DNA of 64,000 nt, taken from the NCBI RefSeq assembly GCF_003443655.1, contig NZ_CP031941.1, positions 1,855,501-1,919,500 on the forward strand. The letters are read 5' to 3'. The position numbers and the translations under genes were made by a program. Every line of letters starts with the position of its first letter. Position 1 is the stretch's first letter. This stretch comes from Nostoc sphaeroides (GTDB lineage Bacteria > Cyanobacteriota > Cyanobacteriia > Cyanobacteriales > Nostocaceae). Under the pieces are notes generated by a model. That model searched no databases. It saw only the letters and a program-made list of their open reading frames with translations, and had not been told where the DNA came from. Positions 1 through 64,000 of this stretch are shown in pieces.

Positions 1-2
1 TG

Positions 3-800
3 GCAGCTTGTAACGACTACGGCACGAGAAGCGCTTACAGTGATTTTGGTCAGGCGGTCTGGTGTGCCTTCCCCAGCAACAATGGCGACAGTTCTCAAAC
101 GCCTGGAATTTGGACAACCGATCGCTCTGGTGTAGTTGGCTATAATTCGGGTAATCGGAATCTGGGTGACGTTCCAGGTAACTACACGAACCAATTCGGC
201 GGTACTTCCAGTGCTTGTCCAGGTGCAGCTGGTGTAGCAGCTCTAATTATTGCTAGAAACCCAAGTCTGCGTTGGGACGAAGTGCGAGATATTATTAAAC
301 GCTCTTGCGATCGCATTGATCCATCTGGAGGTAAATATGATACCAATGGTCGTAGCCCTTTCTACGGTTACGGTCGAATGAATGCTCTAAAAGCTGTAGA
401 ATTAGCCAAGCCACCTGAAACATCACCCATCAGTAGATTCCAGGCAGTGCAAGATATCCCAATTAACGACTTACAAACATCAACATTGTCGTTGGCGATC
501 GCTACTACGGGCCTCGTGAAATCCATCAAAGTTAATGTAGACATCGAGCATACTTTTATTGGGGATCTTGTAGTTACTCTCCTTCCCCCAGTGCAAACAG
601 GCGTACTTCCTGTAATTCTGCACGATCGCCAGGGCGGAGCTACAGATAATATTAAAACAACCTATGACGAGATAAATACCCTTAAACTTGCTGCCCTTAA
701 AGGTAAAAATCCCCAAGGAACCTGGACTCTGGAAGTTGCAGATAAAGCTGAGGCAGATACAGGAAAAATTCGCAGTTTCACCATTGAAATCGGATTTTAA
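3..800 (+). CDS. Subtilisin-like S8 protease with C-terminal P domain (5' partial)
   Basis: The reading frame is open from the window edge, so the N-terminus and the catalytic Asp and His are missing. The visible part contains the catalytic-serine motif GGTSSACPGAAG (about residues 66-77 of the fragment), followed by the end of the S8 domain. A proprotein convertase P domain of about 120 residues follows, ending in SFTIEIGF. This architecture fits secreted calcium-dependent serine proteases of cyanobacteria such as PrcA, but the identity with PrcA was not tested. It probably acts in the periplasm or outside the cell. The stop is TAA. The family call rests on the serine motif plus the P domain and is firm; the substrate is unknown. 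Confidence 0.9.
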   Translation, partial: AACNDYGTRSAYSDFGQAVWCAFPSNNGDSSQTPGIWTTDRSGVVGYNSGNRNLGDVPGNYTNQFGGTSSACPGAAGVAALIIARNPSLRWDEVRDIIKRSCDRIDPSGGKYDTNGRSPFYGYGRMNALKAVELAKPPETSPISRFQAVQDIPINDLQTSTLSLAIATTGLVKSIKVNVDIEHTFIGDLVVTLLPPVQTGVLPVILHDRQGGATDNIKTTYDEINTLKLAALKGKNPQGTWTLEVADKAEADTGKIRSFTIEIGF

Positions 801-807
801 ACCAAGA

Positions 808-880
808 GACATCTCCAGAAATTAATTATGCGTTACCTGAAACCCTTGTCTTGACGGCGATTTATCGCGTCTCTTGCCTT
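808..880 (+). repeat. 3'-flanking repeat shared with 20387-20455, terminator-like
   Basis: Directly after the protease stop lies a segment with the landmarks GACAT-TCCAGAAATTA, ATGCGTTA and AACCCTTGT-TTGAC. The same landmarks follow the unrelated epimerase gene at 20387. Here it continues into GACGGCGATTTATCGCGTC, an imperfect hairpin. It may act as a transcription terminator or be a dispersed repeat that settles behind genes. Confidence 0.5.
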
Positions 881-923
881 AACCGAACCGTATTGAGGGT
901 ATTGGTTTAAGGATAATTATAGG

Positions 924-1027
924 CCAATACAGTTCAGATAAGACCAAAACACTTGTAGAGACGGCGATTTATCGCGTCTTATAGAGACGGCGATTTAGTA
1001 GAAATAGCGCTTAACTGAACCGTATTG
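924..1027. mobile_element. MITE-like element (family 1), with 9-bp target duplication
   Basis: The ends are inverted repeats: CAATACAGTTCAGATAAG on the left against CTTAACTGAACCGTATTG on the right. The 9-mer AATTATAGG flanks both sides (915-923 and 1028-1036), as expected for a target site duplication. The interior holds two copies of a GAGACGGCGATTTA motif and no gene. A related element with the same ends lies at 10394-10499. Confidence 0.75.
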
Positions 1028-1057
1028 AATTATAGGCTGGGTGAGCGATCGCATAAT

Positions 1058-1411
1058 TTAAATTACTTTGGAAAATACCCACCCAATCCCTAGCCCTATC
1101 AAGGTGATTTTTATATTCATTACCACTTCTTTATTCGGCAGTTGAGCCTTTTTACTCGGCAGTTGAACCTTTTTACTCGGCAGTTGAACCTTTTTACTCG
1201 GCAGTTGAATCTTTTTACTCGGCAGTTGAACCTTTTTACTCGGCAGTTGAACCTTTTTACTCGGCAGTTGAACCTTTTTACTCGGCAGTTGAGCCTTTTT
1301 ACTCGGTAGTTGAGCCTTTTTACTCGGCAGTTGAGCCTTTTTACTCGGTAGTTCGCACACAAGAGGCGAAACTCTGGTTTTGAGGTAGGGGCAATTCATG
1401 AATTGCCCCAA
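1058..1411 (-). CDS. Possible heptapeptide-repeat small protein
   Basis: A 117-codon minus-strand frame crosses the 21-bp repeat. It encodes about 20 N-terminal residues, ten copies of LPSKK(A/V/I)Q and a C-terminal hydrophobic segment (NIKITLIGLGIGWVFSKVI) that could span a membrane once. Changes between units are mostly Ala/Val/Ile swaps at one position, which would suit a protein under mild constraint. However, the overlapping minus-strand frame (1120-1362) is open too, so the frame may be a by-product of the repeat. It lies downstream of thiC on the same strand with no clear ribosome binding site. Function is unknown and reality is uncertain. Confidence 0.3.
   Translation of the reverse strand: MGQFMNCPYLKTRVSPLVCELPSKKAQLPSKKAQLPSKKAQLPSKKVQLPSKKVQLPSKKVQLPSKKIQLPSKKVQLPSKKVQLPSKKAQLPNKEVVMNIKITLIGLGIGWVFSKVI
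1141..1355. repeat. 21-bp tandem repeat, ten copies
   Basis: The unit GTTGAACCTTTTTACTCGGCA (allowing G/A/T variants) repeats with an exact 21-bp period at 1141, 1162, 1183, 1204, 1225, 1246, 1267, 1288, 1309 and 1330; a degenerate partial unit begins at 1351. The period is a multiple of three, so several frames stay open through it. On the minus strand one frame reads as a heptapeptide LPSKKVQ repeat. Confidence 0.95.
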
Positions 1412-1464
1412 AGCACGTCTAGTTTTGCGGATGAAAAGCTATTGTAACGACACAAGACAATCTG

Positions 1465-2940
<1,476 letters not shown>

Positions 2941-3022
2941 TGTAGTGTACCACCTTCGTTATATCTGGGGGCAAGGGTATTAAAAATTTGTGCTGTTTTT
3001 TCGGAGTCTGGCGATGTCTACT

Positions 3023-3238
3023 CTACGACGGGCTGCGCCTACGCTGTTTTTGTTGAATAATGTCTAATATTGCCTTGTGGATTTCTTCTGGAGTCATTGA
3101 TGCGGGATAAGTCGCAGAGGGAGGTTTTGCCGTCAAACGATCCGCAAGTGCGTAAAAAGCCTCTTGATCATCTTGGTGTGCGATGACGTAGGCGCGTAAT
3201 TCTGCCTTGCTCATAGCATCAAAGTTTGTTTTACTCAT
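3023..3238 (-). CDS. DUF6887-type small protein
   Basis: A 71-residue acidic/basic helical protein (begins MSKTNFDAMSKAELRAYV, contains MTPEEIHKAI and ends QKQRRRSPS). It resembles the small cyanobacterial proteins grouped as DUF6887, which normally follow a DUF6888 gene, and that is the arrangement here. Its ATG overlaps the TGA of the upstream frame as ATGA, pointing to translational coupling. No function is known; the pairing of two tiny genes recalls toxin-antitoxin layouts, but nothing in the sequence proves that. Confidence 0.75.
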   Translation of the reverse strand: MSKTNFDAMSKAELRAYVIAHQDDQEAFYALADRLTAKPPSATYPASMTPEEIHKAILDIIQQKQRRRSPS

Positions 3239-3399
3239 GGATATTCCCAGTTGCCATCACGACTAATCAGAATTTCTATATCTTCTCCAGCCAAGATGAA
3301 TATTTTTCCAGTGCGCTCATCGTAAATTGGTTTGTAGGTATTTGTCAAAAATTGACACAGGTAGACACATTTTAAGGCTTGTGCTGCTGTTGGAAGGAT
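3235..3399 (-). CDS. DUF6888-type small protein, apparently with ATC start
   Basis: This 54-codon frame reads (I)LPTAAQALKCVYLCQ, then DERTGKIFILAGEDIEI and GNWEYP, matching my recollection of DUF6888 proteins. No ATG, GTG or TTG exists at the expected start. Instead an ATC codon (3399-3397) sits 5 nt after a perfect AAAGGAG box (3405-3411), and an in-frame stop lies a short distance upstream. Either the ATG mutated to ATC and the gene is crippled, or a rare ATC start is used. The frame is otherwise intact and couples to the DUF6887 gene through an ATGA overlap. It was missed by simple start-codon searches because of this. Confidence 0.55.
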   Translation of the reverse strand: MLPTAAQALKCVYLCQFLTNTYKPIYDERTGKIFILAGEDIEILISRDGNWEYP

Positions 3400-3527
3400 A
3401 ACCGCTCCTTTGATATAAAAGCTTATTTATATTTTATAGTAATTTAATGGAACCAAAGCGATACCATAGTCTGCTAATTTTGCCTTTGCTGAGATTTATG
3501 GTTATTGCCGTGTAAACATCTTGTGGT

Positions 3528-4004
3528 TTAACAAGCTGTAAGTCCAACATCAGAAGAAAAAGATTGTTCGCAATACTTTCTAATTAGGGCTTGGGCATTT
3601 TCTCGTCGGTTTCCTGTAAATAAATTACATACTACTTCTTCAGATTGAGAGTAAAGATGTAATAATCCAAAGTCTTTCAACCGTGAATAAAGTAAGGGAA
3701 TCTCTGCAAGAGCGAGTATAGTTGCTTTTTTGCGATCGCGCTCTTTTGCCTCATCTGAGTCATGATATGAAGACTGAAAATCTACAACCAAACAAGGTTT
3801 ATAATCATGGTTTGTTATTAAAGCATCCACATTAGAGCTAAAGAAAAATCTTTTTAGTTCCCAATCAATGCTATCATCTAGTTCGCAAAATTGGCATACG
3901 CTAACCTGTGTATGAATTTTATAACTATCATCTACACAAGTTTGCAAAAACTCTAGCATCCTTTCTTCGTATGCATTAACTAGCCTTCTTACTTTGACAG
4001 ACAT
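3528..4004 (-). CDS. DUF2726-like protein (PD-(D/E)XK-type fold)
   Basis: 158 residues. The centre (VDALITNHDYKPCLVVDF, then HDSDEAKERDRKKATIL, then AEIPLLYSRL) follows the DUF2726 pattern. In that family, an Asp, an acidic residue on the next strand and a D..K pair resemble a restriction-endonuclease-like core. Where the family usually has an acidic residue plus Gly, this protein reads VVDFQSSYH, so catalytic activity is uncertain. It ends in a Cys-containing tail. It lies 5 nt downstream of the 252-aa gene at 4010-4768, so the two are probably co-transcribed. A nucleic-acid role is inference only. Confidence 0.6.
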   Translation of the reverse strand: MSVKVRRLVNAYEERMLEFLQTCVDDSYKIHTQVSVCQFCELDDSIDWELKRFFFSSNVDALITNHDYKPCLVVDFQSSYHDSDEAKERDRKKATILALAEIPLLYSRLKDFGLLHLYSQSEEVVCNLFTGNRRENAQALIRKYCEQSFSSDVGLTAC

Positions 4005-4009
4005 TATTG

Positions 4010-4768
4010 TTACTCCATGAGGATTTTGGCAAAATAAGTAATAAATTCTTCTAAAACTTCTTTGGAATTTATAATTACCTGATATGCATAATTAAAAAGC
4101 TTATCTTTACCTATGTCGCCCTTACCAATTTTTAAGCAGCAGTCACTATTATCCAAAGAGTTTGAAAGTGGATGCTTCCTTATATATTTGTTTTGGATTA
4201 TATCAATGAGTTCCATATCATTAATATTCTGAATTTTAGAATCAGAATAAGCATTTTTGGCTTCATTATAAGCTATGCCATCAAAATTTAATTCAAAATC
4301 TCCTGCTATTTGTCCTTGAAAAGTTGCTCCATATTCTTTACTTAAATCAAAAAAAACGTTTTTTTGGCTAGGTATGATCCAATAAAATTTTGATATTTCC
4401 TGAAACATTGTTACTACATTTTTCAATTCAGGCATTTTTGTCAAAAAATTGATTGAAAAATTTAGCTTTAGCAAATATGGCTCTAATATCTCCTGAGGAA
4501 TAGAAATGGATAAACCTTCTTTTCTTTGAGCCAAAATTAGCTGATAACGTTTAGCTCCTTTTCTAGGATTTTTCAGTTTATATCCTATGTATTGAGATGT
4601 GCGTTTTTCCTCAAACTTGTTATAAAAACCAAGTTTATTCAGCAGACTGGTAGCCAAAGACATTAAATCTTCTCCGCCTTCAATCACCTGAATATTTGTT
4701 GAAATCAAACGAGGTACGCCGTTTTCTACCTCAAAACGCTGGATGACATCGTATATGATTTTTGACAT
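4010..4768 (-). CDS. Unknown protein paired with the DUF2726-like gene
   Basis: 252 residues, start ATG at 4768 (MSKIIYDVIQRFEVENGV). I recognise no family. It is soluble, rich in Lys, Ile, Asn and Phe, has no signal peptide or membrane segment, and appears to be mixed alpha/beta. Base composition is more AT-rich than the surrounding housekeeping genes, which suggests acquired DNA. It is the first gene of a two-gene unit with the DUF2726-like gene (5-nt gap). Such small unknown/nuclease-like pairs can be defence or conflict modules, but there is no direct evidence here. Confidence 0.7.
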   Translation of the reverse strand: MSKIIYDVIQRFEVENGVPRLISTNIQVIEGGEDLMSLATSLLNKLGFYNKFEEKRTSQYIGYKLKNPRKGAKRYQLILAQRKEGLSISIPQEILEPYLLKLNFSINFLTKMPELKNVVTMFQEISKFYWIIPSQKNVFFDLSKEYGATFQGQIAGDFELNFDGIAYNEAKNAYSDSKIQNINDMELIDIIQNKYIRKHPLSNSLDNSDCCLKIGKGDIGKDKLFNYAYQVIINSKEVLEEFITYFAKILME

Positions 4769-4908
4769 TAGCTATTTCCCAAAAACCTTAGGTTAGGTTC
4801 TTGTAAATAGTGTAACGCTTATTCTGAAATAATCCAATAGTCTTAGATAAGATTTTTAGATTTTCTGGGAAGTGCTTATTTACAGGGTATACTTAAGGCG
4901 ATCGCACC

Positions 4909-5093
4909 CCAATACTGCGTAGGTTTTGAAGATTTGTAGGTTGGGTTGAACTTTAGTGTTACCCAACAAAGCCCTGGAAATGCTGGGTTTCGTTCCTCAA
5001 ACGCCACGTGCTTCAAGTCGGGGAACCCGCCCAACGCAGTGGCTCCCCAACCTACACATTTTTATTTTTTAGCCAAAACCTACGCAGTATTGG
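4909..5093. mobile_element. 185-bp MITE with 20-bp perfect inverted ends and 8-bp target duplication
   Basis: CCAATACTGCGTAGGTTTTG (4909-4928) is matched perfectly by its reverse complement at 5074-5093. ATCGCACC lies on both sides (4901-4908 and 5094-5101), so insertion created an 8-bp duplication. The interior (GGTTGGGTTGAAC, GTTACCCAACAAAG, TGGGTTTCGTTCCTCAA, CCCCAACCTACAC) contains nested inverted repeats. A related interior without these exact ends occurs at 60501-60624. No coding capacity is evident. Confidence 0.9.
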
Positions 5094-5277
5094 ATCGCAC
5101 CCTCACACCCTTCAAGCAAAAGCTTTTAACCACCAGTTATTATGGGGCGATCGCCTTTACCGAGTTATCCGTGCCGGGAAAGCCCCTAAATTCTATTTAT
5201 GGGGGCACATCAGGGGCGAATTTATTCGCAGTGATACTTCTCTATTGTGATATAATTACGTTAGTGTATTCAACGTA

Positions 5278-6501
5278 ATGATGCTAGTATTTGAGGCAAA
5301 ATTGGAAGGAACAAAAGAACAGTACCAATCGCTTGATCAAGCGATTAGAACTGCCCGTTTTGTTCGCAATGCTTGTCTTCGGTACTGGATGGATAACAAG
5401 GGCATTGGGCGATATGACCTGAGTAAATTTTGCGCTGTTCTTGCTGCTAACACCGAGTTTCCTTGGGTCGCCAAGCTGAACTCGATGGCAAGGCAAGCTA
5501 GCGCTGAAAGAGCGTGGTCTGCTATTGCTCGATTTTTTGAGAACTGCAAGAAAAGCAAACCAGGGAAAAAAGGTTATCCACGATTCAGGAAAGAACAGAC
5601 AAATGGATCTGTTGAGTACAAGACCAGTGGGTGGCGGCTCTCTGAAGACCGTAGATACATCACTTTTTCGGATGGTTTTCAAGCAGGAACTTTTAAGCTT
5701 TGGGGAACTCGTGACCTGCATTTTTATCAGTTGAAGCAGTTTAAGCGCATTCGCGTTGTGCGTCGTGCAGATGGTTATTATTGCCAGTTTTGCATCGACC
5801 AAGATCGAATAGAAAAACGACAGCCAACTAATAAAACAGTTGGGTTAGATGTTGGTTTAAACTATTTCTTGACTGATAGTGATGGAAACCAAGTTGAGAA
5901 TCCCAGACATTTAAGAAAGTCGGAAAAATCGCTTAAACGGTTGCAACGTCGTTTCTCTAAAACTAAAAAAGGTTCTCAGAACCGGACTAAGTTTAGAAAT
6001 AAATTAGCCCGTAAGCACCTCAAGGTAAGTCGCCAGCGTAAAGACTTTGCTGTTAAGACGGCAAGGTGCGTAGTGATGTCTAACGACATCGTGGCATACG
6101 AGGACTTGAAGGTGCGAAATATGGTGAGGAATCATCACTTAGCCAAGTCAATTAATGACGCAGCGTGGACACAATTTCGGCAATGGGTTGAATATTTTGG
6201 CAAAGTGTTTGGTGTGGCAACTGTTGCAGTTCCACCCCACAATACAAGTCAAAATTGTTCTAACTGTGGCGAGATTGTCAAAAAATCCCTTAGCACTAGA
6301 ACTCATTCTTGTCCTCATTGTAGGCACACCCAAGATCGGGATTGGAACGCGGCGCGGAACATACTTGAGATCGGACTCCGTACCGTGGGGCACACGGGAA
6401 CGTTAATCGTCTCTGGAGACATCGACAAGAGCACAGGTGGGGAAACTCCTCTGGATAAGCCGAGTCGTGGAAAGAGAAAACCTAAGAAGGCAACTTCTTA
6501 G
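5278..6501 (+). CDS. tnpB: TnpB-type RNA-guided nuclease (IS200/IS605 family)
   Basis: 407 residues, close to the usual family length. All three RuvC positions are present: D191 in GLDVGLNYFL, E275 in AYEDLKVRN, and the DRDWNAARN motif (D353/D355). A four-cysteine zinc ribbon (CSNC...CPHC) precedes the last motif. TnpB proteins cleave DNA next to a short motif using an RNA made from the element's right end, helping the element persist. No TnpA gene is nearby, so this copy would depend on a transposase supplied from elsewhere. Two adjacent ATGs (5278 and 5281) are possible starts. The reading frame is complete. Confidence 0.93.
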   Translation: MMLVFEAKLEGTKEQYQSLDQAIRTARFVRNACLRYWMDNKGIGRYDLSKFCAVLAANTEFPWVAKLNSMARQASAERAWSAIARFFENCKKSKPGKKGYPRFRKEQTNGSVEYKTSGWRLSEDRRYITFSDGFQAGTFKLWGTRDLHFYQLKQFKRIRVVRRADGYYCQFCIDQDRIEKRQPTNKTVGLDVGLNYFLTDSDGNQVENPRHLRKSEKSLKRLQRRFSKTKKGSQNRTKFRNKLARKHLKVSRQRKDFAVKTARCVVMSNDIVAYEDLKVRNMVRNHHLAKSINDAAWTQFRQWVEYFGKVFGVATVAVPPHNTSQNCSNCGEIVKKSLSTRTHSCPHCRHTQDRDWNAARNILEIGLRTVGHTGTLIVSGDIDKSTGGETPLDKPSRGKRKPKKATS

Positions 6502-6535
6502 AATCCCCGCCATTTATGGCTGGGGTAGATGTCAA
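6502..6535 (+). mobile_element. Right-end hairpin of the TnpB element
   Basis: Immediately after the tnpB stop, CCCCGCCAT and ATGGCTGGGG form a stem (6505-6525), followed by AGATGTCAA. Subterminal hairpins plus a terminal ATGTCA sequence mark the right end of IS200/IS605-type elements, and the same ATGTCA ending appears at the other two elements of this window. The guide RNA scaffold would overlap this end. A candidate left-end hairpin (CCCCTAAAT...ATTTATGGGG) lies near 5185-5207, but the left boundary is not certain. Confidence 0.6.
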
Positions 6536-6696
6536 TTTGTACATTGCCTCATCCACTGCCCAGTTGCGCGAATTGTACCTGAGTAAAAGAAACCTCTAAA
6601 AAGGCTTTACTACGCAAAACCGTCCCTCTCCGATTTGGAGAGGGACAGACTTGAACTTTTGTTCAAGGCAGGGAGAGGTTTTTCAAACTCGTTGTC

Positions 6697-7176
6697 TCAG
6701 CAAGTAGGCACAGTTACTTGCGCGTGTTTATTAACGTAGTCCACAAATAATTGCTTCAGCCTGGGACTAACGCCAGCATGTTCAAAGAATCCAAAACCGA
6801 GATTCTTAGCTCTTGCTAAGGTTTCCTCTGGTGTTAATCCTTCCTGGATAGCGATACTTAAGAGTGCAATTCCAGTCGATCGCATTCCGGCTGCACAATG
6901 CACAACTGCTGGTTTAGGGATTTGTTCGAGTGTCCTGAGAATTTTGGTGATGGCCTCTTCATTCAAATTTTTTAAATCCACCTTGAGTGGAACATTCGTA
7001 TAATGCAGCCCCAATGCTTCCGCTACTTTTTGCTCATCCTGGGAAAATCCTAGCTCATCTGGCGATCGCAGATTTAGAACGGACTTAAAACCTTCTTGAA
7101 TAGCTTGCTCAAGCTGTTTTGGTATAACTTGTCCTGTTGTTGTCAAGTATTCATTAATCTGTATGGCGTTGATCAC
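6697..7176 (-). CDS. DUF442-type (beta-lactamase-hydrolase-like) phosphatase
   Basis: About 159 residues. The motif VVHCAAGMRSTG (near residues 92-103) is the phosphate-binding loop with its nucleophilic Cys followed by Arg, as in the tyrosine-phosphatase-like DUF442 family; in this family the loop is one residue shorter than classic CX5R. The preceding region VLNLRSPDELG is also typical. Members occur as single domains or fused to sulfide-quinone reductases. The start is chosen as the GTG at 7176, 5 nt after AAAGGAG; a second in-frame GTG at 7182 is too close to that box. The substrate is unknown. Confidence 0.8.
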   Translation of the reverse strand: MINAIQINEYLTTTGQVIPKQLEQAIQEGFKSVLNLRSPDELGFSQDEQKVAEALGLHYTNVPLKVDLKNLNEEAITKILRTLEQIPKPAVVHCAAGMRSTGIALLSIAIQEGLTPEETLARAKNLGFGFFEHAGVSPRLKQLFVDYVNKHAQVTVPTC

Positions 7177-7459
7177 ATTCACTCCTTTTCAATTTCTAAT
7201 GGCTTCCAGCTTGGTAAATAGTCTAATCAGCAAGCTTTAAGAAGATATTCAAATAAGCACCGCAAAATTAGCCAAATATCTAAAGATATTGCTTGATTAA
7301 TTCAAAATCTGTATTTTTAAGCTGGTTATTTTATTGCTTTATCCATAATATACGGTTTGTCGATAGATTTAAAGTAGATTAAAACATGTTATAGTTTTTA
7401 CGTATCAAATTACGGTAACTTATATTTTAGGAGTTGTCATCGATCGAATTACAGAACCT

Positions 7460-7957
7460 ATGAGCTATAACGAAATATCTCTTCGGCCTGCCCAAGAAAC
7501 AGATGCGTGGGTGCTGAGTGCAATTCATATTGCTGCCATTAAAGCTCTGCCTGCAACTTTTTACACCCGAAAAGAACTTTTAGCTTGGCGTAATAACCGC
7601 GACAAACCTGATGGTTCAAATATCTTGAAGAGTATGAAATTGGAAACTTTCTGGGTTGCGATCGAGGGAGATGTTGTTATAGGTTTTGCTAGTTTTATTG
7701 TTGATGAACTAATTGGGCTGTATGTCCATCCTAAATATCAAGGTAAAGGGATCGGGCGTGCTTTAGTTCAACATTTTTGCGATGAAGCAATTGCTCAAGG
7801 TATAGATAAGGTAATTACAACTGCTAGCCTCTATGCCGAAGGGTTTTATTTACGACTGGGATTTACTGCCATCCAAAAAGCACCTCATTATTTAAGAAGT
7901 GGAATAGTTGTCCCAGTTACTAAGATGAGTAAAGTATTAGCTATTGCACCGAAATAA
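7460..7957 (+). CDS. GNAT family N-acetyltransferase
   Basis: 165 residues. The acetyl-CoA binding signature is clear: LIGLYVHPKYQGKGIGRALV (about residues 88-107), followed by the C-terminal YAEGFYLRLGF motif. GNAT enzymes transfer an acetyl group to small molecules or proteins in the cytoplasm; the acceptor cannot be predicted. An AGGAG box lies upstream (about 7430-7434). It is a single-gene unit between the phosphatase (opposite strand) and a gene remnant. Confidence 0.9.
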   Translation: MSYNEISLRPAQETDAWVLSAIHIAAIKALPATFYTRKELLAWRNNRDKPDGSNILKSMKLETFWVAIEGDVVIGFASFIVDELIGLYVHPKYQGKGIGRALVQHFCDEAIAQGIDKVITTASLYAEGFYLRLGFTAIQKAPHYLRSGIVVPVTKMSKVLAIAPK

Positions 7958-8031
7958 ATTTGAGCCGATACTAAGAAGATTTTCAATAACTTTAAAAATG
8001 CTGGTATTAATATTATTTTTCTTCAAGCTGC

Positions 8032-8193
8032 GATAGCTGTGGTTTAGGAAACTTTTCTTACTGGATTGAGAAACTCCAAGAATATTACTTGAGAAAAACA
8101 GGAATGAAATTATTTCCTGGAAGTTTAAATATTAAGCTAGATCAACCTTACCATCTCCCGAAAAATGTAATTCGTCTGGAAAAGGAAGAATGA
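8032..8193 (+). pseudogene. Remnant of a DUF120-like (CTP-dependent riboflavin kinase-like) gene
   Basis: A frame without a start codon reads GLGNFSYWIEKLQEYY, then KLFPGSLNIKL, then PKNVIRLEKEE before TGA. The block F-PG-SLN-KL matches the substrate-binding signature of the DUF120/riboflavin kinase fold. A TAA closes the frame just upstream, and the N- and C-terminal parts are missing, so this is a decayed fragment of about 54 codons. The assignment rests on one motif and is moderate. Confidence 0.45.
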
Positions 8194-8242
8194 TGTCAGT
8201 GGTTAGAAAGCGAACCCTCTATATTGGGGATGAGCGCTCATA

Positions 8243-8968
8243 TCATGGCTGTTGCCCGTAAATAGGCACTAAAGTAAAGCGATCGCCACTAACTAAAAGC
8301 GCTTGTTGTTTTGCCAACACTTGTTTGCGTAACAAAAGTAATTGTCTATCTTTAATGCCTTCTGCCATCAATCCCTCAACAGTTCTCATGAGATAATCAG
8401 CGCAGGAACCTAATTTTCCAGATGCGGTAGCAATGCTATTAACAGTAGTTGTTAATGGTATCTGATGAGCGTACCTGGGATGTTGGCGATTGGCAACAAA
8501 GGCGATCGCTTGGAATTCCTGTGTACCATCAAACACCTTTACCCAACGAGCAACGTAGACACCACCTAACATCTCCCGTCGCCAAATCAGCAGTAATTCG
8601 GATGGTACATCAGCAGCCGCAACCCGATAAACAACACCACGACAACTACCCCCTCGATCAAGTCCTAAGAGTAATCCGGGATTTTCTGGAGTACCACGAG
8701 CCAGGATCATCCATGTACAGAAGCGCCGATGCCAACCATAAATGATCCCAGCACGGCGCTCGACGTATGTGATTAAGGGATTCCAAATTAGCGAACCGTA
8801 GGCAAATATCCAGATATCAGAATTTGGCGGTTGCTGTTGTAGTGTTTCATCAAGCGATCGCTGTAATTCATCTTCGCTCAGAGTTGTTAGCTTTATTCCA
8901 GAGTGTGATGCTTCTAAGAGTCTTGTCTGTTCATTTCCAGCTTCGAGATCGCTACGACTCAGTGACAT
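8243..8968 (-). CDS. ChaC-like gamma-glutamylcyclotransferase
   Basis: 241 residues. IFAYGSLIWNP (about residues 54-64) is the nucleotide-free glycine/serine loop of the ChaC family; downstream CTWMILARGTPENPGL, DRGGSCRGVVYRV and RREMLGGVYVARWV continue the family pattern, with the catalytic Glu expected in RREM. ChaC enzymes break down glutathione to 5-oxoproline and Cys-Gly in the cytoplasm. The protein has an N-terminal extension of about 50 residues before the core. ATG start at 8968. Monocistronic. Confidence 0.88.
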   Translation of the reverse strand: MSLSRSDLEAGNEQTRLLEASHSGIKLTTLSEDELQRSLDETLQQQPPNSDIWIFAYGSLIWNPLITYVERRAGIIYGWHRRFCTWMILARGTPENPGLLLGLDRGGSCRGVVYRVAAADVPSELLLIWRREMLGGVYVARWVKVFDGTQEFQAIAFVANRQHPRYAHQIPLTTTVNSIATASGKLGSCADYLMRTVEGLMAEGIKDRQLLLLRKQVLAKQQALLVSGDRFTLVPIYGQQP

Positions 8969-9341
8969 AATTTAGATTATTTCCTGTTTAACTGCTGTTT
9001 GCGGGTTTAAGTCCCCCGGTTCAATAAATAGGCAAGTTTTTTACTGGGGTTGAAATCCCCATTACAAAACTTAATTACGTTAGCGTAGCGATAGCGAAGC
9101 GTTAGCGACGCAGGAGCGTCGCGTCATTACGAATTACGAACTTGTGCCGAGCGAAGTCGAGGTATTACGAATTATTTTAATGTTCTTGTCCCGTTGGATA
9201 AACGATAACACAGCATGGGTTTTAGCAATGCAAACAAACAACGGGTAATGTTAACATCATGCAAACTATACCAATTTTAAATCATTCGTGAAAATTGATA
9301 TAAAATTTTTATTTACTCATATTCCTAAAATAGTATAAAAT
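8969..9341. other. Intergenic region with short repeats
   Basis: 373 bases without a gene. It contains a run of TAGCG/AGCGA-type repeats (about 9078-9122), then ATTACGAATTACGAA repeats. These are typical low-complexity cyanobacterial intergenic repeats. The last 80 bases are AT-rich and likely hold the promoter of the following glycosyltransferase. No RNA gene was recognised. Confidence 0.6.
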
Positions 9342-10289
9342 ATGCCTAAAATTACTGTTTGCGTTCCTACTTTTAATCGTGTTCATCTCCTCCCTTATGC
9401 GATTGACAGTGTACTTAATCAGTCTGAGCAAGACTTTGAGCTAATTGTTTGTGATGACGGTTCTAGCGATCGCACACCTGAGTTAATGTCACAGTATACA
9501 GACGATCGGATTAAATATATCCGTCATCTGCAAAATATTGGTAAAAGTAATAATATGCGATCGGGCTTTGATGCAGCCAGTGGTGAATATTTTATTAAGT
9601 TTGATGATGATGATCGGTTAACACCCGATTTTCTCGCAAGTACCGCAGCTATTCTTGCTCAAGACTCTAGCATTGATTTTGTTGGTACAGACCATTGGAT
9701 AATTGATATTGATAATGTGCGGGATGAGGTAAAAACTCAAGAAAATTCTCATCGCTGGGGTAGAAAGAATTTACCAGCAGGTGTTGTAGATAATTTGTTG
9801 GAAGTTGTATTTATTCAGCAAAGTTTTCAAGTTGGGGCGACATTATTTCGCCGTAAAACATTGCAAGAATTAGGATATATGCAGCCAAATCTGCAAAATT
9901 GTGAGGATAATGATTTATTTGTGCGTCTGGCTTTAGCTGGAAAAAAGGGTTATTACTTACCAGAATTATTGATGGAATATCGCTCTCATGCAGAGCAGCA
10001 AGGTATCAATCGGGCTATTCCTTATTTATATGATAAAATACGATATTTAGAAAGTTATAAGTTTGAGTCAGAAAAAATTGAGACAATCAGGAAAAATCGT
10101 CTAACTGAAACGCAATTATTATTAGGTTTGCGTTTAATTGAAAAGGGTGAAACGCAAAAAGGGAGAGAGCTAGTTTTAGCAGGACAGTCTTTTTCAACTT
10201 CTAAAGCTTGGACTGGTTTAGGCTTATCGTTGTTACCAGTTGGGTTGCGAGGTAAGGCGTTTAATGCACTGCGACAGGTGCGGGGTTAG
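9342..10289 (+). CDS. Family 2 glycosyltransferase
   Basis: 315 residues. The GT-A core is clear: VCVPTFNRVHLLPYAI at the N-terminus, IVCDDGSSDRT, and the metal-binding aspartates in KFDDDDRLTP (about residues 86-95), followed by the NCEDNDLFVRLAL acceptor-side motif near residue 185. It transfers a sugar from a nucleotide-sugar to a glycan or lipid at the cytoplasmic face of the membrane. It is isolated, so the polymer it serves is unknown. No membrane segment is visible. Confidence 0.93.
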   Translation: MPKITVCVPTFNRVHLLPYAIDSVLNQSEQDFELIVCDDGSSDRTPELMSQYTDDRIKYIRHLQNIGKSNNMRSGFDAASGEYFIKFDDDDRLTPDFLASTAAILAQDSSIDFVGTDHWIIDIDNVRDEVKTQENSHRWGRKNLPAGVVDNLLEVVFIQQSFQVGATLFRRKTLQELGYMQPNLQNCEDNDLFVRLALAGKKGYYLPELLMEYRSHAEQQGINRAIPYLYDKIRYLESYKFESEKIETIRKNRLTETQLLLGLRLIEKGETQKGRELVLAGQSFSTSKAWTGLGLSLLPVGLRGKAFNALRQVRG

Positions 10290-10393
10290 GAATTGACATA
10301 TTCTACAACTGAGTTTTACCTTAGAGACTTCAAAGAATAGATTACTCAATAAAAATCAATGCTGATTTTATTTTTTGGAAGTCCCTTATAGCG

Positions 10394-10499
10394 AAATACA
10401 GTTCAGTTAAGCATTTTTTTCTTCTCTCTGTGCCTCTGTGGTTCGTTGTTAAAAAAAATGACTTTGATAAAGAGTTTTAGGGTTAACTGAACCATATTG
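10394..10499. mobile_element. MITE-like element (family 1), with 9-10-bp target duplication
   Basis: The inverted ends AAATACAGTTCAGTTAA and TTAACTGAACCATATTG resemble the element at 924-1027. CTTATAGCG (or CCTTATAGCG) is present on both sides (10385-10393 and 10501-10509). The interior has CTCTGTGCCTCTGTGG and no coding frame. Both family 1 insertions have TTATAG in their target duplication. Confidence 0.75.
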
Positions 10500-10548
10500 C
10501 CTTATAGCGGTTCCCATTCAGATGCGGTACAACATTATATCGCGAGGT

Positions 10549-10578
10549 GTAAGGGCACGGCACTGCCGTGCCCCTACG
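10549..10578. repeat. Palindromic REP-like sequence
   Basis: GGGCACGGCACTGCCGTGCCC is a near-perfect palindrome followed by CTACGGGTGTACCTCAC. A sister copy (GGGCATGGCACTGCCATGCCC) lies at 19032-19052 and is likewise followed by GTACCTCAC about 20 bases later. It can form a strong hairpin and may terminate transcription. Confidence 0.6.
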
Positions 10579-10650
10579 GGTGTACCTCACGTAAACAAGA
10601 ACCGGTATATATGGAAAAGCTAACGCGAAACCGCAAAGAAATTGGAAAAT

Positions 10651-11406
10651 CTACCTATTTTGTGGAATAGTTGGGGTAGGTTGGTAAGTTGAGTTGGATC
10701 TCAGTTGACTAATCACGAAGAATGTAGCAAGAGTTAATGCTATAGATACAAGTGCGATCGCTAAAGAGTTAGTCTTCCAAAAGCTCAGTTTTCCTTGTGT
10801 ATAAGCCCTATTGGCTATATTCACTTCCCGCCTAGCTTCTTCTAAAATTGATTGGAGCGCATTTATCTGCTCATCTTCCAGTTTTGCATATCTATCTTGT
10901 CTAAAAGCATTTTCTAGAATTTTTACTTTTTCCTCAGAAGATACTTGAGCAAGTTCTCTCTTGACAACTTCATACGGATTAGTTTGCTTTACAGGTTGTG
11001 AAGATGGAGTTTGAGAGTTTGGTTGAAAATTTTGTTGAGGAAATTTCTCCAGTTTCTCATGTTTGACGGGTTGTGAGGATTGATTTGGCAGAATTGGTGG
11101 TTTAATCGGAGTATCTTGTCGAATTTCTTTTTTGGTGAAACTGTATACGTTATTTTGCGTTACAGGTTTAGCTGATTGGTTTTGAGGTGTTCGTGGTTGA
11201 GTTGGGATACGCTGATTATTACCTATTTCATTTGTCTTCAATGACCATTTGTACTCACTATCTTGGACAACCATATTCTTCAATGAAGAATATAAGTAAT
11301 GATTGACTTCCCGTCTTTCAACTCCCAGCATATCAGCAATTTTTACTGCTCTTAGGGGAGTACCACGTTTTAATATTTCAACAATTTTAGATTCCAGACT
11401 ATCCAT
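10651..11406 (-). CDS. Zalpha-like winged-helix protein with C-terminal membrane anchor
   Basis: 251 residues. Residues 1-57 form a winged helix: ADMLGVERREVNHYLYSSL, then QDSEYKWSLK. The pattern N35-x3-Y39 followed by W54 matches the three residues that contact left-handed Z-DNA or Z-RNA in Zalpha domains. A long Gln/Pro/Ser-rich linker (about 60-145) and a charged helical stretch (about 146-210) follow. One hydrophobic helix (about 214-235) and a short polar tail end the protein, so the winged helix probably faces the cytoplasm. It is third in an operon after a nuclease-like/ParA fusion and a ParB-like gene. The nucleic-acid role is inference; the fold match is by pattern only. Confidence 0.7.
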   Translation of the reverse strand: MDSLESKIVEILKRGTPLRAVKIADMLGVERREVNHYLYSSLKNMVVQDSEYKWSLKTNEIGNNQRIPTQPRTPQNQSAKPVTQNNVYSFTKKEIRQDTPIKPPILPNQSSQPVKHEKLEKFPQQNFQPNSQTPSSQPVKQTNPYEVVKRELAQVSSEEKVKILENAFRQDRYAKLEDEQINALQSILEEARREVNIANRAYTQGKLSFWKTNSLAIALVSIALTLATFFVISQLRSNSTYQPTPTIPQNR

Positions 11407-11448
11407 ATTAGCCCCGAATTATTCTTGCAATTAAGATGTGACTAAATT

Positions 11449-12192
11449 TTAAATAAACAAGGTACGTGACCAGCTATCAATAATAGCAATCATTTTATCG
11501 CTAGTTATACCTTTAATTTGTCTTTTCCCACTTGTAATTTTTACCCGTGCAACTACATCATTCAAAGATGCAAACGGTTTTTTATTACGTTCTTTTTCCA
11601 CACTTTCAGTAACCTTAGTGGCTGTTTGATTGCTAAAACCAGCATTTACCAATCTCAAAGTCAGTTCTGATAAACTTAGAGTATTAAATACATCTAAAGG
11701 TCTAATTTGCTTGGGTATCTGACTTTGAATTTTATTTAGCTTATTTTCTACCCTTTCTCTTTCTTGTGCTAATTCTGACCTAAAATCATTGAGTTGTTTC
11801 TCAAGGCGCAATTCCAGATTTGCTATACGCGATGATTCTAAATTTGTTGTTTGAGTTATGGGATTTACTGGTTGATTAGAAAACTCGACCCCTCTAAGGG
11901 CAGCAGCTTGCTTTAATATTGCTTCCTCTTTCTCTGGCGAAATAATCAATGCATTAACCATTTCACCAGCAATAGAGTTTTTTTCACTAGCTCTTACGGC
12001 AGCATAGTATTCAAAATGACCATTCACTACTTCATATTTTTCAAAGCCAGTCTTTTTAAGTACTAAAGGTTTTACAATTCCACCAGAATTTAAGATCATA
12101 TCTGCAATCATATTTAAATCAGATTCTGAGAATTGCGAACGCGGAACATTGGAATTAACACTTTCAACATCTACCATCAAAAACTTCGTCAT
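11449..12192 (-). CDS. ParB-like protein with C-terminal helix-hairpin-helix
   Basis: 247 residues. The N-terminus (GGIVKPLVLKKTG, then YEVVNGHFEYYAAVRA, about residues 37-70) follows the ParB/Srx-type fold, with NGHFEYYAA in place of the usual GERRxRA box; this is the region that binds CTP in true ParB proteins. A coiled coil (about 120-165) leads to a C-terminal KPFASLNDVVARVK...ITSDKMIAII segment resembling a DNA-binding helix-hairpin-helix. No central ParB helix-turn-helix is obvious. Its ATG overlaps the ParA stop as TAATG, implying coupled translation. It is likely the DNA-binding partner of the ParA-like protein. Confidence 0.75.
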   Translation of the reverse strand: MTKFLMVDVESVNSNVPRSQFSESDLNMIADMILNSGGIVKPLVLKKTGFEKYEVVNGHFEYYAAVRASEKNSIAGEMVNALIISPEKEEAILKQAAALRGVEFSNQPVNPITQTTNLESSRIANLELRLEKQLNDFRSELAQERERVENKLNKIQSQIPKQIRPLDVFNTLSLSELTLRLVNAGFSNQTATKVTESVEKERNKKPFASLNDVVARVKITSGKRQIKGITSDKMIAIIDSWSRTLFI

Positions 12193-13601
12193 TATTGTAT
12201 CTCCATTTTTCTTAGAACTTCTACAGCTAAAAACTCAAATTCAGCAGCAGCTATATTTGCCGAAGGTTCGTTATCAGCAAAATCTAAAATAGATTTAGGA
12301 TCGGGAATCTCCAGATTTCCTAATGGTATAGTTCTGTTAATACAAGCTGAAAAAGCTGTCCTTTCAGAAATAGTACTATCCATAAGAGGTAATTCATAAC
12401 GGTCAGTAATCACACCTTTATGCTTATTTAAATTATACTTAAGATATTGAGCATTAGTTGATATCTTAGAGGGAAGCACGCCCATAATTTTGATAGGTGC
12501 TTGACCTTCACCTTCCCTATTTTCAGATATTTTTTGTTGAATAAAATTTTTGACACTTATCAAACCTTGATTAGAAAATGGTTTTAAGTCTGAAGGAATT
12601 ATTAAATAATCAGCAGCAGTCAGCGCCGCTTCAGCATAGAGATCCAAGGATGGTGGCGTATCGATAATTACAATATCATAATCATTTCTGACTTTTTCTA
12701 ATTTTCTAGATAGCCGAAACCGACTAGCAGCGAAACCGACAAGGTTAGATTGATTTTCAATTAAGCTTATATGTGATGGAATTACATCAATTTCTGGGTT
12801 ATTAAAAAAATGAGATTTCCGAACAATCTCTGGTATAAAATTAGTTTTACCTTGTTCTAATATATGATAAACATTGCGGTCTTTCAAATCATCATCTTCT
12901 TCAAATTGAAATTTAATTAAACCAGTAGCAAAAGTTGTATTAGCTTGAGCATCTATATCAATTAGAAGAATTCTTTTTCCTTTCTTACTCAAGGCTGCTG
13001 CCAAATTAATAGCAACTGTGGTTTTACCTACGCCACCTTTATGATGGTAAATTGCAATTGTTTTCATTGAATGTTGCCTCTTGGTTTCAATACTAAAATC
13101 AGAAATAACTTGAATTGGTATTTTATTACTTTGAATATCTTTATTATCCAAATTAAATTGGATAGATTTTTCCTGCAAACTGTTTCTACCAATTAAACCT
13201 TTAATATTCTCTAATTTAGTCTCAACTTCTTTGCCAGAACATTGAAATACTAATTGAATATCAGTCTGTAATTTTTGATAAATTCTAATCTCTTTGCCAT
13301 TAGTCAACAATCCATACCTGACATTTAAGCTGGTTAAATAATGCCTGAGTCGAGGGACATGATGATTTAAGTTTTTTTTGGGATGCTTTGCCTCCATGAC
13401 GACACTTAAGGGCGAATTGGCATCTAAGACAAAGGGAATCACTTGTGCAGCAAATGCTAAAAAATCTAAGCGGATGCTACCAACGGCAACCTCTTGATGC
13501 CAGGTGTCAGGAGTATAACCTAGCTGCGGTAGCAAATATTGCACTATGAGTTTGCTTTCAACTTCGCTTTCGTTACGGCATAGCTCAGGATTAAAAGGCA
13601 A
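12192..13601 (-). CDS. ParA-family ATPase fused to an N-terminal nuclease-like domain
   Basis: 469 residues. Residues 1-125 resemble the N-terminal domain of type I restriction HsdR and related PD-(D/E)XK proteins: RLDFLAF (D46) then SVVMEAKHPKK (E70, K72). Residues 179-469 are a ParA/Soj ATPase with deviant Walker A HKGGVGKTTVA (K188 and K193) and LLIDIDAQANTT. An internal Met179 could start a ParA-only protein, but the upstream frame is clearly coding. The full-length start is TTG at 13601, about 11 nt after GAGG. ParA dimers on the nucleoid position cargo; here the fused domain may bind or cut nucleic acid. First gene of the three-gene operon. Confidence 0.8.
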   Translation of the reverse strand: MPFNPELCRNESEVESKLIVQYLLPQLGYTPDTWHQEVAVGSIRLDFLAFAAQVIPFVLDANSPLSVVMEAKHPKKNLNHHVPRLRHYLTSLNVRYGLLTNGKEIRIYQKLQTDIQLVFQCSGKEVETKLENIKGLIGRNSLQEKSIQFNLDNKDIQSNKIPIQVISDFSIETKRQHSMKTIAIYHHKGGVGKTTVAINLAAALSKKGKRILLIDIDAQANTTFATGLIKFQFEEDDDLKDRNVYHILEQGKTNFIPEIVRKSHFFNNPEIDVIPSHISLIENQSNLVGFAASRFRLSRKLEKVRNDYDIVIIDTPPSLDLYAEAALTAADYLIIPSDLKPFSNQGLISVKNFIQQKISENREGEGQAPIKIMGVLPSKISTNAQYLKYNLNKHKGVITDRYELPLMDSTISERTAFSACINRTIPLGNLEIPDPKSILDFADNEPSANIAAAEFEFLAVEVLRKMEIQ

Positions 13602-13865
13602 TATTTTTCTACCTCTAAATAATTATTGGACTTGGGACAAAACCTCATATTTGCTAGATTATGGCATAGCCTTAATTATTTGGAGTGATAGAAATCACTT
13701 AGACAAATCTAAAAATTCATCATTAAAGTAGTACTTTTACTGATAAAATAACCAATTTGAAAAGCTAGCCATATTCAAAATTAACAGGCTACGCATGTAT
13801 TTCCCCATTACTCCTGTAAATGGCTAGAATCAAAGAGTTTACTCAACCTATTTGCGCTAAAGGTT

Positions 13866-14234
13866 TTGGCTACTGTATCTTGTCCCCACTGCCATCAACT
13901 CGTTGATAGTCAAGCTATTAGTTGTCCCTATTGCCGGACGACACTCAAAGCTTACGGTCATCCCGGTATTCCATTGCACCGCGCTACTGGGGGTGGGTAT
14001 CTATGCGACACTTGCACTTATCACGCTGATGATACTTGCAATTTTCCTCAGCGTCCATACGCTAAAGAGTGTACCCTCTACCAAAATATTGAAGAGACAA
14101 AGTTAGAGTTGCAACAGCAGCGTTACACTAACAGTTTTGCGGTAACTGTGAAAATTTGGGTAAAACAAAATCAGGCTTTGCTGTTACTTTTGGGTTTATT
14201 ATTGGCCTGTTTGTTCTTCAGTCTGGTAACTTAG
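13866..14234 (+). CDS. Double zinc-ribbon membrane protein
   Basis: 122 residues. Two cysteine pairs, CPHC (residues 6-9) and CPYC (residues 20-23), form the first ribbon; CDTC with later Cys residues (CNF, CTLY) forms a second metal site. A C-terminal hydrophobic helix (ALLLLLGLLLACLFFSLV) anchors it in the membrane. The start is a TTG at 13866, beginning MATVSCPHC, chosen because the ribbon starts there and no ATG fits the frame. Function is unknown; zinc ribbons of this type often mediate protein or nucleic-acid contacts. Confidence 0.75.
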   Translation: MATVSCPHCHQLVDSQAISCPYCRTTLKAYGHPGIPLHRATGGGYLCDTCTYHADDTCNFPQRPYAKECTLYQNIEETKLELQQQRYTNSFAVTVKIWVKQNQALLLLLGLLLACLFFSLVT

Positions 14235-14475
14235 GAACGTGATTAAATAAAATGCAAAACTTCATCTTGTCTCTAGCCTCCCTCTCCTTTATAACCACGG
14301 TGTACACACAAGTCCTAAAAACCTAGCTTGATGAGGTTTTTTTTGTTCCCATGCTCCGTATGGGAATGCATTCATTGAGCCAGAGACTCAATATTTAACT
14401 GGAGGCAGAGCCTCTAATCAGCATTCCCATGCAGAGCATGGGAACGAGGAACGAGATATGCGCGATCGCTAACCT

Positions 14476-16422
14476 TCAAGTTGTGGTGATTTTGGATGCT
14501 TCCGCAATAGGTTCAACTTGTATCGGTAGCGCTTTTTCTTCAAAGGCGGCTAAGTCGAACCAAAAAGTGGTGCCAATGCCGACTTCACTCACTAGATGGA
14601 CTTTACTACGATGTCTGTCAATAATATTTCTGACAATCGATAAACCTAAACCCGTGCCTTCTAGGGTGTGAACTCGGTTTTCTACGCGGAAGAAGCGTTC
14701 AAAAATTGAGTGTTGATCTTCTGTGGCGATGCCAATTCCAGTATCGGAAATTTCAATCCGTACTGGAGCAGATTGGGTGTGACTGGGTTTAAAATCTAGT
14801 CGGTAAGCGCGGATTGCCACTTTACCACCTGCTTTGGTGAATTTGAGGGCATTACCAATTAGATTACCAAACACTTGTACTAACAGATCATAATTACCCA
14901 TTACTAGCGGCAAATTAGGAGCAACTTCTTGAAGGAGTTCAACACCTTTATCTTTAGCATTGAGTTGGTAAGTACGCAGTGTTTGCTCGATCGCTTGGGC
15001 TAAATCTACACCATCGAAACTGTAGTTGCGACCAGATTCGAGTTTTGACAAATCCAAAACATCGTTAACTAGGCGGGTTAGGCGATCGGTTTCATGGTTG
15101 ACTGTTTGCAGAAACTCTTGGCGTTCTTTTAAAGCTAAGTCTTCGCCGTAGTCGTGCAGGGTTTCAATATAGGTTTTGATGTTGAATAGAGGCGTTCGCA
15201 GTTCGTGAGAAACGTTGCTGATAAATTGGCTTTTTGCATCGTTTAATTCCACCTCACGCGTTATATCTTGGACGGTAATCGCAATGCCTTTGATACTTTC
15301 CCTTTGCACATTGAGTACTGTAGTCAAGAGAATGCGGATCGTTCGCGGGGTGGGTTGGTTAATAAAAATTCGGAATTCGGCGCTTTCACATTCGCCTGCT
15401 GCCATTTCGTACAAAGGGCTAGTGATTTCCATTTGTACTGATGCTGGCAAGTGATGTAACACATTGCAGCCTACCACATCAGCGTTTTCCCAGCCAAATA
15501 TTCGCCGCGCTGTGGGGTTGACTAAAATCACCTGCATGTTGTTATCAATCAACACAGCACCATCTGCGATTGTGGAAACTAGGGTTTCTAGTTTGGCTTT
15601 TTCTGCGGTCAGTTCCTCAATATTCTGTTCTTCATAGCGCTCTAATCGCTCTCCCATTTCATTAAAGCTTAAAATTAATTCCCCTAGCTCTCCCCCTAAA
15701 GGTAAATCAATGCGCTGCTTAAAATTCCCGGTAGCAATTTGCTTCACCCCCACCAACAGTTCTTTAATGGGCTTGGTGATAGTCAAAGCGTTAATCACTC
15801 CTGCCAAAATCACCATTACCCAAATGGTGATAAAAACGGCAATGGTGACATCGCGGGTAAAATTGGTAGAAATGACAGCAGTCTGATTGGGGTTGATACC
15901 GATCGCTAATACACCTAAGTATTTTTTATTGACGATCAGGGGAATAAATACATCGGTGACTATCCCATCTGGGGTTGTATGTTGCCGCACCATCGGCTTT
16001 TCCCCATCACCAGGGTAATCTTCTGGTAGTTGGATTCGCCGTTTAATGGTAAGGGAGTTTTCTACCTCAGCTTCCCAAAAAGGAATGCCAAAAAATATTT
16101 CCCCGGTTTCATCAGCGTAGAGCATATAACGCACACTAGAGGTGCTGCTGTAGAAGCGTTGAGAAAATTGGGCAACCTCACTCAGATTATTGTCAGCAAC
16201 TAGGGGAGCAACGTTGGCAGCAAGTAGCAGCCCCAAGTCGCGGCCAAAGCGGGTGTCATTCATCCGCGCATCCTGCTGAATTGTATTCACAGCCCAGAAG
16301 GTCAGACCACTCATCACCAATGAGACTACCATTGTAGCCACAGCCAATAATTTGGTCTGGAGTGTGAACTCCGACCACCAACTAGCGATCGCATGTCGAA
16401 TTGTTTTTAACAGACTTAGCAT
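14476..16422 (-). CDS. nblS: Sensor histidine kinase NblS/Hik33 (DspA)
   Basis: 648 residues, the usual size. In order: TM1 (about 25-45), a periplasmic sensor region, TM2 (about 192-212), HAMP (about 213-265), PAS (about 275-390), HisKA with H406 in SNVSHELRTPLFNIK, and HATPase with NLIGNALKFT, DTGIGIA and GTGLGLSIV. The region around the phosphorylated His, including IETLHDYGED and LTRLVNDVLDLSKLESGR, is that of the conserved cyanobacterial kinase controlling high-light, cold, osmotic and nutrient-stress genes, including nblA. It phosphorylates RpaB-type regulators in other species. Single gene. Confidence 0.9.
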   Translation of the reverse strand: MLSLLKTIRHAIASWWSEFTLQTKLLAVATMVVSLVMSGLTFWAVNTIQQDARMNDTRFGRDLGLLLAANVAPLVADNNLSEVAQFSQRFYSSTSSVRYMLYADETGEIFFGIPFWEAEVENSLTIKRRIQLPEDYPGDGEKPMVRQHTTPDGIVTDVFIPLIVNKKYLGVLAIGINPNQTAVISTNFTRDVTIAVFITIWVMVILAGVINALTITKPIKELLVGVKQIATGNFKQRIDLPLGGELGELILSFNEMGERLERYEEQNIEELTAEKAKLETLVSTIADGAVLIDNNMQVILVNPTARRIFGWENADVVGCNVLHHLPASVQMEITSPLYEMAAGECESAEFRIFINQPTPRTIRILLTTVLNVQRESIKGIAITVQDITREVELNDAKSQFISNVSHELRTPLFNIKTYIETLHDYGEDLALKERQEFLQTVNHETDRLTRLVNDVLDLSKLESGRNYSFDGVDLAQAIEQTLRTYQLNAKDKGVELLQEVAPNLPLVMGNYDLLVQVFGNLIGNALKFTKAGGKVAIRAYRLDFKPSHTQSAPVRIEISDTGIGIATEDQHSIFERFFRVENRVHTLEGTGLGLSIVRNIIDRHRSKVHLVSEVGIGTTFWFDLAAFEEKALPIQVEPIAEASKITTT

Positions 16423-16581
16423 CTTAAATAAAGTTGTTATTAGTCTTTGTTATAAAGCCCAACAACTAAAAAATTAACAGTAATTTGACAAATATGTTAG
16501 GGCATTGAGCATTGGGCATTGGGCATCAGTAGCAAAATACTTCTATTGTCTTAAATACCCCATTGTAAGAGGGCGCGATCG

Positions 16582-16926
16582 CTACAATGCTACTGCAAAA
16601 TCTGTGTACTGCCGCATCTTAGGCTCATGGAATGCCAAAACTATATCTTCTTTGGCAACACCTGCACGAACTAGGTCAGTTGCGATTCCATCTTCAGTCC
16701 AATCTTCCTCAATCCAAAATTTGCAATCTCGAATCCGAACGTAGACAGTCATACCAGTAATGCGTTCGCCATTTTGCCAACCAAGGTTCATCCAGATATA
16801 GTGACCCTTTGGCTCATCAATAATCAAGAATGTTTCCATGTCTCGGTTATGACGACGGTTACATAGTTCTACATACTCTGTCAGGATACGCTTAATTATC
16901 TTGGGATACTCAGTTAATTTATCCAT
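16582..16926 (-). CDS. xisI: XisI-type protein (fdxN element excision factor family)
   Basis: 114 residues, typical length (ITGMTVYVRIRDCKFWIEED and DLVRAGVAKEDIVLAFH are family landmarks). In Anabaena, XisI with XisH helps the recombinase XisF excise the fdxN element in developing heterocysts. Here it overlaps xisH by 13 nt, as is usual, but there is no xisF and no recognisable excision element. Many cyanobacterial xisHI pairs are similarly free-standing and may act as a toxin-antitoxin-like or regulatory pair; that is inference. Confidence 0.92.
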   Translation of the reverse strand: MDKLTEYPKIIKRILTEYVELCNRRHNRDMETFLIIDEPKGHYIWMNLGWQNGERITGMTVYVRIRDCKFWIEEDWTEDGIATDLVRAGVAKEDIVLAFHEPKMRQYTDFAVAL

Positions 16927-17330
16927 TGTGTGATTTGCTCTGTTTCTGTATCGACAACAATAAGTGGAAGTTGATGTTTGTGGAGGATGAGTTGAATCAC
17001 ATCCTGGTTGAAAAAACTTTTATAAATGATCGCACCAACAGCAAGGTAAAGTTTACGGTCTGGTGCTGTTTCCTCTAAAAGATAACGGTAGATGTCATAC
17101 TGTCCGAGAGCTTCTTTCAAATCTTGTATCTTTGATGCACCAACAAAGCTTTTCACTTCAATAACAAGTTTTTGCCCATCTCGTTCAGCCCCGATGGGAC
17201 GTTCAGCACCGAGATCAGCATATAATGTTGTTCTTCGATACTGAATTATGTAGGGATCGTCTGTAATCACCCAACCGTCCTTTATCAGTGCATTTTTTAC
17301 CGCGTTATGGATAATGTCTAACTTGGGCAT
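16914..17330 (-). CDS. xisH: XisH-type protein (fdxN element excision factor family)
   Basis: 138 residues, typical length. It has the nuclease-like pattern YADLGAERPIGAERDG followed by KLVIEVKSF, in which D and E-x-K sit as in PD-(D/E)XK folds. A later IQDLKEALGQYDIYRYLL helix is also characteristic. XisH is required, with XisF and XisI, for fdxN element excision in Anabaena. It is upstream of and overlaps xisI. The nuclease-like core raises the possibility of DNA binding or cleavage, not demonstrated here. Confidence 0.92.
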   Translation of the reverse strand: MPKLDIIHNAVKNALIKDGWVITDDPYIIQYRRTTLYADLGAERPIGAERDGQKLVIEVKSFVGASKIQDLKEALGQYDIYRYLLEETAPDRKLYLAVGAIIYKSFFNQDVIQLILHKHQLPLIVVDTETEQITQWIN

Positions 17331-17451
17331 AGCTTAAGTATAAGTCAGCCTCGTTGCGTCATGGAAATTAGCGCCAGCTTTAAGCTGACATTAGGCTGCA
17401 TTTGCAACGCAAGAATCACCCGCAGATCAACTACAAACATCAGGCGATCGC

Positions 17452-18750
17452 TTATGGATTCTCCCCCTGCTTCCCACTCGCCACTCTATGCCCAATATCT
17501 CTACGGTAATAGATCCCTTCAAACTGAATATGTTTGATACTAGTGTAGGCTTGGGCGATCGCTTGCTGAAAATTTTCTCCAATTCCAGTCACATTTAATA
17601 CCCGACCCCCATCTGTTACTACTTCTTGTTGCTGGTTCAATTTCGTACCTGCATGAAATACAGTTGCTCCGGTTGCCTCTGCCTCATCAATGCCGGTAAT
17701 GACCTGACCTTTCTCATATTCTCCTGGATAACCACCTGAAGCTGCAACGACAGTGGCTGATGCTCCTGCTTTCCAAGCAATGGGCGGCAATTCACTCAAT
17801 CGCTGTTGTACACAGGCTAGAAGCAACTCTTCTAAGGGTGTTTCTAACAGTGGCAAAATCACCTGGGTTTCAGGATCACCAAAGCGACAGTTGAATTCTA
17901 AAACCTTCAAGTCGCCATCGGGTGCAATCATTAATCCAGCATACAGTACACCTCGGTAATCAATGCCTTTAGCTCGTAAGGTGGCGATCGCTCTTTCTAA
18001 GACTTCTGTTTGAATGCGTGCCATCAACTCTGGCGTAGCAATGGGTGCTGGGCTGTATGCTCCCATGCCACCAGTATTTTCTCCCGTATCGCCGTCACCA
18101 ATCCGCTTATGGTCTTGAGCTGGCAGCAAGGGTCTAATTGTTAACCCATCCGTTAACGCTAAAACTGATACCTCTTGCCCAATCAAACATTCTTCAATGA
18201 CGACAAATTCACCAGCACTGCCAAATTGTCCCTGAAAAATTGCATCAACGGCACTTTCAGCCTGTGCAACTGTTTCAGCTACTATTACGCCCTTACCAGC
18301 CGCCAAGCCATCAGCTTTGACGACAATTGGCGCTCCCTGAGATTTAATGTAAGATTTGGCTGCTACCGCCTGTGTAAATACCGCAGCCCGTGCCGTTGGA
18401 ATTCCCGCTTCTTGCATCAGGGCTTTTGCCCAAGCTTTACTCGCCTCAATTTGCGCTCCTGCTCTGACTGGGCCAAATACCATCAATCCTTTGTCTTGGA
18501 GGTAATCTGTGATTCCCTTAGACAGGGGGACTTCTGGCCCAACTATCACCAGAGTTATCCCATTTGAGAGAGCATATCGGCTTATACCCTCAAAATCATC
18601 TACTGCTAGGGGCAAGTTCTGGCAACGTTCCATACTTGCTGTGCCCCCATTGCCTGGTACACAGATAACTTGCTCAATTTGCTTAGATTGCAACAGTTTC
18701 CATGCCAGAGCGTGTTCGCGCCCCCCATTACCTACAACTAAAACTTTCAC
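17452..18750 (-). CDS. purD: Phosphoribosylamine-glycine ligase PurD
   Basis: 432 residues from the chosen GTG at 18750 (VKVLVVGNGGREHALAWK), which has GAGG 6-7 nt upstream. An in-frame extension to 18819 adds 23 residues unlike the family and is not preferred. The ATP-grasp landmarks VVKADGLAAGKGV and NCRFGDPETQ are present. PurD joins glycine to phosphoribosylamine using ATP, the second step of purine synthesis, in the cytoplasm. No other pur gene is adjacent. Confident. Confidence 0.96.
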   Translation of the reverse strand: MKVLVVGNGGREHALAWKLLQSKQIEQVICVPGNGGTASMERCQNLPLAVDDFEGISRYALSNGITLVIVGPEVPLSKGITDYLQDKGLMVFGPVRAGAQIEASKAWAKALMQEAGIPTARAAVFTQAVAAKSYIKSQGAPIVVKADGLAAGKGVIVAETVAQAESAVDAIFQGQFGSAGEFVVIEECLIGQEVSVLALTDGLTIRPLLPAQDHKRIGDGDTGENTGGMGAYSPAPIATPELMARIQTEVLERAIATLRAKGIDYRGVLYAGLMIAPDGDLKVLEFNCRFGDPETQVILPLLETPLEELLLACVQQRLSELPPIAWKAGASATVVAASGGYPGEYEKGQVITGIDEAEATGATVFHAGTKLNQQQEVVTDGGRVLNVTGIGENFQQAIAQAYTSIKHIQFEGIYYRRDIGHRVASGKQGENP

Positions 18751-18854
18751 TAATTTCCTCGTGTGTCCCTTGCGAAACGAGAATGCCTTAGCGCTCTCGC
18801 GGATCAATTTTTTCATCAATTCTTACACTTATGCAAGCCCTCTCATGATTAAAA

Positions 18855-18993
18855 CTGACAATTGAGCGGTATCTGAAAAACCTCTCTCTAAATCTCTCTC
18901 CTAAAAGGAGAGAGACTTTGAATTTTCCCCCTGCCCGCTTTGGGAAGGGGGTTAGGTTAATCGTTAGCTTTTCCACATAACCTGAATTGTCAG
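18855..18993. mobile_element. MITE-like repeat, family 2, copy A
   Basis: Ends CTGACAATTGAG and the complementary CTGAATTGTCAG are inverted. The interior has the family landmarks AAAACCTCTCTCTAAATC, GGAGAGAGACTTTGAA, GGAAGGGGGTTAGG and GCTTTTCCACATAAC. Other copies lie at 21598-21744, 23553-23695 and, inverted, 61231-61379. It has no coding capacity. Confidence 0.75.
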
Positions 18994-19031
18994 ATACAGC
19001 ATATTTCAGGTAAATGAGGTACGGAGGTAGG

Positions 19032-19052
19032 GGCATGGCACTGCCATGCCCT
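19032..19052. repeat. Palindromic REP-like sequence
   Basis: The palindrome GGGCATGGCACTGCCATGCCC is followed by GTACCTCACC at about 19063-19072. It is the sister of the copy at 10549-10578. It may stop or stabilise transcripts. Confidence 0.6.
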
Positions 19053-19072
19053 TACAATTATCTGTACCTCAC

Positions 19073-19439
19073 CAACTTGCAATCTGCTGTAATTAAAAAG
19101 GCTGAGGAGCAGGGGAGGTAGGGGGGAATTTTAGAAGTTGCCAAATCATTCTGCTTTCTCTGCAACGCCGAAGAAATATAGCTATTGAATTTTTACTGTA
19201 TTTATTTTTAAAATCCAACTTAGTGAATTAGCATAATTAGAAATTTTATTAATTGCAATCAGTAAATAAATATACTTATATTTTTCCAATCAAAGGATAA
19301 TATTTAAGTATTTATGATGAGTTTTTTAAGTATTTCAATAATTGAGTAAAAAAAATCATCTTCAGGTAATGACGATTATTGGTTACAAGTATTAACCTGT
19401 GAATATGGAGATTAATGAAAATATCAAAAAATAGGCAAC
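19073..19439. other. AT-rich intergenic region
   Basis: 367 bases with no coding frame. It is strongly AT-rich, particularly 19170-19380, and likely carries the promoter of the downstream epimerase. No RNA gene or defined operator was recognised. Confidence 0.6.
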
Positions 19440-20387
19440 ATGGCTAAAATTATTGTTACTGGATCTGCTGGGTTTATTGGTTCTCATCTTGCAGAAACAT
19501 TGCTGCAACAAGGAGAAGAAGTGATCGGGATTGATGAATTCAATGATTACTACGATCCGATGTTAAAGCGTAAGAATATTGCACACTTACATCAGTCACC
19601 TGGCTTTACATTAATTGAAGGAGATATGCAGTTTTTAGATTGGCACAAACTCCTAAAAGATGTTGATATAGTTTACCATCAAGCGGCGCAAGCAGGTGTT
19701 AGAGCAAGTTGGGGTAAAGCTTTTCGAGGTTATACAGAACGCAATATTAATGCTACACAAGTTTTGCTAGAAGCAGCTAAGGATGCTAAACACCTGAAAA
19801 GGTTAGTCTTTGCCTCTTCATCTAGTATATATGGTGATGCAGAAACATTACCTACCCATGAGAGAATTTGCCCTCAACCGGTTTCTCCTTACGGCATTAC
19901 GAAGTTAGCATCGGAGTTTTTATGTGAACTATATCACAAAAACTTTGGTGTGCCCTGTGTGACATTGCGTTATTTTACAGTCTATGGCCCCAAACAGCGC
20001 CCAGATATGGCATTTCATAAGTTCTTTAAATCGATTTTGCAGGATGAGGCGATTCCGATTTACGGCGATGGACAGCAAACGCGAGAATTTACCTTTGTTA
20101 GTGATATTATCGCCGCTAATTTAGCCGCAGCGATCGCACCCGTTGCAGTGGGAGAAATCTTTAATATCGGTGGCGGTAGCAGGGTAGTTTTAGCAGAAGT
20201 CTTAAATACGATTGAAGAAATTGTTGGGAAACCTATCAAAAGAAACCATATAGAAAAAGCGATGGGAGACGCCCGTCACACGGCTGCTGATGTATCTAAA
20301 GCGCAGAAAATTCTTGGATATCAGCCGCAAGTTTCCTTGAGAGAGGGTTTGACACAGGAATGGGAGTGGATTAAGTCTTTGTATTAG
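19440..20387 (+). CDS. NAD-dependent sugar epimerase/dehydratase (UDP-glucuronate 4-epimerase-like)
   Basis: 315 residues. The N-terminal Rossmann motif is GSAGFIGSHLAE (about residues 8-19); catalytic SSSSIYG and YGITK (Tyr-x3-Lys) complete the extended short-chain dehydrogenase signature. FNDYYDPMLKRKNI is characteristic of UDP-glucuronate and UDP-glucose 4-epimerase relatives. It makes activated sugars for surface polysaccharide in the cytoplasm. It is not in an operon; a strong hairpin follows the stop. Exact substrate is inferred. Confidence 0.9.
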   Translation: MAKIIVTGSAGFIGSHLAETLLQQGEEVIGIDEFNDYYDPMLKRKNIAHLHQSPGFTLIEGDMQFLDWHKLLKDVDIVYHQAAQAGVRASWGKAFRGYTERNINATQVLLEAAKDAKHLKRLVFASSSSIYGDAETLPTHERICPQPVSPYGITKLASEFLCELYHKNFGVPCVTLRYFTVYGPKQRPDMAFHKFFKSILQDEAIPIYGDGQQTREFTFVSDIIAANLAAAIAPVAVGEIFNIGGGSRVVLAEVLNTIEEIVGKPIKRNHIEKAMGDARHTAADVSKAQKILGYQPQVSLREGLTQEWEWIKSLY

Positions 20388-20426
20388 ACATTTCCAGAAA
20401 TTAAATATGCGTTATCTAGAACCCTT

Positions 20427-20462
20427 GTTTTGACGTAGGAATGCTACGTCAAAACAATTCTT
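20427..20462 (+). terminator. Hairpin terminator after the epimerase gene
   Basis: GTTTTGACGTAG and CTACGTCAAAAC form a perfect stem around a 5-nt loop, followed by AATTCTTTTT. It lies 40 bases after the epimerase stop, within the repeat shared with 808-880. Confidence 0.65.
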
Positions 20463-20956
20463 TTTGACTCCTATGTTTATTCCCTATCCTCCTAATTTTC
20501 CTCATCCCCCTCATCTTCACTTCGGTTATGCAAACCGTATCGACTCAAACCTATAAGCTAATGAGCATTTAAGTTGCATAACACCAGGGCTGTTCGCAAA
20601 GCGTTCCCGCAGGGTAGCCCTTACTACAAGCGAATCAGTCTGGAAAAATGAATGACGATTAGCTTATTTATCAATTCACTATTTTGTTATTCTGTCAATG
20701 CGTAACTCCTAAATTATACAGTTTTCTGCACTTAGGCGATCACCTGAGTGCATTTTCCAGAGATGAAAACTGCACGCACATAAGCAGAAAAGTCCGATGT
20801 GTAAAATTAATTTCTCATTTAATCTATAACTTATCGCCAACAGTAATATTACTGACCGCGTACCAATGAGGTGATGAAAGATTTATGGAAATACCCTGTG
20901 GGAGGCTTTTAGAAATGCACAGAACAGTACAGAAGAACGCAAACAATCATTAGTTT
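20463..20956. other. Intergenic region before the lipoprotein cluster
   Basis: Almost 500 bases with no convincing gene. A 61-codon open frame at 20684 has no homology I can recognise and poor composition, so I leave it out. The sequence includes GCAAAGCGTTCCCGCAGGGTAGC, a common cyanobacterial dispersed repeat near 20596-20618. Confidence 0.5.
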
Positions 20957-21211
20957 ATGAAGAAGAATTTTGGTAAAACCGTCGTTGTGTTTGCAGTAAT
21001 TGCAACGCTAACAACAGGGTGTCGCTCAACTGATGAATACAAAAAATTTGCCAAAGCAGGAAATGAATATGCCAATGCAGTTGATAAATTACTTGATGCT
21101 GCTAGTGAAAGATATCGAGTTTAGAAAAAAATATCTAATGCGATCGCAAAATTCCGAAATTGACTAATTGGGGAGTGTAGAAAGAAATAACAGCGATTTT
21201 ACTAATAGCGC
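20933..21211 (+). repeat. 279-bp duplicated segment, copy 1
   Basis: It matches 21783-22061 at 268 of 279 positions by eye (11 substitutions, no gaps). It starts AAGAACGCAAACAATCATTA and ends ACTAATAGCGC. The segment includes the short lipoprotein gene and its 3' flank but not the small gene at 21279. Confidence 0.9.
20957..21124 (+). CDS. Truncated lipoprotein, copy 1
   Basis: 55 residues. It begins MKKNFGKTVVVFAVIATL and has the lipobox LTTGC, so Cys22 would be lipidated and the protein anchored in a membrane facing the periplasm. The mature part (EYKKFAKAGNEYANAVDKLL) matches the start of the 300-residue lipoprotein at 22200, but a TAG ends it after 55 codons. It lies in a 279-bp segment duplicated at 21783. 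Either a decayed gene or a short lipoprotein in its own right; the identical stop in both copies shows the truncation predates the duplication. Confidence 0.6.
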   Translation: MKKNFGKTVVVFAVIATLTTGCRSTDEYKKFAKAGNEYANAVDKLLDAASERYRV

Positions 21212-21278
21212 AACGCTAAGTAAAGATGCATTCAATAGTTGTGTTAATCAATCCTAATATTATCCTTCTGGAGGCTCT

Positions 21279-21515
21279 ATGAATTTTATAATTCCGAATG
21301 AAAATAGCAAACCCAATCCCAGTCCTAACAGTACTAACCCAATTGAAAGCAAACTTATGGCAATGACTAGTAAAGAAGATTTAGAGAAAGAATTAGACTC
21401 AGTTCGTGCTAATTACCAAAAATGGCAAGGCGATCAAACTGCAATAATAACACAAACTAGACTGGCGCAAATTATTCATCTCCGTGCTAATCAGATAGGA
21501 ATTCAACTAACGTAA
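21279..21515 (+). CDS. Small hypothetical protein
   Basis: 78 residues, beginning MNFIIPNENSKPNPSPN, with a helical charged centre (SKEDLEKELDSVRANYQKW) and a C-terminal helix (TRLAQIIHLRANQIGI). A good ribosome binding site (GGAGG) lies 7 nt upstream of the ATG. It has no signal peptide or membrane segment. It sits between two copies of the lipoprotein duplication. I do not recognise a family. Confidence 0.6.
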   Translation: MNFIIPNENSKPNPSPNSTNPIESKLMAMTSKEDLEKELDSVRANYQKWQGDQTAIITQTRLAQIIHLRANQIGIQLT

Positions 21516-21597
21516 CCAACTTTATATTGTGTATAGGTCAAACAAATTTGCTTTTTCCTATTCACAATTAGCAGTGTTTTGCTTCCGGTAAGCTTAT

Positions 21598-21744
21598 CTG
21601 ACTTTTCACGGGATCTGGAAAACCTCACTTCTATTTTTCTCTTCTAAAAGGAGAGAGATTTTGAAATTTCCCCCTTACTGCATCGGGAAGGGGGTTAGAG
21701 GGTTAGGGTATTTTGTGGCTTTTCCACATAACGTAAAAAGTCAG
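21598..21744. mobile_element. MITE-like repeat, family 2, copy B
   Basis: Left end CTGACTTTTCACGGGATCTG and right end complementary to CTGACTTTTTACGTTATGTG. The flanks TAAGCTTAT (21589-21597) and TAAGTTTAT (21746-21754) differ at one position and may be an aged target duplication. The interior shares GGAGAGAGATTTTGAAATTT and GGAAGGGGGTTAGAGG with the family. Confidence 0.75.
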
Positions 21745-21782
21745 GTAAGTTTATGGTATTAACGTTAACCTCCAAAGTTAAT

Positions 21783-22061
21783 AAGAACGCAAACAATCAT
21801 TAGTTGATGAAAAAGACTTTTTGTAAAACCGTCGTTGTATTTACAGTAATTGCAACGCTAACAACAGGGTGTCGCTCAACTTATGAATACAAAAAATTTC
21901 CCAAAGCAGGAAATGAATATGCCAATGCAGTTGATAAATTACTTGATGCTGCTAGTGAAAGATATCGAGTTTAGAAAAAAATTTCTAATGCGATCGCAAA
22001 ATTCCGAAATTGACTAATTTGGGAGTGGAGAAAGAAATAACAGCGATTTTACTAATAGCGC
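21783..22061 (+). repeat. 279-bp duplicated segment, copy 2
   Basis: The partner of 20933-21211, same orientation, 850 bp further on. It carries the second short lipoprotein gene. The two copies diverge abruptly after TAGCGC. Confidence 0.9.
21807..21974 (+). CDS. Truncated lipoprotein, copy 2
   Basis: 55 residues, beginning MKKTFCKTVVVFTVIATL with the same LTTGC lipobox and the same TAG stop as copy 1. It differs from copy 1 at a handful of residues, including Cys6 and a Pro in YKKFPKAG. Signal peptide and lipobox predict a membrane-anchored periplasmic lipoprotein. Both copies look like shortened relatives of the gene at 22200. Function unknown. Confidence 0.6.
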   Translation: MKKTFCKTVVVFTVIATLTTGCRSTYEYKKFPKAGNEYANAVDKLLDAASERYRV

Positions 22062-22199
22062 GAGGGGAAGCCAATATGAATCCTTTTCCGGGTTTGTTGA
22101 TTCCATTCTGAATCATCACAGATTTACTTGTATCAAGCTTATGCCCTGAGATTTTTTTACTTAAATTCCTACTTTTCAAACATCTTAATTGTACGTTTT

Positions 22200-23102
22200 A
22201 TGCTTAGAAAGGAGATTACTATCAAATCTAAATTTGTTATTAAGGCATCAATCATCTCTTTGATTGGAGCTTCATTAGTTGCCTGTGGTGCTTCTCTAAG
22301 AGAATATGAAAAATTTGCCAGGGCTGGACAAGAATATGCAGCTGCACTAGATACTTTATTAGTTACATCAGGAAATTATGCTGTTGATGCAAATTCGGAA
22401 AGTTTGCTGCGTAACCGTTTAGAAGATGTCAAAAAGCGTCAAGAATACTATAGGAGTTTTACTAAACAAGATAAGGACTGGCTTATGTTAATTGGACGAA
22501 TGCGCCAACATACCGCTTTACTCCAACGCTACTTTATTGCTTTAGAAAATCTAGCAACTTCGGATGCTCCAATACAAGCACAAGAAGTTACTGAGGATAT
22601 ATTCACTCAATTAAATAATGTCAGCACTGATATTAAAGGTAATTCTGTTTTCTCTGACAGAGCTGGTTCTGCTTTATCTGAAATTCCTAAAATAATATTG
22701 AGTAATAAAATTAAAGGTGCGTTGAGAAAAGAATTAGAGCAGAGGAAAGAAACAATTTATAAAGAACTTGAACTTCAGGAATCAGTGCTTAAACTTCTTA
22801 CTATTCAACTAACAGAAGATTTAAAAAATATTCAAAATCATCAGGAATATCGTTTACTCCTCAGACCTTATACGGCTGCCGATCTAATTAGCGATCCTGA
22901 CGCATGGATAGAAAGACGGCGGAATATATTGACGATGACACTTTCGATAGAAGCTTTGAATGATGCTAGTGAATCAGCCAAAGACTTCAAAGAAGCTTTT
23001 AAGCTGCTCCTAGAAGATAAATTTACTATTGCACGCGCTAATGAACTTTTATCTGATATCAATTCCCTAGTTAATGTAGCCGAAGGAATCAAAAATAACT
23101 AA
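22200..23102 (+). CDS. Lipoprotein of about 300 residues, unknown function
   Basis: From the ATG at 22200 the protein is 300 residues. The signal peptide ends in the lipobox LVACG, then EYEKFARAGQEYAAALDTLL and a long, mostly helical, coiled body. An AAAGGAG box (22208-22214) lies inside this frame, 6 nt before an ATC (22221) that aligns exactly with the ATG of the two short paralogs. The true start may therefore be ATC, or an ancestral ATG was lost. The next gene follows after 23 nt, so they form a unit. Probably periplasmic; role unknown. Confidence 0.75.
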   Translation: MLRKEITIKSKFVIKASIISLIGASLVACGASLREYEKFARAGQEYAAALDTLLVTSGNYAVDANSESLLRNRLEDVKKRQEYYRSFTKQDKDWLMLIGRMRQHTALLQRYFIALENLATSDAPIQAQEVTEDIFTQLNNVSTDIKGNSVFSDRAGSALSEIPKIILSNKIKGALRKELEQRKETIYKELELQESVLKLLTIQLTEDLKNIQNHQEYRLLLRPYTAADLISDPDAWIERRRNILTMTLSIEALNDASESAKDFKEAFKLLLEDKFTIARANELLSDINSLVNVAEGIKNN

Positions 23103-23125
23103 TAAACCAAAGGAGAATTAATTTT

Positions 23126-23482
23126 ATGTCAGAGATAGCACCTAATATCGATAACAAGAAAGCATTGGATGAATTTTTCAAAACAATCAGTAAGATAAAT
23201 ACTGAGTTAAATAAACCTGGTATTGACAGTAAATTTACCGTTCCAGAACATCAAGAAAAACTTAAAGAATATCGTCTCAGATTGAAGAAGTGTGTCGACA
23301 CAGACAGGAACAAGATTGCCGCCGATCTAGTCAACCAACTGGAGCAAAATGAGAAAGGTTTTGAAGATGGCATTAAAGCGATAAATCAAGAAATCCAGGA
23401 AATAAATGATACTGTAGATTTCTTAGACATTTTGGGTCGGACGATTAATACTATTGAAAAGATTGTTCATGTGGTAATTTGA
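23126..23482 (+). CDS. Small helical protein downstream of the lipoprotein
   Basis: 118 residues, charged and helical (KALDEFFKTISKINTEL, then QEKLKEYRLRLKKC, then INQEIQEINDTVDFL). It has no signal peptide. AAAGGAG lies 11 nt before the ATG. It directly follows the lipoprotein gene (23-nt gap) and is probably co-transcribed with it. I do not recognise a family; a coiled-coil partner of the lipoprotein is conceivable but the two would be on opposite sides of the membrane. Confidence 0.7.
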   Translation: MSEIAPNIDNKKALDEFFKTISKINTELNKPGIDSKFTVPEHQEKLKEYRLRLKKCVDTDRNKIAADLVNQLEQNEKGFEDGIKAINQEIQEINDTVDFLDILGRTINTIEKIVHVVI

Positions 23483-23552
23483 CAGTCCATGAAGTTTTTC
23501 GATATTTTAAGTCTTTTAACCCAATTAGGTAATGCTGTTTCAAACGGCTACG

Positions 23553-23695
23553 GTTTTTCATGGGATCTGGAAAACCTCTCTCTAAATCTCTCTCCTAAGA
23601 GGAGAGAGACTTTGAAATTTCCCCCTTCCCGCTACGAGTTGGGGGTTAGGGGGTTAGGTATTTCGTGGCTTTTCCACATAACGTGAAAAGTCAGG
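23553..23695. mobile_element. MITE-like repeat, family 2, copy C
   Basis: The interior is near-identical to the other copies (AAAACCTCTCTCTAAATC, GGAGAGAGACTTTGAAATTT, TGGCTTTTCCACATAACGTG). The right end AAAAGTCAGG is intact; the left end has lost its CTGAC terminus. Confidence 0.75.
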
Positions 23696-23742
23696 TAATT
23701 TGACTTGCGATCGCCTGTTTAATTAGTTTAATCTTTAGCTTA

Positions 23743-26700
23743 CTATTCCCATGATTGAAATTCATCAATGGCGCTACGAATTAAGGAAGTTATTTGAGCG
23801 CGACGGGTTTCAAAGTTAGCGGCGATGTAAATTAGTAAGATGCCAACTAGCAAGCCTACAACCCATTTTAAAAAGGAGTACTGCAAGCTAAAAATGACTG
23901 ATTGATAGATTGTAGTGATTAAAAAAGTCGCTGTACCAATGTAGAGAAAAGCCCTCACTCGCAAAGCTAATCCGGCAAAAATGGCGATGAGGCTGAAAAT
24001 TCCCGGTATCCAGGGTGTGTTTTGCTCAAATAAAATTGCCCACCCACAAATTAAACCACTACCTAATACTCTCAGAATGTGACGAGCGGTTTTATACTCT
24101 GGTAGCTTCAGTTGGGTATCTACTTGAGCAATATAAAGCAGTGATAACCCAATTGGTGTTACATACCACAAAGCATCAGTTAGGCGTAAGGAATCAAACC
24201 AACGGTAAAGCGCCCAATCAATCAACGCCACGCTAACATAAGTAAAACGGATGTTTTCACCCACCTTTGCAAGGAAGATGTAGAATCCAGCTGCGAGTAC
24301 TAAGGTAATCGGGTAAGTTTGCAGTCTAGTTTCCCATAAAATTATCAGTGGTATGATGTATGCAGCTTGTTGCCAAGGTTTTTTAGACCAACCCCAATTT
24401 TCCCAAGGTAGAATGTACAGAAAATAGGCTACCACACAGGCGATCGCACCATTCCAAGGAACTAATGGCCCAGCCCAAAATTTTCCCACTGCTGTCTCGC
24501 GCCAATAAACCCTCATCCCAGCTACTTCTAATAAGCCAAGGTAAACCCACATCTCGGCTATTGTGATTCCTCCGAAAATGCTGGGGGAAGTCTGCGAATT
24601 TCGTCCCTGAAAGATGGCATAGCGAATCAAAAATACTCCAGTTCCCAATCCCACTAAACGGTTAACTCCAATGGGAAGAGGAATGGCAGCCATTAATAAA
24701 CAACTACTCCAAGCCCAATGAATATGAGCAATTCCTTTCAGTTCTTGGGGAGTTAGGCGTAAGTAGCCAACTAGCCAAGGCGACAGGATGCGGTAAGCAT
24801 ACATGATACTTGCGCCAAGGGCAGACATGGCAATCAATCCATCACCTAATCCTCCTCCTGAAGCTTGTAACATTTGATAGAACAAAAGTTCATAAGCAGA
24901 AATGGATACGCCAATGATTCCTAAGTACAGCAGGGGTTTAAAGTCTTCGCGCCGTCGCCCCACGCCAATGATAATTAAAGCTACACCCAAGGAATACAAA
25001 CCTGTCCACTCGGTGAAGGTGTTCACCCGCAGCAATACACTGAATGCACCATAAATTAATGGCAAAATGTGAAAACTGCTAGGAAGCCTTTCTAATTGAT
25101 GTCGTCGTCGCCACCACTCGCCGACAAGTTGAGCGATTAAACCTAAAGCGATATTTGCGTAGCTTGCCGCCGTAGGCATCGCTATCTTAACAGTTGAATG
25201 TTCCCCAAATCCCAACACCTGGGCAGTCAACAATTCTAAAGACCAACCGATGCCATAAAATGCCCAATTTGTCGGTTGCCGCCAACTGCGATAAACAATA
25301 GCTGTCAAGGTGATTGCAGTGGCAGCTAAGTACAAAAATCCAGAAGTAATAAACCCTGAGTAAATTAGGATTGAGTGTAGTGTCAAACCAAACAACTCAA
25401 AACCACACAAGGCGATCGCCCATTTATCACTGGCGGCTGCATATATAATTGCTAATTCGTTACCGCGTCGGTTCAAAACTGTCTGCGCTAACCATAAAAT
25501 TAGGATTGCGATCGCTCCGACGACAAACCAACCTCCTAGCGCGAGGCGAGGTAAGCCAGGTGCGCCTACCCATAACAGCGCCACAATGAAACTTAGAAGA
25601 AATCCTTCTGTTATTACCGCAGATATTTGGTTTCGCAAATAGCGCGTATTTGCGAACATCAATCCCGTACCCACAGCCAAACCGATTAATCTGGTTTCTG
25701 GTAGCTGTAAAGTCAGTAACTGGGCAACTCCCACAGCCAATACACTCAAGTAACGGCTAGTAAGGCGACGCTCTATAATTGTGGCACTGGCAACACCCGT
25801 GAGAGTTATAGGCGTAACTAGCCATAAGACTCCCCAATAAGCTTGTCCATTAGCTATGCCATACCAAGATGATTCTGCATTCATCCACAATACAAAAAAA
25901 CTAGCGGCGGCTAATCCTAAACCAATGTCCCATGCACTACGTCGCCATAAACCTTCACTAAGGCTAAATACCCATTCTGCAACCATCAGAGCTAATAAAA
26001 TACTTGCCCAGGCTGGTTGACTCAGGGTTGGTAATAACCAATTAATGGTAAAACAAAACGTCAGCACTCCCATGATGTGAGTTAGATATATCAGAGGAAG
26101 GGATGCGGGGGAACGGCGTTGAGTGACGAATGCCAGAGTGATGGTAGAAAATAGCAGATTTAGCGATCGCAATGCGGGATTTACGATCGCTAAAGTTGTT
26201 AAAAAAGCTCCAAATAACAGGGTGAGCAGTTCGCCAAATTTAGCCAATTCTCGCTTTTCGGTGCGATGCAATCTATCTGTGAGCGCCACCATCAAAATTA
26301 TGTATGGAAATAAAGCTATACTCAGCAACGCCCAAGGTTCATTTTGAGAATTGGTGAGTTGGGTGCTAATTGCGATCGCTAATTTCTGTAAGCTATCAGG
26401 TACTAATCGCCAACCTAACCAAATTGTCTGCAAGCCAATGACGAAAACTGCTGCAAAGTCTAGCTTTAAACTGTACTGCCGCAAGCGATTCCCCACAAAC
26501 CACAAACTCAAAGCACTTACAGCGATCGCTGACATCGGATAATTTACTACCGAAACCAGCCAACCCAAGAAGAGTAGAGTACCGCCCAGTCTTTCCCAGA
26601 GTAAGAGGGATGAGGGGGATGAGGGAGATGAGGGAGAGTAATTTTGAATTTTGAATTTTGAATTTTGAATTGTTTCCCCCTTCTGTGCTAACCAAGTTAC

Positions 26701-27684
26701 TAACCAGCCGCAAATGCCAATAGCTAACCCCAACTGTGTGACATTTACCTTGGCAACAAAAATCGCCCGAACTAGCAGCACTATCAGAGCATAAATAATT
26801 ACAGTGGCAGGTAAACTAATACTTAATCGATGCCGATTTTCCTCACTGATAGAATTAGGCTGTTGGTAATTGTGATAAACAGTAATAATAGTTGTGCCGA
26901 TCATTGCCACATAAACGGCAATCAAGGGAAATCCTTTTAATTGCCAACCCCAATGCAGATAACTCAGCGCCAGAATATTTATTAGAGGTAATTTCCCGGT
27001 AAGTAAATTGGGAAAAATACTGCGATTTTTGGAGAGTAAAACAGTTATAGCAGTAAGGGTAGGACAGGCGATCGCAACTACAATCCAATCCACAGGATTT
27101 TGCCACAACCGAAAGCTATCCATTGCCCAAAAGTTTACTGGGACTAACAAAAGGGTGACAATCAGCAAAGTTTGAGCCGTCAATCTCAGGTTGCTTTGCC
27201 TAGTTGCCCAAAAGCTTAATCCCCAGAAAGTCAAAGTATAAGCAAATAAAACTCCATATTGTCCAGAAGCCGGAAACCTCTCCCACTGACTCGCAGCCAG
27301 TACCCCAGAGGACACCACTACTAAGAATACTCCTAGAAAAAGTAGCCAACGCACACTCAGTTCTGCCCCTAAAGACTGCAACATTGTGCTGATAAAGTTG
27401 GGTTTAGCTGGTTTTTGCTGCGGTTGTCTACGGCTACTAGATTGTAAAGCTGCTACGGGCAACTGCTGCACTGAATCGGAAGGTACAAAAGCTACCTTTG
27501 TTTCAGCTTCCGGCTGGGGTTGCAATACCACCGTACACACCAGGAATTCTCGGCATAGCTGCCTAACTTGGGTATCGGATATCAAACCTAAACGCAGCCA
27601 TATATCTAGTCCTTCTAATAACTGCGGATGGGAAGATGGCAGCCTAAGTTCAAATTTTAGCGGGCGCTCAAGGGGCGATGACAT
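23743..27684 (-). CDS. Giant multi-pass membrane protein (DUF2157-like)
   Basis: 1313 residues from the chosen ATG at 27684 (MSSPLERPLKFELRLPSS); an upstream extension to 27756 looks non-coding. A cytoplasmic N-terminal region of about 120 residues (LLEGLDIWLRLGLISDTQVRQLCREFLVC) precedes more than thirty hydrophobic helices spread over the rest of the chain. Such very large polytopic proteins in cyanobacteria are commonly filed as DUF2157 or unnamed; I infer that label from architecture only. The short insert at about residue 370 (SPSSPSSPSS) is low-complexity and coincides with a dispersed repeat. Function unknown; plasma or thylakoid membrane. Confidence 0.75.
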   Translation of the reverse strand: MSSPLERPLKFELRLPSSHPQLLEGLDIWLRLGLISDTQVRQLCREFLVCTVVLQPQPEAETKVAFVPSDSVQQLPVAALQSSSRRQPQQKPAKPNFISTMLQSLGAELSVRWLLFLGVFLVVVSSGVLAASQWERFPASGQYGVLFAYTLTFWGLSFWATRQSNLRLTAQTLLIVTLLLVPVNFWAMDSFRLWQNPVDWIVVAIACPTLTAITVLLSKNRSIFPNLLTGKLPLINILALSYLHWGWQLKGFPLIAVYVAMIGTTIITVYHNYQQPNSISEENRHRLSISLPATVIIYALIVLLVRAIFVAKVNVTQLGLAIGICGWLVTWLAQKGETIQNSKFKIQNYSPSSPSSPSSLLLWERLGGTLLFLGWLVSVVNYPMSAIAVSALSLWFVGNRLRQYSLKLDFAAVFVIGLQTIWLGWRLVPDSLQKLAIAISTQLTNSQNEPWALLSIALFPYIILMVALTDRLHRTEKRELAKFGELLTLLFGAFLTTLAIVNPALRSLNLLFSTITLAFVTQRRSPASLPLIYLTHIMGVLTFCFTINWLLPTLSQPAWASILLALMVAEWVFSLSEGLWRRSAWDIGLGLAAASFFVLWMNAESSWYGIANGQAYWGVLWLVTPITLTGVASATIIERRLTSRYLSVLAVGVAQLLTLQLPETRLIGLAVGTGLMFANTRYLRNQISAVITEGFLLSFIVALLWVGAPGLPRLALGGWFVVGAIAILILWLAQTVLNRRGNELAIIYAAASDKWAIALCGFELFGLTLHSILIYSGFITSGFLYLAATAITLTAIVYRSWRQPTNWAFYGIGWSLELLTAQVLGFGEHSTVKIAMPTAASYANIALGLIAQLVGEWWRRRHQLERLPSSFHILPLIYGAFSVLLRVNTFTEWTGLYSLGVALIIIGVGRRREDFKPLLYLGIIGVSISAYELLFYQMLQASGGGLGDGLIAMSALGASIMYAYRILSPWLVGYLRLTPQELKGIAHIHWAWSSCLLMAAIPLPIGVNRLVGLGTGVFLIRYAIFQGRNSQTSPSIFGGITIAEMWVYLGLLEVAGMRVYWRETAVGKFWAGPLVPWNGAIACVVAYFLYILPWENWGWSKKPWQQAAYIIPLIILWETRLQTYPITLVLAAGFYIFLAKVGENIRFTYVSVALIDWALYRWFDSLRLTDALWYVTPIGLSLLYIAQVDTQLKLPEYKTARHILRVLGSGLICGWAILFEQNTPWIPGIFSLIAIFAGLALRVRAFLYIGTATFLITTIYQSVIFSLQYSFLKWVVGLLVGILLIYIAANFETRRAQITSLIRSAIDEFQSWE

Positions 27685-27770
27685 AAGAGGCAGCAGTATA
27701 ACTATATACTTAATTGTGTATTTAATTAAAGTATATTTTGGCTTTAATTGTGCCACTTATTAGGCTTGTT

Positions 27771-27826
27771 GACTGTTGACTGTTGACTGTTGACTGAAAA
27801 CTCGTGAACCGTCAACGGTCAACAGT
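27771..27826. repeat. TGTTGAC heptamer-type dispersed repeat
   Basis: Four TGTTGAC units lead into GAAAACTCGTGAACCG and TCAACGGTCAACAG. A near-identical sequence in inverted orientation lies at 61098-61155. The two halves can pair to a hairpin. Confidence 0.7.
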
Positions 27827-27861
27827 AAAAAACTCCACGCCACTTGCGGGATGGAGTTTTT
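27827..27861 (-). terminator. Terminator after the GT39-like gene
   Basis: AAAAACTCCA and TGGAGTTTTT flank a short loop, giving a symmetric U-run hairpin that could act in both directions. It lies about 60 bases past the stop of the minus-strand glycosyltransferase. Confidence 0.75.
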
Positions 27862-27919
27862 AGTCATTAGTCATTAATACCAATGACTATTTGCTCAATC
27901 AGATGCCTGTATCTTCGGT

Positions 27920-29503
27920 TTAGGTGGATTTTGTTATTTTCCAGAGTAAGTCGTTTATCTGCTGTAACTTTGAGTTATAAATTTTCTCAATTCCAGCTTT
28001 TAAGAAGTCAGAGGGACGAAATAAGAATATGTCAGTAAAGCCATTAGTAATTTCTGGTAATTGATTTTTCTTGACAAGTTGAAATCGGACTTTTGGATCA
28101 ACTAAGTGACCAAGAATTTGTATTGGTGGAATTATGCTAGCATCACTAATTAAAAGCGGTTTATTACCTTCACTAACAATCTGAGCAATTTGTGGCAATT
28201 CTTGGTTTTTTTCCGGTACTTTGTTCCACCACATCTGGGCTTGAGAACTGATCGTACAAGATATGATTCCACCAATGATTACCATAAAGGCTACAAGTGA
28301 CCAGAGCTTTTTTTGCCAAACTTTAGTAGAAATAGAGGTGAGTTTAGTGCTAAATAAATAAGCAACAGCTAACTGTATACCTAAAACGGAGGAAAGTGTA
28401 TATCGACTAGTAGCGTATCGTTTTTGAAAGACGAAATCTCCTATCAGTAGGGGAAGCCCTACTGCTCCAATCAAGGTTAAGACAAATAACCAAACTTCCT
28501 TAGAGGTTCTTCGACAAATAATATAAATTGAGTAGAGTATTAAAGCTAAAATAATTAAAATGAAAGGAATTAAGGCAATCTTAAGTTTTCCTGGATCGCT
28601 AGGGCTAATACCTAAATCAAGAAAGGTACGACTAAATATCCCAGCCCACCTTGCAACTGACGCAAAAAATGTTTGTTTAGCACTTGCCCAACTTACTGAT
28701 TCTGGTTGAGGGTTGGTAATAATAATCCAAATCCAAGGTACGAAAGTTAGAAACCCCGCAAGCGATGAAATCAGGTAATAAATCGATGTTTTACTCAATC
28801 GAAAGCGTTCGATTGCAATTACATAAATTCCTTGCCCAAAAGCAACCAATGTAAAAAATAGATGAGTATAAAACCCTAATGATAACGTTGCTGCATAAAT
28901 GCACCAACTAACCTTTGTTTTAAGACGCATAGCTCGCAGCAGTGCTACGCTCGATATTAAGATGGTTACTATCCATAAACTATATGCTCGTGCTTCTTGT
29001 GCATACACGACATGAATAGGTGAAACGGCTACCAACGCCATCGCTATCCACCCTACTAGTGAAGACTCAAACAATTCTTTGCATAGCCAATAAATACAAG
29101 GAAAGGTAAGCAGACTAATAAATGCCGAAAAACTTCTCGTCACTGCTACAGAATTGCCAAACCACTCTACCCAAAACCGGTTCATTACAAGGTATAGTGG
29201 CAGAATCTGTGAGTCTTCTAACATAACCCCTTTAAGTGTATCAATTGCATTTTTTTCAGGATTTGGATACTGATATTTATGCAAATCTTCTATAGTGAGC
29301 AAACTACCATTACTTAACTGCTCATTCATTTCTGACTGCGTATAGCCAGATATGCGTAATGATGAGAAAACTTCATCGCCCCAATAAAGTTTTTTGTCAA
29401 GATTGACGAAGCGAAAAAATACACCTATTACTAATAGGATGATGATTAAAAAACGTAGTGAAGATTGAGAAATAAACCAGTTCTGTGAGAATTGCTTTTT
29501 CAT
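27920..29503 (-). CDS. GT39/ArnT-like membrane glycosyltransferase
   Basis: 527 residues with about ten to twelve membrane helices. After the first helix comes the motif LYWGDEVFSS (about residues 37-46), the extracytoplasmic Asp/Glu pair typical of GT-C enzymes of the PMT/ArnT group, and HVVYAQEARAYSLWIV near residue 165, also typical. Such enzymes move a sugar from a polyprenyl-phosphate carrier to a protein or lipid on the outer side of the plasma membrane. The C-terminal soluble domain is small. Single gene; acceptor unknown. Confidence 0.85.
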   Translation of the reverse strand: MKKQFSQNWFISQSSLRFLIIILLVIGVFFRFVNLDKKLYWGDEVFSSLRISGYTQSEMNEQLSNGSLLTIEDLHKYQYPNPEKNAIDTLKGVMLEDSQILPLYLVMNRFWVEWFGNSVAVTRSFSAFISLLTFPCIYWLCKELFESSLVGWIAMALVAVSPIHVVYAQEARAYSLWIVTILISSVALLRAMRLKTKVSWCIYAATLSLGFYTHLFFTLVAFGQGIYVIAIERFRLSKTSIYYLISSLAGFLTFVPWIWIIITNPQPESVSWASAKQTFFASVARWAGIFSRTFLDLGISPSDPGKLKIALIPFILIILALILYSIYIICRRTSKEVWLFVLTLIGAVGLPLLIGDFVFQKRYATSRYTLSSVLGIQLAVAYLFSTKLTSISTKVWQKKLWSLVAFMVIIGGIISCTISSQAQMWWNKVPEKNQELPQIAQIVSEGNKPLLISDASIIPPIQILGHLVDPKVRFQLVKKNQLPEITNGFTDIFLFRPSDFLKAGIEKIYNSKLQQINDLLWKITKST

Positions 29504-30486
29504 GTACTTTTCAATCTCCTCAAGAGCTTAGTAAATGTTGGTATAATTTTACTATCAGAATAGTTTCTTAAAAGACATTTTGCTTCTAATGCTACTCTCA
29601 AATATATTCCAAGACCCTACAACTATTTTTGGTCAACCGCAAAATTCAGTTTCAGGTTAATTTAAAATTTATAAATTGTAGATTTTGAGTTAAATTTCTC
29701 TTATTAATATGAGTTTTAATAAGTTTGCAACTTTTAGCAAAATTATTCCATATATAGCAATCCTAAATAATTTATGAGAATATACGGAGATATACAACGT
29801 GATTTATTAAACTTACTTTTAAGCTATATAATATTATGCAATATATATAACTCTAGCCTCCAAATTAAGTCATAAAGGAGTGTTTAAAACTACGCTTATA
29901 GTTTAAGTATTTTCTCACACATGATTTAGGATTGCTATATTACAATCGATTACTTTTATTTGCCATCTCATAATATATTATAAGATGGACTAAATGTAAA
30001 ATAATTGTGTTAAAAACAAAAAGATTTCATAAAGTTTATATATAAATAGTATAAATACGCCCTTGTGTAAAATTGAAAACAAGCCGAAGATGCTGAGTCT
30101 GGTATATCGAGGAGACTAAGCTAGCGATCGCAAGGCGGAATTCAAAATTCACGCATTCAAAATTCAAAATTAAGACAGAGTAAGCGTTCCGTTGATTTTG
30201 AATGGTCTGTTTATTTACGCCGCGCTGTACTAGCGATCGCGCCCAAAAATGATGAGGACAGGGGGCAGGGGGAGAATACTTAATGACAAATGACCAATGA
30301 CTAATGACTTTTGCCACCTTCTCTACTTATTACCATCTTCCAGTAATAGAATTAATAACGAACCCTTTGTAAAGCCGTCAACTATCAAAAGATAGAAGCT
30401 CTAGTAACAGATTTTACCGAATGTCAGTAAATCGAAAATCTGATCCCAAGTAGGCTTGTAGCATATAAAACGCTTGTAAGATTTTT
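29504..30486. other. Long AT-rich gap
   Basis: Almost 1 kb without a convincing gene. It is very AT-rich up to about 30050. TTCAAAATTCACGCATTCAAAATTCAAAATT (two pieces near 30140-30170) is a common dispersed repeat. Phrases ATTTAGGATTGCTATA (about 29923-29938) and AGGATTGCTATA (36726) recur, and AGCAATCCTAAA near 29757 is its inverse, so 29757-29938 may be a degenerate inverted element. The agrE promoter presumably lies in the last 150 bases. Confidence 0.5.
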
Positions 30487-32598
30487 ATGACTTCCCGTAT
30501 TCGCTTTTTGATGTGCCCTCCTGACCACTACGATGTAGACTATGTGATTAATCCTTGGATGGAAGGGAATATTCACAAGTCATCGCGCGATCGCGCCGTG
30601 GAACAGTGGCAGGGACTAAACCAGATCCTTAAACAACACGCCATTGTAGACTTAGTACCACCTGAAAAAGGTTGGCCAGATTTGGTTTTTACCGCCAACG
30701 CTGGCTTAGTACTGGGGACTAATGTCGTCCTCAGTCGCTTTTTACACAAAGAACGTCAGGGAGAGGAGCCTTTCTTCAAACAATGGTTTGAGGCAAATGG
30801 TTATACAGTCAATGAACTTCCCAAAGATTTGCCCTTTGAGGGAGCAGGGGATGCACTCCTGGATCGAGAAGGACGCTGGTTATGGGCGGGATACGGTTTC
30901 CGCTCAGAATTAGATTCTCACCCTTATTTAGCTAAATGGCTGGATATAGAGGTGCTATCCCTGCGACTCATAGACGAACGTTTTTATCACTTGGATACCT
31001 GTTTTTGTCCCCTAGCAAATGGCTATTTGCTATACTATCCAGGGGCTTTTGATTCTTACTCCAACCGCTTAATCGAAATGCGAGTCGCAGCCGAAAAGCG
31101 AATCGCACTTGAAGAGGCTGATGCAGTCAACTTCGCTTGTAATGCGGTGAATGTAGATAGCATCGTCATCATGAACAAGGCGAGTGATGCTTTGAAAACC
31201 CGCCTAGCAGATGTAGGTTTCCAAGTGCTGGAAACACCGCTTACCGAATTTCTCAAAGCTGGCGGTGCAGCTAAATGCTTAACTTTGCGGGTAACAGAAC
31301 CAGTTAGAGATGAACTTCATGCCAATGTCTCGGTAGAAAGCCGTGTCATTCGCATGGAGGGACACTTGCTCGACGCAGGCTTAATTAACCGCGCTTTGGA
31401 TTTGATTATAGACGCTGGGGGAAGCTTCAAAGTCCTGAATTTTAACTTGGGAGAACAGCGCCAAAGTACCTCAGCCGCCGAGGTTAGGGTATCAGCGCCA
31501 TCCCATGAGGTGATGGAAGAGATCATCTCCCGATTGATTGATTTGGGTGCTGTAGATTTACCCCATGATGAGCGAGACGCTAAACTTGAGCCGGTAATTC
31601 AAGATGGTGTTGCGCCCGATGATTTCTACGTCAGTACAATTTATCCCACCGAAGTGCGAATTAATGGCCAGTGGGTGAAGGTGGAAAATCAACGCATGGA
31701 TGGCGCGATCGCAATTACTCAAACTGCTAATGGCTTTGTCGCTCGGTGTAAAATACTACGCGATTTAAAAGTTGGCGAACGAGTAATTGTAGATGTGCTA
31801 GGTATCCGCACCATCCGCAAAACTGAATCACGCGAACTCCGCAGCACCCAAGAATTTAGCTTTATGTCGGCGGGGGTTTCTAGCGAACGGCGCGTGGAAT
31901 TGGTTGTTGAGCAAGTAGCTTGGGAATTACGTAAAATCCGCGATGCGGGTGGTAAGGTAGTTGTCACGGCTGGCCCGGTGGTGATTCACACTGGTGGCGG
32001 CGAACACTTGGCGCAACTGATTCGGGAAGGATATGTGCAAGCATTGCTGGGTGGTAATGCGATCGCAGTTCACGATATCGAGCAAAATATCATGGGCACT
32101 TCCTTGGGTGTAGACATGAAGCGGGGTGTCGCCGTGCATGGTGGACACCGCCATCACCTGAAGGTAATTAATAGTATCCGCCGTTATGGCAGCATTCATA
32201 AAGCTGTGGAGGCGGGAGCAATTAAAAGTGGCGTGATGTATGAGTGTGTCCACAATAATGTACCTTTTGTGCTTGCGGGATCGATTCGGGATGACGGGCC
32301 TTTGCCTGATACCGTAATGGATTTGATTCAAGCACAGGAGGAATATGCTAAACACCTAGAAGGTGCGGAGATGATTTTGATGCTGTCATCGATGCTGCAC
32401 TCTATTGGCGTGGGAAATATGACTCCGGCGGGGGTGAAAATGGTGTGTGTAGATATTAATCCAGCTGTGGTAACTAAGTTAAGCGATCGCGGTTCTGTAG
32501 AATCGGTGGGTGTGGTGACAGATGTGGGATTATTCTTGAGTCTGTTGATTCAGCAGTTGGATAAGTTGACAAGTCCTTATGTAAATAAGGTAGGTTAA
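30487..32598 (+). CDS. agrE: Arginine guanidine-removing enzyme / ornithine cyclodeaminase (AgrE/ArgZ)
   Basis: 703 residues, the same size as the Anabaena enzyme as I recall it. The N-terminal amidinotransferase-fold domain contains FEGAGD, FYHLDTCFCPL and the nucleophile C264 in GGAAKCLTLRV. It turns arginine into ornithine plus CO2 and two ammonia. The C-terminal LOR/SDH-type domain (about 280-690; GPVVIHTGGGEHLAQLI) matches the region that in Anabaena converts ornithine to proline. This is the main route for using arginine released from cyanophycin. The ATG at 30487 is unambiguous. The next gene follows after 46 nt but is unrelated. Confidence 0.93.
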   Translation: MTSRIRFLMCPPDHYDVDYVINPWMEGNIHKSSRDRAVEQWQGLNQILKQHAIVDLVPPEKGWPDLVFTANAGLVLGTNVVLSRFLHKERQGEEPFFKQWFEANGYTVNELPKDLPFEGAGDALLDREGRWLWAGYGFRSELDSHPYLAKWLDIEVLSLRLIDERFYHLDTCFCPLANGYLLYYPGAFDSYSNRLIEMRVAAEKRIALEEADAVNFACNAVNVDSIVIMNKASDALKTRLADVGFQVLETPLTEFLKAGGAAKCLTLRVTEPVRDELHANVSVESRVIRMEGHLLDAGLINRALDLIIDAGGSFKVLNFNLGEQRQSTSAAEVRVSAPSHEVMEEIISRLIDLGAVDLPHDERDAKLEPVIQDGVAPDDFYVSTIYPTEVRINGQWVKVENQRMDGAIAITQTANGFVARCKILRDLKVGERVIVDVLGIRTIRKTESRELRSTQEFSFMSAGVSSERRVELVVEQVAWELRKIRDAGGKVVVTAGPVVIHTGGGEHLAQLIREGYVQALLGGNAIAVHDIEQNIMGTSLGVDMKRGVAVHGGHRHHLKVINSIRRYGSIHKAVEAGAIKSGVMYECVHNNVPFVLAGSIRDDGPLPDTVMDLIQAQEEYAKHLEGAEMILMLSSMLHSIGVGNMTPAGVKMVCVDINPAVVTKLSDRGSVESVGVVTDVGLFLSLLIQQLDKLTSPYVNKVG

Positions 32599-32644
32599 GA
32601 GAACGAACGAACCGCAGAGGCGCAGAGGGCGCAGAGAAAGGGAG

Positions 32645-33196
32645 ATGACAAGAGTAGCTTTCAGTGAAGAATTGCAGGTTAATTGGGTAAGTTTGATTGC
32701 TGATTTCTTGTTGGTAGGGATGGTTTTTGGCCCGCCTATCGCTCCCTTTTTGGCTGCGTCTGGAGTGTCTTTGCTTCCTGGGATTGCCGACATCATTTAT
32801 TTCATGGGTAATCATGTCTGTCCGCAACCAGATATGGGGTTAGATTTAGCACCACCGTTTATTATGGCTGTGTGTATGCGCTGCTACGGCACTGTCACGG
32901 GTTTGCTGATTACTCGTCTGTTGTATGGGGTAACTGGTGGTAAAGGTTTTTACTGGTTGAATCAGTATGGCTGGGGTGGTGCGGCTTTAGCTAGTGTGCT
33001 AATGATGGCTTATCCTTTGGAATTGGCAGCACAGATTTTCGGTTTGTGGAGTTTTAATAACTATCTGGTTACGCCTTTTGGGTTGATTACAGGTTTGGCG
33101 TGGGGATTATTTACTATGCCGATTTTGCACCGGTGGCAAAGAGGGGGGACACAAATTTTAGTAATGAGCGATCGCCTGTATGATTTCAGAGAATAG
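32645..33196 (+). CDS. DUF2085 membrane protein
   Basis: 183 residues with about four membrane helices. The cysteine pattern HVCPQPDMGLDLAPPFIM then CMRCYGTVTGLL is the DUF2085 signature (Cys-Pro/His and C-x-RC-x-G). The cysteines sit at the ends of helices and may bind a metal or form a redox centre. Function is unknown. It ends with an arginine/aspartate-rich tail. It may be read through from agrE. Confidence 0.85.
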   Translation: MTRVAFSEELQVNWVSLIADFLLVGMVFGPPIAPFLAASGVSLLPGIADIIYFMGNHVCPQPDMGLDLAPPFIMAVCMRCYGTVTGLLITRLLYGVTGGKGFYWLNQYGWGGAALASVLMMAYPLELAAQIFGLWSFNNYLVTPFGLITGLAWGLFTMPILHRWQRGGTQILVMSDRLYDFRE

Positions 33197-33270
33197 TGCC
33201 ACAGCTACGCCCGTAGCAATACTTCTCGGTTAAGGGGAAAAGGGGAAGGGGAAAAGGGAAAGAAAAAACC

Positions 33271-33390
33271 TTTAACAAGTGGTAGGGGTTTAAGTCAAGA
33301 GCTTCTATCAAGCAGCGCGTTTTGTGTCGGGGTCTAAATCCCCGTGACAAAACGTAATTGCGAATTGCGAATTGCGAATTGCGAATTGTT
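33271..33390. mobile_element. Small dispersed element, family 3
   Basis: TTAACAAGTGGTAGGGG at the left and repeated GCGAATT units ending GTTTTAA at the right. About 90 bases match the element at 45058-45219 in inverted orientation, including AGTCAAGAGCTTCTATC and AAGCAGCGCGTTTTGTG. The internal palindrome (CGGGGTCTAAATCCCCG) lies in flipped orientation relative to the rest. Confidence 0.75.
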
Positions 33391-33536
33391 TTAACCCTTC
33401 CCCTTTAACCTTTTCCCCAAACCAAATTCTGAGTTCAAAATGCTTAACCGAGTAGTATTGACGCCCGTAGTAGCGATCGCTTTTGCTTTAATTTTAGAAA
33501 CTATTCTGACTCGGAAAATTCCCCAATTCTGCTACA

Positions 33537-33604
33537 TTAACTTTGATTTTGCGCTAACCAAGCTTCTAAATCAGTTAAACTCGAAAAATCAAGTAAAGCC
33601 TCTG
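33537..33604 (-). pseudogene. C-terminal piece of an Rpn/DUF4351-type gene, cut by the IS605-type element
   Basis: Reads EALLDFSSLTDLEAWLAQ then a stop. This is the conserved tail of DUF4351, the C-terminal domain of many cyanobacterial Rpn-type recombination-promoting nuclease relatives. The matching upstream part ends at 35165. Joining 35165 directly to 33604 restores ...DNLAEALLDF... in frame, so the gene was intact across this point before insertion. Confidence 0.8.
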
Positions 33605-33614
33605 GTGACATCTC

Positions 33615-34841
33615 CTACACTTCTGCTTCGCAGTAAGTGTAGGCTTCCAAGACAATCCGGCTATTGCTTAGGAGACTCTTGGCTTTAAGAACGGAATGCC
33701 CTACCGCCCTTTTCTTTATATTAATCGCAGCATTATGATCCCTATCCAAGTTGCATGAACAATGAGGACAACTATGCCATCTCTCATGCAGCTTTTTAGG
33801 AACTTTAGCCCCACAATTAGAACAATCTTGAGATGTGTTTTTTGGGTTAACAGCTATCACAAGCAAACCAGCATTTTCGGCTTTATTTGCAAGAATTGAT
33901 AAAAAGCTTGACCACCCAGCATCATGAACTGACTTTGCTAGTTTGGACTTTGAAAGTCCTTTGATGTTTAAATCCTCATGGACTATGACATCATATTTTT
34001 TGAGTAAATCATTAGCAGTTTTGAAGTGAAAATCCCGACGTTTGTCAGCAACTTTTTTATGTTGCCTACCTAGTTGCTTAACTGCTTTTTGTCTCCCTTT
34101 ACTGCCCTTTTTACGTCTAGATACTCGCTTCTGAACCACTATGTTGCGTTTTTGTGCTTTTCTATAATGTTTTGGAATAGCAACAACTTCACCTTCAGAA
34201 GTTGTTAAGAACTCTTTTAATCCCAAGTCAATGCCAGTAATCGATTCGGGATTAATGTCGGGCTTAACAGTAGGAACTGTAGGGTCTTCTAGGCTTAAAG
34301 TGATGTAGTATCCATCTGCTTTTTTGGTGACAGCAGCAGTTTTAATTTTGAAACCAGTAGGTAGTTGACGATGCAAAACAACTTTTATTAACCCCAACTT
34401 TGGGAGATTAATCAAGTTATCCTGCAAGCAGTCTTCTTTCATCTGAGGATAAGTGAAGGTTTTGTATCTACTTCTAGATTTAAACCTTGGTTTGCCACTT
34501 TTCTGACCGTTGCTATCACCTTTCAGAAATCTGTCAAAAGTTACCTTAACTCGCTTAACAACATCTTGCAAAACTTGTGAATAAATATCACCGTAATGGG
34601 GATGACTTTTCTTCAGTTCAGGCAATGTTTTCTTTTGAGAGTAGTAGTCTGGATTATCTCTTAATTCTGGGAGATGACAAACTAGTGGACAAGCATTGAC
34701 AGGACTACGGTTTTGTTCGTACCAATTAAATCTATCTGCCAACAAATAGTTATACTGAGCGCACAACATAGATAACCATCTATCTATCTCTGCGGCTTGC
34801 ACTTTTGTTGGACGTAGCTTGTACTGGTATGCAATCCTCAT
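33615..34841 (-). CDS. tnpB: TnpB-type RNA-guided nuclease (IS200/IS605 family)
   Basis: 408 residues, complete. RuvC residues are D205 in [11 protein letters not shown]289 in VHEDLNIKG, and the DRDHNAAIN motif (D366/D368). The zinc ribbon CSNC...CPHC is intact and [17 protein letters not shown] precedes it. It is therefore probably active. It is a different subtype from the copy at 5278: the start ([13 protein letters not shown]) and the spacing differ. Its stop lies inside the right-end hairpin, where the guide RNA scaffold should map. The predicted target-adjacent motif, from the insertion junctions, is TTAG. Confidence 0.95.
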
Positions 34842-34901
34842 TTCTTGATTCTCAGCACCAGATATACTTTATCCTAAAAGGGTAAACATTGTGTACCCAT
34901 T

Positions 34902-35063
34902 ATGAAAAATTCTAGATTAAGTGTCAGAATGTCAACACGTAGATTAAACAAGCTGAGGCAGTATGCAGCAAATAAGGATAAAACAGTGACACAAATAATT
35001 GAGGATTGGATCGATAGGTTGCCAAGCTCCAAGACTGATGATTCCTCATCGACCAACAACTAA
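34902..35063 (+). CDS. Small ribbon-helix-helix protein of the IS605-type element
   Basis: 53 residues: MKNSRLSVRMSTRRLNKLRQ, then a helix ending QIIEDWIDRL and a Ser/Asp tail. The strand-helix-helix pattern is that of CopG/Arc-type DNA-binding proteins. It diverges from tnpB with a 60-nt gap and probably represses the element's promoters. A similar small gene diverges from the decayed tnpB at 42761, which supports a functional link. Its stop codon lies in a 21-bp perfect stem (35051-35095). Confidence 0.75.
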   Translation: MKNSRLSVRMSTRRLNKLRQYAANKDKTVTQIIEDWIDRLPSSKTDDSSSTNN

Positions 35064-35095
35064 TTCAATCCTACGGATTGAATTAGTTGTTGGTC
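35051..35095 (+). terminator. 21-bp perfect hairpin at the end of the RHH gene
   Basis: GACCAACAACTAATTCAATCC, TAC, then its exact complement. The stop of the 53-aa gene sits in the left arm. It may terminate the RHH transcript, or be part of the left end recognised by TnpA. No long T run follows. Confidence 0.6.
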
Positions 35096-35164
35096 AATTC
35101 GTCATCATCCAAAAATTCATCCCACACTGCCTTCGGTCAGATGTGGGATGAATTTTTGATTTAG

Positions 35165-35513
35165 CTAAATTATCCAATTGTGTTGAGTCTAAAGCTTGAA
35201 TTTTCAATAGCTGTGCAGGTGGAACAGTTCCGACCTTACGGCGAAGTTGTCGGATAATAATTGATAAAGCTTTTTCCTGCTGAATATCCTGATAAATTAC
35301 AGACTCGCGCATAGCATCACTCCGTAATAACCTTTTAATCAGTTCCTTGTTTAATACTAACCCAGATAAGATTGCCGTTGACGCAGCAATATTACTTTGT
35401 GTTCGGGTATCATTTATTTGCTCAATAGCTTCAGCAACCTGTTGTAATGTTCGCGTTTTATCCTCAGTTTGACTGAGGGTGGCAAACGGTAACAAACCAG
35501 TGTCATTTGCCAT
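35165..35513 (-). pseudogene. Upstream piece of the Rpn/DUF4351-type gene
   Basis: About 116 codons: MANDTGLLPFATLSQTED at the start, then IAASTAILSGLVLNKEL, VIYQDIQQEKALSII and LLKIQALDSTQLDNLAKS, where it runs into the IS605-type element. This is the C-terminal half of an Rpn-type protein. The PD-(D/E)XK N-terminal half is absent, and nothing upstream replaces it, so the gene was already shortened or starts at this ATG. Pseudogene in any case because of the insertion. Confidence 0.8.
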
Positions 35514-35627
35514 TAGTTATTTTGTAAGAATTCAGGAGACGCGATTAATCGCGTCTGTACAGAAATTACGAGTCAGAATGCCTGGAAAATCAAGGGTGGT
35601 AAGGCTGCTTAATTTTCTTCAAATTAT

Positions 35628-36500
35628 CTACAAATACTTCTGCAACAATAACCCTAACTTTTCCTTCGTCGCTGCTGGTGCTTTATCCAACTGAGTCAAA
35701 ATCGCATACTGCAACGCCGAATGCGCCTCACTGGTTGGTGGATTTTCACTCAACCGCCGCACAGTTTCTTGAATCACCTTTTGAGCATTCACAGCATTCC
35801 GCAGCAAATTGCCAATCACCAATTCCACCGTCACACTGTCATGATCTGGATGCCAACAATCATAATCTGTCACCAGCGCTAAAGTTGAGTATGCAATTTC
35901 CGCTTCCCTTGCCAACTTCGCCTCTGGTAAATTCGTCATCCCAATAATTGTTGCACCCCAACTGCGGTAAAGATTCGATTCTGCCTTAGTGGAAAAAGCT
36001 GGGCCTTCCATGCACACATAAGTACCGCCGCGATGGAGAGTAACTTCTGGTAAATTGAGAGATGCGATCGCATCTGCCAACACACCAGCTAAATTCTTAC
36101 AAATCGGATCGCCAAAAGCAATGTGAGCAACAATTCCCTCACCAAAAAACGTTGAAATCCGATTTTTCGTTCTGTCAATAAACTGATCTGGTACCACCAT
36201 ATCCAGTGGTTTCGCCTCTTCCTTCAAGGAACCCACAGCACTAGCTGAAATTAAATACTTTACACCCAATTGCTTCATCGCATAGATATTAGCGCGAAAC
36301 GGCAACTCAGAGGGTAACAGCGTGTGATTACGACCATGACGCGCCAAAAAAGCTACCCGTGTACCATCCAAAGTCCCCAGAATCAAAGCATCTGATGGTG
36401 AACCAAAAGGGGTTTGGACATGCACCTCTTCTATATCTTTGAGTGCGTCCATTTTATACAGACCACTACCACCAATAATTCCAATACTAGCTTGAGCCAT
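35628..36500 (-). CDS. mtnP: S-methyl-5'-thioadenosine phosphorylase
   Basis: 290 residues. [15 protein letters not shown] at the N-terminus, [20 protein letters not shown] and [19 protein letters not shown] are the family signatures (phosphate and nucleoside binding). It splits methylthioadenosine into adenine and methylthioribose-1-phosphate, the first step of the methionine salvage pathway, in the cytoplasm. ATG at 36500. Single gene. Confidence 0.95.
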
Positions 36501-36968
36501 GATCCTGAACCTGTTCCTTGCTGATCTGCTAAGTTATTTTACCGAAAAGGGGAGTAGCAGAGAAACAAACAAAGCGATCGCATTTCGTGCCGCTATAGAA
36601 GTCCTAAATCGTTTGTGAAAATTATTATATATATCTTTTTTTTTATTTCTTATCTTTGCGTCTAACTCTTATGAGACGCTACGCGTTGGCGGTTCGTTTC
36701 CTAATCTATATTTTTCACGGCTCATTTAGGATTGCTATAACACTATTGAATTGTTATCCATTAATTGTTAGTTTATGCTAATTTCCGATAATTTTTCAGA
36801 TTAATGGTTATATTCAGCCTTGAAATTAATTGTCAGCATAGCGTTTAATCTATGCTTAATGTATACAAATATTAAGTAAATGCACTCCTGAGCAGCGAAA
36901 CAAAGCAAGCGTTATACTTTTGGGAAAAGGCTTGTTTTAACCTCTGCTTTTAACATTTTCATAAATCA
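36501..36968. other. AT-rich divergent intergenic region
   Basis: About 470 bases between divergent mtnP and the phosphoesterase. Includes ATTTAGGATTGCTATA (36723-36738) and its inverse TATAGAAGTCCTAAATCG (36593-36610), a degenerate inverted element of about 145 bases that recurs around 29757-29938. The remainder is AT-rich promoter-like DNA. Confidence 0.55.
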
Positions 36969-38093
36969 ATGACTCTCAATTTTCGCTTTGCGGTAGTCAG
37001 TGACTTACACCTGGCACTTCCCCATACAATCTGGGATCATCCCAACCGATTCCACCTAGTAGAAGTCAGTATCTCGGCGTTTCAAAGTGTACTAGAACAT
37101 TTAACACAACTCGATTTAGATTTCTTGTTATTGCCAGGAGATTTAACCCAGCACGGCGAACCAGAGAACCACGCCTGGTTGCAACAATGTTTAGCCCAGC
37201 TACCTTTTCCCGTGTATGTTGTTCCTGGCAATCATGACGTTCCTGTGCTGTTAGCTGATCAGCAATCAATTTCTTTTGCGGACTTTCCCTACTATTACAC
37301 TAAGTTTGGCTACGAAGATCCCCAGCAGATTTACTACATTCGTCAGTTATTGCCTGGAGTTAAGCTGATTGGACTAAATTCTAACTCCTTTAATGACCAA
37401 GGTGAACAGGTGGGGTGTTTGGATGCCAAACAGCTACGGTGGTTAGAAGAGGTGCTGGCGGCATCTGTTGATGAATTAGTTCTGGTGATGGTGCATCATA
37501 ATGTAGTGGAGCATTTGCCCAATCAATCGAACCATCCACTGGCAAATCGATACATGTTGGCGAATTCAGCAGAACTATTGCAGTTGCTAAGACGCTACGG
37601 AGTCAAACTAGTATTTACGGGGCATTTGCACGTTCAGGATATTGCTTATTCAGATGGAGTATATGATATTACCACTGGCTCTTTAGTGAGCTATCCTCAC
37701 CCTTATCGGGTGCTAGAGTTTCATCGGGATGACCAAGGTAAAGAATCGTTGCAAATTATATCTCATCGGGTAGAGTCAGTGCCTGAGTTCCCCGACTTGC
37801 AACAATCATCGCGGCAATGGATGGGCGATCGCTCTTTCCCCTTCCTCATCAAGCTACTAACTCACTCTCCATTAAATTTACCATTATCACAGGCAAAAGA
37901 ATTAGCTCCTAGTTTGCGCGAGTTCTGGGCAACTATTGCCGATGGAGATGCAGTATTAGATTACCCCCACTTTCCGCTAGAAGTGCGGCGTTACATTCAG
38001 TCCTATGGTGCATTGGCGCAGCAAAACCCCAGTATCGCTACTAGTGGAACTCCTACGCTGATTGATAATAACAGCACACTTTTGCTAAGTTAA
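36969..38093 (+). CDS. Calcineurin-like metallophosphoesterase (CpdA-like)
   Basis: 374 residues. The five metal-binding blocks are present: VVSDLHL (residues 9-15), GDLTQHGE, VPGNHD, VMVHHN and FTGHLHVQD. Relatives include cyclic-nucleotide phosphodiesterases. An additional C-terminal region of about 120 residues (after the 260th) is typical of the cyanobacterial group. No signal peptide, so cytoplasmic. The substrate is not predictable from sequence alone. Confidence 0.9.
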   Translation: MTLNFRFAVVSDLHLALPHTIWDHPNRFHLVEVSISAFQSVLEHLTQLDLDFLLLPGDLTQHGEPENHAWLQQCLAQLPFPVYVVPGNHDVPVLLADQQSISFADFPYYYTKFGYEDPQQIYYIRQLLPGVKLIGLNSNSFNDQGEQVGCLDAKQLRWLEEVLAASVDELVLVMVHHNVVEHLPNQSNHPLANRYMLANSAELLQLLRRYGVKLVFTGHLHVQDIAYSDGVYDITTGSLVSYPHPYRVLEFHRDDQGKESLQIISHRVESVPEFPDLQQSSRQWMGDRSFPFLIKLLTHSPLNLPLSQAKELAPSLREFWATIADGDAVLDYPHFPLEVRRYIQSYGALAQQNPSIATSGTPTLIDNNSTLLLS

Positions 38094-38164
38094 AAGGCTG
38101 GTGACTTTTTAGATAGCGATCGCTCTTACCATAATTCTCCTATGAGAAGTCATTGTACAGACGC

Positions 38165-38249
38165 GATTAATCGCGTCTCTCTTGTACGATTAATCGCGTC
38201 TCTCTTGTACGATTAATCGCGTCTCTCTTGTACGATTAATCGCGTCTCT
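38165..38249. repeat. 23-bp tandem repeat, 3.7 copies
   Basis: GATTAATCGCGTCTCTCTTGTAC is repeated at 38165, 38188, 38211 and 38234 (last copy partial). The unit contains the common GCGATTAATCGCGTC palindrome that also occurs around 35538-35552. It touches the 3' end of the deaminase gene and may mark its terminator. Confidence 0.9.
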
Positions 38250-38679
38250 AATTACCGATATCTTCATTCCAAAGTTCGGGGTTAGTTTCAATAAACTCAC
38301 TCATCATTTGTTCGCAATCATCAAGATTTAGATCAATTACTTCCACACCGTGAGATACCATAAATTCTTTAGCACCAGGAAAAGTTCTGGATTCTCCGAC
38401 GATGACTTTTTTAATCCCAAATTGTACCACTGCCCCAGCGCACAGGTAACACGGCATTAAAGTTGAATAGAGTATAGTACCTCTGTAACTGCCAACTCTC
38501 CCAGCATTACGGAGACAATCAATTTCCGCGTGAGTAACAGGATCTGCGTCTTGCACACGTTTATTGTGTCCTCTGCCAATAATGTTGCCATCCTTGACGA
38601 GAACCGAACCAATGGGAATTCCCCCTTCTTGTCTGCCTTGTTTAGCTTCTTGAATAGCAGCTTCCATAAACTCATCCAT
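38248..38679 (-). CDS. Cytosine-deaminase-like nucleobase deaminase
   Basis: 143 residues from the chosen ATG at 38679 (MDEFMEAAIQEAKQ), which has AAAGGAG 8 nt upstream. The zinc motifs are VTHAEIDCL (His, catalytic Glu) and MPCYLCAGAVV (two Cys). The pattern is closest to yeast-type cytosine deaminases and related nucleobase deaminases. It faces a nucleoside hydrolase with only 15 nt between the start codons, suggesting a joint role in recycling nucleosides and bases. Exact base specificity is inferred. Confidence 0.85.
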   Translation of the reverse strand: MDEFMEAAIQEAKQGRQEGGIPIGSVLVKDGNIIGRGHNKRVQDADPVTHAEIDCLRNAGRVGSYRGTILYSTLMPCYLCAGAVVQFGIKKVIVGESRTFPGAKEFMVSHGVEVIDLNLDDCEQMMSEFIETNPELWNEDIGN

Positions 38680-38694
38680 ATTAATTCTCCTTTT

Positions 38695-39618
38695 ATGACA
38701 AAACAACTGGTATTAATGGATCACGATGGCGGTGTAGATGATTATTTAGCAACTATGCTGCTGTTGACGATGGATCATATTGAACTCCTTGGTGTCGTTG
38801 TCACTCCAGCAGATTGTTACGTTCAACCGGCTGTTAGCGCCACACGTAAAATTATAGATTTGATGGGATTTTCTCATATCCCGGTAGCAGAAAGCACTGT
38901 GCGTGGTATCAATCCATTTCCTACTCTCTATCGCCGTGATTCATTTATCGTTGACCATCTCCCCATTCTCAATCAAAGGGAAACCATCACTACGCCTTTG
39001 GTTGCTGAAACAGGTCAAGATTTCATGATCAAGGTGTTGCAGGAGGCATCAGACCCCGTAACGTTGATGGTAACTGGGCCTTTGACAACGGTTGCAGTGG
39101 CGTTAGACAAAGCACCGGATATTGAAGCCAAGATTCACAAAATTGTGTGGATGGGAGGTGCATTAAATGTTAGTGGTAATGTAGAAAAAAGTTTGGAAGC
39201 GGGACAAGATGGTTCCGCAGAATGGAATGTTTATTGGGATGCGGTTTCAGCAGCGCGGGTATGGCAAACCCAAATTGAAATTATTATGTGTCCTTTGGAT
39301 TTAACTAACAATGTCCCAGTTACATCGGAGTTAGTATACAAAATGGGACGACAACGCCACTATCCCATCTCTGATTTAGCCGGACAATGTTATGCACTAG
39401 TTATCCCTCAAGATTATTATTTTTGGGATGTCTTAGCAACAGCTTATTTGGGACATCCAGAATTTTATCAATTGCGCGAATGGGAAACAGAAATTATCAC
39501 CACTGGTATTAGTCAAGGGCGTACTAAAGTAATTTCTGGTGGAAGAAAAATTTCTGCAATGGATAAGGTAGATAAAGAAGCTTTTTATGCTTATATCTTG
39601 CAGCAATGGGCAAGATAA
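38695..39618 (+). CDS. Inosine/uridine-preferring nucleoside hydrolase
   Basis: 307 residues from the ATG at 38695. DHDGGVDDYLA (residues 9-19) is the calcium- and ribose-binding signature of nucleoside hydrolases; MVTGPLTTVAVAL and WNVYWDAVSAARV follow family expectations. It cleaves nucleosides to base and ribose in the cytoplasm. A longer frame extending upstream into the deaminase gene is open but is antisense shadow. Its upstream region is occupied by the deaminase's own start signals, and no clear ribosome binding site is visible on this strand. Confidence 0.92.
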   Translation: MTKQLVLMDHDGGVDDYLATMLLLTMDHIELLGVVVTPADCYVQPAVSATRKIIDLMGFSHIPVAESTVRGINPFPTLYRRDSFIVDHLPILNQRETITTPLVAETGQDFMIKVLQEASDPVTLMVTGPLTTVAVALDKAPDIEAKIHKIVWMGGALNVSGNVEKSLEAGQDGSAEWNVYWDAVSAARVWQTQIEIIMCPLDLTNNVPVTSELVYKMGRQRHYPISDLAGQCYALVIPQDYYFWDVLATAYLGHPEFYQLREWETEIITTGISQGRTKVISGGRKISAMDKVDKEAFYAYILQQWAR

Positions 39619-39647
39619 AAAACTAAAAAATTAGGTGGTGTGGATAT

Positions 39648-39908
39648 TCAAACTTGTGCCTGCACAACAAAATCCTCAATTTGTCTGATTCGATCCCAAT
39701 CAATGGCAGCAAGCCACAACTTCTCCTCTTCGGAGAACTGCACCACTCCATCAACTTCCAAATCCTCACTAGATATCGTGAGTAACTGCCCATCTTGTAG
39801 CTTAATACTTTGATTTGCCAAGTCTTCGATTGTACCAATACAGTTCAAACGCAAACGCCCTTCAGCATCAGCATTATGAAAATCTGCAAAAACTCTAGGG
39901 GTAATCAT
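39648..39908 (-). CDS. Small hypothetical protein
   Basis: 86 residues, acidic, beginning MITPRVFADFHNADAEGR and ending QIEDFVVQAQV. It contains GTIEDLANQSIKLQDGQLL, a beta-rich pattern, and EEEKLWLAAIDWDRI. No signal or membrane segment. I have the impression of a small family common in cyanobacteria but cannot name it. Its orientation converges on the nucleoside hydrolase. Confidence 0.65.
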   Translation of the reverse strand: MITPRVFADFHNADAEGRLRLNCIGTIEDLANQSIKLQDGQLLTISSEDLEVDGVVQFSEEEKLWLAAIDWDRIRQIEDFVVQAQV

Positions 39909-39983
39909 TCTAGGCGATCCAAACTATAACTGCTGCAAATAACGAACCGCAAAGGACGCAAAGAAAAGAGGTTTGTACAAGGT

Positions 39984-40049
39984 TGGGGATTTAGGGCGAT
40001 CTAGAACGTTTTGCTACCGATAAAAGGACTTTTCAAACAACCTCTAAGA
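39984..40049. repeat. Half copy of the element at 60925-61056
   Basis: GGGGATTTAGGGCGATCTAG, then GTTTTGCTACC and GGACTTTTCAAACAACCTCT match the right half of the later element. The left half is missing. Confidence 0.7.
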
Positions 40050-40076
40050 CATCCTCCATACCTCCATGACTGAGAA

Positions 40077-40412
40077 TTACTCGTAGCGTGCCTTTTTAGA
40101 TTTAATCACCTCAATGACATCATCGTGTCTTTGCCCTTCGATAATATCCTTGAGATGAATTTGCCCATTAATGTATTGAACATGGATGCGCCAACCTGAG
40201 ACTTTATCGATATCAGCACGATAAATTGCCTGCTTCACACCTTTTATTTTGTGCAGCCTCGTTTTTGGAAATTTTCTTGTTCTGTGACACTCGTTATCTT
40301 CAAGTTCTGCTAAGGCTTCAAGAAAAGCAATCTTTAGCTCGTCATCTGGCAAAATTTTCATGGCTTGATAAATAATGCCGTATTCATCACAGAGAGTAAG
40401 GGTTTGTGTCAT
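40077..40412 (-). CDS. RelE/ParE-like small protein (second of a pair)
   Basis: 111 residues. After an N-terminal helical region (LPDDELKIAFLEALAELED), the C-terminus LHKIKGVKQAIYRADID, GWRIHVQYI and GQIHLKDIIEG looks like the strand-rich core of RelE/HigB-type toxins. It lies 8 nt after a second RelE-like gene. An antitoxin with a DNA-binding domain is not visible, so function in a toxin pair is uncertain; one of the two could neutralise the other. Start ATG at 40412. Confidence 0.6.
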   Translation of the reverse strand: MTQTLTLCDEYGIIYQAMKILPDDELKIAFLEALAELEDNECHRTRKFPKTRLHKIKGVKQAIYRADIDKVSGWRIHVQYINGQIHLKDIIEGQRHDDVIEVIKSKKARYE

Positions 40413-40420
40413 AAACCAAC

Positions 40421-40834
40421 TTACAAGATCCGGGCAGTTTCTTGATTGTGGTTGAGTAATCCTTGATACAAAGACTCTGCCACACCTTTATACGCTTTAT
40501 CGAGTTCATCGTGTTTGACAACTCGAAAAAGAGTAAAAATAACTTGCCCAAAAATTGGATCTTCGTCAACTGTCAAAATTACCCTTAGTTTCTGCGAAAC
40601 CCTTAGCGTGTAAAGCGAAGATTCATAGCCATTAATATCTGACGGTAGGGGAAGACGACGCAACTTACGATAAACGTCAGCTTTTTGAGTTGGGAAGAGG
40701 CTGGCGCAATCATTAATTTTTTGAATCGCTGCGGCTTTCTCATCTTCACTCAGCCTGCCAAGATCCTTTTCAAAGCTTCTTGTTGACTCAATTAGAACAT
40801 CCACGTTACAAACCGCCAATTTGAATTTAGCCAC
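40421..40834 (-). CDS. RelE/ParE-like small protein (first of a pair)
   Basis: 137 residues from a GTG at 40834 preceded by GAGG; a TTG at 40852 gives six more residues but would lack a binding site. TRSFEKDLGRLSEDEKAA, YRKLRRLPL, SLYTLRVSQKLRVILTV and IFTLFRVVKHDELDKAY resemble the RelE/ParE toxin fold, in which a basic helix and an Arg-rich strand face the ribosome or gyrase. It is immediately followed by another RelE-like gene. Target unknown. Confidence 0.65.
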   Translation of the reverse strand: MAKFKLAVCNVDVLIESTRSFEKDLGRLSEDEKAAAIQKINDCASLFPTQKADVYRKLRRLPLPSDINGYESSLYTLRVSQKLRVILTVDEDPIFGQVIFTLFRVVKHDELDKAYKGVAESLYQGLLNHNQETARIL

Positions 40835-41025
40835 TTGCCCTCTGTCCTTCAAATAGTAACAGTGATATACAGAAAAATTCTGTACTCATCTTTACGAGGA
40901 CATTATATGGAAACTTTATTAATAATATTTTATGTCAAAACGCCCAAAAAATCTGCTGTCAAAGCTTTCCGATACAATTCGTCTCAAGTATTTTTTTACA
41001 AAACAGAAGACAGATAAAACGATTA

Positions 41026-41577
41026 TTAATAATTCATAAAATTTAAACCTAAGAAAATAGCCGCAATAGTTCCCGCCACAGAAATTTCACCTTGGGCAAT
41101 TTTATCTAAAACTGATTCTACAGGAATTAATACAACTTCAATCTCTTCTGTAATATCTAGTTGTTGCTCTCCAACTTTGCTCACATTTTCTGCTAAAAAT
41201 AAATGTATTTGATTGGTATCTTTACTCGGCTTATCGTATAGAGTTCCGATTTTTATAAATTCTTGGGAAATATAACCAGTTTCTTCTCTGAGTTCTCTAA
41301 TTGCTGCTAATTCTGCACTCTCTTTTGTAGGATCAAAATCCCCTGCTGGCAGTTCTAAGAAAAATTCACCTACTGCATGTCTGTATTGCCGGACAAAAAT
41401 AATTTCTCTATTATTAGTAATAGGTAAAATCATCGCAACGTCAGGCTTAATACTGACAAAATAATCATCTATAATTTTACCATTGGGTAATTCTATTTCA
41501 TCTTGCCTCACCTGACACCAAGGATGATCTAAAACCATTTTTGATTTTAAAATCTTCCATTTTTTTAAGTTATTCAT
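41026..41577 (-). CDS. NUDIX hydrolase (ADP-ribose pyrophosphatase-like)
   Basis: 183 residues. The NUDIX box runs GDFDPTKESAELAAIREL then REETGY (about residues 83-106), with the usual G-x5-E-x7-REUxEE spacing. The preceding VRQYRHAVGEFFLELPAG is typical of the ADP-ribose pyrophosphatase group (NudF-like). It hydrolyses a nucleoside diphosphate linked to another moiety, probably ADP-ribose. Single gene, ATG at 41577. Confidence 0.92.
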   Translation of the reverse strand: MNNLKKWKILKSKMVLDHPWCQVRQDEIELPNGKIIDDYFVSIKPDVAMILPITNNREIIFVRQYRHAVGEFFLELPAGDFDPTKESAELAAIRELREETGYISQEFIKIGTLYDKPSKDTNQIHLFLAENVSKVGEQQLDITEEIEVVLIPVESVLDKIAQGEISVAGTIAAIFLGLNFMNY

Positions 41578-41704
41578 AAATAAAAATAATGTATAAAACC
41601 TTTAGTCATCAAGCAATGAATGTAAAAAAGTATAACAGATCCATCTGATAATCTAAACTTTGAACTTACACTGGCTTTTGCATAACATAATATGTATAAC
41701 CAGT

Positions 41705-42757
41705 ATGCAAATAAATATAAATTTATTTACAGTAAACAAAAGGTTTCCGTTGACTATTAGTCGAGGGACAACGGCACAGACAACTAATGTATGGGTGAGA
41801 ATTTCACACGATCGCATCGAAGGCTGGGGAGAAGCATCACCATTTGGCGTGGGTAATCATCGGCAATCAACTGATGCAATCAAAGACGCCCTACAGCAAG
41901 TTGTACCACTGTTGGAAGCATTCAGCCCCTTACAACGACAGGAAATTGAGCAAGTTTTAACACAAAACCAGGTTCCTTCTGCTGCAAGAGCGGCGTTAGA
42001 TATAGCAATGCACGACTGGTTAGGTAAGCGCGTAGGATTACCCTTGTGGCAAATTTGGGGACTCGATCGCAACCAAATAGTACCGACTTCTGTCACAATT
42101 GGGATTAATTCACCTGAAGGAGCCAGAGCTAGGGCGCGAGACTGGTTACAATTTACTGATGTCCGCCTTCTCAAGGTGAAGCTAGGTAGTCCAGATGGCA
42201 TAGATGCAGATAAAAAAATGCTCTTAGCTGTGCAACAAGAAGCACCATTACTAGAATTTTTTGTTGATGCCAACGGGGGTTGGAGTTTGGAGGATGCGAT
42301 CGCAATGTGCAATTGGCTAGCTAATTTAGGTATAAAATATGTAGAACAGCCATTGCCACGGGGGCAGGAAGAAAGTTTAGCAAAACTCAAACAACACTCT
42401 CCCCTGCCCATCTTTGTCGATGAAAGTTGCTTCACAAGCTCCGATATTCCCCATTTGGCAAACTACGTGGATGGTATTAATATCAAACTGATGAAATCAG
42501 GGGGACTAACCGAAGCAATGCGAATGGTACATACAGCGCGAGCATATCGATTGCAAGTAATGTTTGGTTGCTATTCTGACAGTGCGCTAGCTAATACAGC
42601 AGCATTACAGCTAGCGCCACTAGCTGATTATCTAGATTTAGACAGTCACCTCAATTTAATCGATGATCCCTTTACGGGTGCATTGCTAAAAGAAGGGAGA
42701 GTTTTGCCAAACGATTTACCAGGCTTGGGGGTTAGCCAACAACACTCAATAAGCTAA
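41705..42757 (+). CDS. Dipeptide epimerase, enolase superfamily (Ala-Glu epimerase or DgcA-like)
   Basis: 350 residues from the ATG at 41705 (MQININLFTVNKRF); an upstream TTG adds 15 residues unlike the family. VRLLKVKLG-type KxK (LLKVKLGSPDG), DANGGW, EQPLPRG and VDESCF, then NIKLMKSGG complete the catalytic barrel: a lysine pair and metal-binding acids. Family members epimerise L-Ala-D-Glu in peptidoglycan recycling. Neighbour 43134 is a DUF1611 protein, its usual partner; the pair also matches DgcA-DgcN (N-acyl-D-glutamate racemisation). It was separated from that partner by an IS605-type remnant. Confidence 0.9.
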   Translation: MQININLFTVNKRFPLTISRGTTAQTTNVWVRISHDRIEGWGEASPFGVGNHRQSTDAIKDALQQVVPLLEAFSPLQRQEIEQVLTQNQVPSAARAALDIAMHDWLGKRVGLPLWQIWGLDRNQIVPTSVTIGINSPEGARARARDWLQFTDVRLLKVKLGSPDGIDADKKMLLAVQQEAPLLEFFVDANGGWSLEDAIAMCNWLANLGIKYVEQPLPRGQEESLAKLKQHSPLPIFVDESCFTSSDIPHLANYVDGINIKLMKSGGLTEAMRMVHTARAYRLQVMFGCYSDSALANTAALQLAPLADYLDLDSHLNLIDDPFTGALLKEGRVLPNDLPGLGVSQQHSIS

Positions 42758-42760
42758 CAA

Positions 42761-42910
42761 TCACTCACTTTTAGTCACTTTCTTTGACAAACTACGAATA
42801 AAGTCACGCAATACATCTGATTTAGTCCTTGAGACTTGTTCACAGTATGCATCTAATAAATCCAACTCTTGCTGCGGAATTCTTATTGTCACCTTTCTCT
42901 CGTCTTTCAT
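42761..42910 (-). CDS. Ribbon-helix-helix protein of a decayed IS605-type element
   Basis: 49 residues: MKDERKVTIRIPQQELDLLD, then AYCEQVSRTKSDVLRDFIRSL. The beta strand followed by two helices is the CopG/Arc fold. The ATG lies 29 nt from, and divergent to, a truncated tnpB start. Intact while its partner is destroyed. It may still bind DNA at remaining copies of this element family. Confidence 0.75.
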   Translation of the reverse strand: MKDERKVTIRIPQQELDLLDAYCEQVSRTKSDVLRDFIRSLSKKVTKSE

Positions 42911-42939
42911 CGTCTGTCAATATGCTGTACAATATATAT

Positions 42940-43120
42940 ATGTTACTAGCATTTAAGACAGGATCATTGCGGGTTCAGTCTTGACAGAGATTTGAATGCC
43001 GCGATTAATCTCAAAAACGCGGTGAGTCACACCGTGTCAGCTTGTGGACTGGATAGTACCGACACTTCCAGAATGAAGCAAGAAAATTTCAGTTTGTTAA
43101 CAAACGTTAGTAAATTATGA
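42940..43120 (+). pseudogene. tnpB with large internal deletion
   Basis: ATGTTACTAGCATTTAAGAC encodes MLLAFKT, a usual tnpB N-terminus, and is then directly joined to the tnpB C-terminus from about 42965: HCGFSLDRDLNAAINLKNAV, ending LLTNVSKL-stop at 43118. The zinc ribbon Cys and the last RuvC Asp motif remain, but the frame shifts at the junction. Everything between is gone (about 1 kb relative to an intact gene). A perfect 14-bp palindrome GTTTGTTAACAAAC (43092-43105) marks the right end. The RNA-scaffold part of the element could still be made. Confidence 0.88.
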
Positions 43121-43133
43121 ACGGTACAACAGA

Positions 43134-44180
43134 GTGCGTCTATCACCTAATCAACGAGTAGCTATCTTGCTGCATGACGGAATTACTGGGCATCACGGCA
43201 AAACAGGGCTAGCAATTTTACGTTACAGTGAAGCCCCAATCGTAGCCGTAATCGATCGCAAGTGTGCTGGCAAATCCCTACCAGAATTAACCAATATCAA
43301 GCGTGATGTCCCAATAGTAGCATCGGTAGCCGCAGCCCTAGAGTACAAGCCAGAAGTCTTAGTAATAGGCATTGCCCCAGGAGGTGGTGCTGTACCAGAT
43401 GATTACTGGTTAGAAATCAAAAACGCTCTAAAAGCTGGAATGTCGCTGGTAAATGGTTTACATACACCAATGGCAAACATACCAGAGTTAAATGCACTAC
43501 TCAAACCAGGGCAAGTAATTTGGGATGTACGCAAAGAACCGCCTAATATAAGTGTTGCTAGTGGAATGGCCCGCACCCTTTCCTGTCGGCGGGTTTTGAC
43601 AGTAGGAACCGATATGGCGATCGGTAAAATGTCAACTAGTCTAGAGTTACATTGGGCAGCAAAACAACGAGGCTGGCGTTCTAAATTCCTCGCCACCGGT
43701 CAAACTGGGGTGATGTTAGAAGGGGATGGTGTGCCTTTAGATGCCGTGCGGGTAGACTTTGCCGCCGGTGCTGTAGAACAAATAGTTATGCGCTATGGCA
43801 ATAACTACGACATCCTGCACATTGAAGGACAAGGTTCACTGCTACACCCTGGTTCAACAGCAACCTTACCCCTAATCCGTGGTTCGCAACCAACCCAACT
43901 GCTGTTAGTACATCGTGCGGGACAAACTCATAACCGTAATAATCCCCATGTACCAATTCCACCTTTACTAGAAGTGATTCGGCTTTATGAAACTGTTGCT
44001 AGTGCCGGTGGTGCTTTTGGAAGCGTCCCTGTAGTGGGGATAGCTCTTAACACAGCCCATTTAGATCAGTCTGCGGCAGAGGATGCGATCGCTCAAACAA
44101 TAGCAGAAACCGGACTACCTTGCACAGATGTAGTCCGCTTTGATGCCAATGTGCTATTGGATGCGGTGATGAATAATTAG
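43134..44180 (+). CDS. DUF1611 family protein (DgcN-like)
   Basis: 348 residues. Start is GTG at 43134 (MRLSPNQRVAILLHDG), 13 nt after the end of the tnpB remnant. Landmarks: an N-terminal Rossmann-like part, SVASGMARTLSCRRVL, VGTDMAIGKMSTSLELHWAA (P-loop-like GTDMAIGK) and IEGQGSLLHPG. DUF1611 proteins pair with dipeptide epimerases; one group is N-acyltransferases for D-glutamate (DgcN). Together with the epimerase at 41705 this suggests D-amino-acid or murein-peptide turnover. The insertion of an IS605-type element has put 376 bases between the two and may have removed the original start region. Confidence 0.85.
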   Translation: MRLSPNQRVAILLHDGITGHHGKTGLAILRYSEAPIVAVIDRKCAGKSLPELTNIKRDVPIVASVAAALEYKPEVLVIGIAPGGGAVPDDYWLEIKNALKAGMSLVNGLHTPMANIPELNALLKPGQVIWDVRKEPPNISVASGMARTLSCRRVLTVGTDMAIGKMSTSLELHWAAKQRGWRSKFLATGQTGVMLEGDGVPLDAVRVDFAAGAVEQIVMRYGNNYDILHIEGQGSLLHPGSTATLPLIRGSQPTQLLLVHRAGQTHNRNNPHVPIPPLLEVIRLYETVASAGGAFGSVPVVGIALNTAHLDQSAAEDAIAQTIAETGLPCTDVVRFDANVLLDAVMNN

Positions 44181-44218
44181 ATAATGATTGCAACAGATGG
44201 AGCGCTAAATACGATTAC

Positions 44219-44264
44219 TAGTAGAGACACGAAATCGTTACACTAACGTGTCTCTACTCTTTTA
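44219..44264 (+). terminator. Terminator after the DUF1611 gene
   Basis: AGTAGAGACACG and CGTGTCTCTACT form a 12-bp stem with a 15-nt loop, followed by CTTTTAT. It lies 38 bases past the stop. Confidence 0.7.
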
Positions 44265-44463
44265 TACCATTTTAGATTTTGCCATTTAAAAAATTGCGTA
44301 ATATATGGCACTTTCGGCGACTGGAGCAGCTTCGCCTAAATTCCCTATACCTGATAAGTAAATTTGATAATAACCATCAGCCTTTTTTTGTCAAGTCCTC
44401 TTGACGTTTCGTAACAATATTGTTAAATTTAGTTACATAAGCAAACAAAAAAGAAAAAAAACT

Positions 44464-44634
44464 ATGTACACCACCACTAATGAAGACGGCGTTCTCAATA
44501 ACTACGCATCTGAACCCAAAGTTTACTACGCTGAATACCCAGCAATTTGGGAACAACGTAAATATGTTTTACAGGCTCTTTTTGCAACTTTAATTGTTAC
44601 AACTTTAGTTTTAGTTGGTTTTAGCGTTAGCTAA
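44464..44634 (+). CDS. psb34: Photosystem II assembly protein Psb34 (Ssl1498 family, Hlip-like)
   Basis: 56 residues: MYTTTNEDGVLNNYASEPKV, then EYPAIWEQRKYVLQ and a single membrane helix (ALFATLIVTTLVLVGFSVS). This is the light-harvesting-like small protein Psb34, which binds CP47 during photosystem II assembly in the thylakoid membrane. An in-frame extension upstream to 44401 is open but not expected. A terminator follows. Confidence 0.92.
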   Translation: MYTTTNEDGVLNNYASEPKVYYAEYPAIWEQRKYVLQALFATLIVTTLVLVGFSVS

Positions 44635-44690
44635 GATTTTTCGATTTCGGTATCGCTGTATCTCATCGTCATTCGTACCTCTCTCTCTTA

Positions 44691-44723
44691 CCTCGGCTAG
44701 TTTCGCCGGGGTTTTTTGTTTTT
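44691..44723 (+). terminator. Rho-independent terminator after psb34
   Basis: CCTCGGC and GCCGGGG form the stem around TAGTTTC, directly followed by TTTTTTGTTTTTT. Very typical. Confidence 0.9.
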
Positions 44724-44778
44724 TAATGCTGTGGGTTGGCTTTGATGCTTCATCAAAACCTACCTCAACAGGCTTTCA

Positions 44779-45435
44779 GTGTTTCGAGGGCCAAAACAAA
44801 ATGGCCGTGTCACTCCTCAAACTCTATTTCGTGGTAGTGTCAACTACGTTGGTTCAGGTTCAAGTACAAGATATGTGACTCCGCCGGGGGTACTAGATGG
44901 CCCTTACATCTCACAATTTTTATTGCTAACTATTCCTTGGGGAACTCAGTCTATTTCGCCATTGATTCGTACTGCTCTTCCTGGTAATGACTTTCTAATC
45001 AATTTTCAGGAATGGTTGACTATTCAGAATGGAGGTAGTTCAGGGAAGACCATTAAAACAATTCGCAATTCGCAATTCGCAATTCGCAATTCGCAATGAC
45101 GCTCCTACGTCGCTAACGCTGCGCTAACGCAATTACGTTTTGTGTCGGGGTCTAAATCCCCGTCACAAAACGCGCTGCTTGATAGAAGCTCTTGACTTAA
45201 ACCCCTACCACTTGTTAAATACGACCCCAAAAACCGTTACATAGTCACGATTCGGGATTTAGGTGAATATGCCCATATTGGCGGCCCTACATACCTGGGA
45301 GCCTCCTTGATTCTTAATAGCAACGGTACACCTTTGAATCCGGGCAATCCCTACGTCCACCGAACAGTTCGCGCTTGGGCATGGTGTCTCACAAAAAACA
45401 CATCGCTATATGCGTATTTTGCTAATTGCTCATAA
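44779..45435 (+). pseudogene. Vanadium-dependent haloperoxidase-like remnant split by a small element
   Basis: First part: GRVTPQTLFRGS, LDGPYISQFLLL, LPGNDFLINFQEWLTIQNG. Second part, after the insertion: YDPKNRYIVTIRDLGEY, ASLILNSNGTPLNPGNPYV, then a stop. These are characteristic of the N-terminal half of cyanobacterial vanadium haloperoxidases of the PAP2 superfamily. Removing 45058-45219 puts GKTIK in frame with YDPK. The N-terminus and the entire vanadate-binding C-terminus are missing, so the gene is dead. Confidence 0.75.
45058..45219. mobile_element. Small dispersed element, family 3, inserted in the haloperoxidase remnant
   Basis: Flanked by TTAAA on both sides (45053-45057 and 45215-45219; one copy counted in the element). 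Contains five CAATTCG repeats, CTAACGCAATTACG, CGGGGTCTAAATCCCCG and AAGCTCTTGACTTAAACC. The same sequence lies inverted at 33271-33390. No coding. Confidence 0.82.
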
Positions 45436-46011
45436 AATTTAAAAAAGAGCCTTTTGCATACGTGGGCCCAAGCATGAAACGAATCTGGAAGCCTTTACTG
45501 CCAGCCTCGAAGTGGGTATTACTTTCAGCTGCTACATCAATTTTGATAATCCTGACGCAAGCAACTTTACCCCTTTTGGCACAAGAACCTGCTGCCTCTA
45601 CCACTATTGAAACGACAAAGCCCAGTTCAGAAACAACTAAAATCCAAAAGTTACGGGAAGTGCTGCAACGTTCATCAACGCCAGAAGCACCAAAACCCAC
45701 CCCTGAAGTTTCCGAACCGAAAAAGCCAGAGTCGCCAGCAGAACCCCCACTCACTCCTGAAGAACTCAGCCGTCAGCTAAAATTTATAGAAGCGGATAGA
45801 CTTTATCTGGCGGGACAAATCCCAGAGGCGGAAAAAATTTACCGCGAAGTTAAGCAGCCTTTTGGTAAAACATCAGATAATCAACAGCGTAAAGCTGCCA
45901 TACTCGACCCCACGCAACTATCCCCAGGAGGTAAAGTCTACTGGCGAGAATCAGAGGCGGGGATAGCACAAAAGTTGCAAACAAAAACTTTAGTACCTTT
46001 GCAACTGTTAG

Positions 46012-46451
46012 CTAGATCAGCAGAAGCCCCACACTCACTTTTAGGAGTGTGGGATGAATGCGCGGGAGTGGGGAGATATAGTAATTAATATATTTTGGCG
46101 TAGCCGAAACAGTTAATTGCTATGTCGAACCATGACCCATATTCATTATATTCCCTGAGAGAAATATGGTATTGTAGGTAAGTACAGACAAAGCCGAAAA
46201 TGCTAGCTGTACGCTGAACCTAGACAATCTAGAATATGGGGTTCCATTCAAGAATAGATATTTTTGTATCGTCTCCGTGAATGGGTAAAATTCTAGCGGT
46301 TAAGGCAAGAACATACTTTTTGGTACTTGTTCAAAGTCTGCGGAGGGGCATCTCGTGGACTTAAAAGAAAGCTCAGTTAATGTCCTACGGGATACCGGGA
46401 GTCGCTGAGAAGCCCACACCTACAGCTTGCTGAGGTGTGGGAGTATGTCAC
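46012..46451 (+). mobile_element. Non-autonomous IS200/IS605-like element with candidate guide-RNA scaffold
   Basis: 440 bp. The left end CTAGATCAGCAGAAG follows host TTAG; the right end is AGTATGTCAC. Subterminal hairpins are CCCACACTC/GAGTGTGGG (46028-46053) and CCCACACCT/AGGTGTGGG (46413-46441). It has no open frame. The 3' half contains GTCTCCGTGAATGGG, GCAAGAACATAC, GTACTTGTTC, TCTGCGGAGGGGC and ACCGGGAGTCGCTGAGAAGC, dense in complementary segments, as expected of a structured RNA next to the right end. The borders are fixed by the restored host frame. Confidence 0.82.
46270..46451 (+). ncRNA. Candidate omegaRNA-like structured RNA
   Basis: This region of the non-autonomous element has several pairing segments (GCAAGAACATAC/GTACTTGTTC, CCGTGAATGG-type stems, CTACGGGATACCGGG) and ends at the RE hairpin. 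By position it corresponds to where TnpB or IscB guide RNA scaffolds lie. The identity is inference; no family could be assigned. Confidence 0.4.
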
Positions 46452-47640
46452 TTGAGCAATATCCTGAATTTATCCCTGGCCATATCCGATATGCTGAAGT
46501 ATTGAAACAATACGATCGCACTAAAGAAGCGTTAGATATATTAGAACGGGCTTCTTCGCTGTATCCAGATCAACCAGAATTAATTAAAGGTAGAGTTACA
46601 GCCCTAGCTAGTGAAAAAAAATGGATGGAAGCGTCTTTAGCGGCACGTCAATTTGCTATTCTCAACCCGAAAAATCCCCAAGCGCCTGAGTTTACAAAAC
46701 TAGCAGAGGAAAATCTGAACCGTTATAAATCTTATACACAAGGAGAAATTAGAGGCAATGTTATCGGTAATATTATTACAGGTGCTTTAGGTTACGCCGT
46801 TACTGGTAGTCTGCTTGGGCCGTTTTCTGCCCTTGATTCTACCATCATGCTGCTACAAGGTGAACAAGCCATAGGTGAGTCGGTGGCAAAGCAGGCAAAA
46901 AAACAACTGGGTGTAATTATAGACGAAGATATTTTGGCATACGTCAATGAAATTGGACAGAAATTGGCGAAGGTAGGAGGACGGGACGAGTTTAAATACG
47001 AATTCTTTGTGATTCCCGAAGAAAGCCTTAACGCCTTTGCATTACCTGGGGGTAAAATTTTTATTAATGCAGGTGCGATCGCTAAAACTAATTCCGAAGC
47101 AGAATTAGCTGGGTTAATCGGTCATGAATTATCCCATGTACTTTTATCCCACGGTTTTCAATTAGTCAGCCAAGGCAACTTGATCTCTAACGTTACCCAA
47201 TATATACCTCTGGGTGGAACTATCGGTCAACTCTTTGCACTTAGTTACGGCCGCGACATGGAACGTCAGGCAGATAATCTCGGCACACGCCTAATTGTTG
47301 CCACTGGCTACGCTGCTGATGGCTTGCGTAACTTAATGGTGACGCTAGAAAAACAGCAAAAAAATGCTCCTCCTAGTTGGTTATCTTCGCACCCAGGCGG
47401 CAATGAGCGAGTTAGTTATTTAGAAAACCTCATTACCCGTAATAGCTACAACCGTTACGCTTATGAAGGAGTGGGGCGGCATCTAGAAATTAAAGCACGG
47501 GTAAAAAAGCTACTCGAAGAGAAGAAAGCAAGAGAGGAAAAAAAATAGCGTTTTTGATGAATCAAAACAGATAATTATTCGTCACTTAAACTAAGCTGAT
47601 GCGCGTCTAAAGTATATGAACACTTCTTAGGGTCGTTAAC

Positions 47641-47732
47641 TGTTGACGGTTGACGGTTGATGGTTGACGGTTGACGGTTGACGGTTGACGGTTGACGGTT
47701 GACGGTTGATGGTTGATGGTTGATGGTTGACT
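47641..47732. repeat. Heptanucleotide array GGTTGAC/GGTTGAT
   Basis: About 13 units of TGACGGT or its TGATGGT variant, 7-bp period. This is the short tandemly repeated repetitive (STRR) type of sequence known from heterocystous cyanobacteria. Confidence 0.95.
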
Positions 47733-47761
47733 GCTAAACTAGCTAAAACATTGTGTTTACC

Positions 47762-47845
47762 GTCATCAGTCATCAGTCATCAGTCATCAGTCATCAGTCA
47801 TCAGTCATCAGTCATCAGTCATCAGTCATCAGTCATCAGTCATCA
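47762..47845. repeat. Heptanucleotide array GTCATCA
   Basis: Twelve perfect GTCATCA units, 84 bp. It lies only 30 bp from the other heptamer array but has a different unit. It precedes the COP23 gene by about 70 bp. Confidence 0.95.
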
Positions 47846-47913
47846 GGTGAGTGTACAAATTAAATGTGTAACAGCTTATCAGTTCCCTACATATTTCTAC
47901 TGGAGGATGATTT

Positions 47914-48708
47914 ATGCCATCACAACTGCTTCGATTGATTTCTTTGGGCAGTCTTGGCTTATCTTTGTGTCTGGGCAATTCCGTAGCAATGGCGCAATAT
48001 GATTCTACTGGCGATGGCGTTGTCGTACCAACAGTACCATCAGGTGGGTCATCAGTACCAACAGACACATCAATACCAATAGACACATCAACAGGTATAC
48101 CAACTTCACCCTCAGCTGACGGTACAACTCGGTTTACCTGTCAGACTTACAATGGTCAGTATACCGTTATGTATCAGCCACAAAGTCAACCAGGGCAATA
48201 CTTTGCTTGGGCTGCGCCTGCGACTTTGGGCGGTGGTTGGGATGCACAAAGGCGTTGTACAGCAATTGCCAGTCGTTTAGAACAGTATCGCCCAGATGGC
48301 TTACAAGAACTCCAGACATCTGTCGAAAATAACGAAAATATTGTCTGCGTCACAACAGAAGCTAACCCAACCTGTAGAATTGTGCTGACAGTACCGCGTG
48401 GGAAAGATCCTGTTGTTATCCGCAATAGTATTTTTCAGAACTTGACTACAGCTGATAGTGGACAGCAGACTATAGCTGTTAATACTTATGGCGATCGCAG
48501 TAGTGGAGCCAACGAATTATATAATTTAGGACGCACACTTCTAGGCGGTGGCAATAATCGGGTTAGTTCATCAAGAAGTGGGATTAATCTCAAACCTTTC
48601 CTTGATCGCAAAGATGGTGGTACCGCTAGAAATCTTCGCAATGGAGTAGCAATTCGTCGTCAGTCTCAACCTAACTCTGTTCGCTTAAATCCTGGTAAGT
48701 TCCGCTAG
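47914..48708 (+). CDS. COP23-domain protein, exported
   Basis: 264 residues. A signal peptide (LISLGSLGLSLCLGNSVAMAQ) is followed by a Thr/Pro/Ser-rich segment and the COP23 domain (TRFTCQTYNGQYTVMY, WDAQRRCTAIASRLEQY, CVTTEANPTCRIVLTV; about residues 70-205) with four conserved Cys that probably pair. COP23 was described as a circadian-oscillating membrane-associated protein in a unicellular cyanobacterium. C-terminal tail is basic. GGAGG lies 8 nt upstream of the ATG. Role unknown. Confidence 0.9.
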   Translation: MPSQLLRLISLGSLGLSLCLGNSVAMAQYDSTGDGVVVPTVPSGGSSVPTDTSIPIDTSTGIPTSPSADGTTRFTCQTYNGQYTVMYQPQSQPGQYFAWAAPATLGGGWDAQRRCTAIASRLEQYRPDGLQELQTSVENNENIVCVTTEANPTCRIVLTVPRGKDPVVIRNSIFQNLTTADSGQQTIAVNTYGDRSSGANELYNLGRTLLGGGNNRVSSSRSGINLKPFLDRKDGGTARNLRNGVAIRRQSQPNSVRLNPGKFR

Positions 48709-48769
48709 GCAAGAGTGGTTTTTAATACAAAATTACTTTCAAATAAAAATATCTAACTACTTATTGTGG

Positions 48770-48794
48770 GGCGGGCATCTTGTCCGCCTTTTTT
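48770..48794 (+). terminator. Terminator after the COP23 gene
   Basis: GGCGGGCA and TGTCCGCC form the stem, followed by TTTTTT. Confidence 0.9.
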
Positions 48795-49191
48795 AATAGG
48801 CAGGCGAGATGCCATAGCAAATATTTGTTATTTTAACCTTTTGCTAGCGGTTTCTTAATGTCACCGAGATAATTTGAGGTTGCTGAATACGGATGAATAC
48901 TACTAAAATATGTAATTTTTTTACTATATAGCCAATTTTTGGATGAATTAAGTTTTTGCATCCTGCGATCGCCCCACTAATGATCAGGGTTGTGGTGGGC
49001 ATAGCGATCGCTTTTGGACTGTTACAAAGTGCAGACAAGTTTGGATAATTGCCAAGGGCGATCAGCACTTATATATATTCCCGTTCTATTATTTGGTTGA
49101 TTTTTTCAGACTTTCAAACCAAACCTGTAATACCTCTATCAATGATGTTGTCAGGATAAATAACCGTACAAACAACTTCTAAGGAGAATTT
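48795..49191. other. Intergenic region before the phosphate-scavenging cluster
   Basis: About 400 bases. No gene recognised. Contains HIP1 sites and, just before the next start, AAGGAG (49180-49185). No clear Pho box could be recognised. Confidence 0.5.
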
Positions 49192-49887
49192 ATGGCGCTT
49201 TCAGCCGGAAATATCGCATTTGTAGGTTTTAATGCGGATGGAAATGACAATATCGCTTTTGTGGCGCTCGTTGACATAAACCCTAATGAAGTAATTATTT
49301 TCGAGGATAACGAGTGGAATGGCACTGCCTGGGTTGACACAAACGAGAGTGCATTTAGTTGGACAGCTACTTCTTTAGTAACCGCAGGTACAATTGTCCG
49401 CATCGACAACATTGGAAGTGGAACGATCACAGCAAGCACAGGAACCGCCACAACTGGCGTTACTGGACGGGGTACAAACAGGGGTATTGCTGGTGGTGAC
49501 GAAACTATCTATGCTTATCAAGGAAATGCAACCTCTCCCACCTTTATCACAGCGATCGCTAGTGGTGGGTTCAGTACTGCAAATGGTGTTTTAACTAACA
49601 CAGGATTAACAGCAGGCACTAATGCCATTGACTTCTTAACTGTTGATGATGATGTAGATATTGCTGCATACAATGGTTCTCGCAGTGGACAAGCAGACTT
49701 CGCTTCATATCTCCCACTGATTAACAATCCTGCTAACTGGCAGACACAAGACGGGACTGGCGATCAAGGTATTGATGGTACTGCTCCTGATGTACCTTTT
49801 AGCTCGACAGCATTTGCGATCGCTAATGGAAATCCCACAGTCAACTTATCCGTCAACACGAATTCAGGAACTGAAGCAGGTACAACC

Positions 49888-50050
49888 TAGGCTGTTGACT
49901 CTGTACCCTTTAGCCCACAAGACTTCATGCAAAAACTGTGTTTTTTATTTTGGCGTAAAGATGGCTGTTACAGGCGCTTTCACACAAGCAAAAACCAGCA
50001 CAAATAATTTTTCGGGAAATTACCGAAAAATAGCCAAAGTCAACAGCCTA
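49888..50050. mobile_element. 163-bp MITE with 9-bp target duplication, inside the nuclease gene
   Basis: TAGGCTGTTGACT (49888-49900) and AGTCAACAGCCTA (50038-50050) are perfect 13-bp inverted ends. GGTACAACC is on both sides (49879-49887 and 50051-50059). The first three bases of the element create the in-frame stop. No coding capacity. Confidence 0.95.
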
Positions 50051-53000
50051 GGTACAACCCAAATTACAGTCACCGCTAATGCTTCTAGTGCTGTTTCCGG
50101 TAATCAAACAGTTAACTTAGGTGTAACCGGAACAGGCATCACCGCCGAAGATTACAACCTGAGCAACAATATCATCACAATTCTTGACGGACAAACCGCA
50201 GGTTCTGTCACCTTCACAGTTGTGGATGATGTTTTAGTTGAGGGTACAGAAACCGCTACTTTAACCATCAGTAACCCTTCTGCTAATATTAGCCTTGGCA
50301 CTACCGTTTCTCAAAACATCACGATCGCTGATAACGAAGTTGCTGCGTTTCCAACTGTCAACTTATCTCTGAGTGCTACTGCTGGCTTGGAAGCAAACAC
50401 AACAGCTATCACCGTTACTGCTACTGCCTCCAGTGCTGTATCTGGCAATCAGACCGTTAATTTAGGGGTTTCGGGAACAGGCATCACCACCGGAGATTTT
50501 TACCTCACCAACAATATCATTACCATTCCTAGCGGACAAACCACTGGTTCTGTTACCTTTATTGTTGCCGATGATGCGATCGCCGAAGCAACAGAAACCG
50601 CAACATTGACAATTGCTACACCCTCGGCAGGCATTATCCTGGGCAGCACCACTGAGCAAAATATTACAATTACCAACAATAACTCCAGCTTTTTGCAGAA
50701 AGTTGGTGGCTTCACCAGTACTAATGGAGCCGAAATATCCGCCTTTGATTCTGGAAGCGATCGCCTGTTTGTGGTTGCTGGCAGCATAGTTGAAGTTTAT
50801 AGTGTCAGCAATACAGGGGCGCTCACCTCGGCTGGTTCTTTGACAACAGGATTTACGCCGGGAGCAGGGACACAAGCTATTCCCAACAGCGTTGCGGTGA
50901 AAAATGGCATTGTCGCAGTCGCCTACGCCATTCAAAACACCAGCACAAACGCCCAACAGACAGGACAGGTGAGTTTTTACAATGCCGCCAGTGGCACATT
51001 CTTAAACTCCGTAGCAGTGGGTGCATTACCTGATATGCTCACCTTTACGCCCGATGGCACGAAGGTATTAGTAGCAAATGAGGGAGAACCTAACAGCTAC
51101 GGGCAAGCAAATTCGGTAGATCCTGAAGGTTCAGTCAGCATTATTGACATTTCTGGTGGCGTGGCGAGTGCAACCGTTGCCCAAGCTTTATTTACGAGTT
51201 TCAATAGTCAGATTGCCACGCTCCAAGCCGCAGGCGTGCGGATCACTGGGCCAGGCTCGACGGTGGCACAAGATTTAGAACCAGAGTATATTGCTGTATC
51301 TCCAGACGGTCAAACTGCACAGATTACGTTGCAAGAAAATAATGCGATCGCCATCCTAGATATTACCAGCGCCACCATCACCAGCATCTTACCTCTGAGT
51401 GCGAAAAATTACAATCTCCCAGGCAATGGATTAGATGCCAGCGATCAGGATGGTGGGATCAATATTCGGAATGTGCCAGTGTTTGGGTTATATCAACCCG
51501 ATGCGATCGCTAGCTTCAGTGCCAACGGACAAGCTTACTACATCACCGCCAACGAAGGAGATTCCCGTGATTACACTGGTTTTAGCGAAGAAATCCGGGT
51601 TGGCGCAACCGGATATGTTTTAGATCCAACTGTTTTCCCCAATGCAGCAACCTTAAAAAATAATGCCAATCTGGGACGGTTGCAACTAACCAACGCCACA
51701 GGAGACACTGACAAAGACGGAGATTTTGATCGCATCGAAGCATTAGGGGGACGTTCCTTTTCTATTTGGGATGCAAGCGGTAATCAGATATTCGACAGTG
51801 GCGACCAATTTGAACAAATCACCGCAACCAAAGTACCAACTCTGTTTAACTCAGATGGTACAGTTGCAACCTTTGACAGCCGCAGCGATAACAAAGGGCC
51901 CGAACCTGAAGGCGTAGTGATCGGAGTCATCAATAACCGCACATACGCTTTTATTGGTTTAGAACGTACTGGCGATGTCATCGTTTACGAAGTGACAAAC
52001 CCGCAAGCGCCAAGCTTCGTTCAATATATCAACACACCCGAAGATATTGCGATCGAAGGGCTAACCTTTGTCTCGGCGGCTGAGAGTCCCACAGGCAAGC
52101 CTTTATTAGTTACCACGAACGAAGTCAGTAAGACGGTTGCGGTGTTTGAAGTAACTCCATCCGTTCGCATTAGCGACATTCAGGGAACGGGGCATATCTC
52201 ACCCTTGAGAGGTCAAACCGTCAGCAATGTAGCGGGAATTGTCACGGTTACAGCTAGTAATGGTTTTTACTTGCAAGACCCCAACCCAGATAGCGACGAT
52301 CGCACTTCTGAAGGTATTTTCGTTTTCACCTCATCAGCACCAACCGTATCTGTCGGCGATTCTATATTAGTCAATGGAACAGTCGCGGAGTTCCGTCCCG
52401 GTAATAATGCAAATAACCTGACGGTAACACAAATTACTAGCCCTACAATTGTCACACTCTCCAGTGGCAATGCTTTGCCAACTGCCACAATTCTGGGTAA
52501 TGGCGGCAGAACCATCCCAACCACAGTAATCGATAACGACACGACTGGTAATATCGAAACTGGAACGACCACTTTTGATCCTGCCCAGGATGGCATCGAC
52601 TTCTACGAAAGTTTAGAAGGAGTGCGAGTACAGGTCAATAACCCGATTACCACTTCACCCACTGCAAGCTTTGGTACATCACAAGAAATTTGGGTATTAG
52701 CAGACAATGGGGCAAATGCGACTGGTCGAACGGTTCGTGGTGGTAGCCTAATTAGTGCTTCAGATTTTAATCCTGAGCGGATTCAAATCGACGATCTCAA
52801 CAATGCCTTAGTACTACCTGAAGTTAATGTTGGTACGCAACTTAGCAGTATTACTGGTGTCGTTAACTACGACTTTAGCAACTATGAAGTTTTAGTATCG
52901 GCTGCTCCCACAGTAGTACAGGACAGTACCCTGCAAAGAGAAGTTACAAATTTAACTCCCACCACTGACCAATTGACAGTTGCTACCTTCAACGTCGAAA

Positions 53001-54279
53001 ACCTTGACCCAAGCGATGGTGCAATCAAGTTTAATAACCTTGCCAGCCGCATTGTCAATAATCTGCAATCACCAGATATCATTAGTCTGGAAGAAATTCA
53101 AGACAATAACGGAGCGACGAATGATAGCGTAGTTGATGCTAGCACCACCTTCCAAACATTAATTAATGCGATCGCTGTTGCTGGTGGCCCTACATATCAA
53201 TATCGCCAAATTGACCCAGTAGACGATACTAATGGCGGTGAACCTGGTGGAAATATCCGGGTAGGTTTCTTATTTAATCCCAATCGTGTCAACTTTGTAG
53301 ATCGACCTGGTGGTACTTCCACTTCCAGCACCACAGTTAGTAACGTCTCTGGTGTTCCTACAGTTTCTAATAGTCCTGGTTTGATTGACCCCACCAACTC
53401 GGCCTTTACTAGCAGTCGTAAGCCGTTAGTTGGGGAATTTACTTTCAAGGGTGAAACTGTTTATATAATTGGCAACCACTTTAATTCTAAAGGTGGCGAT
53501 CAACCATTATTTGGTGTGAATCAACCGCCAACCCTCACCAGCGAAACCCAGCGTCAGCAACAAGCTACCCTGGTGAAAAACTTTGTTGATAGTATTTTAG
53601 CGATCAACCCCAATGCCAATGTAGTAGTAGCAGGTGACTTGAATGACTTTGAGTTCTCTAACCCTGTCACCACTCTAGAAAGCGCTGGGCTGAATTCATT
53701 AATTGAAACTCTGCCTCAAAATGAGCGTTACACCTACAACTTTGAAGGCAACGCCCAGACACTTGACCACATTTTAGTGAGTAATAGTTTGCTCAGTAAG
53801 CTGGATGGGTATGATGTAGTTCACATCAACTCAGAGTTTGCCGATCAGGATAGCGACCATGACCCTAGTGTAGCTCGGTTTAATCTCTCTAGAAACAATG
53901 CTCCCACTGTAGTACAACCGATTGACGACCAAATCATCTCTACTGACAAACCTTTTTCTTTCAATGTCAGTAACAAATTTGCTGACGTAGATCAAGGCGA
54001 CACCCTCAGCTACAGCGCTACAGGCTTACCCACCGGATCTAGTATTGTTGCTAGTACAGGTGTGATATCCGGCACTATCTCCCAAGTTGGCATTTTCGGA
54101 GTCACAGTTACCGCTACTGATAGCAGTGGCGCTAATGTTAGCGATCGCTTTGACCTGACTGTTGCTAATAACAAGGCGACATTTGGCAACGACATTATCT
54201 TTATCGACCAACTTAGTGGTTTGAACACAGTCAATGCCCTAACTGGGAGCGATCGCGTCATCGGCACTGATGGCAATGA

Positions 54280-54530
54280 GACAATCGATGGTGGAGTAGG
54301 CGATGACTACCTTGATGCCAAGGGCGGTAATGACATCATCTTCGGTGGACTTGGCAATGACACAATCTTAGGTGGACTTGGCAATGACACAATCTCAGGT
54401 GAAGTTGGCAATGACACAATCTCAGGTGAAGCTGGCAATGACACACTCGATGGTGGACTTGGCAATGACACAATCTCAGGTGGACTTGGTAATGACACAA
54501 TCTCAGGTGGATTTGGCAATGACCGCCTAA
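54280..54530 (+). repeat. RTX-encoding 27-bp tandem repeat
   Basis: Units like GGTGGACTTGGCAATGACAC followed by AATCTCA repeat every 27 bases, encoding GGLGNDTIS nonapeptides that bind calcium after secretion. Confidence 0.9.
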
Positions 54531-54933
54531 TTGGTTGGGGGGGTGGCACAAACGAAATTGACGTACTCAACCCGCTCATCATTAATCAGGGTGTAGATAC
54601 TTACGTCTTGGGTGATGCTACTTCAGTTTTCTATGCCAGTTCCGGCAATCTTGACTATGCCAATATTGCCAGCTTCCGAGCAAACGATCAGATTCAGCTC
54701 AAAGGAAGTGCTAGCAATTACTCACTAGGCGTGTCTGCAATTAGATCAACTGTAGGTATTTTCACTAACAGTGGTACAGAATTGATTGGTGTTGTGGAAA
54801 ACGGGTTAAACAGCAATACCAATTTGGCAACAGATACTCGTTTCGTCTTTGTTTAACGCAGATTTAAGCGATTGCCTTTAGGGAAACTTGAAGGCGATCG
54901 CGGATAAAGTGAAATCTACCTCAGAGCTAACCT

Positions 54934-57900
54934 ATGGTAACTACAAGCACAGTTCGCTTTTCTCAGTTCAATGCTTCTTTGAATCGCAACGCAAAAGGTC
55001 AGTTAGTAACCGATCTGTCTACCTCTGACAATGCTCAAGCAAAAGCTGTTGCGGAAATTATTCAGCGTAACAACCCAGATGTGCTGCTGATTAATGAGTT
55101 TGACTACTCCCAAGAAGCAGTTCAGTTATTCAAGCAAAATTACCTTGCAGTCAGCCAGAATGGTGCAAATCCTGTTGATTACCCTTACTTTTACATTGCC
55201 CCTTCCAATACGGGTATTGCTTCTGGGTTTGACTTGAACAACAACGGCGCGGCAGTTACAACCCCAGGCGAACCGGGATATGGCGATGATGCCTTCGGAT
55301 TCGGCAATTTCCCCGGTCAATTTGGGATGTTGCTGTTGTCCAAATATCCCATCGATACAGCTAACGTCCGCACCTTCCAAAACTTTCTCTGGAAGGATAT
55401 GCCCAATGCTTTGCTTCCCGATGATCCGACAACACCACAGGCAAATGATTGGTATTCCCAGGACGAACTGGAAGTTTTACGCCTCTCCTCCAAAAGTCAT
55501 TGGGATGTCCCAATCCAAGTAAACGGCGAGACAATTCATGTCCTCGCCAGCCACCCCACACCCCCAACCTTTGATGGCGTAGAAGACCGCAACGGTAAAC
55601 GCAACCACGACGAGATCCGCTTTTGGGCAGACTATATTACTCCTGGTAAAGGTAATTACATCTACGATGATCAGGGAAAAATCGGCGGGATTGATGCTGG
55701 GTCAAGCTTTGTGATTGTGGGCGATCAAAATGCCGATCCTTTGGATGGTGATAGTTTTGACAATGCTATTCGCCAACTGTTGCAAAATCCCAATATTAAT
55801 ACTAATGTCATTCCTACTAGTCTTGGTGGCTCCCAACAAGCAGACTTACAAGGTGGTGCAAACGCTAGCCAAAACGGTAATCCTAGTTTTGACACCGCAG
55901 ACTTTGCTGATACAACTCCCGGAAACCTGCGGACTGATTACGTATTACCCTCCGCTAACCTGACAATTGCCAACTCAGGAGTATTTTGGCCACTGAATAC
56001 TGACCCAACGTTCCCCTTGGTAGGTACTTTTCCTTTCCCTAGTTCTGACCATCGCTTAGTATTTACAGATGTGCAAACTGGGCCAAATGAACCAGGTAAA
56101 ACCATTCCTCGTGCAGGATTTGTGGAACAAACTACCTTTGTTACTGGTTTTATTCCTACTGGCGCGGCGGGAACTGTGAATGGGGTACAGACTCCGGTGG
56201 GCGGATTATCTGGTGTCACTTACGATGCAGCTAACAACCGCTACTACTCTGTCTCAGACGATCGCTCTCAATTTGGCCCCGCCCGCTTCTATACTTTAAC
56301 TGCTGATACTGGGGTGACTTTTACCAATGTCACGCCCCTGAAAGATAGCAATGGCAACTTATTTGCAACATTTAGCATTGACCCTGAAGGCATTGCTTTG
56401 ACCAATAATGGGACAGTCTTTATCTCTTCAGAAGGCGAAGTTAATCCTACTGCTGGTCGTGTTAGCAATCCCTTTATTAAGGAATTTTCGCTGACTACGG
56501 GGCAAGAAGTGCGATCGCTATTTGTCCCCAGCAAATTCCTGCCGATAGTTGAAGATACCAACAGCAACGGTATTGTCGATACAGGTGACACGCAGACATC
56601 AGGTGTTTACAATAATTTGGCATTTGAAAGCCTCACTATCACACCCGACCAAAAAACCCTATTCACCGCCACCGAAAACGCACTTTCTCAAGATGGATTA
56701 AGGGCTTCGCTTACCAGTGGCAGTCCTTCCCGGATTCTGCAATACAATCTGCTTAGTGGACAACCAGAAAAAGAATACCTTTATATTACCGATGCGATCG
56801 CGGATGTGCCCAACCCTAGTACAGGCTTTGCTGACAATGGTTTAGTGGATTTACTTGCGATCGATAATCGTGGCACATTACTGGCGTTAGAGCGCTCCTT
56901 TGCCCAAGGTGTAGGCAACACCATCAAAATCTACGAAGTTTCTTTGCAAGGTGCAACAGATATTAGCTTCTACGATTCTCTCAATAATTTGAGTGCTGAA
57001 CAACTAGCTACTATCCAACCTCCTCAAAAGCGTCTGCTATTAAATTTAAATGATCTGGATTTGCCTAATGGTACAGATAACATCGAAGGCATCACCTTTG
57101 GCCCAAAACTAGCAGATGGTAGCCAGTCGATTGTACTGGTAAGTGACAACAACTTCAATCAAAGTCAATTTACCCAAATTCTCACACTGGATGCAGACTT
57201 AGTTCCAACTGCTGCACCCACAGTAGAAACTCGTCCCGATTTGTTGGACGATGAAACACTCCCAGTTGATCAACGGGCTGATGCTGATGATCCTGCCATC
57301 TATATTAATGCTACAAATTCTGCCGATAGCTTAGTATTAACCTCAGTCAAAAATGCTGGATTGCGGGTTTATGACTTGTCTGGCAATTTGTTGCAAACAG
57401 TTAATCCGGGTGGTATTCGCTACAACAATATTGACCTGCAATACGGTTTTAAATTAGGCAATCAATCGGTTGATATTGCGGTAGCTAGCGATCGCAACAA
57501 CGACAAACTAGCAATCTTCAAAATTAACCCCAACCCTACCACTCCAGGTAACTACCTGGAAGACATCACCGACAGTAGTCTTGGTACTCTCTTCCAAGGG
57601 CTACCTTTTGCAGAACCTTATTCCTCATCTTCTCGGAGTGCTTACGGGCTGGCATTGTACCGCAGTCCAATCACCAATGATTATTATGTCTTTGCCAATC
57701 GCCGAGAAACCGGAGATATCGCTCAGTTTAAACTGATTGACAAAGGTAATGGCCAAATTGGGGCTGAACGGGTGCGGGAATTCACCATACCCACAATTGA
57801 GGGACGCGATCCTCAAACTGAGGGTATGGTGGTAGACCAAGAAACTGGCTTCCTCTACATTGGACAAGAAAATGTCGGGATTTGGAAGTTCCAAGCAGAA

Positions 57901-60357
57901 CCAAACGGTGGCACAACTGGCAAGCTAATTGATCAAGTCAGAGATTTAGGGGGTAATTATCTCACCGATGACGTAGAAGGACTGACCATTTATTACGGCA
58001 AAAATGGCACAGGCTATTTATTAGCATCTAGCCAAGGCGACAACACTTTTGTTGCTTACACCCGTGAAGGTAATAACGAATACGTGGGTAACTTTGCCGT
58101 TGGTAACAATGGGGCCATTGACAGCGTACAAGAGTCAGATGGTGCTGATGTAATTAACGTACCACTGGGGTCTAACTTCCCATTTGGTTTATTTGTCACT
58201 CAAGATGGTTCCAATGAACCTGCCAAAATAGTTAGTGATGAAGGCGAAGAAGAAAATATTAGTTCTAACTTCAAGCTAGTACCTTGGGAAAATATCGCCA
58301 ATGCCTTCCCTAATTCTCTAACTATTGACACCACAAGTTACGATCCACGCAATCCTGTTGCTCAACCCAAGTTAACTATCTATGAATTTGAAAACCTACC
58401 CAAGTTAGGAACAACCTCTGAAAATCAAGATATTTTCTTAGGTGGTTTCTCTGGGTTGTATTTCCAAGGGTTTGCAGCAAATGGGAATCTGAAGTTTGTC
58501 ACTCACACAGACCGAGGCCCCAATGGAGAACCTGATGGTGTAAACAGACCATTTTTATTACCCGACTTCCAGCCAGAAATAGTCAGCTTTGAACTCAACC
58601 GCAGCACAGGTGAAATCAATATTACCAAGAGAACGGGGCTATTCCGTCAAGATGGGACAACGCCATTAACGGGACTGCCTAATTTGCAAGCTGTAGGAAA
58701 CGGTTTAGCCTACACAGATGAAATTGCCGTTGACTTAGACAACAATGTTCTCGCTAACGATCCTTTGGGTGCTGACTTAGAGGGAATTGTAATTGCGGAA
58801 AATGGAGACTATTGGATGGTAGATGAATACCGTCCGGCAATTTACCACTTTGACGTTAATGGTAAACTAATTGACCGCTTTATTCCTCAAGGAACTGCCA
58901 CTGCACCCAACCCAGATCAACCATCTGCAACATTTGGCACTGAGATTTTGCCAGAAGTTTATGCCCAACGCCGCAATAACCGAGGATTTGAAGCTGTAGC
59001 CCTGGAAGGTAATAAATTATATGCCTTTATTCAGAGTCCAATTGATAATCCAGATGTCGCCAATGATGCGACTTCCAGAAGTTCTCTCAACCTGCGAATT
59101 CTAGAGTTTGATATTGTCACCAAGCAGGTAACAGGAGAATATTTGTATCTCCTGGAAGGTCTACCGGCAACTGACAAAATTGGCGATGCAGTATCTTTAG
59201 GTAACGGCAAATTTGCAGTAGTTGAGCGAGACGACAATGGTACATCTGCTGGCAATAAACTCATTTACCAAATTGATTTAGCTGGGGCGACGAACATTAA
59301 CAACCCTGCTAACTTTACTTTGCCAGCTGGTAAAACTATCGAACAACTAACCTCTGCGGAGTTAGCTACCGCCAATATTACCCCTGTCACCAAAAGCTTA
59401 ATCGCTAATGCTGCTCAATTGGGTTACACCGGAGTCGAAAAATTAGAAGGTCTGGCACTGGTAGCACCCAACACTCTAGCCTTGATTAACGACAACGACT
59501 TTAACGTTACGGGTAATACTGCTGCTGAAAAACTCGGCATATTGGAACTACCCAATAACCTAACAGTTGTAAAGCCTACTTTCCCCAATGGTTTTGGTTC
59601 CACCAACAGCGATACTGTCAATCTTGAACCAGGGCAATTCTTTAATGCTGGTGATGGAGCAGACTTTGTTGAAGGCACTCAAGGTAACACAATTATAGCC
59701 GGAAACGGTGACGACATAGTGCTTGCAGGAAGTGACTCTTCAGTTTCTGGGAATGACGGTAACGATCGCATATTTATTGGTCAAAATGGCCCGGCTCAAA
59801 ATACCAGTGCTGATGGTGGCAATGGTAATGATGTTATTACCGTAGTAGAAGCCAGTGGTAGTAATAATTTGTTTGGGGCGGCAGGTGATGATACTCTCAC
59901 AGTAATTGAAGGTTCTCGTCAATCATTATTCGGTGGCTCAGGCAATGATACCCTTAGCAGTGGCGGTAGCAATAACCGTCTCTACGGTGGTTCTGGAGAT
60001 GACAAACTCTTCTCTAATGTCAACGACTCCCTGTGTGGTGGCGATGGTGATGATGTGCTATTTGCTGGTAAACAGGGTAGCGATCGCCTAACTGGTGGTA
60101 CTGGTGCTGATCAATTCTGGATTGCTAACGCCAGTCTGCCAACTAGCAAGAACATTGTGACTGATTTTGCGATCGGGATTGACAAAATCGGGCTTGGCGG
60201 TGTTGGCGTAACTCAATTTTGTGGGCTAACACTGTCGCAACAGGGTAGTAACACTTTAGTGAAAATCGGAAATACAGAGTTAGTTTCATTGCTAGGAATT
60301 ATCTCAACGAGCCTGACTGCAAATGATTTCGTTTTCTCTGCTAGCGTCGTGGCTTAG
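54934..60357 (+). CDS. Giant secreted phytase/phosphatase with RTX tail
   Basis: 1807 residues, no signal peptide. Domains: endonuclease/exonuclease/phosphatase-like (about 1-375; [47 protein letters not shown]); first esterase-like phytase domain (about 390-760; [20 protein letters not shown]); beta-propeller phytase (about 765-1095; [34 protein letters not shown]); second esterase-like phytase domain (about 1110-1545; [29 protein letters not shown]); RTX repeats (about 1570-1715) and a C-terminal secretion signal. It should release phosphate from phytate and other organic esters outside the cell. It follows the nuclease gene by 77 nt and probably shares its transcript. ATG at 54934. Confidence 0.93.
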
Positions 60358-60404
60358 TTTGTTGCCTAGTGTTATCCCAATCCTAAATCATTCGTGAACA
60401 ACGA

Positions 60405-60435
60405 GATACCCGACTTCTTTAAGAAGTCGGGTATC
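60405..60435. terminator. Perfect 31-nt palindromic hairpin
   Basis: GATACCCGACTTCTT, T, then its exact complement. It lies 48 bases after the phytase stop and most likely terminates that transcript; without a following U-run it may also be a dispersed palindrome. Confidence 0.7.
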
Positions 60436-60500
60436 TAAACATTTCATTAGTTGCAAAGATTTACACAAATGGTATACAGCAGATTGCAACTTGGTAAGGC

Positions 60501-60624
60501 AATACGCTTGGGTTGAGCGTAAGCGTTACCCAACAAAGTCTCGATAATGTTGGGTTTCCTTCCTCAAATGCCACTTGCTTTAAGTCGGGAAACCGTAAGG
60601 GCGCAGTAGCTCCCCAACTTACAC
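60501..60624. repeat. Diverged relative of the MITE at 4909-5093
   Basis: GTTACCCAACAAAG, TGGGTTTCCTTCCTCAAATGCC, TTTAAGTCGG and GTAGCTCCCCAAC parallel the interior of that element; the exact 20-bp inverted ends are not present here. Confidence 0.7.
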
Positions 60625-60840
60625 TTAATTTATCTGTGAAAATTTAAACGTTTGCAACAAATACTCTTCCATGTATAAGAAAGGCTTAAGTATTTCTTGC
60701 AAATGTATAAGTCGTTGCTGCAATTGCTTAATACTTTGCAACAAATACTCTTCCATGTATAAGAAAGGCTTAAGTATTTCTTGCAAATGTATAAGTCGTT
60801 GCTGCAATTGCTCAATACTTTGCAACAAATACTCTTCCAT
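60625..60840 (-). CDS. Possible coiled-coil repeat protein
   Basis: 71 codons read as 28-residue repeats containing MEEYLLQSI, QLQQRLIHL and QEILKPFLY: leucines and isoleucines fall in heptad positions, giving a plausible short coiled coil. The plus strand over the same region is also open (74 codons, Cys-rich). No ribosome binding site is clear. It may be a product of the tandem repeat only. Confidence 0.25.
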   Translation of the reverse strand: MEEYLLQSIEQLQQRLIHLQEILKPFLYMEEYLLQSIKQLQQRLIHLQEILKPFLYMEEYLLQTFKFSQIN

Positions 60841-60850
60841 GTATAAGAAA
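60651..60850. repeat. 84-bp tandem repeat, 2.4 copies
   Basis: TTTGCAACAAATACTCTTCC starts identical units at 60651, 60735 and 60819 (last partial). The first two copies differ by one base. The period equals 28 codons, so both strands hold repeat frames. Confidence 0.95.
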
Positions 60851-60924
60851 CGTTTAAATCATTGCAACAATTGTTGTAATGAACTTATGAATTGATTTGC
60901 TACCGGAAATCTTAAAATAATCTA

Positions 60925-61056
60925 AGAGGTTGTTTGAAAAGTAGCTAGCTGTGATTTTAGGTGCTTGTTGATCCCCCCTAACCCCCCTTTTTAATGGGGA
61001 TTTAGGGGGATCTAGAACATTTTGCTACCAACAAGAGGACTTTTCAAACATCCTCT
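60925..61056. mobile_element. MITE-like element with 18-bp inverted ends
   Basis: AGAGGTTGTTTGAAAAGT (60925-60942) and ACTTTTCAAACATCCTCT (61039-61056) pair with one mismatch. TAA adjoins both ends, possibly a 3-bp target duplication. The interior holds CCCCCTAACCCCC and its counterpart GGGGATTTAGGGGG. Half of the same element lies at 39984-40049. Confidence 0.75.
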
Positions 61057-61097
61057 AAGGAACTTCCAAGTAAAAATATTCCATTGCTATTGTTCAC

Positions 61098-61155
61098 TGT
61101 TGACCGTTGACGGTTTACGAGTTTTCAGTCAACAATCAACAGTTAACAGTCAACG
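61098..61155. repeat. Inverted copy of the repeat at 27771
   Basis: CTGTTGACCGTTGACGG, ACGAGTTTTCAGTCAACA and following units are the reverse complement, with few changes, of 27771-27826. Confidence 0.75.
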
Positions 61156-61230
61156 ACTTTAACTAGACATCATATCAAACTGCAAAATTCAAATTTTATT
61201 TTTTGATAATTACAGCGTTTTGCAAGTACA

Positions 61231-61379
61231 CCTGACTTTTCACGTTATGTGGAAAAGCTAACGATTTACCTAACCCCCTAACCCCCAACTCGTCGCGGTA
61301 CGTGGGAAAATTCAAAGTCTCTCTCCTCTTAGGAGAGAGAAATAGAAGTGAGGTTTTCCAGACACCGCTGAATTGTCAG
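61231..61379. mobile_element. MITE-like repeat, family 2, copy D, with 7-bp target duplication
   Basis: Starts CCTGACTTTTCACGTTATGT and ends CTGAATTGTCAG; orientation is opposite to the other three copies. AAGTACA lies on both sides (61224-61230 and 61380-61386). The interior shares GGAAAAGCTAACGATTTACC, CTAACCCCCAACTC and TCTCTCCTCTTAGGAGAG. Confidence 0.85.
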
Positions 61380-61386
61380 AAGTACA

Positions 61387-61802
61387 TGAGGTTGTAAATA
61401 GATTTTAATCATTTCTTCTGTTTAATTTTATCTTATCTTAATCTTTACATGGAAACATCTTTACTGCTAGCTAAGTTATCTCATAACTACTATCAACATT
61501 AAATTCTGAATCTCAGTCTTCCATGCTGATTATTCACTAACACAGATTAGTAGTTGACATTCCACTATTATGTTCAAAGTTTTGATAACTCTGAGAAAAT
61601 ACGCTTTTCGTAAATGTATTCTCGGCGTTAATACAAAATTGGACTTAAAGGGCTTGCCGAAACTATATTTTTGCAACTCTGAAATTTCCCAGTAATTACG
61701 GTTTATAGCCTGAGTTCATGATTTATCTCTCCACAAGTAATGAGAAAACTTCAATAGCTTGTGATGCAGTTAAATCCCAATACCCAACCAAAATTTTAAA
61801 TT
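61387..61802. other. AT-rich intergenic region
   Basis: More than 400 bases upstream of the GDPD gene. It begins with TTTAATTTTATCTTATCTTAATCTTTACAT (about 61420-61449), a T-rich tract with an irregular period that loosely recalls Pho-box repeats, but it is not good enough to call. No gene seen. Confidence 0.45.
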
Positions 61803-64000
61803 ATGGCAATTGAGTTAGTCGGCTTTGCTTCTTTACCTGCTGATACCTATGGTGATGGGCCAACTTCTGGTGAAGGAATTTCAGCTAACGGCAGAACGGG
61901 GCCTTTTCCAGGACAGCCAATACAGGGCTTTAGCGGTGTCCAGTTTGCTAACAGTAACTCTTTCTACTTTTTGTCAGATAATGGTTACGGTAGCAAAGAC
62001 AATAGTGCAGATTTTCTACTACGAATCAATCGTCTAAACCCGAATTTTAAGGGAACAGAAAATGGAGATGGCACTGTTAAAGTTTTAGATTACATTCAAC
62101 TGTCTGACCCTAACAACAAAATTCCTTTCCAAATAGTTAATGAAGGAAGTGCTGAGAGATTACTAACTGGTGCAGACTTTGATGTAGAGTCATTCGTCTT
62201 TGATAAAGACGGGACAATCTGGATTGGAGACGAGTTTGGCCCCTACCTGTTGCATTTTGATGCCAGTGGTAAGTTATTAGAGGCTCCGATCGCTACACCC
62301 GACCAATTCAAAACTTTAAATGGAGAAGCACCTAAAGTAATTGGCCACAGAGGTGCAAGTGGGGATCTTCCAGAACATACCCTACAAGCATACATAAAAG
62401 CAATTGCAGATGGTGCTGACTTTATTGAGCCAGACTTAGTAGTTACAAAAGATGGTGTGTTAATTGCTCGTCATGAGCCTGCTTTGGCAATTTTAAATGC
62501 TGATGGCAGCGTCAATTTAAGCAATACAACCACAGACGTTTACGATATTAGCAAATATCCACAGTTTGCCGATCGCAAGAAAACAGTCAGCCTAGATGGC
62601 AATACAATTACAGGTTGGTTCGCTGAAGACTTTACTTTAGAAGAAATCAAGACTTTAGGGGCGATACAGCGTGTACCTTTCCGTGACCAATCTTTCAATG
62701 GTCAATTTGAAATTCCCACTCTCGCCGAAATCATCGACTTGGTTAAACAAGTAGAAGCCCAGACAGGTAAAAAGATTGGCATCTACCCAGAAACTAAGCA
62801 TCCCACCTATTCTGCCGAAGAAGCCACTTATGTAGGCACGACAGAAAAAATTAACAGAAACATCAGTGAGATACTGATCGATACACTCAAGGCCGAGAAC
62901 TTCACCGATCCAAGTCGGATCTTCATCCAGTCCTTTGAAGTAGGTAATCTCAAGGATCTCCACGATCGCATTATGCCAGAAGCAGGAGTGGATATTCCAC
63001 TCGTCCAACTTCTAGATGCATCTGGCATTGAGCTAAATGGTACGCTCATAGAAACTCAGCCTTATGATTTTGAAGTCAGTAATGATCCTCGGACTTATGG
63101 TGATTTACGGACTCCACAAGGCTTGGCTGAAATTGCCACCTATGCTGATGGCATTGGCCCTTGGAAACGGATGATTGTTAGTGTCAAAGGTACTGATGCT
63201 AATGGTGATGGGTTGGCAGATGATGTCAATGGGGATGGAGAAGTAAATGATGCTGATAGGACAACGTTACCTCCCACGACTTTAATTCAAGATGCTCATA
63301 ATGCAGGCTTACAGGTTCATCCCTACACCTTTCGGAACGAAGACCTATATTTAGCCGCAGATTACCAAGGTAATCCAGAACTAGAATTTCAGCAGTTCTT
63401 CCAATTAGGGGTAGATGCGCTATTTACAGACTTCCCAGATACAGGGGATAAAGTTCGAGATTTTTTGAGTGATCCTCAGAATAACTTAGTGCGATCGCCA
63501 CAAAACCCCGATGTTCTCTCAGGAGATGCTTTTGCTAACTTGGGTGGTTCCAAAGGTTTTGAAGGCGGAGCAATCAACGCCAGCAAAACCAAACTCTATA
63601 TGCTGCTAGAGGGTACGGTTCAGGGTGATCCTGCTGGTGCTTTGCGGATTAATGAATTTGATATCGCTAGCCGTGAGTACACTGGTAAAAAACTTTACTA
63701 CAAGTTGGAAAATCCTGCTTATGCGATCGGCGATTTAGCTGTCATTAATGACAATGAATACTTAGTCATTGAGCGGGATGGTGGTCAAGGGGCTGCGGCT
63801 GAATTTAAGAAGATTTACAAAATAGACTTGTCTAAAACAGATTCTAATGGCTATGTAGCTAAAGAAGAAGTTGGCGACTTGTTAAACATCCAAGACCCCA
63901 ACGACCTGAATGGAGATGGTAAAACTACCTTCGACTTCCCATTTGTAACCATTGAAAATGTGTTGGTTGTTGACAAAAACACCATTTTGGTAGCTAATGA
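61803..64000 (+). CDS. Phytase-like/glycerophosphodiester phosphodiesterase fusion (3' partial)
   Basis: From the ATG at 61803 the frame is open to the window edge (732 codons). Residues 1-175 are the first half of an esterase-like phytase domain ([34 protein letters not shown]). Residues 178-565 are a complete [17 protein letters not shown] with catalytic His, then [25 protein letters not shown] and later FTDFPDTG. After it the esterase-like domain resumes ([32 protein letters not shown]). So the GDPD is nested inside the other domain. It should release glycerol-3-phosphate and further phosphate from lipid head groups outside the cell. Third gene in the phosphorus cluster. Confidence 0.92.

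Follow-up and report, generated by a model that had tools for sequence, protein, structure and literature searches.

In ParABS systems, a ParA ATPase with a deviant Walker motif and a ParB-fold partner are encoded in one operon, and the CTPase Box II motif of the partner is GxxR. The pair of genes described here, A and B, shares this arrangement, and differs from it in that the ParA protein carries a PD-(D/E)XK domain. In the accessible part of a 2025 survey of ParB-fold proteins, ParB–DUF3850 proteins are given as the only fusions consistently found next to parA (PMC12704722). Among anti-virus systems, the accessible part of the ARMADA report names a BrxHII-like helicase, a PglX-like methylase, RelE–UvrD, and a YprA-like helicase as components of ARMADA type II, and its main text contains neither ParA nor ParB as a whole word (PMC12458937); likewise, ParA is absent as a whole word from the main text of a 2026 BREX survey, in the part of it that was accessible (PMC12839542). 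Like A–B, recurrently captured nuclease–protease pairs, as far as the accessible part of their description goes, consist of two genes that have become attached to several immune systems of unrelated kinds, but A–B combines ParA with ParB (PMC12799240). The first-pass annotation had stated that it knew of no described system with the full set of three genes, and literature and defence-system searches likewise found none of this kind.

The window, a stretch of 64,000 nucleotides from Nostoc sphaeroides, contains A, B, and a third gene, C, as three minus-strand ORFs (Table 1). ORF calls confirmed the layout first described, with A and B overlapping as TAATG and a gap of 42 nt between B and C. A further ParA, of 294 aa, is encoded in the neighbourhood.

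Table 1. Features of the A–B–C locus, in positions of the window.
Feature	Position	Strand	Length or basis
Gene A, fusion of HSDR_N-type PD-(D/E)XK nuclease and ParA ATPase	12192..13601	-	469 aa, TTG start
A, aa 1-150, nuclease domain with E11, D46, E70, K72 as candidate active-site residues	13152..13601	-	Pfam HSDR_N; residue conservation
A, aa 179-469, ParA domain with Walker A motif (KGGVGKTT, aa 188-195)	12192..13067	-	AAA_31; residue conservation
Gene B, ParB fold and C-terminal helix-hairpin-helix-like domain	11449..12192	-	247 aa
B, aa 3-104, ParB fold with a degenerate Box II (GHFEYYAA)	11881..12186	-	
B, long helix aa 119-158, probably coiled coil	11719..11838	-	AlphaFold2 model; coiled coil is an interpretation
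B, exchangeable C-terminal domain aa 165-243, HHH-like in the window	11464..11700	-	Sub-cut-off Pfam matches, PDB 2i5h match, model
Gene C, optional partner with a Zα-like winged helix, then a linker, C-terminal helices and a hydrophobic anchor	10651..11406	-	251 aa
C, winged-helix domain aa 1-60	11227..11406	-	
C, predicted transmembrane helix aa 214-236	10699..10767	-	Model helix (block pLDDT 60-77) and hydrophobic sequence

The ParA part of A matches Pfam AAA_31 with an E-value of 3.1e-55, and its Walker A motif, the deviant form of ParA ATPases, is present in 53 of 53 sequences. The nuclease-like part matches HSDR_N at 25.4 bits (cut-off 25.1). Among members taken without selecting for these residues, D46/E70/K72 are invariant in 36 of 36 clade-1 sequences and have equivalents in 19 of 19 from clade 2; the nuclease–ParA fusion that had been proposed is thus borne out with its catalytic residues intact, which argues against the nuclease domain being a relic. 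A further count, of 110/110, holds partly by construction, because the labels 'fused', 'solo' and 'other' were set with a sequence pattern that itself requires D…ExK. Among solved structures the nuclease domain found no convincing relative, the one low E-value being to chain RPB_PLP3_R6, which we take to be a designed repeat protein. HsdR of type I restriction has in common with A the HSDR_N match and the D…ExK residues; unlike HsdR, A has no SF2 translocase motor in the same protein according to a Pfam scan, and no HsdM or HsdS was recognised by eye among the listed ORFs of the window. No PADLOC 2023 model matched A specifically: its matches to PDC-M28B were confined to the ParA region, and the one to mad2 was weak. 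B matched none of the models.

That B is a ParB-like protein was upheld both by profile (ParB_N, 31.5 bits; cut-off 26.3) and by its AlphaFold2 model, in which the ParB fold is followed by a long helix and then by an HHH-like domain. Unlike the ParB of ParABS, B lacks the central parS-reading HTH, with none in the model and no ParB-type HTH family in the Pfam scan, and it lacks the Box II arginine: the motif reads GxxE, position 61 being glutamate in 111 of 129 clade-1 sequences. No parS-like site occurs in the window at three or fewer mismatches to the parS consensus, though a site of another type may exist, and no inverted repeats around the genes could be tied to B. The C-terminal domain, a further departure from ParABS, matches DUF655 and HHH_6 below cut-off and PDB 2i5h with an E-value of 1.1e-5. 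It differs between modules whose A proteins are 72–80% identical, and across modules it is HHH-like, Rho_N/SAP-like, or of a third type; the profiles used to assign these types were themselves derived from members of the set that was classified. Another ParB_N protein of this genome is encoded on contig C3, near a ParA match, and B is the sole chromosomal one found.

Gene C had been annotated as a membrane-anchored protein with a Zα-like winged helix. Its N-terminus is indeed Zα-like: N35, Y39, and W54, invariant in 10 of 10 sequences, correspond to the Zα recognition residues Asn, Tyr, and Trp, as in ADAR1, and 21 of its 38 PDB matches carry Zα-protein names. The Pfam z-alpha match is 15.0 bits, under the cut-off of 21, and the best single PDB match is not a Zα protein but PscE (3.8e-5), with Zα-type proteins following from an E-value of 0.003. 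Membrane anchoring is supported by a hydrophobic C-terminal helix in a low-confidence model (pLDDT 54.8, five alignment rows). The winged helix is 52–55% identical to a small protein of 107–109 aa that heads four loci resembling the PbeABCD/CxC-ATPase defence systems, of which the one scanned (L128) matches PbeA and PbeC models; unlike that head protein, C has an added linker and anchor and adjoins A–B. A link to Zorya, suggested by ZorC matches of C and by ZorA/ZorB matches of neighbours at another locus (L237), was dropped because the matches are weak and the genes in between code for PhoH and for a protein of histidine-methyltransferase type.

Further searches showed that the lasting unit is formed by the first two genes. 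B lies within the next two ORFs of A in 78 of the 79 loci in which A was called (80 fetched), a set that includes loci from outside the Cyanobacteria, so that the neighbourhood of A and B is more than chance and the expected co-occurrence holds for this pair. It does not hold for a fixed set of three: among 291 cyanobacterial genomes sampled, A was matched in 99 (E ≤ 1e-30, both clades) and B in 80, compared with only seven for C, four of these via the winged helix alone. C adjoins A–B in 19 of 21 evaluable C copies in the window's family, three of the 19 being remnants, and was seen next to A–B only in genomes of this family or in named Nostocales. C is therefore an optional add-on to A–B in the window's family. 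Within the family, no more than 55 of 109 genomes have A itself (E ≤ 1e-40), and one and the same site may be empty or may hold C alone, a clade-2 module, or a clade-1 module with varying B subtypes, with 8 of 20 such sites also holding a relative of an Orc/KAP-type ATPase (L078_10). The neighbours of A–B vary from genome to genome, and transfer is suggested by the relatives that occur in Desulfonema, in Thiorhodospira, and in MAGs from other phyla.

The option of a defence role, raised at first pass, gained independent support from ParA–ParB pairs that lack the nuclease and lie inside defence loci. Of 27 distinct nuclease-less loci, nine adjoin genes of ARMADA or BREX type, helicase–nuclease genes, or a methyltransferase gene, compared with none of 112 distinct nuclease-fused loci (0/116 rows), the window's own kind (Fisher p 1e-7, with loci that are not independent). 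The tested gene set was taken from the nuclease-less loci themselves, so other types of defence genes near fused loci would be missed, and flanks were short of 4 kb on one side in 33 of the 112 fused rows and in 7 of the 28 solo ones. The neighbour test comprised 116 fused and 34 solo rows, some of them repeated, and the tree 112 and 28 distinct rows, the 28 solo rows amounting to 27 loci because L116 has two. Solo matches occupied 12 rows at 11 loci, which reduce to nine distinct ones as L245 and L246 repeat L115 and L134. On the ParA tree, a quick build with SH-aLRT support only, the nuclease-less label changes at least eight times on well-supported branches.

Three of these loci (L103, L104, and L116) combine a nuclease-less ParA–ParB pair with relatives of ArmA, ArmB, ArmD, and ArmC, and thus of all four ARMADA type II components, and a fourth (L236) has relatives of ArmB, ArmD, and ArmC in the fetched stretch. 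These assignments are by composition, PADLOC 2023 having called the parts DpdE/DrmD, DrmMI, GajB, and DruE, and the loci differ from ARMADA type II in that ParA–ParB lies between the methylase and RelE–UvrD and that RelE–UvrD precedes the YprA gene. In two others (L107 and L109), a PglZ-region protein and BrxL, as in BREX of the PglZ–BrxL type, are followed in one run by ParA–ParB. ParA–ParB is accompanied by a UvrD helicase and a Cas4-like PDDEXK nuclease at L115 and L134 and by a C5 methyltransferase at L234, and at L250, which was labelled 'other' and stands outside the nine, ParA is fused to half of an SF1 helicase. No defence neighbour was detected at the remaining 18 of the 27 loci, three of which adjoin ClpB-like genes and others housekeeping genes. 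Viewed from the other side, ParA–ParB lies beside 3 of 20 ArmD-like places whose identity is 51% or higher; several of the places without it are at contig ends. PADLOC, run on nine neighbours of fused loci and on the window's glycosyltransferase, gave matches in two, one to a desaturase model and the other, in L097, to the cysteine-desulfurase models DndA/SspA (E 2.4e-20).

As relatives of A–B occur inside known anti-virus gene clusters, the pair probably does not serve the usual partitioning of chromosomes but is an undescribed form of DNA defence. The specific reading that it is a chromosomal, restriction-like module targeting DNA we hold to have an even chance of being right. The linkage of A and B, the invariant residues, the exchange of the B C-terminus, and the alternative alleles at one site all point to it; against it, neither A nor B has a specific defence model and the fused loci lie away from the tested genes. 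A variant ParA–ParB system that positions a host cargo, such as a chromosomal region, the nucleoid, or a protein body, is a distinctly less probable explanation; the nuclease would then be an accessory, or a relic that binds DNA. It would fit the clear ParA and ParB folds, the lack of a second chromosomal ParB_N protein among those found in the genome, and the housekeeping genes that adjoin some nuclease-less pairs; it is at odds with the patchy presence of A in the family, the missing HTH and changed Box II of B, the lack of a parS-like site in the window (at up to three mismatches to the consensus), the neighbours that differ among genomes, and, as regards a relic, the invariant nuclease residues.

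A role in genome maintenance or DNA repair, in which ParA and B would gather damaged or extra chromosome copies for the nuclease to trim or remove, appears unlikely. Cyanobacteria are polyploid, three genomes from a single genus have a ClpB-like gene immediately upstream of their nuclease-less pair, and an SbcD-like gene follows two genes after a solo pair (L117), both genes being named from their sequences. Against these stand the patchy presence, the alternative alleles, and the exchange of a binding domain, all unusual for housekeeping repair, and the BREX and ARMADA contexts, which are not repair operons. Least probable, and disfavoured by the searches made, is the suggestion that the genes are what remains of an integrated plasmid or phage, or the cassette that stabilised it. 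The site is variable and plasmids typically carry ParA/ParB pairs, but tblastn did not find B in 72,556 plasmid records, and none of the 35 plasmid and 175 phage records matching A covers 80% of it. In viral contigs (IMG/VR), all 25 matches to A begin at residue 166 or later and thus miss the nuclease; in addition, the residues are conserved and intact copies of A–B are many.

Returning to defence, our reading is that A–B would be a ParA–ParB targeting module that delivers a nuclease, a scheme whose functions, interactions, and cutting step we infer throughout. B would dimerise via its long helix, use the exchangeable C-terminal domain to contact target DNA, and bind and stimulate ParA with its ParB fold. 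ATP-bound ParA dimers would search over DNA, and the dimer could bring two nuclease domains together such that DNA marked by B is cut. Where ParA has no nuclease, B and ParA may instead deliver the nuclease or helicase of the host system, be it ARMADA-type, BREX-type, or UvrD with a Cas4-like nuclease. C may serve as an optional membrane-anchored accessory that binds nucleic acids and possibly senses unusual or entering DNA.

Somewhat more tentatively, at a little under even confidence, we suggest that ParA/MinD-type motors may be an unrecognised component of prokaryotic immunity, in that a ParA–ParB module with an exchangeable DNA reader may have been captured repeatedly by unrelated DNA-defence systems (ARMADA, BREX, and helicase–nuclease systems), with the nuclease-armed form perhaps working alone in Nostoc and many other cyanobacteria. 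If this is right, the search of the nucleoid by ParA, which serves in the placing of plasmids and carboxysomes, would also serve immunity, and ParA biology would be connected with BREX and ARMADA. It would further explain, in a way that can be tested, how foreign DNA is found by a nuclease, and would give a name to a gene pair of which B is matched in 80 and A in 99 of the 291 genomes sampled.

The three minus-strand genes proposed in the first-pass annotation were borne out, with the coordinates, the TAATG overlap of A with B and the 42 nt between B and C all as described. The window is part of a 6.53-Mb contig in a genome of 6.68 Mb, and the closest named relative of A among the matches listed belongs to a Nostoc desertorum MAG (96% identity), a match that points to Nostocaceae as the window's family. 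Also in the window are a XisH gene (Pfam) with a XisI-like neighbour at 16582-17330 and a TnpB-like transposase gene at 33615-34841, the latter two named by sequence only.

Layout of the three-gene locus in the window
Gene	Product	Coordinates	Strand	Remark
A	HSDR_N-type PD-(D/E)XK nuclease fused to ParA	12192-13601	-	ORF, overlaps B as TAATG
B	ParB-fold partner	11449-12192	-	ORF, 42 nt ahead of C
C	Zα-like winged helix, predicted membrane anchor	10651-11406	-	ORF

The Pfam AAA_31 (ParA) match spans residues 179-357 of A (3.1e-55), and an HSDR_N match at its N-terminus is barely above the cut-off. In an alignment that took no account of catalytic residues, 36/36 nuclease-bearing members of clade 1, the ParA group that includes the window's A, carry D46, E70 and K72; their equivalents are invariant in 19/19 members of clade 2, a distant nuclease–ParA group, and Walker A is kept in 53/53 clade-1 members. 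A PDB profile search placed Soj, ParA and also McdA entries as neighbours of the ParA half and returned no believable relative of the nuclease half. In the ParA tree the two clades are separated by a fully supported branch, and the nuclease-less label changes (by gain or loss) at least eight times on well-supported branches.

ParB_N is recognized in B by Pfam, and the AlphaFold2 model (mean pLDDT 82) comprises a ParB fold (3-104), a long helix (119-158) and a C-terminal domain made up largely of helices (165-243), with Foldseek matches to Noc, ParB, SbnI/SerK and sulfiredoxin. Box II has lost its arginine (position 61 is E in 111/129), and no HTH was found after the ParB fold. The C-terminus resembles helix-hairpin-helix proteins, under Pfam cut-offs; across 148 distinct A–B pairs this region is HHH-like in 108, SAP-like in 19, of a third type in 12 and assigned to none in 9. 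Of the SAP-like examples that were scanned, L175 and L206 match Pfam Rho_N above cut-off, and L078, L151 and L154 match it below cut-off. A proteins can be 72-80% identical and yet be paired with quite different B C-termini (e.g., L077/L078/L079 and L088/L089). Five clade-2 B proteins were scanned with Pfam: ParB_N scored above cut-off in L139, below it in L151, L141 and L147, and was absent from L154. The top PDB match of the B profile, residues 1341-1405 of 9k3a_B, a chain that bears the name tail protein (E 9.5e-9), suggests a ParB-like fold in that segment. Elsewhere in the window's genome just one ParB_N protein was found (G000:C3:382-648, L281), on the 39.5-kb contig C3, close to a ParA match at C3:1020-1487.

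Of the best 80 loci that a scan of named genomes yielded, 79 have a called A and 78 have B no more than two ORFs further on, the sole exception (L161) ending at a contig edge. Those outside Cyanobacteria include Desulfonema magnum, Thiorhodospira sibirica, Beggiatoa-type MAGs and others, and some of the non-cyanobacterial occurrences may be MAG binning errors. Across 291 sampled cyanobacterial genomes, B occurs in 80, A in 99 (E ≤ 1e-30, clade 2 included) and C in 7; A is present in 55/109 genomes of the Nostocaceae. Clade 2 is about 35% identical to clade 1 and has its own B-like gene next in 17 of 19 loci (20 fetched, with L155 left out as a clade-1 fragment), one of the two lacking it being at a contig end. 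A lone clade-2-like B gene without its own ParA lies downstream of the clade-1 pair in L112, L113 (both assigned by sequence), L192, L193, L194 and L197, and a further ParA, distinct from A (about 294-333 aa), adjoins A–B of both clades in many genomes (L078:7492-8376, with equivalents in L087, L138, L151, L152, L154 and L280).

The winged-helix profile of C matches chiefly Zα structures, with PscE the top single match, and 10/10 C-type winged helices retain the Zα residues N, Y and W; the model of the remainder is poor, giving a low-confidence stretch and then C-terminal helices with a hydrophobic segment. C is a feature of the Nostocaceae, with matches in 23/109 genomes, one of them weak. 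Among the remaining 22 copies, 17 (remnants in three cases) are no more than 1 kb from a clade-1 A, two adjoin clade-2 modules (L278, L280), two stand without A–B (L261, L279) and one further C is at a contig edge, so that C is tied to the locus more than to any single A–B type. Four similar loci, L126-L129 (e.g., L128:7113-12142), open with a 107-109-aa protein that also has this Zα-like winged helix; PbeA and PbeC models were matched in L128, the one scanned.

In relatives, the site beside the glycosyltransferase (window 9342-10289) is either empty or occupied by C alone, by a clade-2 module or by clade-1 modules that differ in B subtype; an AAA/KAP ATPase relative is present as well at 8/20 of these sites. 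In L280 this ATPase is partnered by a protein that fuses exonuclease, PD-(D/E)XK and FtsK parts, and the pair resembles the Orc/CDC6–HerA/FtsK systems reported by Rakesh et al. (PMC10853773). Within 4 kb, 11/116 fused rows and 2/34 solo rows (ParA without nuclease) have a relative of the ATPase or of the FtsK protein. The L280 trio (L280:60-5621) comprises an unknown 283-aa protein, a 678-aa KAP/AAA ATPase and an SspH-like 861-aa protein with 3'-5' exonuclease, PD-(D/E)XK and FtsK parts; in many cyanobacteria the ATPase or the FtsK protein of this trio turns up again at A–B sites or close to them, with relatives near L078, L158, L159, L165, L166, L178, L184, L203, L206, L273, L277 and L278.

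Several nuclease-less pairs adjoin defence-type genes. In L103, L104 and L116 the neighbours on the same strand include a relative of each of the four ARMADA II genes, and ArmB, ArmD and ArmC relatives lie alongside in L236 (ARMADA is described in section 5 of PMC12458937); the best PADLOC names for the ARMADA-like parts are DpdE, DrmMI, DruE and a NERD+UvrD/GajB model. As ParA–ParB lies beside 3/20 ArmD-like places (at least 51% identity, 291 genomes), its presence in ARMADA is optional. In L107 and L109 the pair comes after a PglZ-region protein and BrxL, and in L115 and L134 after a UvrD helicase (PDDEXK end under cut-off) and a Cas4-like PDDEXK nuclease; it precedes a C5 methyltransferase in L234, and the ParA of L250 has the C-terminal half of an SF1 helicase fused ahead of it. 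With one gene set, itself taken from nuclease-less loci and thus biasing the contrast towards them, a defence-type neighbour was found within 4 kb in 9/27 distinct nuclease-less loci versus 0/116 fused rows (0/112 distinct), 33/112 fused and 7/28 solo rows being without 4 kb on one side; the same search found none in 18/27 nuclease-less loci or in any fused locus. A separate PADLOC scan of nine fused-locus neighbours gave matches in two, to desaturase and cysteine-desulfurase (DndA/SspA) models. The clade-1 pair of L250 (L250:7079-13152; helicase half AAA_12) adjoins a clade-2 A–B split into several ORFs, and in L118, L119 and L120, from one genus, the nuclease-less pair begins 32-33 nt after a gene named ClpB-like by sequence.

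In the literature searched, including passages of PMC12704722, PMC12839542, PMC10853773 and PMC12458937, neither a nuclease–ParA fusion nor ParA–ParB in BREX or ARMADA is described. A–B may have a positioning role, since no other ParB_N protein was found on the chromosome of the window's genome. Nuclease-fused A was not found in plasmid, phage or viral collections at the limits used, and this, together with the exchange of B C-termini and the patchy presence of A in the family, leads us to infer that defence fits better than partitioning. Why the stand-alone copies carry a fused nuclease, and why copies without one lie next to other nucleases or helicases, would most simply be explained if ParA–B supplied targeting and the nuclease acted as effector.
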